Source: Rhizobacter sp. (GTDB lineage Bacteria > Pseudomonadota > Gammaproteobacteria > Burkholderiales > Burkholderiaceae_C). From it: 47,337 nt of DNA. The translations under genes and the position numbers were made by a program. The first letter of the stretch is position 1; each line of letters starts with the position of its first letter. The notes under the pieces are model-generated. The model had not been told where the DNA came from. It searched no databases and saw only the letters and a program-made list of their open reading frames with translations. Below, piece by piece: positions 1 to 47,337 of the stretch. The stretch spans positions 1 through 47,337 of the forward strand of contig JAMLIM010000023.1 of the NCBI GenBank assembly GCA_023954175.1, given 5' to 3'.

Positions 1-187
1 CGTGCCGCAAGGCTTCAGAGCAGACCCGGCAGGGTGCCGACGCTGCGCCGTTGCATGGCGCGCGCGGCCGGGTGCGAAGGTCCGGTGCGCGGGCTGCTCG
101 TTGATATCTGATGCAAGGCATATTTCGAAAGTGGCATAGCCGCTACGCGTGGCAGCACTTGGCCGAGCCGGAGTTGCCTGAACACCA
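1..187. other. Left edge, no supported gene
   Basis: This stretch lies downstream of the stop of the minus-strand Mrr-like gene. I see no convincing coding frame, RNA gene or repeat. The only open frames are short and read antisense through the 3' end of the neighbouring gene. Confidence 0.4.
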
Positions 188-1153
188 TCACGCTCGTCCG
201 GTTCTGACCGAACCGCACCCGCTGCCAACTGCCCCGCGCATGGGCATCGTTGTCTTGCACTTCGGGTAGCTCTCGCAGCCCCAGAAAGCCACACCGCCTT
301 TGCGCGGCGTGCGCTCGACCATCTTGGTCCCGCAGTTGACGCAGGTTGGCCGCCAGTAGTCGCCGTCAAGGGCAATAGCCAACAGCGCTTGCTGTTGCTC
401 CTCGGTTCGCTGCGCGATAAGTGCGAGAAGTGCCTCCACATCGAGCAGATTGACGCCATTTGCTTTCGCGAATTTGATCGCATCGTCGGTGAACGTCGAA
501 GTCGTGGCGAACTGCCCCCGCGAGACTCCTTTTGCCGCCATCACGCCTCGCAGCTCGCGTACCTTGTCAACGCCGACCCGCTTGCCTTGCCAATGCTTGC
601 ATTGGACAACGCTCACTGGCGCACCAGGGTTGCTGCGCGAGTACAGCCAGATGTCGATGCCCTCGTCTGCCCCGTGTGTTTGAGACTTCGTTTCGAAGCC
701 CGCCTGAGCAAACAGCGCCTCTATGAGCGCCTCAAAGCGACGCCACTCGATCACTTCAAAGACAGCAGCATTCCATGATTGGGGAACAACCTCAGGTCTT
801 GCGCTTCGGGCCTTCGACTGCACGACCATGCGCTCGAATTCGGTTGCGGTCCGATCCACCGGTGGCAGCGCCTCCTCGGGGCGGCGAAAGGGCCGCGGGT
901 GCACGTTCTTCTCGGGTCGGACAACAGCGGCGGCCTTCGGTTGTCTCCCTCGAACCTGCCACCAAAGCAGTCCGCAACCCGCGGCAAACAAGAGCCATCC
1001 GAACGTGACCATCGGCCTGAGTGCGGCGCCGAAGGGCGACTTGCCGAGAAACAGGGGAACAATCCCCAGCAGCAAGCCCAGGCCAATGAGCTTCGGAGCG
1101 AGCTCGTTCAGATTTCGTCGCTTGCTGGCCTCAGATCGTCCGCGTCGTGCCAT
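188..1153 (-). CDS. Membrane-anchored Mrr-like restriction endonuclease with C4 zinc ribbon
   Basis: A 321-residue protein. Two hydrophobic segments (about residues 20-37 and 47-66) suggest an N-terminal hairpin anchor. A basic linker follows, then an Mrr_cat-type nuclease fold at about 127-245. The PD-(D/E)xK-like catalytic residues are visible: Asp167 in GIDIWLY and Gln184-x-Lys186 in VVQCKHW. The C-terminus carries a topoisomerase-type zinc ribbon with Cys271, Cys274, Cys293 and Cys299. Mrr-family enzymes cut modified or foreign DNA; membrane-tethered members of this architecture are known, but their role is poorly defined. No methyltransferase or other defence gene lies beside it. The last 15 residues (Gly/Ser/Arg-rich) look unlike the domain and may be a recent C-terminal run-on. 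Family assignment is firm, substrate unknown. Confidence 0.85.
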   Translation of the reverse strand: MARRGRSEASKRRNLNELAPKLIGLGLLLGIVPLFLGKSPFGAALRPMVTFGWLLFAAGCGLLWWQVRGRQPKAAAVVRPEKNVHPRPFRRPEEALPPVDRTATEFERMVVQSKARSARPEVVPQSWNAAVFEVIEWRRFEALIEALFAQAGFETKSQTHGADEGIDIWLYSRSNPGAPVSVVQCKHWQGKRVGVDKVRELRGVMAAKGVSRGQFATTSTFTDDAIKFAKANGVNLLDVEALLALIAQRTEEQQQALLAIALDGDYWRPTCVNCGTKMVERTPRKGGVAFWGCESYPKCKTTMPMRGAVGSGCGSVRTGRA

Positions 1154-1267
1154 TGGTTCGCTTTCAAGTCCCGGGGCATCCTACCCAGCGACACAACGGA
1201 ACTGATCCGAAGCGACTGGAGATAGCTCGCTGACGTGAAAAGCGACCGCTCGCGGGCCGACGAATCG

Positions 1268-1996
1268 TCAAAGCAGTTGATTCGCCGCACCGTGGCAGTG
1301 CTTGTACTTCTTGCCTGATCCGCACGGGCAAGGGTCGTTGCGTCCGACCTTGCCGGCGTTGCGGATGGGCTCGCGGCGCATAGCGGCGGGGGTGCCGCCC
1401 ATCGCCGCGTCGATCCTGCGTTGCTCCAGACAGTGGGCGTGGATCTTTCGTGCAGTCGCGCCCAGGCCGGCTGCCAGCCGCTTGTGCTCTTCGAACGAGA
1501 AAGCCGCCTTCTTCAGCCGCTCCCAGCCTTCTTCCGTGCCGTACAGGATGATCGTGGACAGCCAGTCGGGATGCCCGACCGTGATCGGGAGCCACCCTGC
1601 AAGGTCGAGACTGGCGCCCTTCATGTAGCCCATGCACCATTCGTCGATGACAGGGACCGGGTCGCCTTCGCGGACGTTCTCCATCAGCAGCGGCTCGTAT
1701 TCGTCCGGCGTTTCGACAAGCGCCGCTGCCACTGCGTTCATGTGGCGCATCAACAGTCCCATGATCCGCTGTGCCTGCTCCATGCTGGAGAAGACCGGGC
1801 TGTCCTCGCCCGTTTCCGTGTCCCAGACCCATCGCATCCACTCGCTCGGCAGGATGGTCCTCGGCCCCGACACGATCGCCGCGAAGAAGCCATCGAGCAT
1901 GGAGATGTCCATCGACTCGTCGATGCCCTCGGCATCAAGCAGGAAGCGATCGAGTTCCTCGAGTTCGTCGTCTGTCAGTGGATCCTGGCTCGACAT
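1268..1996 (-). CDS. UPF0149 (YecA/YgfB) family protein with C-terminal SEC-C motif
   Basis: A 242-residue soluble protein. The N-terminal two thirds match the UPF0149/YecA family: an acidic start ([11 protein letters not shown]), a MLDGFFAAI segment, and an EWCMGYMKG block around residue 118. The C-terminus is a SEC-C zinc-binding motif, [17 protein letters not shown], with Cys-x-Cys and Cys-His ligands, as at the end of SecA. Such proteins are thought to be chaperone or ribosome-associated adaptors; the exact job is not established. It is a single gene between the Mrr-like nuclease and a tRNA, both on the same strand, with no sign of an operon. The length is normal for the family. Confidence 0.85.
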
Positions 1997-2112
1997 GGCT
2001 ATCGCTCAGCTGAAAGCAGGTGCAGCGTCGGTGATTCGTTGGTCGACTTGTTCCGATCAAGGCGTGACCGCCGCCGACCGCACCGGCGCTCCGGCCAACA
2101 TTTCGGGAGGGG

Positions 2113-2189
<77 letters not shown>

Positions 2190-2385
2190 GCTCGCGGGGA
2201 TTGTAGGCACCGGTCCCTCGCATCCGATTCGCATCCTGTGCGCCGATATACACGCGCGGTACCAGCCCGACGGTAGCGCGGCAGCCTGCCCTGCTCTCGC
2301 GCGCGCCTCGCAAATCCATCTGTCGCTGCGCGGCCGATCGCAAAGCCGTGTAACCTGCCGCCCACGGATAGCTGGAGGAACAGGC

Positions 2386-2997
2386 ATGCCGCACTACAAG
2401 TTGACGTACTTCGATTTCGACGGCGGCCGCGCCGAACCGATTCGCATCGCCTTTCATGCCGGTGGCATCGCGTTCGAGGATCACCGTCTCTCGTTCCCAG
2501 AGTTCGGCGCGTTGCGCGACAAGCTGCGCTTCAAGGCGGTGCCCGTGCTCGAGATCGACGGTTCGATCGTCACGCAGTCCAACGCGATGTGCCGCCATGT
2601 CGGCAGGCTTTCGGGCCTGTACCCCGAGGACGCGATGCAGGCCCTGTATTGCGACGAGGTGCTGGACGCGGTGGAGGACATCTCGCACCACATGGGCGCC
2701 ACCTTCGGCCTGAAGGATGAGGCGCTGAAGATCGCGCGCGAGCAGTTGGTGAAGGGCCCGTTGTCGACCTTCATCAAGGGGGCGGATGAGCTGCTTGCGC
2801 GCGGTGGCGGCAGCTACTTCGCCGACGGGCGAATGACGGTCGCCGACCTCAAGGTCTTCGTGCAGACCCGCTGGCTGGCCAGGGGCACGCTCGATCACGT
2901 TCCGACCGATCTGGTCGACCGTCTGGCGCCGGCACTGGCCGAGCACCAGGACCGCATCGCCAAGGACCCGCGCGTCGTCGCCTACTACGCGCGTTGA
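2386..2997 (+). CDS. Glutathione S-transferase family protein (sigma/mu-like)
   Basis: A 203-residue GST. The N-terminal thioredoxin-like domain has the sigma/alpha/mu-type signature: Tyr8 in LTYFDFDGGRAEPIR as the likely catalytic tyrosine, then the cis-Pro AVPVLE and the glutathione-binding VTQSNAM (Gln-Ser). The helical C-terminal domain holds the N-capping region FADGRMTVADLKVF. It conjugates or peroxidatically reduces substrates with glutathione; the substrate is unknown. The start ATG has a good ribosome site (GGAGG about 2371-2375). It is followed 40 bp later by fumC on the same strand, so the two may be co-transcribed. Substrate classes cannot be told from sequence. Confidence 0.88.
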   Translation: MPHYKLTYFDFDGGRAEPIRIAFHAGGIAFEDHRLSFPEFGALRDKLRFKAVPVLEIDGSIVTQSNAMCRHVGRLSGLYPEDAMQALYCDEVLDAVEDISHHMGATFGLKDEALKIAREQLVKGPLSTFIKGADELLARGGGSYFADGRMTVADLKVFVQTRWLARGTLDHVPTDLVDRLAPALAEHQDRIAKDPRVVAYYAR

Positions 2998-3037
2998 TGT
3001 GCACTGAGATGGCTTGCGGGCATCGACGGAAGCTGCC

Positions 3038-4450
3038 ATGACGGCGACGCGCACAGAGCACGACACGTTTGGCGACATGGGCGTTCCCGCCGATCGCCTG
3101 TGGGGCGCGCAGACGCAGCGCTCGCTGCAGCACTTCGCGATCTCGACCGAACGCATGCCGCATGAGCTGTTGCGCGCGCTCGCCCGCGTCAAGCGCTGCG
3201 CGGCCGAGGTGAACGCCGGGCTCGGTCTGCTCGATGCGGCCAAGGCGGCTGCGATCGTCACCGCGGCGGACGAGGTGCTGGCTGGCCGCCACGACGACGA
3301 GTTCCCGCTCTCGGTCTGGCAGACCGGATCGGGCACGCAGACCAACATGAACATGAACGAGGTGCTCGCCAATCGCGCCTCGCAGTTGTTGGGCGGCGCG
3401 ATCGGGATGGATCGGCTCGTGCATCCGAACGACGACGTGAACCGCGGCCAGTCGTCGAACGACGTTTTCCCGACCGCGATGAGCGTCGCCGCCGTGCTCG
3501 CGATCGAGACGGCGCTGCAGCCCGCGCTCGCCGCACTGCGCGAGACGCTTGCAGCGAAGGCAGCCGCGTTCGCCGACATCGTGAAAATCGGCCGCACGCA
3601 CCTGCAGGACGCAACGCCGCTCACGCTCGGGCAAGAGGTCTCGGGCTGGGTCGCGCAGCTCGACCACGGCCTCGCGCACCTCGACGCGGCACTGCCGCAC
3701 CTGCGCGAGCTGGCGCTCGGCGGGACGGCGGTCGGCACCGGGCTCAACACCCATCCCGACTTTGGCCGGCTCGTCGCCGCGGCGCTGAGCGAGGGCTGCG
3801 GCACGCCGTTCGTCAGCGCGCCCAACAAGTTCGAGGCGCTCGCCGCGCACGACGCCATCGTGCATGCGCACGGGGCGCTGAAGACGATCGCCGCGTCGCT
3901 GATGAAGATCGCGAACGACGTGCGCTGGCTCGCGTCGGGGCCACGCTCGGGGCTGGGCGAGATCCGCATTCCGGAGAACGAGCCCGGCAGCTCGATCATG
4001 CCGGGCAAGGTCAACCCGACGCAGTGCGAGGCGCTGACGATGGCCTGCACGCAGGTCTTCGGCAACGACGTCGCGATCAACATCGCAGGCGCGTCGGGCA
4101 ACTTCGAACTGAATGTCTACAAGCCGGTGCTGATCCACAACCTGCTGCAAAGCGTGCGCCTGCTGGGCGACGGTGCGCGCAGCTTCGAAGAACACTGTGC
4201 GCGCGGCATCGAGCCGGTACGCGAGCGCATCGCGGAGCTGGTGCAACGCTCGCTGATGCTCGTGACGGCGCTGAACCCGCACATCGGCTACGACAAGTCC
4301 GCGGCGATCGCGAAGGCGGCACACACCAAGGGCAGCACGCTGCGCGAGGCGGCGATCGCTTCCGGCTGGGTCAGCGCCGAACAGTTCGACGCCTGGGTGC
4401 GTGCCGAGGACATGGTCTCGCCCCATCCGCCCGACACAGCGCCGAAGTAG
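3038..4450 (+). CDS. fumC: Class II fumarate hydratase
   Basis: A 470-residue class II fumarase of the aspartase/fumarase superfamily, which interconverts fumarate and malate in the TCA cycle without an iron-sulfur cluster. Visible motifs are [13 protein letters not shown] (substrate site), [14 protein letters not shown] (A and B sites) and the superfamily signature [11 protein letters not shown] with its catalytic serine loop at about residue 310. I chose the ATG at 3038 because the family starts close to the [23 protein letters not shown] block; the frame is open from a TTG at 3014. The length is normal. It sits 40 bp downstream of the GST gene. Confidence 0.96.
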
Positions 4451-4578
4451 AACTCCGTTGCGGTGACGCCGCCTGCGCGGCATGCGCCGAAAGATCGCGT
4501 ACGGCCGCGCGCCAGATAGAACCAGAACCGGGGCTGCCGGCGTTCGCACGGGCGCGGGTAGAAGAGTCAGGTTGCATT

Positions 4579-4600
4579 TGTGTACCTTTTGTGGTACACA
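4579..4600. promoter_or_regulatory. Perfect inverted repeat, probable TA autoregulatory operator
   Basis: TGTGTACC (4579-4586), a 6-bp spacer and GGTACACA (4593-4600) form a perfect 8-bp inverted repeat, 24 bp before the toxin start. A plausible promoter overlaps it: TTGCAT at 4573-4578 and TACACA at 4595-4600, spaced 16 bp. HigA-like antitoxins usually bind such palindromes and repress their own operon, so this is the likely operator; binding is inferred. Confidence 0.6.
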
Positions 4601-4624
4601 CCATCTTGGATCCAAGGATGATCG

Positions 4625-4978
4625 ATGGCAGAGCACGCGCCACACAAGATCCCGCTCGTCTTCTATCGCAGCGACAACGGAAAAGAACCAGTCCGCGACT
4701 GGCTCAAAGGCCTGGACAGCGCAGACCGGCAGGCGGTCGGTCAGGATTTGATGCGGGCGCAGTGGCGCTGGCCCGTGGGCATGCCGCTGTGCCGCGCCAT
4801 GGGGCAGGGGCTTTGGGAGATACGCACGGACTTGCCAAGCAAGCGCATCGCACGCGTGTTGCTGTGCCTCGATGAGGGTGTGCTCGTGGCACTGCATGCA
4901 TTCATCAAGAAGACCCAGAAGACACCGGACAACGAGTTGGCATTGGCGCGCCGACGACACCTGGAGTTGAAATCATGA
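4625..4978 (+). CDS. HigB/RelE-type toxin (Gp49-like family)
   Basis: A 117-residue protein of the phage-derived Gp49-like (DUF891) group of RelE/ParE-fold toxins. Typical features are the N-terminal FYRSDNGKEPVRDWL, the central GLWEIRTDLPSKRIARVLLCL strands and the C-terminal LHAFIKKTQKTPDNELALARRR, rich in basic residues that contact RNA in relatives. It probably cleaves mRNA at the ribosome. The stop overlaps the start of the antitoxin gene by 4 bp (ATGA), the toxin-first order typical of higBA loci. The operator-like palindrome lies immediately upstream. Confidence 0.88.
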   Translation: MAEHAPHKIPLVFYRSDNGKEPVRDWLKGLDSADRQAVGQDLMRAQWRWPVGMPLCRAMGQGLWEIRTDLPSKRIARVLLCLDEGVLVALHAFIKKTQKTPDNELALARRRHLELKS

Positions 4979-5253
4979 GCAAGAAGCATCACGGCACGAG
5001 TCTCGACAGTTTCCTCGAGGAGGAAGGCATCTTCGAAGAGAGCCAGGCATTCGCGATCAAGGAAGTCGTGGTCTGGCAACTGACCGACGCGATGGAGAAG
5101 CAATCGCTGAGCAAGGCGCGCCTGGCCGCCTTGCTCAAGACCAGCCGGTCGCAGGTCGACCGGTTGCTCGACCCGACCCGCGACGTGACCCTCTCGACCC
5201 TCCAGCGCGCCGCAGCCCTGGTGGGCCGCAAGGTGCAGATTGAGTTGGTGTAG
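4975..5253 (+). CDS. HigA-type XRE/Fis-like antitoxin
   Basis: A 92-residue DNA-binding antitoxin. After an acidic N-terminal arm that probably wraps the toxin (SLDSFLEEEGIFEE), a helix-turn-helix is visible at about residues 40-75: LSKARLAALLKTSRSQVDRLL followed by LSTLQRAAALVGRKVQIEL. It should neutralise the toxin encoded just upstream and repress the operon through the inverted repeat at 4579-4600. The 4-bp overlap with the toxin gene points to coupled translation. It converges on hrcA, whose stop is 110 bp away. Confidence 0.86.
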   Translation: MSKKHHGTSLDSFLEEEGIFEESQAFAIKEVVVWQLTDAMEKQSLSKARLAALLKTSRSQVDRLLDPTRDVTLSTLQRAAALVGRKVQIELV

Positions 5254-5307
5254 AGCGATCCGTCGGTGCCTTTGACGCGTTCCTGCGGCTACCGCGCCTA
5301 GTAACGA

Positions 5308-5350
5308 CGACGGCAACGCGGCGAAGCCGCACCTGATGTCGTTGCGGTCG
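5308..5350. terminator. Possible bidirectional terminator hairpin between convergent genes
   Basis: CGACGGCAACG (5308-5318) pairs with CGTTGCGGTCG (5340-5350) with one mismatch, with a smaller hairpin (GCGGC/GCCGC) inside the loop. It lies between the convergent antitoxin gene and hrcA. There is no clear T-run on either side, so the terminator role is only suggested by position. Confidence 0.35.
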
Positions 5351-5362
5351 CAGGTCTGCGCG

Positions 5363-6382
5363 CTACTTCTGGCTCAGCGCGTTGCCGACGAGGCGCGAGG
5401 TGATGTCGACGATCTGGATCATGCGGTCGTAGGCCATGCGCGTCGGGCCGATGACGCCGAGCGTGCCGACGATCTGGCCATCGACGACATAGGGCGCGGA
5501 GACGACCGAGAGCTCCTCGAACGGCACGACCATGCTCTCGCCGCCGATGTAGATGCGCACGCCCTCGGCGCGGCTGCTGACGTCGAGCAGCCGCATCAGT
5601 TGCGTCTTGTGCTCGAAGAGGTCGAACAGCTTGCGCAGGCTGCCGAGATCGCTCGAGAAGTCCTGCACCGTCAGGAGGTTCCTCTCACCGGAGATGACGA
5701 CCTGCTCCTGGCTGTCGGCCACCGCCTCGGAGCCTGCCTGCACCGCGGCCTGCATCAGCGCCGCGATCTCGCCGCGCAGCGCGTCGACCTCGCGCTTCAG
5801 GCGCTCGCGCACCTCGTCGAGCGTGAGGCCGGCGTAGTGCGCGGTGAGGTAGTTGCTCGCCTCGACGAGCTGCGCCGGCGTGTAGTCCTGCGCGGTGACG
5901 ATGACGCGGTTCTGCACGTCGCCGTCGGGGGCGACGAGGATCACGAGCACGCGCCGCTCCGACAGCCGCATGAACTCGATGTGGTGGAAGCGGCTCGCCT
6001 TGCGCGGCGCCGTCACGACGCCGACGAAGCTCGACAGGTTCGACAGCAGTTGCGCCGCGCTCGCGATCACGCGCTGCGGCTGGTCGGGATGCAGTTGCGG
6101 CGCGGGCTGCGCCGGATCGTCGCTCAGGCTGCGCGGCTGCGCGGTGAGCATCGTGTCGACGAACAGGCGATAGCCGCGCGCAGTGGGCACGCGCCCCGCG
6201 CTGGTGTGCGGGCTTGCGATCAGGCCGAGCTCTTCGAGATCGGCCATCACGTTGCGGATCGTCGCCGGCGACAGCTCGAGGCCGCTCGCGCGCGACAGCG
6301 TGCGTGAGCCGATCGGCTGCCCGTCCGCGATGTAGCGTTCGACCAGGGTCTTCAGCAGGGTCTTGGCGCGCTCGTCGAGCAT
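5363..6382 (-). CDS. hrcA: Heat-inducible transcription repressor HrcA
   Basis: A 339-residue HrcA. The N-terminal winged helix has the family pattern [19 protein letters not shown] and [18 protein letters not shown], followed by [16 protein letters not shown]. The GAF-like dimerisation core follows, with the conserved block GLYxP-like VFGEES replaced by [13 protein letters not shown], and the C-terminal [16 protein letters not shown]. HrcA represses groE/dnaK genes by binding CIRCE. I saw no CIRCE element in its own 81-bp upstream gap. It is divergent from nadK, an arrangement common in betaproteobacteria. Confidence 0.95.
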
Positions 6383-6463
6383 GGTTTCATTCTAGGGCGG
6401 GGGCTCGCTCAGGGCCCATTCTCGGCCTCTGGCCGCGCGGGGTGCTGTGGTGTAATCCCGCGC

Positions 6464-7336
6464 ATGCCGACCCGCTTTCGTCATGCTGCGCTCGTGGGCA
6501 AGTACCAGGCTCACGGCATCCGCGGCGTGCTCGAGGAGATTGCGCATTTCCTCGTCCGTCAGGGGCTCGAGGTCTCGCTCGAGAAGCAGACGGCGCTGTC
6601 CACCGGCATCACCGGCTACGGCGCGCTCGACCCGGCCGCACTCGGGCGCGAGTGCGATCTCGCCGTCGTGCTCGGCGGCGACGGCACGATGCTCGGCATC
6701 GCACGGCAGCTCGCGCGCTACGGCATGCCGCTCGTCGGCATCAACCAGGGGCGGCTCGGCTTCATCACCGATGTCTCGGTCGGCCAGTTCGCGGAAGTGC
6801 TCGCGCCGATGCTCGCCGGCGACTTCGAGGTCGAGCACCGCACGATGCTCGAGGGTGACGTCGTGCGCGACGACCGGACGATCTTCGAGGCGCTCGCGTT
6901 GAACGACGTCGTCGTCAGCCGCAGCCACACCGCGAGCATGATCGAGCTGCGCATCGACATCGGCGACGAGTTCATGGCCAACCTGCGCGCCGACGGTCTG
7001 ATCCTGGCGTCGCCCACGGGCTCGACGGCGTATGCGCTCTCGGCCGGCGGGCCGATCCTGCATCCGGGCATCGCCGGCTGGGTGCTCGCGCCGATCGCGC
7101 CGCACACGCTGTCGAACCGCCCGATCGTGCTGCCCGACGTGAGCGACGTCTCGATCCAGATCGTCGCCGGCCGCGACGCGAGCGTGAACTTCGACATGCA
7201 AAGCCTCGCCAGCCTGCTGCCCGGCGACCGCATCCGCGTGCGCCGCTCGCAGCACCAGGTGCACTTCCTGCACCCGCGCGGCTGGAGCTACTACGCCACG
7301 CTGCGCAAGAAGCTGCACTGGCACGAGGCGCAGTGA
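6464..7336 (+). CDS. nadK: NAD kinase
   Basis: A 290-residue ATP-NAD kinase that makes NADP in the cytosol. The GGDGT motif ([14 protein letters not shown], about residues 69-82) contains the catalytic Asp. The NAD-binding NDVVVSR and the [19 protein letters not shown] block are intact, and the ATP-side C-terminal strands end in a basic tail. Length and motifs are standard. It is the first gene of a plus-strand run, nadK-recN-rapZ, and is followed 15 bp later by recN. Confidence 0.96.
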
Positions 7337-7351
7337 CTCACGCTTTCGACC

Positions 7352-9088
7352 ATGCTTAGGCGACTCGCGCTGCGCGACTTCGTGATCGTCGAGGCGCTCG
7401 AGTTCGAGCCCGGTGCGGGCTTCTCCGTGCTGACGGGGGAGACCGGCGCGGGCAAGTCGATCCTCGTCGACGCGCTGCAGCTCGCGCTCGGCGCCCGCGG
7501 CGACGCGGTGGTGGTGCGCGAAGGCGCGGCACGGGCCGAGATTGGCGCCGAGTTCGATTCGCCGCCCGCGCTGCTTTCGTGGCTGGACGAAGCCGGCTTC
7601 GAAGCGCAGGACACGCTGCTGCTGCGCCGCGTGATCGACGCCCAGGGCAAGAGCCGCGCCTGGATCAATGGCAGCGCGGCCACGATCGCGCAGTTGCGCG
7701 AGGCGGCCGCGCATCTGGTCGACATCCACGGCCAGCATGCGTGGCAGGGCCTGACGCGCCCCGCCGTCGTGCGCGCGCTGCTCGACGCCCACGCCGGCGC
7801 CGACACCGCGGCCGTCGCGCAGGCATGGGCCGGCTGGAAGGCGGCAGGTGCTGCCTTGCACGATGCGCGCACCAAGCAGGCGGACCTGGAGCGCGAGCGC
7901 GAACGGCTCGCCTGGCAGCTCGGCGAGATCGACAGGCTCGCGCCCGGCGACGACGAGTGGGAAGCGCTCAACACGGAGCACTCGCGGCTGTCGCACGCGC
8001 AGGCGCTGATCGACGCCGCGCAGGCGGCGCTGGCGATGATTTCCGATGCCGATTCGAACGCAGACGCCGCAGCGAACGCAGACACGCTGGCCGGCCACGC
8101 GGCCGATGCTCTCGACGAGGTCGCAGCGCACGACCCGCAACTCGGGCAGGTGGCCGAGGTGCTGCGCAGCGCGCAGGCGCTGTTGCAGGACGCGGCGCAC
8201 ACGCTGACCAGCTATCTGCATCGCACCGAGCCCGATCCGGATGAACTTGGCCGGCTCGACGAGCGCCTCGCCGCATGGGTCGGCCTCGCCCGCCGCTACC
8301 ACCGCGCGCCGCCCGAGCTGCCGGCGCTGGCACAGCAATGGCGCACGGAGTTGAAGGCGCTCGACGCGGCGACCGATCTCGACGCGCTCGACCGCGCACT
8401 CGCCGCAGCGCTCGCCGACTACCGGCGTGAGGCGAAGAAGCTGACCCAGGCGCGCCGCCGCGCCGCGCCCAAGCTCGCCGACGCGGTGACGCAGGCGCTG
8501 CAGCAGCTCGGCATGGCCGGAGGCCGCTTCGAGATCTCGCTTGCGCCGAGCGACGGCCCGCAGTCCTTCGGCGACGAATCACCCGAGTTCCTCGTCGCCG
8601 GTCATGCGGGCAGCACGCCGCGGCCGCTGGCCAAGGTCGCGTCGGGCGGCGAGCTGTCGCGCATCGCGCTTGCGATCGCGGTCACAGTCACGGCCACGAC
8701 GGGCCAGGGTGCGCCTGCGGGCGAAGCGGGCGACGCAAGGGCGGGCACCCTGATCTTCGACGAGATCGACGCCGGCATCGGCGGCGCGGTGGCCGAAGCG
8801 GTCGGCCGCCTGATGAAGCAGCTCGGCCGCGACCGCCAGGTGCTCGCGGTGACGCACCTGGCGCAGGTCGCCGCGAGCGCGGACGAACACCATGTCGTTG
8901 CGAAGACCATGCGCGACGGCGCGACGCTCAGCACGCTGCAGGCGGTCGTGGGCGAGGCGCGCGTCGCCGAGATCGCACGCATGCTCGGCGGCGAGCGGCT
9001 GTCGGGCACGAGCCTTGCACACGCGCAGGAAATGCTCGAAGGTGGCGGCGGGAAACCTAACGCGCGCAATCGACTCCAACGCCAATGA
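7352..9088 (+). CDS. recN: DNA repair protein RecN
   Basis: A 578-residue SMC-like ATPase acting in double-strand break repair. Walker A is GETGAGKSI near residue 30, the hydrolysis-related signature is [14 protein letters not shown] and Walker B is [12 protein letters not shown], followed by the H-loop [10 protein letters not shown]. The middle is helical coiled coil. An Asp/Ala/Asn-rich loop near residue 230 (about 8035-8090) is lineage-specific. The stop overlaps the start of rapZ (ATGA, 9085-9088), so the two are probably translationally coupled. Confidence 0.96.
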
Positions 9089-10077
9089 GTCTGCCTGCGT
9101 CGCCCGCAATGTCGCCCGCTGTGTCGCCCGCTTCATCGTCCACTGCTTCGACGAACGCAACCTCGGCCGAAGCGTCCTCGCCGCGCCAGGTCGTGCTCGT
9201 CACCGGCATCTCGGGTTCGGGCAAATCGGTGGCGCTGCATGCATTGGAGGACGCCGGCTATTTCTGCGTCGACAACCTGCCGCCCGAGCTGCTGCGCGAC
9301 TTTCTGCGCCTGGAGCACGAACGCACCGAGCGGCGCGTGGCGATCGCGGTCGACGTGCGCAGCGCCGGCTCGCTGCCGCACCTGCTGCCGCTGCTCGACG
9401 AGTTGCGCACCGAAGGCGTCGCGATCCGCGCCGTCTTCCTCGACGCCAGCACCGATGCGCTCGTGCGACGCTTCTCCGAGACGCGGCGCCGCCACCCGCT
9501 GTCGAGCGATCTGCCCGCCGCGCCGCACGCGCACCGGCGCAGCGACGACCCGCCCGACGGTCAGCGCGCATTGACCGAGGCGATCGAGCTCGAGCGCGAA
9601 CTGCTCGCCGAATTGCGCGAAGTCTCGACCGTGGTCGACACGAGCCAGCTGCGGCCGGCCCAGTTGCGCCAGTGGATCCGCGATCTGGTGCAGGCCGGCC
9701 ACACGCGCCTGACGCTCGCTTTCGAATCGTTCGCCTACAAGCACGGCGTGCCGCTCGACGCCGATCTGGTGTTCGACGTGCGGGTGCTGCCCAACCCGCA
9801 CTACATCCGCGAGCTGCGCCCGCTCACCGGGCGCAACCCGGAGATCGCGACCTACCTGCAGGCGCAGCCCGAAGTGGTCGAGATGCTGGCGCAGATCGAG
9901 AACTTCCTCAAGCACTGGCTGCCCGCGTTCGTCGAGGACCAGCGCAGCTACCTGACGGTGGCGATCGGCTGCACCGGCGGCCAGCACCGTTCGGTGTATG
10001 TTGTCGAAACGCTCGCGAAGCGCTTTGCTTCGCAGGCCGCCACGCTGATACGCCATCGCGAGCTCGATGCAAGGTGA
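9085..10077 (+). CDS. rapZ: RapZ/YvcJ family RNase adapter, nucleotide-binding protein
   Basis: A 330-residue P-loop protein. Walker A is [10 protein letters not shown] at about residues 38-47, followed by the family block [16 protein letters not shown], and a C-terminal domain with [22 protein letters not shown] and the [12 protein letters not shown] motif. In E. coli RapZ guides RNase E to GlmZ RNA; here the role may differ. Two features lengthen it: a Ser/Ala/Pro-rich N-terminal stretch of about 33 residues, which may mean that the true start is internal (an ATG at 9109 is one option), and an insertion of about 20 residues (His/Arg/Asp/Pro-rich) after RRRHPLS. The start overlapping recN is kept because of the ATGA arrangement. 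Confidence 0.92.
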
Positions 10078-10122
10078 ATTGAAGCCCCAAGCTCACGCCG
10101 TTCGCTGCCCAATGGACCTGCA

Positions 10123-10142
10123 GGGGCCACTGCGTGGCCCTT
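10123..10142 (+). terminator. Hairpin after rapZ, possible terminator
   Basis: GGGCCAC (10124-10130), loop TGC and GTGGCCC (10134-10140) form a perfect 7-bp stem followed by only TT. It lies 46 bp after the rapZ stop. The short T-run makes a factor-independent terminator only possible. Confidence 0.4.
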
Positions 10143-10246
10143 GGGCGCGTCAGACCCTTCGGGCGGCCGGGCGGTGCTGACATGAAACGCTCTTACTCAG
10201 ACTGGCACGGCGGTGACTTGGTAGCCGATTTGCTGGAGTCTGCGGA

Positions 10247-11407
10247 TCAGGCGGTTGGCGGCCTTGGTGGCGTCGGCGCGATCGAAGTGGACGGCGCCGA
10301 GGTCGTGCCACTCGGTGCCGTCGCGCAGCATGTGCCAAGCGGCGGTGAGCATGGAGGCGGCCTGGCGATGATGGCCTTCTTGGCGCCGCGGCGCACATAG
10401 GCGGTGGAACTGCGCTTGCAGGTAGCTGCCCTGACGGCCGCCCAGGCGGCTTGCACGAGGGTGGTCTTGAGCCACTTGCCGCCCCGGCGCAGCCGGGTGC
10501 TGCGGCGCTTGCCCGCACTCTCGTCGTTGCGCGGGCACAGGCAGGCCCAGGACAGCAGGTGGCCAGGCGTGGCGAAGCGCGACATGTCGATGCCGATCTC
10601 GGCAACCACCACGTGGGCGCTGACGCTGCTCAGCCCGGGCATCGTGCTCAGCAGCTTGGCCGCTTGTCGAAACGGCTCGAGCCCGAGGCCCACCTCCGTT
10701 TCGATCTGGGCGATGGCCTTGTCCAGCGTGTCGATGTGATCCAGGTGCAGCTTGAGCATGAAGCGGTGGTGCGCGTTGACGCGCCCGCGCAGCGCTTCGA
10801 TCAGTTCGCTGCGGCTGGCCTTGACGCGACCGACGCACGAGGCCAGCCGCTCGGGGTCATCGTGTCCGTCGATGATCGCCTGCAACACGGCCCGGCCGCT
10901 CTTGCCCAGCACGTCGCTGATCACGCTGCTGAGCTTGATGTTGGCGTCTTCGAGGATCTTCTCGATGCGCTGGGCGTGCGAGCCGCGCTCACGCACGAAC
11001 TGCTTGCGGGTGCGCGTGAGGGTACGCAGCTCCTGCACCGCCACCGGCGGCACGAAGCTGGCGCGGATCAGCCCATGGGCCAGCAGGTCGGCCAGCCACA
11101 TCGCGTCGTTCACATCGGTCTTGCGACCGGGCACGTTTTTCACATGTGCGGCGTTGGCCAGCACCAGCTCGAAGTGGCCTTCGAGCACATGCCATACAGG
11201 CTTCCAGTACACGCCCGTGGCCTCCATGCCGACGTGCTGCACACCGAGCGACTCCAGCCAGTCGGCGAGCGCGAGCAGGCCCGAGGTGGTGGTCGCGAAG
11301 GTGCGCACTTGCTGACTGGGCGCGCCATCACCGCACAGCCGAGCGCACGCCACGACCGTCTGCTTGTGAACGTCCAGACCCGCACACCTAGAGTAGATGA
11401 CTTCCAT
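10247..11407 (-). CDS. IS110-family transposase, C-terminus frameshifted
   Basis: A DEDD transposase/recombinase starting at the ATG at 11407 (MEVIYSRCAGLDVHK; a longer open frame exists to 11464). The RuvC-like residues are present: Asp in GLDVHK, Glu in GMEATGVYWKPV and two Asp in GRKTDVNDAMWLADLL. The Transposase_20 region holds MPGLSSVSAHVVVAEIG and NDESAGKRRS with the likely catalytic serine. After KKAIIA, near 10363, the frame shifts: the expected tail (SMLTAAWHMLRDGTEW... ending QVTAVPV) continues in another frame to a stop at 10197-10199. One lost base explains this. Both catalytic regions precede the break, so activity is uncertain rather than excluded. No typical slippery run is seen, so programmed shifting is unlikely. 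Confidence 0.85.
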   Translation of the reverse strand: MEVIYSRCAGLDVHKQTVVACARLCGDGAPSQQVRTFATTTSGLLALADWLESLGVQHVGMEATGVYWKPVWHVLEGHFELVLANAAHVKNVPGRKTDVNDAMWLADLLAHGLIRASFVPPVAVQELRTLTRTRKQFVRERGSHAQRIEKILEDANIKLSSVISDVLGKSGRAVLQAIIDGHDDPERLASCVGRVKASRSELIEALRGRVNAHHRFMLKLHLDHIDTLDKAIAQIETEVGLGLEPFRQAAKLLSTMPGLSSVSAHVVVAEIGIDMSRFATPGHLLSWACLCPRNDESAGKRRSTRLRRGGKWLKTTLVQAAWAAVRAATCKRSSTAYVRRGAKKAIIARPPPCSPPLGTCCATAPSGTTSAPSTSIAPTPPRPPTA

Positions 11408-11655
11408 GATTGCCTCCGCACAAAGCTGACAAATGCGGCCACGCCGGCATGCGGCCCACGTCATCGGACTCTGAAATGCGTGCTCAGGGGCGCGAGGCCC
11501 GAGGCGACAGTACGGGGTGCTCGTGGAGCCGCGGGTCCAACTGACATACGGGTTCGGGGCACCAAGTACAAACCGACCTCTGCGCCGGACGCCGCCGCAG
11601 CGCTATTGGACGCCCGTTTCATGCGTCGCGGGTCGCGCGATGCGCGGTGGAGCAA
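11408..11655 (-). ncRNA. Candidate IS110 bridge-RNA region (5' non-coding arm)
   Basis: About 250 bp upstream of the transposase lack a convincing gene. IS110-group elements are known to encode a bridge RNA here, with two guide loops that match target and donor. In support, CAACTGACAT occurs inside this arm (11538-11547) and again across the proposed junction (11653-11662). No RNA structure was computed, so this is a positional hypothesis with one sequence clue. Confidence 0.35.
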
Positions 11656-11660
11656 CTGAC

Positions 11661-12278
11661 ATGAAGGCCTCGCCGCAGCCCTCCCGGCTGCCGCTGTTCC
11701 CGCTGCAGACCGTGCTGTTCCCCGGCGGCCTGCTCGCACTGAAGGTGTTCGAGGCGCGCTATCTCGATCTGGTGAGCACCTGCCTGCGCGAGCAAGAGCC
11801 GTTCGGCGTCGTCGCCCTGCGCAGCGGCGAAGAAGTCGGCACCGACGCCGGGACCGAGTTCGAGTCGATCGGCACCCGGGCCGAACTGATCGACGTCGAC
11901 GGCGAGCAGCCCGGCATCCTGCGCGTGCGCTGCCGCGGCACGCAGCGCTTCAGCCTTCGCTCGGCGACGCGCCAGGCCGATGGCCTGTGGACCGCGCCGG
12001 TGGAGCCGATCGAGGACGACGATCACTGCGCGCCGGACGCCTCCGTCGCCGCCACCGTACGCGGGCTCGAAACGGCGTTCGCGGCGCTCGAGGCCAGAGG
12101 CAACGCCCCGTTCCTCGAACCCTACCGCTTCGACGACGCCGGCTGGGTCGCGAATCGCTGGTGCGAGATCCTGCCGCTGTCGCTCGCCGCCAAGCAACGA
12201 CTGATGGCCTTGCCCGACGCGCAACTGCGGCTGCAGCTCGTCGACGAATTCCTGCGCGGCAAGGGCGTCGTTTCCTAG
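11661..12278 (+). CDS. LON peptidase N-terminal (substrate-binding) domain protein
   Basis: A 205-residue stand-alone LON substrate-binding domain without the AAA+ or protease parts. It begins with the family signature LPLFPLQTVLFPGGLLALKVFEARYLDLV and continues with EPFGVVAL and the RGTQRFSL strand, ending in a helical region (LAAKQRLMALPDAQLRLQLVDEFL). Such proteins are common in proteobacteria, and their partner is unknown. I chose the ATG at 11661; the open frame extends 5' but only into the IS110 arm. The direct repeat marking the proposed IS end covers this start codon, so the insertion has probably replaced the native upstream region. Confidence 0.85.
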   Translation: MKASPQPSRLPLFPLQTVLFPGGLLALKVFEARYLDLVSTCLREQEPFGVVALRSGEEVGTDAGTEFESIGTRAELIDVDGEQPGILRVRCRGTQRFSLRSATRQADGLWTAPVEPIEDDDHCAPDASVAATVRGLETAFAALEARGNAPFLEPYRFDDAGWVANRWCEILPLSLAAKQRLMALPDAQLRLQLVDEFLRGKGVVS

Positions 12279-13324
12279 CGTTCCCAAGTTCGGCTCGCTT
12301 CGAGCAAACGCCTGAGCGGCGCCGGCAGCGCAAGCTGCGCCAGCGCTGCGTGCTCGAACCAGCGCCCCGGGCCGGGAAGCGGCTCCGTAGGCTTGCGCAG
12401 CAGCCGCGCGCGGCGCGGATGCAGCCGCCAGTCGAAATGCGTGAGCGCATGCTCGATCACCGGAAGCGGGTCGAGCTCGACGCCGAGCGACGCGGCGACG
12501 GCTTGCGCCTCATCCTCGCCGTCGAGCAGCGGCAGCGTCCACAAACCGGCCCACACACCGCGCTCCGGCCGCTGCTGCAGCCACACCTTGCCGCGCCACT
12601 GCAGCCACAGCCACCAGTTCTCGCGCTGCCCGCGCACGAGGCGGCGCGTCTTCACCGGATAGCGCTCGGGCCTGCCTTCGAGGCGGGCACGGCATGGCCC
12701 GGCGAGCGGGCAGGCATCGCACTGCGGCGCACGCACGCTGCACAGCGTCGCGCCGAGGTCCATCAGGCCTTGCGTGTAGCGCCGCACATCGCGCTCGGGC
12801 AGCAGTTCGGTTGCGAGCGCCCACAGCGCGCGTTCGTTCGTCGCGAGCGACAGGTCGCGCGCATCGCCGAGCACACGCGTCAGCACGCGCTTGACGTTGC
12901 CGTCGAGGATCGCGACGCGTTCGCCGAAGCAGAAGACGGCGATCGCCGCCGCCGTCGAGCGGCCGATGCCCGGCAGTTTCGTCAGCGCGGCGCTCGTGCG
13001 CGGAAAGGCCCCGGCGTGCTCGGCAACGACGATCTGCGCGCAGCGATGCAGGTTGCGCGCGCGGCTGTAGTAGCCGAGGCCGCTCCAGAGTGCGAGCACA
13101 TCGTCGAGCGGCGCGGCGGCGAGCGCGTGGACATCGGCAAAGCGCGTGAGGAAGCGTGCGTAGTAGTCGAGCACGGTCGCGACCTGCGTCTGCTGCAGCA
13201 TGATCTCCGACAGCCACACGCGGTACGGATCGCGCGTGTGTTGCCACGGCAGCGCATTGCGGCCGTGGCTGCGCTGCCAGGCGACGAGTCGGCCGGCGAG
13301 ACCGGCGGTGGTGGGTGCGCGCAA
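12275..13324 (-). CDS. mutY: A/G-specific adenine glycosylase MutY
   Basis: A 349-residue base-excision enzyme that removes adenine mispaired with 8-oxoguanine. Catalytic Glu lies in LSEIMLQQTQV, the helix-hairpin-helix is LPGIGRSTAAAIAVFCFGE followed by the catalytic Asp in ILDGNVKRVL, and the [4Fe-4S] loop is Cys-x6-Cys-x2-Cys-x5-Cys (CSVRAPQCDACPLAGPC). A NUDIX-like C-terminal domain recognises 8-oxoG. The start is TTG at 13324: an in-frame TGA lies just upstream and no ATG precedes the conserved block. Its 3' end overlaps the convergent LON-domain gene by 4 bp. mutM, its functional partner, is two genes away on the same strand. Confidence 0.93.
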   Translation of the reverse strand: MRAPTTAGLAGRLVAWQRSHGRNALPWQHTRDPYRVWLSEIMLQQTQVATVLDYYARFLTRFADVHALAAAPLDDVLALWSGLGYYSRARNLHRCAQIVVAEHAGAFPRTSAALTKLPGIGRSTAAAIAVFCFGERVAILDGNVKRVLTRVLGDARDLSLATNERALWALATELLPERDVRRYTQGLMDLGATLCSVRAPQCDACPLAGPCRARLEGRPERYPVKTRRLVRGQRENWWLWLQWRGKVWLQQRPERGVWAGLWTLPLLDGEDEAQAVAASLGVELDPLPVIEHALTHFDWRLHPRRARLLRKPTEPLPGPGRWFEHAALAQLALPAPLRRLLEASRTWER

Positions 13325-13348
13325 GCGTCAGGCGCAGGCCGTCGGGCG

Positions 13349-15406
13349 TCAGGCGCGCTTGCGCGCGCGCGGCGTCGCGGCCTTCGAAGTGCCCGCCCGA
13401 CGGCGCGGCGCGGGTGGCGCCACCGCGCCGGCCGTCGCGTTTGCGGGCGCCTGCTGCGCGGCGGACCCGGCCGCAACCTCGGGCGGCGCCAGGGCCTGCA
13501 ACGCCTGCGTCAGTTCCTCCGCGCGCTTCAAGCTGACGGCGAGTGCGGCGTCCTGCGCGGTCAGCTCGGCAATGCGCTGCTCCAGTTCGCCCGCCGCGAG
13601 CTGGATGCGCGTGAGCGCCTCGGCGCGCCGGCGGAACGCGCGCCGCCGTTCGGCGAGCTGGGATTCCAGATGCGACAACGCCGACTTGTTCCACAGCTCG
13701 ATCTCGCCGGCCGCGGATTCGAACACGACGCGCAGCTTGGAGACGAGCATGCGCGTGAAGCGGTCGAGAAAGCGCGGTTGCGACAGGCGCAGCGCCTGAC
13801 CGAGCCCGAGATAGCGCGTGTAGCCGGCCTCGATCATCTCGAGCTCGTGACCGAAGTGGCGCAGATCCGGCGCGGCGTCAAGCGCGAGGCCGAAAGCGAA
13901 CTCGGCGTTCAGGCGTGCGTGGCTGGCGCGCAGCATGGTGTGGATCTCCTCACCCTGCTCCTGCGCCATCGCGAGCCGGCCGCGCAACCGGCCGCACAGC
14001 GCGACGAAGGCCTTGCGCGCGCCGAGCTTGAGCAGCGAATCCTCGAGCTCCTGCTGCATCTGCAGCACTTCGGCGCGCAGCGCGTCGCTGGCCAGCTGGG
14101 CCATCGCCCGATTGAGCATCCGCAGATGCACCGCGCGCAGCGCCTGGATCTGCACGTTGCACTGCTCGAACTCGGCCGATTCCTGCGTCGCCCGCTCGCG
14201 CACGGCCTGCAGTTGATTCGCGCTCTTGCCGCGCAGGCTGCGCAGCTCGAGGATCTGCTCGGTGAGCTGGCGCCGGCGCTCGCCGGCGCGGCGCGCGAGC
14301 TGGGCCTGCAGTTGCTGCGCCGCTTCGGTGACGACGCCCTGCAGCAGGGCGTGGCGCTGCTGCAGCAACTGCGAGCCGAGCGCCTCCTCGAGCTGGGGCA
14401 GGCCGCTCCGGCGCAGCGCGTCGGCATCGCCCTGGATGCGCGCCGTCAGCGCTTCGCGCGCCGACAGCGCGAACACGCGCTCAGGTGCGATGTCGAGCGC
14501 GCGCGCCGTCGCCTGGCGCAGCGATTCGATCTGGTTCGTGACCTGCCCGGGCGACGACAAGGGGTCGCGCAGGGTGTCGATCTTGTTGAGCACGACGAAG
14601 TGCGCCATCGAGCGCGCGCCGAGGTGGTCGCGCCAAAGCTGCATGTCGGTGCGCGTGACACCGCTGTCGGCGCCGAGGACGAAGACCGTCGCCTGCGCGT
14701 TCGGCAGCAGGCCGAGCGTGAGCTCGGGCTCGGCGCCGAGGGCGTTGAGCCCCGGCGTGTCGAGCACGACGAGGCCGCGCTCGAGCAAGGGGTGCGGGTA
14801 GTTGACGAGCGCATGGCGCCAGACCGGAATCTCGATCCGGCCGGCGGCGTCGGGCGTCGGGTTGTCCTGCGCGCGCTCGTCGTCCCGCTCGTCGCTCCAG
14901 AAGCCGAGCGCGCGCGCTTCGTCCTTGTCGACCCAGCGCGTGCGCATGACCTGCGCCACCGCTTCGGACAGCTGTTCGGCCGCGCCGCCCTGCAGCGAAT
15001 GCTGCGTCCAGGCGCGCGGGCGCTGACGCAGGTCGGCGAGCGACGCGCCGTCGTGGCGCGTCTCGATCGGCAGCAGCGCGAGCGACGCCGGCTGCCCCGG
15101 CTCGCACGCCAGCTCGACCGGGCACATCGTCGTCCGCCCGGGCGTTGCCGGCAGCACGCGCCGGCCGGTGTCGGCGAAGAAGATCGCGTTGATCAGCTCG
15201 GACTTGCCGCGCGAGAACTCGGCGACGAAGGCGACGACGACCTTGTCGTTCGCGATGCGCTCGCGCAGCGCGGCGACGAACGCGTCGCTCGTGGCGTCGC
15301 CGAGCTCGTGGTCGGCGACGAAGCGCTGCACCACGGCGAGCCGGTCGAGCAGCGTCGCACGCCAGCGGCCGAGGGCGTCGAAATTGCCGGCAAACGGCGT
15401 CGTCAT
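13349..15406 (-). CDS. Bacterial dynamin-like GTPase family protein
   Basis: A 685-residue large GTPase. The P-loop EFSRGKSE is at about residues 63-70, the switch threonines are in PGRTTMCPVE, G3 is DTPGL (216-220) and G4 NKID (274-277). The remainder is long alpha-helical coiled coil that ends in an Ala/Pro/Lys-rich basic tail (APPAPRRRAG, then ATPRARKRA). Bacterial dynamin-like proteins remodel or repair membranes, but this subtype has no assigned role. It lies between mutM and mutY on the same strand, with 24 bp to mutY, a position suggesting co-transcription rather than shared function. No clear transmembrane segment is visible. Confidence 0.85.
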   Translation of the reverse strand: MTTPFAGNFDALGRWRATLLDRLAVVQRFVADHELGDATSDAFVAALRERIANDKVVVAFVAEFSRGKSELINAIFFADTGRRVLPATPGRTTMCPVELACEPGQPASLALLPIETRHDGASLADLRQRPRAWTQHSLQGGAAEQLSEAVAQVMRTRWVDKDEARALGFWSDERDDERAQDNPTPDAAGRIEIPVWRHALVNYPHPLLERGLVVLDTPGLNALGAEPELTLGLLPNAQATVFVLGADSGVTRTDMQLWRDHLGARSMAHFVVLNKIDTLRDPLSSPGQVTNQIESLRQATARALDIAPERVFALSAREALTARIQGDADALRRSGLPQLEEALGSQLLQQRHALLQGVVTEAAQQLQAQLARRAGERRRQLTEQILELRSLRGKSANQLQAVRERATQESAEFEQCNVQIQALRAVHLRMLNRAMAQLASDALRAEVLQMQQELEDSLLKLGARKAFVALCGRLRGRLAMAQEQGEEIHTMLRASHARLNAEFAFGLALDAAPDLRHFGHELEMIEAGYTRYLGLGQALRLSQPRFLDRFTRMLVSKLRVVFESAAGEIELWNKSALSHLESQLAERRRAFRRRAEALTRIQLAAGELEQRIAELTAQDAALAVSLKRAEELTQALQALAPPEVAAGSAAQQAPANATAGAVAPPAPRRRAGTSKAATPRARKRA

Positions 15407-15487
15407 GCGGCGTGCGTTGATTGGGAGTCGGGCGGGACGAACATCGTAGCCCAGGCCCTGCGCCGGGGTGGTCGCTGATACAACTGC

Positions 15488-16303
15488 TCACCGCCGCTGG
15501 CAGTGTGGGCAGAAATAAGTCGCGCGCTGGCCCTGCACGATGCGCCGCACGGCGGTGCCGCAGACCCGGCAGGGTTCGCCGGCGCGGCCGTAGACGCGTG
15601 CCTCGTCCTGGAAGGCACCGGCCATGCCGTGCGCGTCGCGGAAGTCGCGCAGCGTCGAGCCACCAGCCGCCAAAGCGCGCGCGAGCGTCGCCCGCACCGC
15701 GTTGGCGAGCCTCTCGCAGCGCGGCCGGCTCAGGCGGCTGGCCCGCATGCGCGGATCGATGGCGGCAGCGAACAGCGCCTCGCAGGCGTAGATGTTGCCC
15801 GCGCCGACGACGATGTCGCCCGCGAGCAGCACCTGCTTGATCGGGGCGCTCCGGCGCCGCAGCGCGGCGCGCAGGTACGCCCCGGTGAAGGCGGGATCGA
15901 ACGGCTCCAGGCCCAGACTCGAGAGCAGTTTGGCGGCCGGATCCTCATGCAGGTTGGGCGAGAAGACGACGGCGCCGAAGCGCCGCGGGTCGGTCAGCCG
16001 CAGCATGCCGTGGCTGGTCGCGAGGTCGAAGTGATCGTGCGGCCCGGGCGGCGGCGCGCCGCCGTCGAAGCGCAGCGACCCCGACATCCCGAGGTGCAAC
16101 AGCAGCCCGCCGCGCTCGAGCGGCAGCCACAGGTACTTGCCGCGCCGCTGCGCCTCACCGACGGTCTGCCCGACGAGCGAATCCGCAGCGCAGCCGAGCG
16201 GCCAGCGCAGCGGCTTGCCCAGCCGCACGCCGGTGATGCGCGCGCCCTGGATGCGCGGGCCGAAGCTCTGGCGCGTAACTTCGACCTCGGGCAATTCGGG
16301 CAT
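15488..16303 (-). CDS. mutM: Formamidopyrimidine-DNA glycosylase (MutM/Fpg)
   Basis: A 271-residue bifunctional glycosylase/AP lyase that removes 8-oxoguanine and formamidopyrimidines. The mature N-terminus PELPEVE gives catalytic Pro2 and Glu3. The beta-elimination Lys is in RRGKYLWL near residue 57, and the void-filling/H2TH region is [12 protein letters not shown]. The C-terminal zinc finger is Cys-x2-Cys (CRVCG) with Cys-x2-Cys (CPHCQRR), including [12 protein letters not shown]. All key residues are intact. It heads the minus-strand group mutM - dynamin-like - mutY and is divergent from the TPR/lolB operon. Confidence 0.96.
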
Positions 16304-16406
16304 GAGGGAATTATTGCGCCCGCCCCGACTCCATCCGCGTCTGCGCGTCAGCGAGAGCCGGGGCGCGACACTAGAATGATTTTTTCGATTTCAGCCGCCG
16401 TCGGAC

Positions 16407-16573
16407 CTGGTACGCCAACCCCGAGGTTTAGGAACAGGATGAATGGGATGGATTCGGCCCGAGGGCAAGGCGCAAACCGCAGCGATACCCGCAGGTATCG
16501 CGAGGATTTGCAACGCCGCCATCGGGCCGAAGACGCGCATTCATGTTTCGAAATCTCCGGGTTGGCGTACTAG
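16407..16573. repeat. 167-bp palindromic MITE-like repeat, copy 1
   Basis: The ends are imperfect inverted repeats: CTGGTACGCCAACCC at 16407 and its complement ending at 16573, with 3 mismatches in the first 23 positions. The whole unit is an imperfect long palindrome, and its centre is a perfect 8-bp hairpin, GCGATACC/GGTATCGC, with a 4-nt loop (16482-16501). A 69-nt core (16448-16516) is shared with the copy at 46967-47129. It ends 30 bp before the start of the TPR gene, so it sits in that operon's leader or promoter region. The rest of the mutM-TPR gap (16304-16406) shows only an A/T-rich patch near 16374-16392. Confidence 0.75.
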
Positions 16574-16603
16574 TTGTCCAGAGGGCAGACGAGGACGCTC
16601 CCG

Positions 16604-18478
16604 ATGCCCGCCCGAATTGTTCGCTCCGTGTCGAGGTCGGCACTCGTTCTGGCCGCTGCCTGTTGTGGCCTGGCCCCCGCCGCCCACGCGCAGGATGCGC
16701 AGTCGCCGCCAGTCAATTCCGCGCTGACGGCGCCGCTCTTCTATCAATTGCTGATCGGCGAGATCGAGTTGAGCGAGGGCTCGCCCGGCAACGCGTACCA
16801 GGTGATCCTCGACGCCGCGCGCAAGACCAACGACCAGCAGTTGTACCGCCGCGCGACGGACATCGCATTGCAGGCGCGCGCCGGCGATCAGGCGCTTGCC
16901 GCGGTGAAGGCGTGGCGCGGCGCGTGGCCCGACTCGCGCGACGCCCTGCGCTACCAGGTGCAGCTGCTGATCGCGCTGAACCGCGTGCCCGAAGCGGTGG
17001 AACCGCTGCAGCGATTGATCGACGTCTCGCCGCCGGCCGAGAGGCCGCTGCTGATTTCTGTCGCCCCACGCCTGTTCGCGCGCGCGGCCGACAAGCGCGC
17101 GGCCGCCAAGGCGCTCGAAGACGCGCTCGGCGGCTACGTCAAGGAGCCCGCCACCGCCACTGCGGCACGCGTCGCGATTGCGCGCGGCTGGCTGCTCGCG
17201 CAGGACACCGCGCTCGCGCTCGAACTCACGCAGCAGGCGCATGCGGCCGACCCGTCGGCGGAAGGCCCGGCGCTGGTCGCGCTCGAGATGCTGCCGACGA
17301 CGCCGCAGGCCGAGGCGATCGTGACCGCGACGCTCGCCGCCAACCCCGGCAACAACGCGGTGCGCATGCTCTATGCGCGGGTGCTCGGCGGCGGCCAGCG
17401 GCATGCGGACGCGATCGCCCAACTTGAGATCGTCGCGCGCAATGCGCCGACCCTGGCCGCGCCCTGGCTCAGCCTCGGCGCGCTGCATCTCGAGCTGCGC
17501 CAACCGCAGGAGGCGACCACTGCGCTGAAGAAGTTCGTCCAGCTCGCGCAGGCGGCGGACGCGCCCGCCGCATCGGCGTCGGCACCCGCGGCGTCCGCGG
17601 CACAAGCGGCACCCTCGGCACCCGCGGCCTCCGCGGCGCGCCCGCTTGTCGATGGCACGGCCCAGGTCGATGACGAAGATGACGACGACGACGCACCCTC
17701 CACCAGCGATGCGGGGCTGATTCAGGCCTATCTGCTGCTCGCCCAGGCAGCCGAAATGCAGGGCGACTATGCGCAGGCCGAAACCTGGCTCGGCAAGATC
17801 GACAGCACGACGCGCGCGCTCGAGGTACAGGTGCGCAGAGCGTCGCTGCTCGCGCGCCAGGGGCGCATCGACGAGGCGCGCGCGGTGATCCGCCAGACGC
17901 CGGAGCGCAACCCCGCCGATGTGCGCGCCAAGCTGCTCGCCGAAGCGCAGATCCTGCGCGAGGCCAAGCGCTGGGACGACGCCTATGCCGTGATGGCGGC
18001 GGCGAACAAGCAGTTCCCGAACGACCCGGACCTGCTCTACGAGCAGGCGATGCTGGCCGAAAAGCTCGGCCGCTTCGACGACATGGAGCGCGAACTGCGC
18101 CGCGTGATCGAGATCGCGCCGAACTTCCAGCATGCCTACAACGCGCTCGGCTACTCGCTGGCGGAGCGCAATGTGCGGCTCGAGGAGGCGCGCGCGCTGA
18201 TCAAGAAGGCGCTCGAGATCCGGCCCGGCGACCCCTTCATCACCGACAGCCTGGGCTGGGTCGAGTACCGCATGGGCAACCGCGAAGAAGCGGTGCGTCT
18301 GCTGCGCCAGGCCTATGGGTCGCGGCCGGACGTCGAGATCGCCGTCCACCTCGCCGAGGTGCTGTGGGTCAGCGGGCAGCGCGACGAGGCGCGGCAGATC
18401 CTGCGCGATGCGCGCAAGCGCGACGCGAGCAACGAGGTGCTGGTCGAGACGATCGCCCGCCTGCAAGTCGATCTGTGA
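16604..18478 (+). CDS. Exported tetratricopeptide-repeat protein
   Basis: About 624 residues from the ATG at 16604, which opens a clear Sec signal peptide (RSALVLAAACCGLAPAAHA, cut before QDAQ); the frame is open from an earlier TTG at 16574, right at the end of the repeat element. The mature protein is a string of TPR units, with a degenerate first half and canonical repeats towards the C-terminus (HAYNALGYSLAERNVRLEEA and DSLGWVEYRMGNREEAVRL). An Ala/Ser/Pro-rich linker and an acidic run (DDEDDDDD) split it near residues 315-370. It is the usual first gene before lolB in Burkholderiales and may act in the periplasm or at the outer membrane; no precise function is known. Its stop overlaps the lolB start. 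Confidence 0.87.
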   Translation: MPARIVRSVSRSALVLAAACCGLAPAAHAQDAQSPPVNSALTAPLFYQLLIGEIELSEGSPGNAYQVILDAARKTNDQQLYRRATDIALQARAGDQALAAVKAWRGAWPDSRDALRYQVQLLIALNRVPEAVEPLQRLIDVSPPAERPLLISVAPRLFARAADKRAAAKALEDALGGYVKEPATATAARVAIARGWLLAQDTALALELTQQAHAADPSAEGPALVALEMLPTTPQAEAIVTATLAANPGNNAVRMLYARVLGGGQRHADAIAQLEIVARNAPTLAAPWLSLGALHLELRQPQEATTALKKFVQLAQAADAPAASASAPAASAAQAAPSAPAASAARPLVDGTAQVDDEDDDDDAPSTSDAGLIQAYLLLAQAAEMQGDYAQAETWLGKIDSTTRALEVQVRRASLLARQGRIDEARAVIRQTPERNPADVRAKLLAEAQILREAKRWDDAYAVMAAANKQFPNDPDLLYEQAMLAEKLGRFDDMERELRRVIEIAPNFQHAYNALGYSLAERNVRLEEARALIKKALEIRPGDPFITDSLGWVEYRMGNREEAVRLLRQAYGSRPDVEIAVHLAEVLWVSGQRDEARQILRDARKRDASNEVLVETIARLQVDL

Positions 18479-19020
18479 GCGTGCGCAGCGCGCGGGGCAC
18501 GATCGCGGCGGCCTGGGTCGCCGCGCTGCTCCTGTCCGCCTGCGCGACGCGGATCGAACCGCTGGCGGCGGACACGATCTCCGGGCGCATGTCGGTGCGG
18601 GTCGAGAGCGCCGACGGCGGGACGCCGCGGACGCTCAGCGCGGCCTTCGAACTGTCGGGGGACGCCGTGCGCGGCACGCTGAGTCTGGCGACGCCGCTCG
18701 GCACCCAACTCGCGCAGGCGCGCTGGTCGCCGCAGCGGGCGACGCTTGTCACGCCAAAGGGCGAAGCGCAGTATCCCGACATGAACGCCCTGACGCGCGA
18801 ACTCGCGGGCGAGGCGCTGCCGATCGCCGCGTTCTTCGACTGGTTGCGCGGCCGGCCCTGGCCCGATGCACCGAGCACGCCCATGCCGCCGCCCGAAGAG
18901 GGCTTCTCGCAGCTCGGCTGGCAGGTCATGCTCGCGGGCATGGACCGGGGCGTGTTTGCCGCGCACCGCGACGCGGCGCCCGCGGTCAGCGTGCGCGCGG
19001 TGCTCGACCGACCGCAATGA
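18475..19020 (+). CDS. lolB: Outer-membrane lipoprotein receptor LolB
   Basis: A 181-residue lipoprotein that accepts lipoproteins from LolA and inserts them in the outer membrane. The start is GTG at 18475, overlapping the TPR stop (GTGA). The signal is followed by the lipobox LLSAC near residue 22. The mature part has the LolB barrel pattern, including GRMSVRV, the LGTQLAQARW strand and the GWQVMLAGMD end. Placement before ispE is the conserved betaproteobacterial arrangement. The sequence is divergent, as LolB usually is, but context and lipobox support the call. A second in-frame GTG at 18481 is an alternative start. Confidence 0.88.
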   Translation: MSVRSARGTIAAAWVAALLLSACATRIEPLAADTISGRMSVRVESADGGTPRTLSAAFELSGDAVRGTLSLATPLGTQLAQARWSPQRATLVTPKGEAQYPDMNALTRELAGEALPIAAFFDWLRGRPWPDAPSTPMPPPEEGFSQLGWQVMLAGMDRGVFAAHRDAAPAVSVRAVLDRPQ

Positions 19021-19895
19021 AGGCCCTCTACGACCTGCCGGCACCGGCCAAGCTGAACCTGTTCCTGCATGTGGTCGGCCGGCGCGCCGACGGCTATCAC
19101 CTGTTGCAGTCGGCGTTCCTGCTGATCGACTGGTGCGACACGCTGCACGTCGAACGCCGCAGCGATGGCCGCCTCGCGCGCCACGATCTCGGCGTGCCGC
19201 TGCCGGAGGACGACCTGTGCCTGCGCGCGGCGGCGGCGCTGCAGCGTGAAAGCGGCAGCACGCTCGGCGCCGACATCTCGATCGAGAAACGCCTGCCGAG
19301 CGGCGCCGGCATGGGCGGGGGGAGCTCCGATGCGGCGACGACCCTGCTCGCGCTGAACCGCCTGTGGTCGCTCGACTGGCCGCGTTCACGGCTGATGGCG
19401 CTCGGGCTCACGCTGGGCGCCGACGTGCCCTTCTTCCTCGGCGGCACGAACGCCTTCGTCGAGGGCATCGGCGAGCGGCTGACGCCTATCGATCTGCCAC
19501 GTCAATGGCTGGCGGTCGCCAAGCCGGCGGCCGGTGTGGCGACAAGCGCAATCTTCGCGAGCCCGATGCTGCGCCGCAATACCGAAGCCGTTATACTTGC
19601 GGGCTTTCTTGCAGACGCCAGCGCGCGCCATGGTTTTGGCTGCGGCAGCTTCGGGCGCAACGACATGCAGCCACCGGCCGAGAGCCAGTGCGCCGAGATT
19701 GCCGATGCGGCCCGATGGCTCGAAGCCCGTTTCGGCAACAGCCGCATGACGGGCTCCGGCAGCGCGGTGTTTGCAGGGGCAGGTACAGGCGCGCAGCCCG
19801 CCGGGCCGATGCCGGACAACCCGGCGCCAGGCTGGGTCACGCGCATGTGCCGAAGCCTGGAGCATCATCCCCTGCGGGATTTCGCCGAAGGTTGA
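19017..19895 (+). CDS. ispE: 4-(cytidine 5'-diphospho)-2-C-methyl-D-erythritol kinase
   Basis: A 292-residue GHMP kinase of the MEP isoprenoid pathway. N-terminal PAPAKLNLFLHVVGRRADGYH carries the substrate-binding Lys; the ATP loop is LPSGAGMGGGSSDAATTL. GADVPFFL with the catalytic Asp and the C-terminal GHMP motif MTGSGSAVFA are intact. The ATG at 19017 overlaps the lolB stop by 4 bp (ATGA). tRNA-Gln begins 42 bp after the stop. A short insertion near residue 210 (SFGRNDMQPPAES) includes the substrate-site Asn-Asp. Confidence 0.95.
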   Translation: MKALYDLPAPAKLNLFLHVVGRRADGYHLLQSAFLLIDWCDTLHVERRSDGRLARHDLGVPLPEDDLCLRAAAALQRESGSTLGADISIEKRLPSGAGMGGGSSDAATTLLALNRLWSLDWPRSRLMALGLTLGADVPFFLGGTNAFVEGIGERLTPIDLPRQWLAVAKPAAGVATSAIFASPMLRRNTEAVILAGFLADASARHGFGCGSFGRNDMQPPAESQCAEIADAARWLEARFGNSRMTGSGSAVFAGAGTGAQPAGPMPDNPAPGWVTRMCRSLEHHPLRDFAEG

Positions 19896-19937
19896 GAACG
19901 CGTTTTCAGGTTCGCCGCGCGAGCGGTGGACCGGTGT

Positions 19938-20014
19938 AGGGGAGTCGCCAAGCTGGTTAAGGCATCGGATTTTGATTCCGACATGCGAAGGTTCGAATCC
20001 TTCCTCCCCTGCCA
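19938..20014 (+). tRNA. tRNA-Gln (TTG)
   Basis: A 77-nt cloverleaf with encoded CCA at 20012-20014. The acceptor stem AGGGGAG/CTCCCCT is fully paired, the anticodon is TTG in the loop TTTTGAT, and the T arm is GAAGG TTCGAAT CCTTC. It sits between ispE and prs, the standard location in betaproteobacteria, and may be processed from the same transcript. Confidence 0.96.
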
Positions 20015-20096
20015 GAAATTCTGTTGCCATATCCGCGCGCCTGACGGCGCACCGCTTGCTGCCGACGGCCCACCCTGCGGCTGAAACGGAGTCGAC

Positions 20097-21059
20097 GTGC
20101 TCTTCAACACCGTCCTGTTCACCGGCAACGCGAACCCGGCGCTCGCGCAGGAGATGGCTGCGCGCCTCTCGATCGAGCTCGGCCGCGCCTCGGTCGGGCG
20201 CTTCTCGGACGGCGAGGTCGACGTCGAGATCAACCAGAACGTGCGCGCACGCGACATGTTCATCGTCCAGCCGACCTGCGCGCCGACCAACGAGAACCTG
20301 ATGGAGCTGTGCATCATGGTCGATGCACTGAAGCGCGCCTCCGCGCGCCGCATCACGGCCGTCATCCCCTACTTCGGCTATGCCCGGCAGGATCGCCGGC
20401 CGCGTTCACGCCGGGTGCCGATCAGCGCGAAAGTGGTCGCCAACATGCTCGAGGCGGTCGGGGTCGAGCGGCTGCTGACGATGGACCTGCACGCCGACCA
20501 GATCCAGGGCTTCTTCAACATCCCGGTCGACAACATCTACGCCTCGCCGGTGCTGCTGTCGGACCTGAAGAGCAAGAACTACCAGGACCTGGTCGTCGTC
20601 TCGCCGGACGTCGGCGGTGTGGTGCGCGCGCGGGCGCTTGCCAAGCAGCTCGGCTGCGAGCTCGCGATCATCGACAAGCGGCGGCCGCGCGCCAACGTGT
20701 CCGAGGTGATGCACGTGATCGGCGACATCGAAGGCCGCAACTGCGTCATCATGGACGACATGATCGACACCGCCGGCACGCTCGTGAAGGCGGCCGAGGT
20801 GCTGAAGGAGCGCGGCGCGCTCAAGGTCTTCGCCTACTGCACGCACCCGGTGTTCTCGGGCCCGGCGGTCGAGCGCATCAAGGCCTCGCAGATCGACGAG
20901 GTCGTCATCACGAACACGATTCCGCTGAACGAGGCCGGCCGCGCCTGCCCCAAGATCCGCCAGCTCTCGGTCGCCTCGCTCTTTGCCGAGACGATCCGCC
21001 GCATTTCAGACGGCGAGTCCGTCACATCGCTTTTCTCGGACCAGAACGTCAGCTTCTGA
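20097..21059 (+). CDS. prs: Ribose-phosphate pyrophosphokinase
   Basis: A 320-residue PRPP synthase, which makes the precursor of purines, pyrimidines, NAD and histidine. Family blocks are [61 protein letters not shown] and the PRPP loop [10 protein letters not shown]. The start is GTG at 20097 with a CGGAG ribosome site about 10 bp upstream; no nearby ATG fits. Its product feeds HisG, encoded later in the window. A hairpin with a T-run follows the gene. Confidence 0.96.
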
Positions 21060-21072
21060 GCCGTGAATCCCT

Positions 21073-21100
21073 GGGCGGCGCCTGCAAGGGCCGCCCTTTT
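21073..21100 (+). terminator. Hairpin with T-run after prs
   Basis: GGGCGGC (21073-21079) pairs with GCCGCCC (21090-21096), followed by TTTT. It lies 13 bp after the prs stop and 68 bp before rplY. It could end or attenuate transcription between prs and rplY. Confidence 0.65.
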
Positions 21101-21167
21101 CGCGAGTCGCAAGACTCGATCCCACGGGGAGCCTGGTCGCGGGCCCCCGGCCATTTTGGAGAACGCA

Positions 21168-21833
21168 ATGAAATTCGTCGCTTACGAGCGCACCAAGCAG
21201 GGGACCGGAGCGAGCCGCCGCCTGCGCAATGCCGCCAAGGTCCCGGGCATCGTCTATGGCGCGGGCACGCCGACCATGATCGAGCTCGACCACAACGCGC
21301 TCTTCTTCGCGCTGAAGAAGGAGGCCTTCCACAGTTCGCTGCTCGAGATGGAACTCGGCGGCAAGACCCAGACCGTGCTGCTGCGCGACTACTCGATGCA
21401 CGCCTTCAAGCCGATCGTGATGCACGTGGACTTCCAGCGCATCGACGAGAAGACGACGCTGCGCAAGCGCGTGCCGCTGCACTTCGTCAACGAGGAAATC
21501 TCGGAGGCCGTGAAGACCGACAAGTGCGTCATCAACAAGGCGATGAGCGAGATCGAGATCGAATGCCTGGCGACGAAGCTGCCCGAGCACATCACGATCG
21601 ACCTCGCGGACATGAAGAAGGGCGACACGATCCACGCCCGCGACCTGAAGCTCGACGAAGGCATCAAGCTCGTGCGCCATGGCCGCACCAACATCACGAT
21701 CGTGAGCGCGGTGGCGCCGCGTGTCGAGGCCGAGGAGGTCGAAGCCGATGCAACCGCGGCGGTGGCCGCGGCTGCACCCGTTGCCGAGGCCAAGGGCAAG
21801 GCGCCCGCCAAGGAAAAGCAGAACAAGAAGTAA
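21168..21833 (+). CDS. rplY: 50S ribosomal protein L25/Ctc (two-domain form)
   Basis: A 221-residue TL5/CTC-type L25 that binds 5S rRNA. The N-terminal L25 domain includes [20 protein letters not shown] and the all-beta C-terminal domain follows from about residue 95 ([16 protein letters not shown]). The tail is Ala/Lys-rich ([13 protein letters not shown]). I chose the ATG at 21168, just before [11 protein letters not shown], because the longer open frame to 21063 is not family-like and crosses the preceding terminator. A strong terminator follows at 21906. Confidence 0.95.
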
Positions 21834-21905
21834 ATGCGCCCGCCGGTTATCCCGGCGTGCCCTCGGCGCACCCGGTATCTGCCGGGCTTGCCGAGCACAT
21901 TTTCC

Positions 21906-21929
21906 AGCCCCGCATCCGCGGGGCTTTTT
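21906..21929 (+). terminator. Rho-independent terminator after rplY
   Basis: AGCCCCGC (21906-21913), loop ATCC and GCGGGGCT (21918-21925) form a perfect 8-bp stem followed by four further T. It lies 73 bp after the rplY stop. It also argues against starting pth at the ATG at 21931. Confidence 0.85.
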
Positions 21930-21957
21930 CATGGCCGCGACATTCGATAATCGACCG

Positions 21958-22593
21958 ATGATTCGTCTCCTTGTCGGGCTCGGCAACCCGGGGCCTGAAT
22001 ACGCTGGCACGCGACACAACGCCGGCTTCTGGTGGCTCGATGCCGTGGCGCACGCATTGCCGGCGACGCTCGCGCCGGAACGCAGCTACTTCGGCAGCGT
22101 CGCGCGCGTGAACCGGCCCGCCGGGCCGCTGTGGCTGCTCGCGCCGATGACCTACATGAACCTGTCGGGCAAAGCGGTCGCGCCGCTCGCGCGCTTCTTC
22201 AAGATCGAGGCGAGCGAGATCCTCGTCGCGCACGACGAGCTCGACCTTCTGCCGGGGCAGGTTCGCCTGAAACAGGGCGGCAGCGCCGCCGGCCACAACG
22301 GCCTGAAGGACATCCAGGCGCAACTCGGCACGCCCGATTTCTGGCGCCTGCGCCTGGGCATCGGCCACCCGGGCATCAAGTCCGAGGTCGCGGACTACGT
22401 CCTGCGCAAGCCCGCACCGGACGATCGCGAGGCGATCGAAAAGAGCATCGAGCGGTCGCTGACCGCGCTCGACGCCCTGCTCGCCGGCGAGATGGACCGT
22501 GCCATGATGAAGCTGCACGCCAGGCCGCAGCGGCCCAAGCCGCCCCGACCGGCCGACGCGCCGGAGCCACCGTCGAAGGAGCCGACGTCATGA
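21958..22593 (+). CDS. pth: Peptidyl-tRNA hydrolase
   Basis: A 211-residue enzyme that recycles peptidyl-tRNA released from stalled ribosomes. Conserved parts are [24 protein letters not shown] with the catalytic His, [18 protein letters not shown] with the key Asp, and [12 protein letters not shown]. The C-terminus has a Pro/Lys-rich extension. The ATG at 21958 gives the family-standard N-terminus. Its stop overlaps the next gene by 4 bp (ATGA), so the two are likely coupled. Confidence 0.95.
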
Positions 22594-23015
22594 GATCCCT
22601 CTGTCTTGCCGCGGCCGCGCTCGCGATCTGCTTCGGCGCCGCGGCGCAGAAGATCTACCGCTGCGGGCCGGACGGCCGCATCTATCAGCAGGCCCCCTGC
22701 ACCGAAGGCAAGGCGATCAACGCGGCCGACGACCGCACGCCCGAGCAGCGCGCAGCGGCGCAGGACCTGGCCGCGAGCGAGGCACGCCGCGCCGCACAGT
22801 TCGACCGCGACAACGCGCCGGCGTCCGCGCCCGAGGGCCGCAAGGCCAAACCACCCAAGGCGCCGCCGGCAGCCGTTGCGGGCGGCGCGGGCAGTGCAGC
22901 ATCGGCGCCGAAAAAGGGCAAGCCTCCCGCGCAGGACCCTTCCAAGCCGCTCACGGTGCGCCTGCCGGCCAAGCCGAAGGCCACCACGTCAGCGGCGCCG
23001 GGTGCATCGAAGTAG
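22590..23015 (+). CDS. Secreted DUF4124-like protein
   Basis: A 141-residue protein with a Sec signal peptide ([17 protein letters not shown], cut before QKIY). The mature start resembles a DUF4124 domain: [17 protein letters not shown], with two cysteines that could form a disulfide. The rest is Ala/Pro/Lys-rich low complexity, probably disordered. DUF4124 proteins are periplasmic with no known function. It overlaps pth by 4 bp, an arrangement that suggests co-expression. Confidence 0.8.
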
Positions 23016-23068
23016 AGCGCAGCGGTGCGTCGTAGCGCGCGACGGAGACCGGTGACGCCTGTGCGCGC

Positions 23069-23888
<820 letters not shown>

Positions 23889-23939
23889 GACTCGCTCCTT
23901 CCGGCAATGGGTCGGCGCTGCGACCGGTCCGCGTAGAGT

Positions 23940-24563
23940 TTAGCCGCCGTCCGCAACCGTCGCCGGCACGACCTCCGCCGGCACGACCACCGCCGGGCGC
24001 CGCAGCAGATGCGAATGCACGTTGCCGGCGCGGGCATGCCGGTGCGGCAAGAGTCCAAGCTCGTCCAACAACCCGGCGGGACATTGCTCGGACGCCTCGA
24101 GATAGATGAAGCCTTCGGGCACGACCAGCCGCACGGCGTGCGTCAGCGCTTCGACGAAGAGGCCGGCATCGAACGGCGGATCGATGAAGACGAGGTCGAA
24201 CCGCGCCGCTTCGCAGCGCCTCATCCAGGCCATCGCATCGGCCGCCTCGACGCGCACCTCGACCGCCTTCAGGCGTTGCTGCGCCTTGCGGAGTTCCTCG
24301 GCGAGCCTGGCGTCGCGCTCGACCAGCACCACTTCGGCAGCGCCGCGCGAAGCGGCCTCGAAACCGAGCGCACCGCTGCCGGCAAAAGCGTCCAGGCAAC
24401 GCCAGCCGGAAAGGTCCTGGCCGAGCCAGTTGAAGAGCGTCTCGCGCACCCGGTTCGGCGTCGGCCGCAGACCGGGACGGTCGAGCACGACGAGGCGGCT
24501 GCGCTTCCAGCGCCCGCCGATGATGCGCACCTCGTGCGCCGGACCGCGCCGGGGCCCGCTCAC
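23940..24563 (-). CDS. rsmD: 16S rRNA (guanine-966-N2)-methyltransferase RsmD
   Basis: A 207-residue class I methyltransferase that modifies G966 of 16S rRNA. The start [12 protein letters not shown] and [16 protein letters not shown] are family hallmarks; the SAM motif is [20 protein letters not shown] and the catalytic motif is DPPF (FIDPPFDAG). The start is GTG at 24563, overlapping the hisF stop (GTGA). This position, usually held by hisI in related genomes, suggests that hisI/hisE have moved elsewhere. The C-terminal tail is Val/Ala/Pro-rich. Confidence 0.93.
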
Positions 24564-25339
24564 AGGCGCACCGGGATGCCGTGCGCCGCCATCAGCGCCT
24601 TCGCCTCGCCCACCGTGTGATGCCCGTAGTGGAAGATGCTCGCCGCGAGCACCGCATCGGCGCCGCCGAGCCGTATGCCGTCGACCAGGTGCTCGAGCGT
24701 GCCGACACCGCCGGAGGCGATCACCGGCACGCTGACCGCATCGCTCACCGCGCGCGTCAGTTCGTGGTCGAAGCCGACGCGGGTGCCGTCGCGGTCCATG
24801 CTCGTGAGCAGGATTTCGCCGGCGCCGCAGGCTGCCATCTGGCGCGCCCAGCCGACGGCGTCGATGTGCACGTTCTTGCGTCCGCCGTGGGTGTAGACAT
24901 CCCAGCCCGGCCCCTTGGCGGCCAGGTCGTCGCCGACGCGCCGCTTGGCGTCGATCGCGACGACGATGCACTGCGCGCCGTACCTGGCCGAGGCGTCGCG
25001 GATCACCTGCGGGTCGGCAACGGCCGCCGAGTTGAAGCTCACCTTGTCGGCACCGGCGTTGAGCAGGCGGCGCACGTCCTCGACGCCGCGCACGCCGCCG
25101 CCGACGGTGAGCGGGATGAACACCTGCGCCGCGACGGCCTCGATGATGTGCAGGATGAGGTCGCGGCCGTCGCTCGTCGCCGTGATGTCGAGGAATGTCA
25201 GCTCGTCGGCGCCCTGCTCGTTGTAGCGGGCCGCGATCTCGACCGGATCGCCGGCGTCGCGCAGTTCGACGAAATTGACGCCCTTGACGACGCGGCCGCC
25301 GGTGACGTCGAGGCAGGGAATGATGCGTTTGGCGAGCAT
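24560..25339 (-). CDS. hisF: Imidazole glycerol phosphate synthase, cyclase subunit
   Basis: A 259-residue (beta-alpha)8 barrel that forms imidazole glycerol phosphate and AICAR with HisH ammonia. Catalytic Asp residues are in [12 protein letters not shown] (about residue 11) and VVAIDAKR (about 130); phosphate loops VGGGVR and ASGGVG are present. I chose the ATG at 25339 ([10 protein letters not shown]). The gene is separated from hisA by an antisense CHRD gene, so it probably needs its own promoter in the 85-bp divergent gap. It overlaps rsmD by 4 bp. Confidence 0.96.
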
Positions 25340-25366
25340 AGGGGATGGCGGCTGAGGCGAGGATCG

Positions 25367-25372
25367 ACTATA
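25367..25372 (-). promoter_or_regulatory. Possible -10 box for hisF
   Basis: On the minus strand TATAGT (25372 to 25367) lies 28 bp upstream of the hisF start codon, in the divergent gap with the CHRD gene. The matching -35 region (near 25390-25395) is poor. A promoter is expected here because the upstream his genes are cut off by an opposing gene. Confidence 0.3.
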
Positions 25373-25424
25373 CCGACCAGCGCCGCGCCTTCCGCGGTGC
25401 CCTCGCGCCTGAAAGGAGTCTCGC

Positions 25425-26030
25425 ATGTCCATCACAAGATCCCTCGCTGCCGCCCTGCTCGCCTGCGCCGTCGCGCTGCCCGTGGCGGCGAGTCAAAGCG
25501 TCTACTACGCCACCCTGTCGGGTGCGAACGAATCGCCCCCCAACGCATCGCCTGGCACCGGCTGGGCCCGGGTGACGATCGACGTCGTCTCGACCACGAA
25601 AACGATGCGCGTCGAGGCCTCGTTCAGCGGATTGCTGGGCACGTCGACGGCTTCGCACATCCACTGCTGCACCGCGTCGCCCGACAGCGGCAACGCCGGT
25701 GTCGCCACCCAGACGCCGACCTTTGTCGGCTTCCCGCTCGGCGTGACCTCCGGCACCTATGACAACACGTTCGACATGACCCTGGACAGCAGCTACAACC
25801 CCGCCTTCATCACCGCCAACGGCGGCACGCCCGGCAGCGCGTTCAATGCGCTCACCGCCGGGCTCGATGCGAACAGGGCCTACTTCAATCTCCACTCCAG
25901 CGAGTTTGGCGGCGGCGAGATCCGGGGCTTCCTGCATCCGGTGCCCGAGCCCGAAACCTATGCGCTGATGCTGCTCGGCCTCGCGGCGGTCGGCGCCGTC
26001 ACCCGGCGGCGGCGGGCGCGGGCCTCCTGA
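25425..26030 (+). CDS. CHRD-domain protein with PEP-CTERM sorting signal
   Basis: A 201-residue exported protein. A signal peptide ([18 protein letters not shown]) is followed by a CHRD domain, recognisable from [13 protein letters not shown], the [10 protein letters not shown] strand and the [18 protein letters not shown] end. The C-terminus is a PEP-CTERM anchor: [14 protein letters not shown], a hydrophobic helix and [16 protein letters not shown] proteins are processed by exosortase, which is not in this window, and are linked to exopolysaccharide producers. A good ribosome site (AAAGGAG) precedes the ATG. The gene lies antisense inside the his cluster, divergent from hisF and converging on hisA 13 bp away. 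Confidence 0.9.
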
Positions 26031-26043
26031 GGCCGGAAGGCGC

Positions 26044-26790
26044 TCAGTCGGCGTCGGCGAGTTCGTCGGCGCGCGCCTGCGCGACGGCGAAGTCCAGGTC
26101 ACCGGTGTAGATCGAGCGGCCGCAGATCACGCCCGTGATGCCTTCGTGCTCGACGGCGCACAGCCGCTCGACGTCCGCCAGGTCGCTCAGCCCGCCCGAG
26201 GCGATCACCGGGATCGTCAGCGCCTGCGCGAGCTTGACGGTCGCCTCGACGTTGATGCCCGAGAGCATGCCGTCGCGCCCGATGTCGGTGTAGATCACGC
26301 CCTCGACGCCGTAGTCCTCGAACTTCTTCGCCAGGTCGACGACCTCGTGGCCGGTGAGCTTGCTCCAGCCGTCGGTCGCGACCTTGCCGTCCTTGGCGTC
26401 GAGGCCGACGATGATGTGGCCGCCGAAGGCGCTGCAGGCGTCGTGCAGGAAGCCGGGCTTCTTCACCGCCGCGGTGCCGATGATGATGAAGGACAGGCCG
26501 TCATCGAGGTAGCGCTCGATCGTGTCGAGGTCGCGGATGCCGCCGCCGAGTTGCACCGGGATCTCGTCGCCGACTTCGGCGAGGATCGCGCGGATCGCGG
26601 CCTCGTTGACGGGTTTGCCCGCGAAGGCGCCGTTCAGGTCGACCAGGTGCAGGCGCCGCGCACCGGCATCGACCCAGCGCCTCGCCATCGCCGCCGGGTC
26701 TTCGCCGAAGGTGGTCGAGGCGCTCATGTCGCCCTGCTTCAGGCGGACGCACTTGCCGTCCTTGAGGTCGATCGCGGGTATCAGCAGCAT
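26044..26790 (-). CDS. hisA: ProFAR isomerase HisA
   Basis: A 248-residue (beta-alpha)8 barrel, 1-(5-phosphoribosyl)-5-[(5-phosphoribosylamino)methylideneamino]imidazole-4-carboxamide isomerase. Catalytic Asp residues lie in [14 protein letters not shown] (residue 8) and [10 protein letters not shown] (about 130); phosphate loops LGGGIRD and ASGGLSD are present. I chose the ATG at 26790 because MLLIPAIDL is the family N-terminus. It follows hisH by 37 bp. Downstream, the operon is interrupted by the convergent CHRD gene. Confidence 0.96.
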
Positions 26791-26827
26791 GGCCGGAGTT
26801 CTTGAGTGGAACGGGGGCGGGACGGGT

Positions 26828-27487
26828 TCAGGGCTTCCAGTGCAGGAAGTTGCGGTACAGCTGCAGGCCGTGCGCCGCGCTCTTCTCGGGATGGAACTGG
26901 GTGGCGAAAATGTTATCGCGTGCCACCGCGCTGGTAAAGCGCGCGCCGTAGTCGGTCTCGCCGACGCTGTGGCGCGCGTCCGACGGCCGCGCGTAGTAGC
27001 TGTGCACGAAGTAGAACCAGGCGCCGTCGGGCACGCCGACCCAGAGCGGATGCGGCTCGCGGCCGTGCGCGGTCTGCACGACGCGGTTCCAGCCCATCTG
27101 CGGCACCTTGTAGCGGCTGCCATCGGGCTGCAGACGGCCTTCGAGCTCGAAGCGAAGCACCTCGCCGCCGATCAGCGCGAGGCCCGGGGTCGGGCCCTCG
27201 GCGCTGCGATCGAAGAGCATTTGCATGCCGACGCATACGCCCATCAGCGGCTTCGTGGCCGCCGCTTCGAGCACTGCGCCCAGCAGGCCGGAGTCGCGCA
27301 GCTCGCGCATGCAGTCGGGCATCGCGCCCTGGCCCGGCAGCACGACGCGCTCGGCGGCGCGCACCGCGTCGGGCTGCGAGGTGACGACGACCTCGAGCCC
27401 GGTCCCTGCCGCCACATGCAGCACGGCCTGCGACACCGAGCGCAGATTGCCCATGCCGTAGTCGACCACGGCGACGCTACGCTTCAT
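26828..27487 (-). CDS. hisH: Imidazole glycerol phosphate synthase, glutamine amidotransferase subunit
   Basis: A 219-residue class I glutaminase supplying ammonia to HisF. The nucleophile elbow GVCVGMQ holds the catalytic Cys, and FHPEKS holds the His-Glu pair; [11 protein letters not shown] and [11 protein letters not shown] are family blocks. It starts 1 bp after the hisB stop. No marC-like gene lies between hisB and hisH, unlike in some Burkholderia. Confidence 0.96.
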
Positions 27488-27488
27488 C

Positions 27489-28082
27489 TCAGAGGCTACC
27501 CTTGGTCGAGGGAATCACGCCGGCCGCGCGCGGGTCGGGGCTGAGCGCCATGCGCAGCGCGCGCGCGAAGGCCTTGAACACGGTCTCGCACTGATGGTGC
27601 GCGTTGTCGCCCTTGAGGTTGTCGATGTGCAGCGTGACGAGCGCATGGTTCGCGAAGCCCTGGAAAAACTCGAACGCAAGCTGGCTGTCGAAGCCGCCGA
27701 TCATGCCGGCCTTGAACGGCACATGCATGTGCAGCCCGGGGCGGCCCGAGAAGTCGACGACGACGCGGCTCAGCGCTTCGTCGAGCGGCACGTAGGCGTG
27801 GCCGTAGCGCGTGAGCCCGGCCTTGTCGCCGACCGCCTGCGCGACCGCCTGCCCGAGGGTGATGCCGACATCTTCCACCGTGTGATGGCCGTCGATGTGC
27901 AGATCGCCCTTGGCGTCGATCTCGAGGTCGATCAGGCCGTGGCGCGCGACCTGGTCGAGCATGTGGTCGAAGAAGCCGATGCCGGTCGCGAGCTTCGCGG
28001 CACCGCTGCCGTCGAGGTCGACCCGCACGCGGATCTGCGTTTCCTTCGTGTTGCGCTGGATCTCGGCGATGCGGTGTTGCAT
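27489..28082 (-). CDS. hisB: Imidazoleglycerol-phosphate dehydratase
   Basis: A 197-residue monofunctional HisB (no phosphatase domain). Metal-binding motifs are [11 protein letters not shown] and [23 protein letters not shown] and the C-terminal [10 protein letters not shown] are typical. The ATG at 28082 gives the standard N-terminus [19 protein letters not shown]. It is placed 2 bp downstream of hisC. Histidinol phosphatase is therefore expected elsewhere. Confidence 0.96.
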
Positions 28083-28084
28083 GG

Positions 28085-29173
28085 CTACAGGCTCGCTTTC
28101 AGGGCGTCGATCATCAGGGTGTTCTCGTCCGGCGTGCCGACCGTCAGGCGCAGGCAGTTCGCGAGCAGCGGATGCATGCCGGCGATGTGCTTGACGAGCA
28201 CGCCGCGCGACTTCATGCCCTCGAACGCGCGTTTCGAGTCCGGCACGCGCACGAGGATCATGTTCGCTTCGCTCGGGAACGGCGTCACGCCCGGCTGCGC
28301 GGCGAGCGCCGCCATGAGCCTGGCGCGCTCGCTGCGAAGGATCGTCGCCTGTGCGGCGAAGACGTCGGCATGCTCGAGCCCGAAGAGCGCCGTCTCTGCG
28401 TTGAGCGCGCTGACGTTGTACGGCGGGCTGACCTTGTCGATCTGTTCGATCAGCGCCGCGGCGCCCGCCATGTAACCGAGGCGCACGCCTGCGAGGCCGA
28501 ACTTGCTGAGCGTGCGCATCACGAGCACATGCGGGTGCGCGGCCATGCGCGGCATCCAGCTGCGCGAGGAGAACGGCTGATACGCCTCGTCGAACACGAC
28601 GAGCCCGTCCTGCGCGCCGACCGCTTCGACCACGCGCTCGACGATGCGCTCGTCGTAGAGGTTGCCGGTCGGGTTGTTCGGATAGGCGATGTAGGTGAGC
28701 GCCGGGCGTTCGCGCGCGATCGCATCGAGCATCGCCGCCTCGTCCAGTTCGAAGCGCGCCGTCAACGGCACGCCGATGAAGCGCAGGCCGCGCAGCCGGG
28801 CGGACAGCTCGTAGAGCACGAAGCCCGGCAGCGGCGCGAGCACCGCCGCGCCCGGAACGTTGCAGGCGACGGAGAGCAGGTCGATCAATTCGTCCGAGCC
28901 GTTGCCGACCATCACGCTGCAGCCTGCGGGCACGTCGAAATGCCTGGCGAGCGCCGCGCAAAGCTCGGGCTTGCCGATCGGATAGCGGTTGATCGCGACG
29001 CGCGCGAGGCGCTCACCGAGCGCACGCTGCAGTTCGGCGGGCAGCGCGAAGGGGTTCTCCATCGCGTCGAGCTTGACCATGCCCGCGCTCGGCTGGATCG
29101 CGTAGGCGGCGCTCGACTGCACGTCCTGACGGATCGTGCGCGCGATGCGGCGCGCGAGGTCGTCGGTCGTCAT
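28085..29173 (-). CDS. hisC: Histidinol-phosphate aminotransferase
   Basis: A 362-residue PLP-dependent class II aminotransferase converting imidazole acetol phosphate and glutamate to histidinol phosphate. Visible are [35 protein letters not shown] and the PLP Lys in [15 protein letters not shown]. The start overlaps the end of the HisD-GNAT fusion by 4 bp (ATGA), so translation is coupled to the fusion. This fixes the fusion stop as the normal end of the upstream gene. Confidence 0.96.
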
Positions 29174-30984
29174 GCGGCGTCCTTCAGTTGCAGCACCATC
29201 TCGCGCTCGCCCTCGTGAACCTTGCCGGTGTAGTGAAAGCCGAAGCGCTCGTAGAACGCGCCGACCGAATTCTCCGGCACGTGCGACAGACCGACCTGGG
29301 CGACGCCGATCCGGCGCGCCTCGCCGATCACCCAGCGCATCGCCGCGCTGCCATGGCCGCGCCCCTGGCGCTTCGCATCGACCATCAGCCGCCAGACGTA
29401 CAACTCGTCGGTCGGCTCCTCGGGGTCCTGCCGTGCGTCCCACAATAGCAAGAAGCCGACCGGCTCGCCGTCGGCGAAGACGCCGAACGGCCGGCCGGAA
29501 GTCTTGTACGCCGCCTGCGCGAGCGAGACGGCATTGGACGCGACGAACTTCTTCTGTTCGGGCGTGGGCTCGAGCTTGATGAGCGGCAGCACGTCGGCGT
29601 CGCGCACCGGCCGCACCTCGACGCTGCTCGGGTTCGATGTTGCCGCGGTCGTGTCGGCGGCGGTGACGGCATCCGCGCCAAGCCGCATGCGTGCCGCCCG
29701 CGCATGCGCATGCAGGCCTTCGCCATCGGCCAGTTCGGCGGCGATCAGGCCGAGCGTCTGCGCGCCGGCTGCACTCACCTCGATCAGGCTGCTGCGCTTC
29801 TGGAAGTCGGTGACGGCAAGCGGCGACGAGAAGCGCGCCGTGCCCGCCGTCGGCAGCACGTGGTTCGGCCCGGCGCAGTAGTCGCCCAGGCTCTCGCTCG
29901 TGTAGGCGCCGAGGAAGATCGCGCCGGCGTGGCGCAGCAGCGGCTCCCAGCGCTGCGGGTCGCGGCTCGACACCTCCAGATGCTCGGGCGCGATGCGGTT
30001 GGCGATCTCGCACGCCTCCTCCATCGAGCGCGTCAGGATCAACGCGCCACGACCTTCGAGCGAAGCGCGAATCACCTCGCGCCGCGGCATCTCGGGCAGC
30101 AGCCGGTCGATCGCCGCGTGTACCGCGTCCAGGTAGGCGGCGTCGGGGCTGAGCAGGATGCTCTGCGCCAGCTCGTCATGCTCGGCCTGGCTGAACAGGT
30201 CCATCGCCACCCAGTCCGCCGGCGTGCTGCCGTCGGCGAGAACGAGGATCTCACTCGGCCCGGCGATCATGTCGATGCCGACCTGGCCGAAGACCTGCTT
30301 CTTCGCGCTCGCGACGTACGCATTGCCGGGGCCGGTGATCTTGTCGACCCGCGGCACGCACGCGGTGCCGTAGGCGAGCGCGGCGATCGCCTGCGCGCCG
30401 CCGATCGTGAAGGCGCGCGTCACGCCCGCCACGTGCGCCGCAGCGAGCACCAGCGCGTTGCGTTCGCCCTGCGGCGTCGGCACGACCATCACGATGTCAC
30501 GCACGCCCGCCACCTTGGCCGGCAACGCGTTCATCAGCACGCTCGACGGATAGGCCGCCTTGCCGCCCGGCACGTAGATGCCGACGCGGTCAAGCGGCGT
30601 GACCTTCTGCCCGAGCAGCGTGCCGTCGGCGTCGCGGTAGCGCCAGCTGCGCCCGCAGGCGTCGAGCTGGCGCTCGTGGTAGGCACGGATGCGTTCGGCG
30701 GCGGCCTGCAAGGCGCTGCGCTCCGCCGGCGTGATCGCATCGAACGCGGCGGCGAAGTCCGCAGCGCCCAGCGTGAGCGCGGCCATCGAATCGACGCTCA
30801 GGCCGTCGAAGCGCTGCGTCAACTTGATGAGCGCCGCGTCACCGCGCACCCGCACGTCGGCGATGATCTCGGCCGCCGTGCGCTCGACCGTGGCATCCGC
30901 CTCGGTCGATCCGTACTGCAGCGCCGCCAGCGCCGCGTCGAAGTCGGCGGCGCGGGTATCGAGGCGGCGCAACTTGACGGTCAT
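29170..30984 (-). CDS. hisD: Histidinol dehydrogenase fused to a C-terminal GNAT acetyltransferase
   Basis: A 604-residue two-domain protein. Residues 1-435 are a complete HisD, which oxidises histidinol to histidine with NAD: Zn/catalytic residues appear in [32 protein letters not shown] and [14 protein letters not shown], the normal HisD end. An Ala/Thr/Ser linker (about 436-452) leads to a full GNAT domain (453-604; DNA about 29173-29628) with [19 protein letters not shown], where QGRGHG fits the acetyl-CoA Q/R-x-x-G-x-G/A loop, and [23 protein letters not shown]. The GNAT resembles the BltD/diamine acetyltransferase group. The frame is unbroken, and the gene overlaps hisG and hisC by 4 bp at both ends. 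The acetyl acceptor is unknown. The start is ATG 30984. Confidence 0.95.
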
Positions 30985-31640
30985 GACGCTCGCAAAGTAC
31001 GCGCCGCAGTAGCGCCCTCGAACGCGTCGATCAGCGCGCGCAGCGCCTCGCGCTTGAGCTTGAGCGCCGCCTGGTTGACGATCAGGCGCGCCGAGATCGG
31101 CATGATCTGCTCGACCTCGACGAGCCCGTTGGCCTTGAGCGTGTTGCCGGTGGAGACGAGGTCGACGATCGCGTCGGCCAGGCCTGTGAGCGGCGCGAGT
31201 TCCATCGAGCCGTAGAGCTTGATCAGGTCGACGTGCACGCCCTTGTCGGCGAAGTGGTCGCGCGCGCACTGCGTGTACTTGGTCGCGACGCGGATGCGCG
31301 AGCCCTGCTTGACCGCAGCGGCGTAGTCGAAATCGGCGCGCACCGCGACGCTCAGCCGGCAGCGCGCGATGCCGAGGTCGAGCGGCTGGTACAGGCCCTG
31401 GCCGCCGTGCTCGAGCAGGATGTCGTGGCCGGCGACGCCGAGGTCGGCGCCGCCGTACTGCACATAGGTCGGCACGTCGCTCGCGCGCACGAGCACGACG
31501 CGCACGTCGGGCCGGCTGGTGCCGAGGATGAGCTTGCGCGACTGCTCGGGGTCTTCGAGCACCTCGATGCCCGCCGCCTTCAGCAACGGCATCGAGTCGT
31601 CGAAGATGCGGCCTTTCGAGAGGGCGAGGGTGATCGTCAT
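30981..31640 (-). CDS. hisG: ATP phosphoribosyltransferase, short form
   Basis: A 219-residue HisG that couples PRPP and ATP, the first step of histidine synthesis. Blocks include [42 protein letters not shown] and the PRPP loop [14 protein letters not shown]. It lacks the C-terminal regulatory domain of long HisG, so it should work as a hetero-octamer with HisZ; no hisZ is in the window. It overlaps murA upstream and hisD downstream by 4 bp each (ATGA). Confidence 0.96.
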
Positions 31641-32911
31641 GTGCCAACGCGCTCGATGTCCGCGCCGAGTGCGCGCAGTTTGGTCTCGATCCGGTCGTAG
31701 CCGCGGTCGAGGTGGTAGATGCGATCGACGACGGTCTGCCCTTCGGCGACGAGGCCGGCGATGACGAGGCTGGCCGAGGCGCGCAGGTCGGTCGCCATCA
31801 CGGTCGCGCCCGAGAGCTTCGCCACGCCCTCGACGACCGCGACGTGGCCGTCGATCGAGATGTTCGCGCCCAGGCGCATCAGCTCGTTGACGTGCATGAA
31901 GCGGTTCTCGAAGATCGTCTCGGTGACGACGGCGTTGCCCTCGGCAATGCAGTCGAGCGCCATGAACTGCGCCTGCATGTCGGTCGGGAAGGCCGGGTAC
32001 TCGCTGGTGCGAAAGCTCACGGCCTTCAGGCGGCCCTCGCTGCGCACGCGGATCCAGCCGCGCCCGTCGGCCTCGCCGGACTCGACGACGGCGCCCGCTT
32101 CGCGCAGCTTCTCGATCACCGCCTCGAGGTGCCCGGCGCGCGCATCGCGCAGCAGCACGTCGCCGCCCGCCGCCGCCACGGCGCAGACAAAGGTGCCGGC
32201 CTCGATGCGATCGGGCACGATGCGGTGCGCGACGCCGTGCAGCCGCTCGACGCCCTGGATGCGGATGCGGCTCGTGCCGTGGCCCTCGATCTTCGCGCCC
32301 ATCGCGATCAGCATCTCGGCCAGGTCGGGAATCTCGGGCTCCTGCGCGGCGTTCTCGAGCAGCGTCTCGCCGTCGGCAAGCGTCGCCGCCATCAACAGGT
32401 TCTCGGTACCGGTGACGGTGACCATGTCGGTCACGATGCGCGCACCCTTCAGGCGCTTGGCCCTGGCGATGATGTAGCCGTGCTCGACGCTGATCTGCGC
32501 GCCCATCGCCTGCAGACCGAGGATGTGCTGATCCACCGGCCGCGAACCGATCGCGCAGCCACCGGGCAGCGAGACCGTCGCTTCACCGAAGCGCGCAAGC
32601 AGCGGCCCGAGCGCGAGGATCGACGCCCGCATCGTCTTCACAAGTTCGTAGGGTGCTTCGGGCGAGGTCAGCGCCGAGGCGTCCAGCATCACCTCATGGG
32701 GCCGTTCGGCGCTGCGCTCGACGGCGACGCCCATGTTGCGCAGCAGGCGCAGCATCGTGTTCACGTCCTGCAGCTGCGGGACGTTCGCCAGCCGCACCGG
32801 CTCCGCCGTCAGCAGCGCGGCGCACAGCTCGGGCAGCGCGGCATTCTTCGCGCCCGAGATCGTCACTTCGCCGTTCAGGCGACGCCCACCGCGAATCAGG
32901 AGTTTGTCCAT
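31637..32911 (-). CDS. murA: UDP-N-acetylglucosamine 1-carboxyvinyltransferase
   Basis: A 424-residue enzyme for the first committed step of peptidoglycan synthesis. Lys in [16 protein letters not shown] and the fosfomycin-target Cys in [16 protein letters not shown] (about residue 118) are present, as are the [20 protein letters not shown] block and the end [19 protein letters not shown]. Because the active-site Cys is intact, no fosfomycin-resistant Asp form is expected. Its stop overlaps hisG by 4 bp. bolA lies 66 bp upstream on the same strand. Confidence 0.97.
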
Positions 32912-32977
32912 GCTGGAACTTGCAGGTTACCGGCGAGTGCGGCGCTGCGGCCCGCATGCCCGCGCCGCGCCGATGTG

Positions 32978-33235
32978 TCAGTGCCCGCCGCCGCCCTCGG
33001 CAGCGAACTCGGTCGGCGTCAGCGTCTTCATCGACAGCGCGTGGATCTGCTCGCGCATGCGCTCGCCGAGCGCGGCGTAGACGCGCTGGTGGCGGCGCAC
33101 GCGCAACAGGCCCTCGAACTCGGGCGAGACGATGGTGGCAAAGAAGTGGCGCCCGTCGCCCTCGACTGCGAGATGCTCGCAGCGCAATCCGGCGGCAATG
33201 AAGTCGCGTACTTCGTCAGCAGATGGTTCACTCAT
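32978..33235 (-). CDS. BolA/IbaG family protein
   Basis: An 85-residue BolA-fold protein. The invariant pattern around HFFATIVSPEFEGLLRVRRHQRVYAALGERM and the HALSMKTLTP end match the IbaG/YrbA subgroup, and the gene lies before murA as yrbA does in E. coli. These proteins pair with monothiol glutaredoxins in iron-sulfur handling. A His/Gly tail (EGGGGH) closes it. It is divergent from lemA with a 78-bp gap. Confidence 0.93.
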   Translation of the reverse strand: MSEPSADEVRDFIAAGLRCEHLAVEGDGRHFFATIVSPEFEGLLRVRRHQRVYAALGERMREQIHALSMKTLTPTEFAAEGGGGH

Positions 33236-33313
33236 GGCCCGCTTATTGTAGGTTCAGTCCCGCGGCGGCCGGGATAGAGTACCGAGCGTCGGCAACCGCA
33301 GAGGGCATTGCAA

Positions 33314-33907
33314 ATGGGCATGTGGCAGATCGCAGGCTGGGCCGCCGCGGCACTTTTCGTCGTGTGGGCCATCGTTGCCTACAACGGCCTGGTGCGCCGG
33401 CGCAACGAAATTGGCAACGCCTTCGCGCAGATCGACGTCCAGTTCAAGCGCCGTCACGACCTGATCCCGAACCTCGTCGAGACGGCGAAGCGCTACCTGC
33501 AGCACGAGCAGGGCACGCTCGAGGCCGTCGCCGCCGCGCGCGCAGGCGCGGGCCGGGCCGCCGATGCGGCGCGCAGCCGGCCCGCCGATGCGGCTGCGAT
33601 CACCGCACTCGGCGGCGCCGAGGGCATGCTCGCCGGTGTGCTCGGCCGTCTGATGGCGGTCGTCGAGGCCTATCCCGAGCTGAAGGCCGACACCACGATG
33701 CGCGAACTCTCCGAGGAGCTTGCGCACACCGAGAACCGCATCGCCTTCGCCCGCCAGGCCTTCAACGACGCCGTGCTCGACTACAACAACGCGGCCCAGC
33801 AGGCGCCCACCAACCTCGTCGCCGGCACCTTCGGCTTCAAGCCGGCGGCGATGCTGGAAGCGACACGCAACGAGGCGGAGCGCGAGGCCGTCAGCGTCAG
33901 GTTCTGA
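33314..33907 (+). CDS. LemA family protein
   Basis: A 197-residue LemA-type membrane protein. One N-terminal transmembrane helix (about residues 3-22, IAGWAAAALFVVWAIVAYN) is followed by NGLVRRRNEIGNAFAQIDVQFKRRHDLIPNLVETAKRYLQHE, the family hallmark, and a helical coiled region to the end. LemA proteins have unclear roles but often pair with M48 peptidases or TPM proteins. ATGs at 33314 and 33320 are both possible; I favour 33314 for its spacing to AGAGGG. The M48 gene begins 2 bp after the stop. Confidence 0.9.
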   Translation: MGMWQIAGWAAAALFVVWAIVAYNGLVRRRNEIGNAFAQIDVQFKRRHDLIPNLVETAKRYLQHEQGTLEAVAAARAGAGRAADAARSRPADAAAITALGGAEGMLAGVLGRLMAVVEAYPELKADTTMRELSEELAHTENRIAFARQAFNDAVLDYNNAAQQAPTNLVAGTFGFKPAAMLEATRNEAEREAVSVRF

Positions 33908-33909
33908 GC

Positions 33910-35805
33910 ATGCGCTTCCGGCGCGAGCAGGAGGCGGCCGAGAACGCCACCTGGGGCATGCTGATCGGCTTCGCGGCCGCGCTCGTGCTGATCGTCGTCG
34001 CGGTGAATGCGGGGCTTGCGATCGCGCTGCGGCTGATGCTGCCGGTCGTGCACGGCTATCCACCGCTCTTCTTCGAGACCAACACCGCCATCGTGCTGCT
34101 GTTCGTGCTCGGCGGCTGCTGGATCGAGACGCTGCGCCTGCGCGAGGGCGGCGCGCGCGTGGCGCGGCTTGCCGGTGCGCGGCCTGCCGATCCCACCGGC
34201 CGGCAGCGCGGCGCGCGCCTCGAGCGCCGGCTGGTCGACGTGGTGGAGGAAATCGCGATCGCGGCGCGCACCCGCCCGCCATCGGCCTGGGTCCTGCCGC
34301 GCGACCTGAACATCAACGCCTTCGCCGCCGGCTGGACGGCGGACGACGCGGTGATCGCCGTCACCCAGGGCGCCCTCGAACGGCTGACCCGCGCCGAGCT
34401 GCAGGGCCTTGTCGGCCACGAGATGGGCCACATCGTGCGCGGCGACATGCGCCTGAACACGCGCCTGATCGGGCTCGTCTGGGGGCTGCAGATGGTGCAC
34501 GGCTTCGGCCTCTCGATCGCGGCGCGCGACGATCAGGGGCGCTTTCGCGCCGGCGCAATGATCGGCTTCGCGCTCGTTGCGATGGGGTGGCTCGGCTGGC
34601 TTTCCGGACGCGTGCTGCAGGCCGCCGTGTCGCGCCAGCGCGAGTTCGGCGCCGACGCGTCGGCGGTGCAGTACGCACGCACGGTCGACGGCATCGGCGG
34701 CGTGCTGCGCAAGATCGCCGGCCTGCCGCGCATGGACGCGCCGGCTGCCGTGACGAGCCTGGCCCACCTGTGGGTGGCACAGACGGATGACTTCGGCATG
34801 CACTTCTGGCGGCGCTGGATGGCGACGCACCCCCCGCTCGATGAGCGGCTGCGGCGCCTCTACGGCCGGCACGTGAGCCCGTTGGATGCACCCCTGCTGC
34901 CGCCGCCTTCCGACGACGAAGGGCCGCCGGCCGCCGCTGTCTCCTCGATGGTTGCTGGCAGCAATTTGGGCGCGAGCGTGGACAAGAGCGCGGGCAAAAG
35001 CCTGGACAGCAGTGCTGGCACGATCGCCGCCTTCGCGGCGTCCCTGCCGCCCGCATTGCGGATGCACACAGGTGCCGCTTTGGTCGGCATGCCTGAGCCA
35101 GCGGCTACGGCTACCCCCATCTCCGCCACCGACCCGCAGGACGAGCGCGACGCGCTGCAGCGTGCCTCGCACTGGCGCAGCCGGGGTGAATGTCAAGCGG
35201 CACTGCTCGCCTGGTTGATCGCCGACGCCGGTGGCGCCGCGACATGGGGCGCCTGGCGCGAGCGGGCCGGCAACGCGCCCTTTATCGAACGGCTGCGCTC
35301 GGACTGGCTCGCGCTCGGGCCCGCGGCGCGCTGGCGGGTCTTCGACACCCTGACCGCACGCGTGCGCAGCGCACCAGCCGCCGACCGCGCTGCGCTGCTC
35401 GCGGCGGCGCGCGGCCTGGCGCCAAGCGGCGCGGCGCGGCTGCGCCTGCTGCTGCTCAGGCGCACGCTACGGCTTTCCGAGGCACCGCCGGGGCAACTGA
35501 CGCTCGAAGATCTGGCGCCGGCCTTCGCCGCCGCCACCGCGCTGCTCGCGCAGTTGATCGGCCCACGCGGCCCCGCTTGGGCGGCCGGCGTGGGCAATGA
35601 ACCGACAGGCGTCGCCGCCCGGGCCACACCATGGATTGCCTTCCCGTTGCGTCGCCTGCACGCCATGCAGCGGCCGCGGGTCGCACGGGCCTGGGCGCAG
35701 TCGGCCGCGGAGGCCGGGCTGCTGCAGGACGCCGCGGTGGTGGGCCCGCTCGTCGCCGCCTGCCGCTGTCTCGATACGCCCGTGCCGGCAACGCTGGCAG
35801 GCTGA
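33910..35805 (+). CDS. M48-family (HtpX-like) membrane metallopeptidase with long C-terminal extension
   Basis: A 631-residue protein. Transmembrane segments lie near residues 16-40, 60-76 and 216-232. The zinc site is HEMGH (170-174), with the third ligand Glu245 in RQREFGADA, and the HPPL motif (THPPLDERLRRLYG) closes the M48 domain near residue 320. About 300 more residues follow: an Ala/Ser-rich linker, then an alpha-helical Arg/Ala-rich region that I do not recognise (RASHWRSRGECQAALLAWL onward). It probably cleaves membrane proteins for quality control. It is coupled to lemA and converges on the ABC-2 permease gene 24 bp away. Confidence 0.88.
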   Translation: MRFRREQEAAENATWGMLIGFAAALVLIVVAVNAGLAIALRLMLPVVHGYPPLFFETNTAIVLLFVLGGCWIETLRLREGGARVARLAGARPADPTGRQRGARLERRLVDVVEEIAIAARTRPPSAWVLPRDLNINAFAAGWTADDAVIAVTQGALERLTRAELQGLVGHEMGHIVRGDMRLNTRLIGLVWGLQMVHGFGLSIAARDDQGRFRAGAMIGFALVAMGWLGWLSGRVLQAAVSRQREFGADASAVQYARTVDGIGGVLRKIAGLPRMDAPAAVTSLAHLWVAQTDDFGMHFWRRWMATHPPLDERLRRLYGRHVSPLDAPLLPPPSDDEGPPAAAVSSMVAGSNLGASVDKSAGKSLDSSAGTIAAFAASLPPALRMHTGAALVGMPEPAATATPISATDPQDERDALQRASHWRSRGECQAALLAWLIADAGGAATWGAWRERAGNAPFIERLRSDWLALGPAARWRVFDTLTARVRSAPAADRAALLAAARGLAPSGAARLRLLLLRRTLRLSEAPPGQLTLEDLAPAFAAATALLAQLIGPRGPAWAAGVGNEPTGVAARATPWIAFPLRRLHAMQRPRVARAWAQSAAEAGLLQDAAVVGPLVAACRCLDTPVPATLAG

Positions 35806-35829
35806 TGCCACGGGGCCGCCTCTGCGGTC

Positions 35830-36600
35830 CTAGCTTCGGATCTTGTAGCCGGTGCGCAGCAGGTGCAGGCACAGCGCGCACACCACCGCCAGGCTCGTCA
35901 GCACGACGGCGAGACTGAGCCAGGGCGACACGTCGCTGACGCCGAAGAAGCCGCGCCGGAAGCCGTCGACGATGTAGAAGAATGGGTTCAGGTGGCTCGC
36001 CACCTGCCACGCCGGCGGCAGCGAGCCGACCGAATAGAACACGCCCGAGAGGAAGGTCATCGGGACGATGACGAAGTTCTGGAAGGCGGCGATCTGGTCG
36101 AACTTCTCCGCCCACAGCCCGGCGACGAGCCCGAGCGCGCCCATGATCGCCGCGCCTGAGAACGCGAAGGCAACGATCCACCACGGCTCGGCCGCGTGCA
36201 GCGGTGCGAACCACAGCGTCACGAACAACACGCCCGCGCCGACCGTCAGGCCGCGCACCGCCGACGCACCGACGTAGGCGACGAACCACGCCCAGTGGCT
36301 GAGCGGCGTGACGAGCAGCAGCACGAGGTTGCCGGTGATCTTGCTCTGGATCAGCGAGGAGCTGCTGTTGGCGAACGCATTCTGCAGCACGCTCATCATC
36401 ACGAGGCCGGGGATCAGGAAGCTCGTGTAGCCGACGCTGCCGAACACCGTCACCCGGCCTTCGAGCACGTGGCCGAAGATCAGCAGGTAGAGCATCGCGG
36501 TGATGACGGGCGCGGCGACGGTCTGGAAGCCCACCTTCCAGAAGCGCAGCACCTCCTTGTAGAGCAGCGTGCCGGCGCCGGCGAGCGAGATCGCGGACAT
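35830..36600 (-). CDS. ABC-2 type transporter permease
   Basis: A 256-residue permease with six hydrophobic segments and the ABC-2 signature region around PMTFLSGVFYSVGSLPPAWQVASHLNPFFYIVDGFR. It closely fits the NodJ/YadH group of exporters, whose cargo is mostly unknown. The start overlaps the last base of the ATPase gene (TGATG), so the two form one unit. In related genomes this pair stands just upstream of bolA-murA; here lemA/M48 intervene. Confidence 0.93.
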   Translation of the reverse strand: MSAISLAGAGTLLYKEVLRFWKVGFQTVAAPVITAMLYLLIFGHVLEGRVTVFGSVGYTSFLIPGLVMMSVLQNAFANSSSSLIQSKITGNLVLLLVTPLSHWAWFVAYVGASAVRGLTVGAGVLFVTLWFAPLHAAEPWWIVAFAFSGAAIMGALGLVAGLWAEKFDQIAAFQNFVIVPMTFLSGVFYSVGSLPPAWQVASHLNPFFYIVDGFRRGFFGVSDVSPWLSLAVVLTSLAVVCALCLHLLRTGYKIRS

Positions 36601-37550
36601 CAGGCGACAGCCTTGTCGACGGCGGCCGGCGCCGCCGCCGGACCCTGCATGATCTCGAGGAACACGTCCTCCAGGTCGGCGCGGCCGATCTCCAGGTCCT
36701 CGACCGTCACCTGCGCGGCGCGCAGTTCGCCGAGCAGTGACTCGACCTCGCGCGCGTCGTGCGCCTTCAGTTGCACGATGCGCCCGGTGATGCGCGCCTG
36801 CGCGGCGAGCGGCGGCGGCAGCGCCTGGTCGGTCTTGAAGCTGAGCATCGTGCTCGCGGTGCCGGCGAGCAATGCCGAGGTGCGATCGAGCGCGACGACG
36901 CGCCCCTGCTTCAGCATCGCGATGCGCCCGCACAGCGCCTCGGCCTCTTCCAGATAGTGGGTCGTCAGCAGCACGGTGCAGCCCTCGCGGTTGAGGCGGG
37001 CGATGAAGCTCCACAGCGTCTGGCGCAACTCGACATCGACGCCCGCGGTCGGCTCGTCGAGCACGATCACCGCCGGCTTGTGCACCAGCGCCTGCGCGAC
37101 GAGCACGCGCCGCTTCATGCCGCCCGACAGCTGGCGCATGTTGGCGTCCGCCTTGTCGGCGAGCCCGAGGTGAAAGAGCAGTTCGTCGATCCACGCGCCG
37201 TTGTTGCGCACGCCGAAGTAGCCGCTCTGGATCACGAGCGACTCGCGCACCGAGAAGAACGGGTCGAACACCAGCTCCTGCGGCACGATGCCGAGCTGCT
37301 TGCGTGCGGCCGCGTAGTCGTCGACCACGTCGTGGCCGTTCACGCGAACGCGGCCACCGGTTGCACGTGCGAGGCCGGCGAGGATGCTGATCAGCGTCGT
37401 CTTGCCCGCACCGTTGGGCCCGAGCAGGCCGAAGAACTCGCCCGCCTCGATATCGAAGCTCACGCCGTCGAGCGCGAGCAGCTCGTAGCGCGATCCGGCG
37501 CGAACGCCCGGATAGACCTTGGAAACTTGCTGAAACGAGACGGCGGGCAT
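36600..37550 (-). CDS. ABC transporter ATP-binding protein (YadG/NodI-like)
   Basis: A 316-residue ATPase. Walker A is GLLGPNGAGKTTLI, the Q-loop LGIVPQEL, the signature LSGGMKRRVLVAQAL, Walker B VIVLDEPTAGVD and the H-loop LTTHYLEEAE. The C-terminal extension (about residues 230-316) is typical of the DrrA/NodI class and ends Ala/Pro-rich. It works with the permease encoded immediately downstream. It is divergent from the TetR gene across 98 bp, so that regulator may control it. Confidence 0.94.
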   Translation of the reverse strand: MPAVSFQQVSKVYPGVRAGSRYELLALDGVSFDIEAGEFFGLLGPNGAGKTTLISILAGLARATGGRVRVNGHDVVDDYAAARKQLGIVPQELVFDPFFSVRESLVIQSGYFGVRNNGAWIDELLFHLGLADKADANMRQLSGGMKRRVLVAQALVHKPAVIVLDEPTAGVDVELRQTLWSFIARLNREGCTVLLTTHYLEEAEALCGRIAMLKQGRVVALDRTSALLAGTASTMLSFKTDQALPPPLAAQARITGRIVQLKAHDAREVESLLGELRAAQVTVEDLEIGRADLEDVFLEIMQGPAAAPAAVDKAVA

Positions 37551-37610
37551 GGGTGGGCGATTGTAGGGAGCGCCCCGCGCGCGCGCCGGGGCCGCGACGG
37601 CCGAAGAATG

Positions 37611-37632
37611 CTTCGCGGAAAGCGCGACGAAG
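37611..37632. promoter_or_regulatory. Possible TetR operator in divergent gap
   Basis: CTTCGCG (37611-37617) and CGCGACGAAG (37623-37632) form an imperfect inverted repeat (one extra A) in the gap between the ABC ATPase and TetR genes. TetR regulators usually bind such sites. A TAGATT box follows at 37637-37642. The evidence is weak. Confidence 0.3.
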
Positions 37633-37648
37633 ATGCTAGATTGCGCCC

Positions 37649-38305
37649 ATGCAAGCCAAGAAGCCGCGGCGCACCGCAGAGCGCATCCTCGAAGTCACGC
37701 TCGAGCTCTTCAACCGCTATGGCGAACCCAACGTCTCGACGACGCTGATCTCGGCCGAACTCAACATCAGCCCCGGCAACCTGTACTACCACTACCCGGC
37801 CAAGGACGAGCTGATCAATTCGCTCTACGACCGCTACGAGCGCGCGCTCGACGAACTGCTGCAGGCCGCCGACGGCGTGCGCAACGTCGAGGACGCCTGG
37901 CTCTTCTTCCACATGCTGTTCGAGCTGATCTGGAAGTACCGCTTCCTGTACCGCGACCTGAACGACCTGGTGTCGACCAACCGGCGGCTCGAGACGCGCT
38001 TTCAGTTCGTGCTGAAGAACAAGTCGCAGGCGGTGCGCAATCTGCTCGACGGGCTGGCGAGCGGCAGCGCGATCCGCCTCGCGCCGAACGAGGCGGAGAC
38101 GATCGCGACCTCGATGGTCGTCGTGCTGACCTACTGGCTGAGCTACGAATACGTGCGCGAACCGCGCAAGGCGCTGGAGCCGGAGAGCGCCGGCGCGTCG
38201 ATGATGCGCGGCGCCTTCCACGTGCTGAGCCTGCTCGCGCCCTACCTCGAGGACGCCCAGCGCGAACACCTGCGAACGCTCGCCGGCAGCTACGAACAAG
38301 CCTGA
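37649..38305 (+). CDS. TetR/AcrR family transcriptional regulator
   Basis: A 218-residue regulator. The N-terminal helix-turn-helix domain is TAERILEVTLELFNRYGEPNVSTTLISAELNISPGNLYYHYPAKDELI in outline (about residues 9-57), with the canonical GNLYYHY recognition helix. The ligand-binding domain is alpha-helical and aromatic-rich (LFFHMLFELIWKYRFLYRDL), which suggests a hydrophobic or acyl ligand. It is divergent from the ABC exporter genes and 36 bp upstream of a TPR-like gene. Confidence 0.92.
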   Translation: MQAKKPRRTAERILEVTLELFNRYGEPNVSTTLISAELNISPGNLYYHYPAKDELINSLYDRYERALDELLQAADGVRNVEDAWLFFHMLFELIWKYRFLYRDLNDLVSTNRRLETRFQFVLKNKSQAVRNLLDGLASGSAIRLAPNEAETIATSMVVVLTYWLSYEYVREPRKALEPESAGASMMRGAFHVLSLLAPYLEDAQREHLRTLAGSYEQA

Positions 38306-38341
38306 ACACCCGATCACCCCAACGACAACGGAGACCAAGCA

Positions 38342-39115
38342 ATGGCCAAATGGACCGCCTTTCCCTACGACAGCGCCGAGTACACCTACGACGCCGCCGC
38401 GCTGAAGAAGAAGTGGGCACGCCTGCACGCGGGCGACGCCGAGCCGCTGCCCAAGGACGACAAGGTGCTCGCTGCCTGGGCGCTCTTTCACGCCGGCGAG
38501 TTCCAGAAGGCCTGCGATGCGGGGCTGAAGGCGGGTGGCGCCGGCATCACCGTCGCCAACAAGGCGCAGTCCATCTACGCCAACTACCTGGAAAAGAGCG
38601 AGAAGACCAAGCTCGCGATGTTCCAGGAGGTCGTCGCCCGCGCCGAGGCGCAGATCGCCGCCGAGCCGAAGAACGCCAGCGCGCACTACTGGATGGCCTA
38701 CGCACTCGGCCGCTACAGCCAGGGCATCAGCGTCGCCAAGGCACTGGCGCAGGGTCTGGGCAGCAAGGTGAAGACGGCGCTCGAGACGACGATCTCGCTT
38801 GCGCCGAAGCATGCCGACGCGCACATCGCGCTCGGCGCCTTCCACGCCGAGGTGATCGACAAGGTCGGCGGCCTGCTCGGACGCACACAGGGCGCCAGCA
38901 AGGACGCCGGGCTCAAGAACTTCAAGGAGGCGCTGCGCCTGAACCCGATCTCGGCGATCGCGATGATCGAGTACGCCAACGGCCTCGTGATGCTCGAAGG
39001 CGACAAGAAGATGAAGGACGCCGAGAAGCTCTACGCCGACGCGGCGGCGTGCGAGGCGGCGGACGCGATGGAGCGGCTGGATGTGGAGATGGCGAAGGAG
39101 GAACTGGAGGAGTGA
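38342..39115 (+). CDS. Conserved TPR-like cytosolic protein
   Basis: A 257-residue protein without a signal peptide. Helical repeats are visible, for instance AWALFHAGEFQKACDAGLKAG, AHYWMAYALGRYSQG, APKHADAHIALGAFHAEV and KNFKEALRLNPISAIAMIEYANGL, the last a near-canonical TPR. No catalytic motif is seen, and the function is unknown. It starts 36 bp after the TetR gene, with a GGAGA ribosome site, and is probably co-transcribed with it. The C-terminus is acidic (EMAKEELEE). Confidence 0.82.
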   Translation: MAKWTAFPYDSAEYTYDAAALKKKWARLHAGDAEPLPKDDKVLAAWALFHAGEFQKACDAGLKAGGAGITVANKAQSIYANYLEKSEKTKLAMFQEVVARAEAQIAAEPKNASAHYWMAYALGRYSQGISVAKALAQGLGSKVKTALETTISLAPKHADAHIALGAFHAEVIDKVGGLLGRTQGASKDAGLKNFKEALRLNPISAIAMIEYANGLVMLEGDKKMKDAEKLYADAAACEAADAMERLDVEMAKEELEE

Positions 39116-39200
39116 GCGAGGGTCCGAGCTAAGGCGCTCGAAACGGCCGAAACGCCACTTTCTTGAGCCTGCGCAAGCGAAAGCGTCCGTGAGAGCTCAA

Positions 39201-39222
39201 ATCCCCCTGAGTAGGGGGGTTC
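39201..39222. promoter_or_regulatory. G/C inverted repeat upstream of PEP-CTERM gene
   Basis: AATCCCCC (39201-39208), TGAGTA and GGGGGGTT (39215-39222) form an inverted repeat about 90 bp before the start of the PEP-CTERM gene. Its location and symmetry suggest a regulator-binding site rather than a terminator, as no T-run follows. The binding protein is unknown. Confidence 0.4.
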
Positions 39223-39309
39223 ACTCCGAACTTCTGCGCGCTTACAGTTCGTCACCGGCTCCCAGTTTCAGGATACAAGGGCGCCATAGAGGAACCTAAG
39301 GAGATGATC

Positions 39310-40002
39310 ATGAGAAAGTTGACAAGAAGTGGTCTGTTTGCAGTGACGCTGGTGGCGGCTGGCGTAGCGTCGGCGGCCGGAATTCCGGTCCAAGTGGATA
39401 GCTTCCGGTTCAGCAACTCGCAGACGTCTCCGACAATGACTCTCAGCGGTGCGTATTCGGGCGTGCATGGGACTGTTTATGCGGGTGAGTTCAATGGCCT
39501 CATGAACGGTGTGTCGTTCACCACCTACTGCACTGAGTTGGAGGTCTTTGCCGGCTGGAGCAATCCGAAGCAGTACGAGGTGATCGGTGGCGTGGCCCAG
39601 TGGGGTGCCACAAAGTCGAATGACTTGGACCGTCTCTTCACGAATCACTACTCGGCAGTTGTCGACGTTGCCACTTCGCAGGCGATGCAGATTGCGGTTT
39701 GGGAAATCCTGTACGAAACAGGCGCTTACAACGTGGCGTCTGGCAATATTGCTTTCTCAGGTAATGCCAATACAGCTCTTGCGCAGACTTGGTTGAGCAA
39801 CTTGGGCAGTTTGGGATCGACTTACACGCATATTGATGCGCTCGTCAACCCGGTGGGTCAGGCGCCGGGGCAACAGGCGCAGTACCAGAATTTCATGGTG
39901 ATGACTCCAGTTCCCGAGCCTGAAGGCTATGCCTTGGCGTTCGCCGGTCTGGCCTGCATCGGCTTGTTTGGCCGCAAGTTCCGCGAAGCGAAGAAGGCGT
40001 AA
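39310..40002 (+). CDS. PEP-CTERM sorting-domain protein
   Basis: About 230 residues. The ATG at 39310 is chosen because AAGGAG (39298-39303) is six bases before it; the ATG at 39304 has no spacing. A signal peptide (SGLFAVTLVAAGVASAAG) opens the protein. The exported part has Thr/Ser/Asn-rich beta structure with YCTELEVF and QAMQIAVWEILYETG, as in other thioester-like or Cys-containing PEP-CTERM proteins. The end is VPEPEGYALAFAGLACIG and GRKFREAKKA, the exosortase-processed anchor. Codon use is visibly less G/C-rich than its neighbours (many T- and A-ending codons), consistent with recent transfer. A terminator follows. Confidence 0.9.
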   Translation: MRKLTRSGLFAVTLVAAGVASAAGIPVQVDSFRFSNSQTSPTMTLSGAYSGVHGTVYAGEFNGLMNGVSFTTYCTELEVFAGWSNPKQYEVIGGVAQWGATKSNDLDRLFTNHYSAVVDVATSQAMQIAVWEILYETGAYNVASGNIAFSGNANTALAQTWLSNLGSLGSTYTHIDALVNPVGQAPGQQAQYQNFMVMTPVPEPEGYALAFAGLACIGLFGRKFREAKKA

Positions 40003-40037
40003 GCGACGACGCGCTAGCAGATCGCTCCATCCCCTTC

Positions 40038-40079
40038 GAAACCCCCGGCGGCCGGACACGGCTCAGGGGGTTTCTTCTT
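40038..40079 (+). terminator. Terminator after PEP-CTERM gene
   Basis: GAAACCCCC (40038-40046) pairs perfectly with GGGGGTTTC (40066-40074) around a 19-nt loop, followed by TTCTT. It is placed 35 bp after the stop codon. Confidence 0.65.
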
Positions 40080-40133
40080 GGGCGCCGGCAGATCGCACCC
40101 ACCTTCGCGCGCGCATCGCGTGTCGATCCAACA

Positions 40134-40490
40134 TCAGTTCGGTGTCTGCCGCGAATTCTGGACGACGGGCTCGATGAATGCGGGTTCGTTGATTTGCGCA
40201 GGGACTCGTACCAGCGCACGCCTGGCGGACTCACGAGTGTTCGCATCCAACGCCTCGCACAGCGCTTCATCCGCCTAGGGTGACCAGAAGGCCCGCCTCG
40301 GCGCGTCGAGCGCCGAACTACTGCTCTCGGGGCTCAGAAAGCGCACCGGCCCTTCCATGCGGTTCAGGCGCTCGGCGAGCCACTCCCTAGTACGCCGGAT
40401 CTCGTACGGCGTCGTGCGCATCGACGCGATGTGGGCGTTGTGGACGCGGCACTGGCGATCGTCACGCCCATCTGGGGCACGCTGAAATCA
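40134..40490 (-). pseudogene. Decayed C-terminal fragment of a Tm-1-like (UPF0261) protein
   Basis: Between 40003 and 40572 there is no intact gene, but a minus-strand frame keeps about 110 residues of a Tm-1-like/UPF0261 C-terminus: HNAHIASMRTTPYEIRR, REWLAERLNRMEGPVRFLSPE, SALDAP, then ADEALCEALDANTRESARR and PAQINEPAF, ending at a TGA at 40134-40136. An in-frame TAG at 40275-40277, where relatives have a coding residue, interrupts it. No start or N-terminal part is found upstream before the acyl-CoA synthetase stop. Family naming rests on motifs recalled from memory (LNRMxGPVRFLxPE, SALDAP, HINDPAF). Confidence 0.65.
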
Positions 40491-40572
40491 GCGGGCCGCA
40501 TTCGCGGCCGGGGCACCGCGTCACCCTCGGGATTGACTATCGGCCATTCCCGTGCAGCGCAGACCGGAGAAC

Positions 40573-42258
40573 TCAGGCGCCGTACCAGATCACCTTGCGC
40601 CGCCGCGCGACCCAGCCGTCGTAGGACGTGGCATAGACCTCCTCGATGCGGTTGCGCTTGACCTTCATCGTCGGCGTGACGAAGCCGTTCTCCACCGTCC
40701 ATGGCGTCGCGACGGCGACCAGGAAGCCGATCTGCTCGTGCGGGTCGAGGCGGGCGTTGACTGTCTTCAGATGCGCCTCGAAGGAGGCCTCCATCGCCTT
40801 GCGTTCGCCGGCATCCTGCGACTTCTTCGCCGCATCGGGCGAGAGCATCAGGATGCCCAGCGGCTGCCCCAGGTTCGCGCCGGTGACGACGCAGGCTTCG
40901 ACCGACGCGTGCATGACGAGCCGATCTTCGATCGGCGCAGGCGCAACGTACTTGCCCTTGTTCGTCTTGAAGAGGTCCTTCACGCGGCCGGTGATGCGCA
41001 GCGCCCCGCTCGCATCGAGCGCGCCCTTGTCGCCGGTCTTGAGCCAGCCGTCGGCGGTGTAGGTCTCACGCGTCAGCTCCGGCTCCTTGTAGTAGCCGAG
41101 CATCAGGCCGCGGCTGCGCATCTGGATCTCGCCGTTGGCCGGATCGATGCGCGATTCGACGCCGTCGTACGGGAAGCCGACCGTGCCCGGCCGCGGATCG
41201 CCCGGCAGCGTCGCGTGCGAGACGCCGCAGTTCTCCGTCATGCCGTAGACCTCGATGATGTGCAGGCCCAGGCGCGAGTACCAGGCGAGCAGTTCCGGCG
41301 GCATCGGCGCTGCGCCGCCGGCGGCGAAGCGGCAGGCATCCAGCCCGAGCGCCTTGAGCACCTTCTTGCGCACCAGGCCGCCGATGATCGGCAGGCCGAG
41401 CAGGCGCTTCAACTTGTCGGGCGGCATCTTCGCGTGCACGCCCTGCTGGAACTTGACCCACAGCCGCGGCACCGAGAAGAAGACCGTCGGCCGCCCGCGC
41501 TGCAGGTCGGCGGCGAAGGTGTCCAGCGATTCGGCGAAGAAGATCTGCGGGTTCGTCGCCAGCCAGCCGTGCTCGACGATCATCCGCTCGGCCACGTGCG
41601 CGAGCGGCAGGTAGGAGAACAGGCGGTCGTTCGGCCCGATGTCGATGCGCTTGAGCGCATGCGTGATCGACCAGGCGAAGGTGCCGAAGCTGTGCATCAC
41701 GCCCTTCGGGTTGCCGGTCGTGCCCGAGGTGTACATCAGCGAGCACAGCTCGTCGGCGTCGCGCACCGGGTTGCCCTGCAGCGGCGCGGTGCGGGCGACG
41801 ATGTCGTCCCAGCTGGGGTAGTCGGTCTTCGGCGACAGGGCGTAGCTGATGCACGGCAGGCCGTGGGGCACGCCCGGCTTCATGAGCTCCCAGTCGTCGA
41901 GCTTGCCGACGAAGCAGGCGCGCGCCTCGCTGTGCTTCAGGATCTGGCGCACCGTGTCGGCGGCGAGCGTCGGGTACAGCGGCACCGAGACGTAGCCCGC
42001 CATCCAGATCGCGAGGTCGCTCATCAGCCACCAGGCGCAGTTCTTGGACATGATCGCAACGCGCGCGCCCGGCTCGAGCCCGAGGCTTTGCAGGTACGCC
42101 GCCATGCGCCGCGTCTCGTCGGCAAGCTGCGCCCAGGTGTATTCGCGCACCTTGCCGCCGCCCATCGGCTGAACGAGGGCAAGGCGATCGGCGGATTCGC
42201 GCTCCCACTTGTAGAAGCGCTGCAACGCGAGGAATTCGGCGGAAACAGGTGTGCTCAT
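40573..42258 (-). CDS. AMP-dependent acyl-CoA synthetase (long-chain type)
   Basis: A 561-residue ANL-superfamily ligase that activates a carboxylate as the acyl-AMP and then the CoA thioester. The P-loop is LMYTSGTTGNPKGVMHS, the A5 motif YGMTENCG, A7 WLKTGDKGAL, A8 ITGRVKDLFKTNKGKYVAP, and the C-terminal Lys region PTMKVKRNRIEE. It resembles the FadD15-like eukaryote-type long-chain synthetases rather than FadD of E. coli. Chain length cannot be read. It is a single gene, with 163 bp to the HDOD gene upstream. Confidence 0.92.
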   Translation of the reverse strand: MSTPVSAEFLALQRFYKWERESADRLALVQPMGGGKVREYTWAQLADETRRMAAYLQSLGLEPGARVAIMSKNCAWWLMSDLAIWMAGYVSVPLYPTLAADTVRQILKHSEARACFVGKLDDWELMKPGVPHGLPCISYALSPKTDYPSWDDIVARTAPLQGNPVRDADELCSLMYTSGTTGNPKGVMHSFGTFAWSITHALKRIDIGPNDRLFSYLPLAHVAERMIVEHGWLATNPQIFFAESLDTFAADLQRGRPTVFFSVPRLWVKFQQGVHAKMPPDKLKRLLGLPIIGGLVRKKVLKALGLDACRFAAGGAAPMPPELLAWYSRLGLHIIEVYGMTENCGVSHATLPGDPRPGTVGFPYDGVESRIDPANGEIQMRSRGLMLGYYKEPELTRETYTADGWLKTGDKGALDASGALRITGRVKDLFKTNKGKYVAPAPIEDRLVMHASVEACVVTGANLGQPLGILMLSPDAAKKSQDAGERKAMEASFEAHLKTVNARLDPHEQIGFLVAVATPWTVENGFVTPTMKVKRNRIEEVYATSYDGWVARRRKVIWYGA

Positions 42259-42421
42259 GGCAGGTGGGTCCGTGCGTTCGCGGCGCGGACGATAGGGCCA
42301 CGCCAGAGCCCCGAGGCTAGCCCAGGCCGGCGCGAAAGCCTAATCAGGGTTTCCTCGGCATGCCGGACTCGGCGATGCGTGCGCGCCGTGCGCGCGCCGT
42401 AAGCGCGCGGGACGGCGCCGG

Positions 42422-43258
42422 TCAGGCGCGCGCGGCGGCGGCAGCGAGTTGCTCGGCCACCTTGCGCGTGCCGCGCAACACGAGCGTCTCGTCGAGCTGC
42501 GCCTGCGGGGCGACGGCGTTGGCGACCTCTTCGAGCGTCTCCGGCGCCGTCATCAGGGCATGCGCCATCGCTGAGAGCGCGCAGATCGCGCGCCGCTGCA
42601 CCTGCATCGGCAGTTCGCGCGTCGCCTGCACCTCGACGTGGTAGCGCACGCTGGCGACCGCGGCGGCGGCCAGGCCCCAGCTCTCGCACAGCGCGGCGCC
42701 AAGGGCGTCGTTGGTGACACCGAAGGCCTCGTGCTCGAGCCGCAGCAGGTCCACCTCGTCGGTCGCCGCCTTCAGCATCTGCCGATAGCGCTCGCTCGCA
42801 TGACGGAACAGCACCGCCTTGCCGCATTCCTCGAACAGCCCGGCCGAATGCGAGGCCCACGGGTCGATGCCGAGGGCGGCGCCCATGCGCCCCATCAGCA
42901 CGCCGCGCTGCGCCGCGCGGTCCCACAGCGGCACCAGTTCTGCCGCGTGCGGGAAGATTGCGCGCAACCCCATCTCGAAGGTCACGGCCGCGACTTCGCG
43001 CGTGCCGAGGTAGGTGATCGCCTGCTGCACGCTCTGCACCCGGCCCGACAGGCCGTAGAGCGAGGAGTTGACGGCCTTCAGCACCGCGGCCGCGAGCGCC
43101 ATGTCGGACTCGATCAGCGCCGCGAGCGCCTTGAAGTCGACGTCCTCCTCGGCCAGCAGCAACGAGAGCTTGACCAGCGCTTCGGGCTGGGAAGGGATGT
43201 CGATGTCGAGCAGGCGCAGTGCGGGATCGACGGGCATGGCGGGGCTCCAGGCAGGCAT
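42422..43258 (-). CDS. HDOD-domain signalling protein
   Basis: A 278-residue protein made of an HDOD domain, a catalytically dead HD relative used in signalling. The pattern LLAEEDVDFKALAALIESDMALAAAVLKAVNSSLYG and SVQQAITYLGTREV is typical. The helices after HSAGLFEECGKAVLF lack a full HD metal set. No GGDEF, EAL or kinase domain is attached. Its partners are unknown. An internal ATG (43237) is an alternative start. Confidence 0.9.
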   Translation of the reverse strand: MPAWSPAMPVDPALRLLDIDIPSQPEALVKLSLLLAEEDVDFKALAALIESDMALAAAVLKAVNSSLYGLSGRVQSVQQAITYLGTREVAAVTFEMGLRAIFPHAAELVPLWDRAAQRGVLMGRMGAALGIDPWASHSAGLFEECGKAVLFRHASERYRQMLKAATDEVDLLRLEHEAFGVTNDALGAALCESWGLAAAAVASVRYHVEVQATRELPMQVQRRAICALSAMAHALMTAPETLEEVANAVAPQAQLDETLVLRGTRKVAEQLAAAAARA

Positions 43259-43359
43259 TGGGCTGGGAGGATGCTAGGCGCGGCGCGCAGCCCGCGACGC
43301 GCCGAACAGCGCCGTCGAAGGGCCGCTTTTCGGCGCCGACGCCCTCGCCCGGCGCGGCT

Positions 43360-44136
43360 TCAGCGCCCGCCGGTGACGTCGATCAGCGCGCCGGTCGTGT
43401 AGCTGGCATCGTCGGACAGCAGCCAGACGATCGTGCGCGCCACCTCGTCGGCGCTGCCGGCGCGCTGCATCGGCACCTGCGGTGCCATCTGCGCGACACG
43501 GTCGGGCTGGCCGCCGGAGGCGTGGATCTCGGTTTCGATGATGCCCGGGCGCACCGCGTTGACGCGGATGCCCTCGGTCGCCACCTCGCGCGCGAGACCG
43601 AGCGTGAAGGTGTCGATCGCGCCCTTCGCGGCGGCGTAGTCGACGTACTGGCCCGGCGCGCCGAGCCGCGCCGCGACCGACGACAGGTTCACGATCGCGC
43701 CCCCGCGGCCGCCACCGGCCGCGGCCCACGACCCGCCGCCATGGCGCGTGCTCATGCGCCGCACCGCCTCGCGCGCGCACAGCATCGAGCCGATGACGTT
43801 GATGCCGAAGATGCGCGCGAGGCGCGCAATGCTCATCTCGTCGACGCGCGCCGCGACATCGACGACGCCGGCGTTGTTGACGAGCGCGCTGAGCGGCCCG
43901 AGCTCGGCATCGACGCGCGCAAACATCGCGAGCACGTCCGCCTCGCGCGACACGTCGGCGCCGATCGTGATCGCGCGCCGGCCGAGCGCGCGCACCTGTG
44001 CCGCGACCTGCTCGGCGGATTCGGCGTCGCGCGCGTAGTTGATGGCGACGTCGTAGCCAGCCTGCGCACACTGCAGCGCGGCGGCGGCGCCGATGCCCCG
44101 GCTGCCGCCGGTGACGAGCACGATGCGGTTTCCCAT
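43360..44136 (-). CDS. SDR-family NAD(P)-dependent oxidoreductase
   Basis: A 258-residue classical short-chain dehydrogenase. The cofactor motif TGGSRGIG is at about residues 9-16, NNAG follows near 88, and the catalytic Ser-Tyr-Lys set is in VNLSSVAARLGAPGQYVDYAAAKGA. PG and NAVRPGIIETEI follow. A glycine-rich insertion (GGGSWAAAGGGRGG) precedes the catalytic strand. It is FabG-like, and the substrate is unknown. I chose the ATG at 44136 with the strong GGAGGAAAG ribosome site. It is divergent from the ABC transporter operon. Confidence 0.92.
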   Translation of the reverse strand: MGNRIVLVTGGSRGIGAAAALQCAQAGYDVAINYARDAESAEQVAAQVRALGRRAITIGADVSREADVLAMFARVDAELGPLSALVNNAGVVDVAARVDEMSIARLARIFGINVIGSMLCAREAVRRMSTRHGGGSWAAAGGGRGGAIVNLSSVAARLGAPGQYVDYAAAKGAIDTFTLGLAREVATEGIRVNAVRPGIIETEIHASGGQPDRVAQMAPQVPMQRAGSADEVARTIVWLLSDDASYTTGALIDVTGGR

Positions 44137-44280
44137 GTTCTTTCCTCCAGATCCTTGCGACCGCCGCATTGTGAACGCCCCTCGCGCCGAAGCCCTCATG
44201 CTGACCCCTCCCCGGGCATGCCCCATCGAAAGCGCCGCAGCGATTGGGTACAGTCGGCGCCTGATTCACGGAGGCCCTCG

Positions 44281-45297
44281 ATGCAAAGACGACATCTCCT
44301 GCTGGCCGGCTCGGCCACGCTCGCCGCACCGGCGCTCAGCTGGGCACAGGCGCACCCCAAGGTCACGCTCGCCGTCGGCGGCAAGAACCTGCTGTACTAC
44401 CTGCCGCTCACCGTCGCGGAAACGCGCGGCTACTTCAAGGACGAGGGGCTCGACCTGACGATCGTCGACTTCGCCGGCGGCTCGCGTGCGCTGCAGGCGG
44501 TGATCGGCGGCAGCGCCGACGTCGTCTCCGGCGCCTACGAGCACACGATCAACATGCAGGCCAAGGGCCAGTTCCTGCGCGAGTTCGCGCTGCAAGGGCG
44601 CGTGCCGCAGATCGTGCTCGGCGTGAACCCGAAGACGATGCCCGACTACAAGACCGTCACCGATCTGAAGGGCAAGAAGATCGGCGTCACCGCGCCGGGC
44701 TCGAGCACCAACGTGATGCTCAACTTCGTCCTTGCCCGCGCCGGTCTGAAGCCGACCGACGTCTCGGTGATCGGCGTCGGCGCCGGCAATGGCGCGGTGG
44801 CGGCGATGCGCTCGGGGCAGATCGACGCCATCAGCAACCTCGACCCGGTGATCACGCTGCTCAGGCGCTCGGGCGATCTGAAGATCATCTCCGACACGCG
44901 CAACGTCGCCGAGTCCGACAAGGTCTTCGGCGGCCCGATGCCTGCCGGCTGCCTGTACGCGCCGCAGCCCTTTGTGCGTGCCAACCCCGGTACCGTGCAG
45001 GCGTTGACCAATGCCATTGTCCGTGCGGACCGCTGGATTCATTCGGCGGGGCCCGGCGATGTGATCAAAGTGGTGCCCGAGAGCTATCTGCTGGGCGACC
45101 GCGCGGTCTACATTGACGGCTTCCTGGCAGCGCAAAAGGCGCTCTCGCCCGATGGCATGTTCCCGACGGCAGGCGCACAGACCGCGTACCGTGCCCTGGC
45201 CAGCGTCGACCCGAAGATCGCGGCAGCCAAGCTCGACCTGGACGCTGTCTACACCAACGAATTTGTCAAGAAGGCCAATGCTCGCAAGCGCGGCTGA
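44281..45297 (+). CDS. NitT/TauT-type ABC transporter substrate-binding protein
   Basis: A 338-residue periplasmic binding protein. The signal (QRRHLLLAGSATLAAPALSWAQA) has a twin arginine, so Tat export is possible. The mature fold has LLYYLPLTVAETRGYFKDEGLDLTIVDFAGGS and GKKIGVTAPGSSTNVMLNFVLARAG, as in aliphatic sulfonate, nitrate or pyrimidine-precursor binders. The ligand is not identifiable. Codon choice changes around 44970 from the local style (CTC, GCG, TTC) to one richer in CTG, GCC, GTG, ATT and TTT. Its last 20 bp overlap the ATPase gene. Confidence 0.92.
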   Translation: MQRRHLLLAGSATLAAPALSWAQAHPKVTLAVGGKNLLYYLPLTVAETRGYFKDEGLDLTIVDFAGGSRALQAVIGGSADVVSGAYEHTINMQAKGQFLREFALQGRVPQIVLGVNPKTMPDYKTVTDLKGKKIGVTAPGSSTNVMLNFVLARAGLKPTDVSVIGVGAGNGAVAAMRSGQIDAISNLDPVITLLRRSGDLKIISDTRNVAESDKVFGGPMPAGCLYAPQPFVRANPGTVQALTNAIVRADRWIHSAGPGDVIKVVPESYLLGDRAVYIDGFLAAQKALSPDGMFPTAGAQTAYRALASVDPKIAAAKLDLDAVYTNEFVKKANARKRG

Positions 45298-46132
45298 GGT
45301 GCTTGATGCCACTGATAACCCGGCGGCAGCGCTCACGCTCACCGGCGTGGCCTGCACCTTTGTCAGCAAAGACGCACCTGACCAACGCTACACCGCCGTG
45401 CAGGACGTGGATTTGCGCGTGGGCGCGGGCGAGTTCGTCAGCGTCGTCGGCCCCACGGGCTGCGGCAAGAGCACGCTGCTGAACGTGGCCGCCGGCCTGC
45501 TGGCGCCCAGTCTGGGCAGCGTACAGGTGTTTGGCGAGCCCCTGGTGGGCCTGAACCGCCGCGCGGGCTACATGTTTCAGACGGAGAGCCTGATGCCCTG
45601 GCGTACCGCATTGGCCAATGTGTCGGCGGGGCTGGAGTTTCGCGGTACGCCGCTCAAGGAGGCCCAGGCCCTGGCCCAGGAATGGCTGGGGCGTGTGGGT
45701 CTGTCGGGCTTTGGCGACCGCTACCCGCACCAGATGAGCGGCGGCATGCGAAAGCGCGCCAGTCTGGCGCAGACCCTGGTGCTGGATCCGGACATCATCC
45801 TGATGGACGAGCCGTTTTCCGCGCTCGACATCCAGACCCGCCAGCTGATGGAAAACGAAGTACTGCAACTGTGGCAGGCCAAGCGCAAGGCAGTCCTGTT
45901 CATCACCCACGACCTGGACGAGGCCATCGCCATGAGCGACCGCGTGGTGGTGATGAGTGCCGGCCCGGCCTCGCACCCCATGGGCGAATTTGTGATCGAC
46001 ATTGCGCGCCCGCGCGACGTGGCCGAGATCAAATCCACCCCGCGCTTTCGCGAACTGCACGCCGGCATCTGGGATGTGCTGCGCGAGGAAGTGCTCAAGG
46101 GTTACCAGCAACAGTTGCAGAAAGTGGCCTGA
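45278..46132 (+). CDS. NitT/TauT-type ABC transporter ATP-binding protein
   Basis: A 284-residue ATPase energising import through the adjacent permease. Walker A is VGPTGCGKSTLLN, the Q-loop YMFQTESLMPWRTAL, the signature MSGGMRKRASLAQTL, Walker B IILMDEPFSALD and the H-loop FITHDLDEA. The ATG at 45278 lies inside the end of the binding-protein gene, preceded by AAGAAGG. The permease starts 3 bp after its stop. Codon use matches the downstream permease, not the upstream two thirds of the binding-protein gene. Confidence 0.93.
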   Translation: MLASAAEVLDATDNPAAALTLTGVACTFVSKDAPDQRYTAVQDVDLRVGAGEFVSVVGPTGCGKSTLLNVAAGLLAPSLGSVQVFGEPLVGLNRRAGYMFQTESLMPWRTALANVSAGLEFRGTPLKEAQALAQEWLGRVGLSGFGDRYPHQMSGGMRKRASLAQTLVLDPDIILMDEPFSALDIQTRQLMENEVLQLWQAKRKAVLFITHDLDEAIAMSDRVVVMSAGPASHPMGEFVIDIARPRDVAEIKSTPRFRELHAGIWDVLREEVLKGYQQQLQKVA

Positions 46133-46135
46133 ACC

Positions 46136-46963
46136 ATGTGGGAGAAAATCAAGCCCCGCGCTGCCACGCTGCGCGCCTGGCAGCTCGGCCTGCTGGTGCT
46201 ACTTTTCCTGTTTTGGGACGCCATGACCCGGCCGGGCTTTATCCCGCCCTTCATGTTCGACAACGACCGCCAGGCCTCGTTCTTCTTTGGCCAGCCGCTG
46301 GTGATTTTTGCGCGCATCTGGCAGTGGTTCGTAACAGATGCCGACATTTACCGCCATCTGGGCGTAACGCTCGCGGAAACGGCCATGGCCTTTGCCATTG
46401 GCGCCGGCACCGGCCTGGCTGGCGGCCTGTGGCTGGCGCTCTCGCCCATGGCGTCGGCGCTGCTGGAACCCTATATCAAGGCCTTCAACTCGATGCCGCG
46501 CATCGTGCTGGCGCCGATCTTTTCGGTGTGGTTCGGCCTGGGCATGGGCTCCAAGGTGGCGCTGGGGGTCACGCTGGTGTTTTTCATCGTGTTCTTCAAC
46601 GTCTACCAAGGCGTCAAGGAGGTTAGCCCGGTGGTGCTGGCCAACGCCCGCATGCTGGGCGCCAGCCAGCGGCAATTGCTGCGCTTCGTGTACCTGCCCA
46701 GCGCCACCAGCTGGGTGTTCAGCTCCCTGCATACCTCGGTGGGCCTGGCGTTCGTCGGCGCGGTGGTGGGGGAATACCTGGGTTCAAGCCAGGGCGTGGG
46801 CTATTTGATCCTGCAGGCCGAGGGCACGTTTGACATCAACACCGTGATGGCCGGCATTCTGGTACTGACGGCATTTGCCTTGGTTCTTGATGGCTTGGTG
46901 GGCCGCATCGAGCGGCGCCTGATGAAGTGGCAGCCCAAGGCCGGCGAGGTCGAAAAGCTGTAG
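46136..46963 (+). CDS. NitT/TauT-type ABC transporter permease
   Basis: A 275-residue inner-membrane permease with about six transmembrane segments. The EAA loop that contacts the ATPase reads VLANARMLGASQRQLLRFVYLPSA (quoted in part as GASQRQLLRFVYLP). The first helix is LGLLVLLFLFWDAM. It completes the import operon of binding protein, ATPase and permease. A palindromic repeat begins almost immediately after the stop. Confidence 0.93.
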   Translation: MWEKIKPRAATLRAWQLGLLVLLFLFWDAMTRPGFIPPFMFDNDRQASFFFGQPLVIFARIWQWFVTDADIYRHLGVTLAETAMAFAIGAGTGLAGGLWLALSPMASALLEPYIKAFNSMPRIVLAPIFSVWFGLGMGSKVALGVTLVFFIVFFNVYQGVKEVSPVVLANARMLGASQRQLLRFVYLPSATSWVFSSLHTSVGLAFVGAVVGEYLGSSQGVGYLILQAEGTFDINTVMAGILVLTAFALVLDGLVGRIERRLMKWQPKAGEVEKL

Positions 46964-46966
46964 CCA

Positions 46967-47129
46967 GTGGGCTGTACCGTAAATGCATTGCCTAGAAAAC
47001 AGCGCCCTTCCTGCACAGTACTGCGTTGCAGATCCTCGTGATAGCAACGGCTATCACTGCGGTTTGAGCCTTGTCCTGAGCACGAATCCATCGATTTCAT
47101 TTCAGGCAACTATTTACGGGGCAGCACAC
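46967..47129. repeat. 163-bp palindromic MITE-like repeat, copy 2
   Basis: Inverted ends: GTGGGCTGTACCGTAAAT at 46967 and the complement of GTGTGCTGCCCCGTAAAT ending at 47129 (3 mismatches in 18). The exact centre is a perfect 8-bp hairpin, GTGATAGC/GCTATCAC (47038-47057). A 69-nt core (47023-47091) matches copy 1 in the opposite orientation with about 13 differences, while the outer arms are unrelated in sequence. The element ends 5 bp before the next start codon, so its right end supplies that gene's ribosome site. Confidence 0.75.
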
Positions 47130-47134
47130 TAGCC

Positions 47135-47337
47135 ATGCAGCCGCCGCAACCTGCAGCGTCGGCGCGGCTGGACGCTGCGCTGTCTGCGTTGGCCGTCCTG
47201 GCATTGTCCCTGCCTTTCCTGTGGGGCTTCACCCGCCCGCCCAGCAGCAACTTCTGGCCCCTGGCAGCGAGCTGGCTGTGTGTCGCTGCGCTGTTGCTTA
47301 TTTCCGCCGTGCAAGCGCTGCTGCGCCCACCCTGGGG
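47135..47337 (+). CDS. Start of a membrane protein, cut by window end
   Basis: An ATG at 47135 opens a frame that stays open to the window edge (67 codons). The product begins QPPQPAASARLDAALSALAV and shows two hydrophobic helices (LAVLALSLPFLW and WLCVAALLLISAVQALL). This resembles the N-terminus of O-antigen ligase/PglL-like membrane transferases in Comamonadaceae, but too little is visible to be sure. A weak ribosome site (GGGGC) lies in the end of the repeat. Confidence 0.5.
   Translation, partial: MQPPQPAASARLDAALSALAVLALSLPFLWGFTRPPSSNFWPLAASWLCVAALLLISAVQALLRPPW

Follow-up and report, generated by a model that had tools for sequence, protein, structure and literature searches.

On the minus strand of the window (the whole 47,337-nucleotide stretch of DNA analysed here), a his operon contains a gene in which hisD is joined in frame to a GNAT acetyltransferase. 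The fusion gene occupies positions 29170..30984, as defined by its open frame, its DNA ends and its Pfam domains, and translates as a single frame of 604 residues plus a stop codon, with no internal stops. It is preceded by hisG (30981..31640) and followed by hisC (28085..29173) and hisB (27489..28082), and murA (31637..32911) lies just upstream of hisG with a 4-bp overlap; all are on the minus strand. The fusion gene shares 4 bp with hisG and 4 bp with hisC. Both overlaps read ATGA in the DNA, the first (30981-30984) comprising the hisG stop and the hisD start, and the second (29170-29173) the GNAT stop and the hisC start. A preliminary description of the locus had proposed a complete HisD, a linker of about 17 residues and a complete GNAT within one 604-residue frame that overlaps its two neighbours by 4 bp, all of which was borne out. 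It had named a stop or frameshift within residues 435-453 as a possible refutation; none was found there.

Other species show the same architecture with neither a stop nor a frameshift, so a sequencing error in one assembly is ruled out. The hisD::GNAT fusion is a real, native gene of the his operon and not an artefact. In-frame stops that were first apparent in the fusion frames of genomes G115 and G140 proved to be terminal stops. A second fusion, 78% identical, is present on another contig (C106) of the window's assembly. This copy (locus L001) is a mosaic, showing 98.4% DNA identity to locus L023 from within hisD onward and about 80% before that point, and its contig may reflect recombination, contamination or an assembly chimera.

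HisD half, linker and acetyltransferase domain

The HisD part (residues 1-436; 29677..30984, minus strand) scores above the cut-off for both NCBIfam hisD (TIGR00069; 510.7 bits against a cut-off of 243.8) and Pfam Histidinol_dh (PF00815; 541 bits, residues 28-435). In an alignment of 33 HisD rows, Q266, H269, E334, H335, D368 and H427 are invariant; we paired these by motif with Q259, H262, E326, H327, D360 and H419 of E. coli HisD, which we take to be its zinc-site and catalytic residues. The best PDB match by sequence was 9lbv. An AlphaFold model of the whole protein (mean pLDDT 83.4, pTM 0.66) gave values below 50 for HisD residues 235-244 and 373-389. With its complete domain, zinc-site and catalytic residues and place in the his operon, the N-terminal half is predicted to be an ordinary HisD that converts histidinol to histidine in an NAD-dependent manner. 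HisD usually ends after this first domain (26 of 27 unfused relatives read; L022 was read past its end), whereas the window protein continues into a C-terminal GNAT. The HisD of L131 and L032 carries an in-frame tandem repeat of about eight residues (RNALVHGQ-like) after the motif MVVPTP.

The two halves are joined by an Ala/Thr/Ser-rich linker (residues 437-453; 29626..29676, minus strand) that is disordered in the AlphaFold model (pLDDT below 50). The stretch matching residues 435-457, which has 23 residues in the window, varies from 14 to 39 residues over 33 rows. In this linker stretch an ATG occurs in four of the 33 rows, only GTG or TTG in 26 and no start codon in three. Translation of a separate GNAT from an internal start was rejected as the general case, given that the linker start codon is not conserved.

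The GNAT domain (residues 454-604; 29173..29625, minus strand) matches Acetyltransf_1 (PF00583) over residues 490-583 with 46.7 bits against a cut-off of 20.7. A Q/RxxGxG/A acetyl-CoA motif and a tyrosine general acid are hallmarks of GNATs. The acetyl-CoA loop QGRGHG, described beforehand as intact, is so and lies at residues 540-545; Q540, G543 and Tyr578 are invariant in 36 GNAT rows, and G545 is conserved in 35 of them, with alanine in the other. The preliminary description had called for a fold prediction, and the GNAT part models confidently, with pLDDT mostly 81-93 within the whole-protein model and a mean of 93.6 when residues 452-604 were modelled alone.

Foldseek searches with the GNAT model returned PaiA, SpeG and many other GNATs at E values of about 1e-9 to 1e-7 (best 1.3e-9), and the 50 matches listed have TM scores of 0.62-0.76 and identities of 13-23%. 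By sequence, the top PDB match was 4bmh, an unspecified acetyltransferase (E 6.5e-5), followed by weak matches to the spermine/spermidine acetyltransferase (SSAT) of E. faecalis (E 2e-4 to 3e-4). The domain fell below the cut-off of the RimI NCBIfam equivalog (18.5 against 86.4). Neither Pfam nor the models showed a second GNAT domain in the fusion protein, which sets it apart from the double-GNAT fold of HisAT/NAT16. Kinship to polyamine-type GNATs, which had been suggested for this domain, held only in part: it is weak by sequence (E. faecalis SSAT) and general by fold (PaiA, SpeG and others). The domain shares a single GNAT fold, the acetyl-CoA loop and the tyrosine general acid with the SSAT-type enzymes PaiA, BltD, E. 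faecalis SSAT and SpeG, but differs from them in its low identity among the Foldseek matches listed and in its fusion to HisD. From its sequence and model it would be an amine-type GNAT whose acceptor can be named as a candidate only.

Selection was assessed as omega in 15 chosen pairs, which are not independent of one another, using a counting method written for this analysis. Omega was 0.06-0.34 for the GNAT and 0.05-0.48 for HisD; three pairs involve the mosaic L001, including the two highest HisD values. In the linker, omega ranged from 0.06 to 1.5 and exceeded 1 in eight of the 14 pairs with a value. GNAT omega is low while the linker drifts, which argues that the tail is maintained for its sequence. 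By this measure, the GNAT tail is under purifying selection.

Distribution and genomic context

A pattern scan of genome contigs, built from a 13-row GNAT alignment, gave 47 stretches, of which 34 are relatives. At 31 of the 34 loci a complete HisD lies upstream in the GNAT's own open frame, and at two more HisD is in that frame and cut by the contig edge; the contig of the last, L047, begins at the GNAT, leaving HisD out of view. The loci come from Rubrivivax, Ideonella and Aquincola, or are labelled Burkholderiales, Burkholderiaceae or beta-proteobacteria, and one is labelled only Proteobacteria. Those without a metagenome-assembled genome (MAG) label are Rubrivivax rivuli KYPY4 (L045), AAP65 (L041) and AAP99 (L049). 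Because fused GNATs supplied the scan patterns, little can be read into the lack of unfused relatives in that scan.

Profile searches are free of this bias. They placed the fusion in 13 of 299 genomes of the window's family, representing six of 141 genera, at 215-253 bits; among these 13, the fusion of G098 was checked. A further 28 matches of 62-135 bits occurred in 23 family genomes, and none of the 20 that were read is fused to HisD (rows below 50 bits, many of them partial, were left out of the counts). In the phylum set, the fusion was found in one of 398 genomes, the window's own; 20 other genomes gave matches (70-125 bits), but their open frames reach 284 residues at most and cannot hold HisD. 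Some genomes belong to both the family and the phylum set, and 12 of the 34 scan loci apparently come from genomes already counted. Plasmid records with a match numbered 419, none covering more than 80% of the query, and HisD alone was covered among the ten of these matches listed. A genome count of this architecture had been proposed as a check, and with HisD in frame at 33 of 34 loci the fusion is, by these searches, a trait of many species in a Rubrivivax-related group. One fusion-bearing genome, G140, also carries an unfused relative of the GNAT (L090, contig C14).

The his context is retained. hisC lies downstream at all 34 loci, at distances from an overlap to 3.7 kb, and hisG lies upstream at all 31 loci with a complete HisD. 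murA is upstream of hisG at 14 of 34 loci and was not found at the other 20, many of which extend about 4 kb beyond HisD on the upstream side. None of murA, hisG, hisD, hisC or hisB occurs near the 20 relatives not fused to HisD, in the stretch fetched around each (mostly about 6 kb on each side, less at contig ends). A pre-fusion arrangement, with the GNAT beside hisD, was not seen at these 20 loci, whose neighbouring genes could be annotated only roughly because their list of open reading frames contains many spurious ones. Relatives of the GNAT are fused elsewhere to DUF924 (L092:363-1460) and to a cupin domain (L106:6011-7135), and an open frame read by eye joins one to another GNAT (L096, around 2000-2950).

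Several loci carry additional genes. A two-gene insert of about 0.75 kb separates the fusion gene from hisC at L025, L040, L044, L046, L047, L051 and L053, and L048 retains a remnant of it. The insert consists of a small antitoxin-like gene and a PIN-domain (VapC-like) gene, with repeated CACGAA/TTCGTG words ahead of them; in the only copy scanned (L040), PIN was above the cut-off and the small gene gave a DUF6364 match below it. At L042 (3751-4623) and L049 (3825-4637), a second, different GNAT gene lies between hisG and hisD::GNAT, and a cupin domain ends that of L042 and was not found in that of L049.

Evolutionary history of the two halves

The 36 fused rows (including L047, whose HisD is out of view) form one clade in a tree of 78 GNATs, with support of 99/91, and require one change; the placement of three long unfused rows, S_L096 among them, is unsure. 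The HisD tree, with 34 fused and 27 unfused rows, requires four changes. Its resolution is poor and its bootstrap had yet to converge; the unfused rows were picked as the most similar to the window, and among the fused ones are the mosaic L001 and a genome that is present twice (as L032 and L131). A single fused clade for the HisD halves was rejected (AU p 0.00018). Since the HisD halves are not one clade, the tail would have been lost and probably exchanged. Change counts on a tree cannot by themselves separate gain from loss.

Two further observations bear on loss. The same-genus genome G204 has no GNAT tail, and neither has L130 (genome G269, of the same genus as AAP65), whose HisD is sister to the fused HisDs of AAP65 and R. 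rivuli with support of 100/99. The GNATs of AAP65 and R. rivuli lie deep inside the fused clade, so that loss in L130 is the simplest reading. The HisD of L130 itself continues in frame into HisC without an intervening stop (1186-3663; PF00815 and PF00155), forming a HisD-HisC fusion.

Exchange is indicated at L039. Over 33 rows, the GNAT data reject the L028-L034-L039 grouping of the HisD tree (p 1.9e-5), and the HisD data reject the L037-L038-L039 grouping of the GNAT tree (p 0.009); a grouping of L028 with L029 was not rejected by the HisD data (p 0.25). All of these groupings were picked after the trees were seen. In AAP99, murA, hisG and hisC diverge more than at any other locus of the set and hisB is also towards the low end of the range; with its his neighbours also divergent, genome-wide distance can explain the AAP99 HisD without transfer. 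We read the trees as one probable gain of the tail followed by several losses and some exchange by recombination.

Sixteen positions set the fused clade (36 rows) apart from 42 relatives not fused to HisD, a comparison set of 20 nearer relatives from the family and 22 farther ones from the phylum. R498 is present in 34 of 36 fused GNATs, where 19 of the 20 nearer relatives have tryptophan and four of the 22 farther ones have arginine; R518 and W551 are each present in 36 of 36; and H568 is present in 35 of 36, where 19 of the 20 nearer relatives have tyrosine or cysteine. R498, R518, D520, W551, H568 and M596 are outside the search patterns used to find the loci. L513, L528, Y529 and V530 are within them, so their conservation is partly built in. 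On the model, the clade-specific residues map to the start of beta-2, the beta-3/beta-4 loop, a helix (W551), the end of beta-5 and beta-7. Most of these regions bind acceptors in other GNATs. The replacement of W by R498 and of Y or C by H568 suggests an acceptor unlike that of the nearer relatives.

Function of the acetyltransferase tail

We infer that the GNAT is catalytically active and that its acceptor belongs to the histidine pathway. Our preferred reading, to which we assign a probability of roughly 0.38, is that the protein is a bifunctional HisD/N-acetyltransferase that would act on a small amine, for which histidinol and histidine (at the alpha-amine) are the first candidates. In its favour are the HisD found in the GNAT's frame at 33 of 34 loci, the retained his locus, the single clade of fused GNATs, the low GNAT omega and the residues peculiar to that clade. 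The polyamine-binding residues of SpeG are mostly acidic in the portion of the report available to us (PMC13212360), and the basic residues gained in the fused clade would suit an acceptor unlike a polyamine.

On this preferred reading, the HisD half would oxidise histidinol to histidine with NAD, and the flexible linker would tether one GNAT domain whose catalytic motifs are intact and which could move an acetyl group from acetyl-CoA onto a small amine nearby. A flexible tether would fit a substrate that is released near the GNAT and diffuses to it better than one passed along a closed channel. Acetylation might then keep down histidinol that escapes, an amino alcohol able to inhibit histidyl-tRNA synthetase, or limit an excess of histidine. 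In HeLa cells, histidinol inhibits protein synthesis at this synthetase, according to the part of the source available (PMC4695845), and human NAT16 provides a precedent for histidine acetylation by a member of the GNAT family (PMC12219266). A more specific form, which we regard as doubtful, is that N-acetylation of histidinol or histidine by the tethered GNAT serves for overflow or detoxification, adding a new branch to histidine metabolism in the Rubrivivax-Ideonella-Aquincola group. Against the preferred reading, the tail is, on the evidence of the trees, dispensable, as in G204 and L130 and as implied by HisD halves that do not form one clade; GNAT relatives also have other fusion partners, and NAT16 has a double-GNAT fold that the window protein lacks.

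Nearly as likely as a histidine-linked function is that the GNAT is active in a job unrelated to histidine, on a polyamine or another small amine or in detoxification, and that it is a mobile tail to which fusion and its place in the operon would give no more than steady expression. The joining of GNAT relatives to DUF924, cupin and, by eye, another GNAT is consistent with this, and means that fusion to HisD alone is no proof of a histidine link; so are the SSAT-type sequence and fold matches (PaiA, SpeG and E. faecalis SSAT), the different histories of the two halves of L039 and the patchy presence in 13 of 299 family genomes. A mobile tail fits less well with HisD being the partner at 33 of 34 fused-clade loci (the contig of the other starts at the GNAT) with the his locus kept, with acceptor-side residues peculiar to the clade, and with the lack of his genes near all 20 relatives not fused to HisD, in the stretch fetched.

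We consider it improbable that the acceptor comes from another pathway represented in the same operon, such as an aminosugar or another amine. The overlap of murA with hisG in the window, and its position upstream of hisG at 14 of 34 loci, would suit this, but it was not found at the other 20, so that the murA link is not general, and no feature of the GNAT points to sugars. Less probable still is regulatory acetylation of lysines of HisD or other His enzymes, for which only the physical tethering speaks; the relatives include many small stand-alone GNATs, and Pfam found no regulatory domain in the fusion. A non-functional passenger tail or assembly artefact, for which the absence of the tail in G204 and L130 might speak, is already largely refuted by the low GNAT omega beside a drifting linker, the motif residues invariant in 36 rows and the recurrence of the fusion in other assemblies.

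Relation to known systems

Fusions among his genes that also include HisD, such as HIS4 (HisIE-HisD), differ from the present one in joining histidine enzymes to each other, as far as the available text of PMC1963479 describes them. The words 'acetyl' and 'GNAT' are absent from the main text, as available, of two papers on his fusions and operons (PMC1963479 and PMC10138114). The literature search found one histidine acetyltransferase of the GNAT family, human HisAT/NAT16, which acetylates histidine and has a double-GNAT fold, according to the available part of PMC12219266; it shares the superfamily and possibly the reaction with the window protein, which instead carries a single GNAT on HisD. 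Searches for a HisD-acetyltransferase or acetylhistidinol returned nothing relevant by title and start of abstract among open-licence PMC papers, although domain-architecture databases may list the combination, and no open-licence PMC paper was found on histidinol dehydrogenase in Rubrivivax. The preliminary description knew of no described HisD-GNAT enzyme, which agrees with these searches, but the architecture is not unique to one genome. The fusion joins two known enzyme families in a new way, undescribed as far as open-licence PMC papers were searched.

Conclusions

Histidine is made by a textbook pathway that also serves as a model for how gene fusions evolve. In ArgH-ArgA fusions, a GNAT is likewise found at the C-terminus of an amino-acid enzyme, where it performs a known step of the pathway; we know of no acetylated intermediate in histidine synthesis. 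An acetyltransferase joined to HisD is a hint that histidine synthesis may be linked to a chemical side step not recognised so far. If the tail does act on histidinol or histidine, a whole bacterial group would have an unrecognised acetylated branch; if it acts elsewhere, the fusion would be a clear example of a core enzyme acquiring a catalytic tail that selection maintains, that is sometimes lost and that may also be exchanged.
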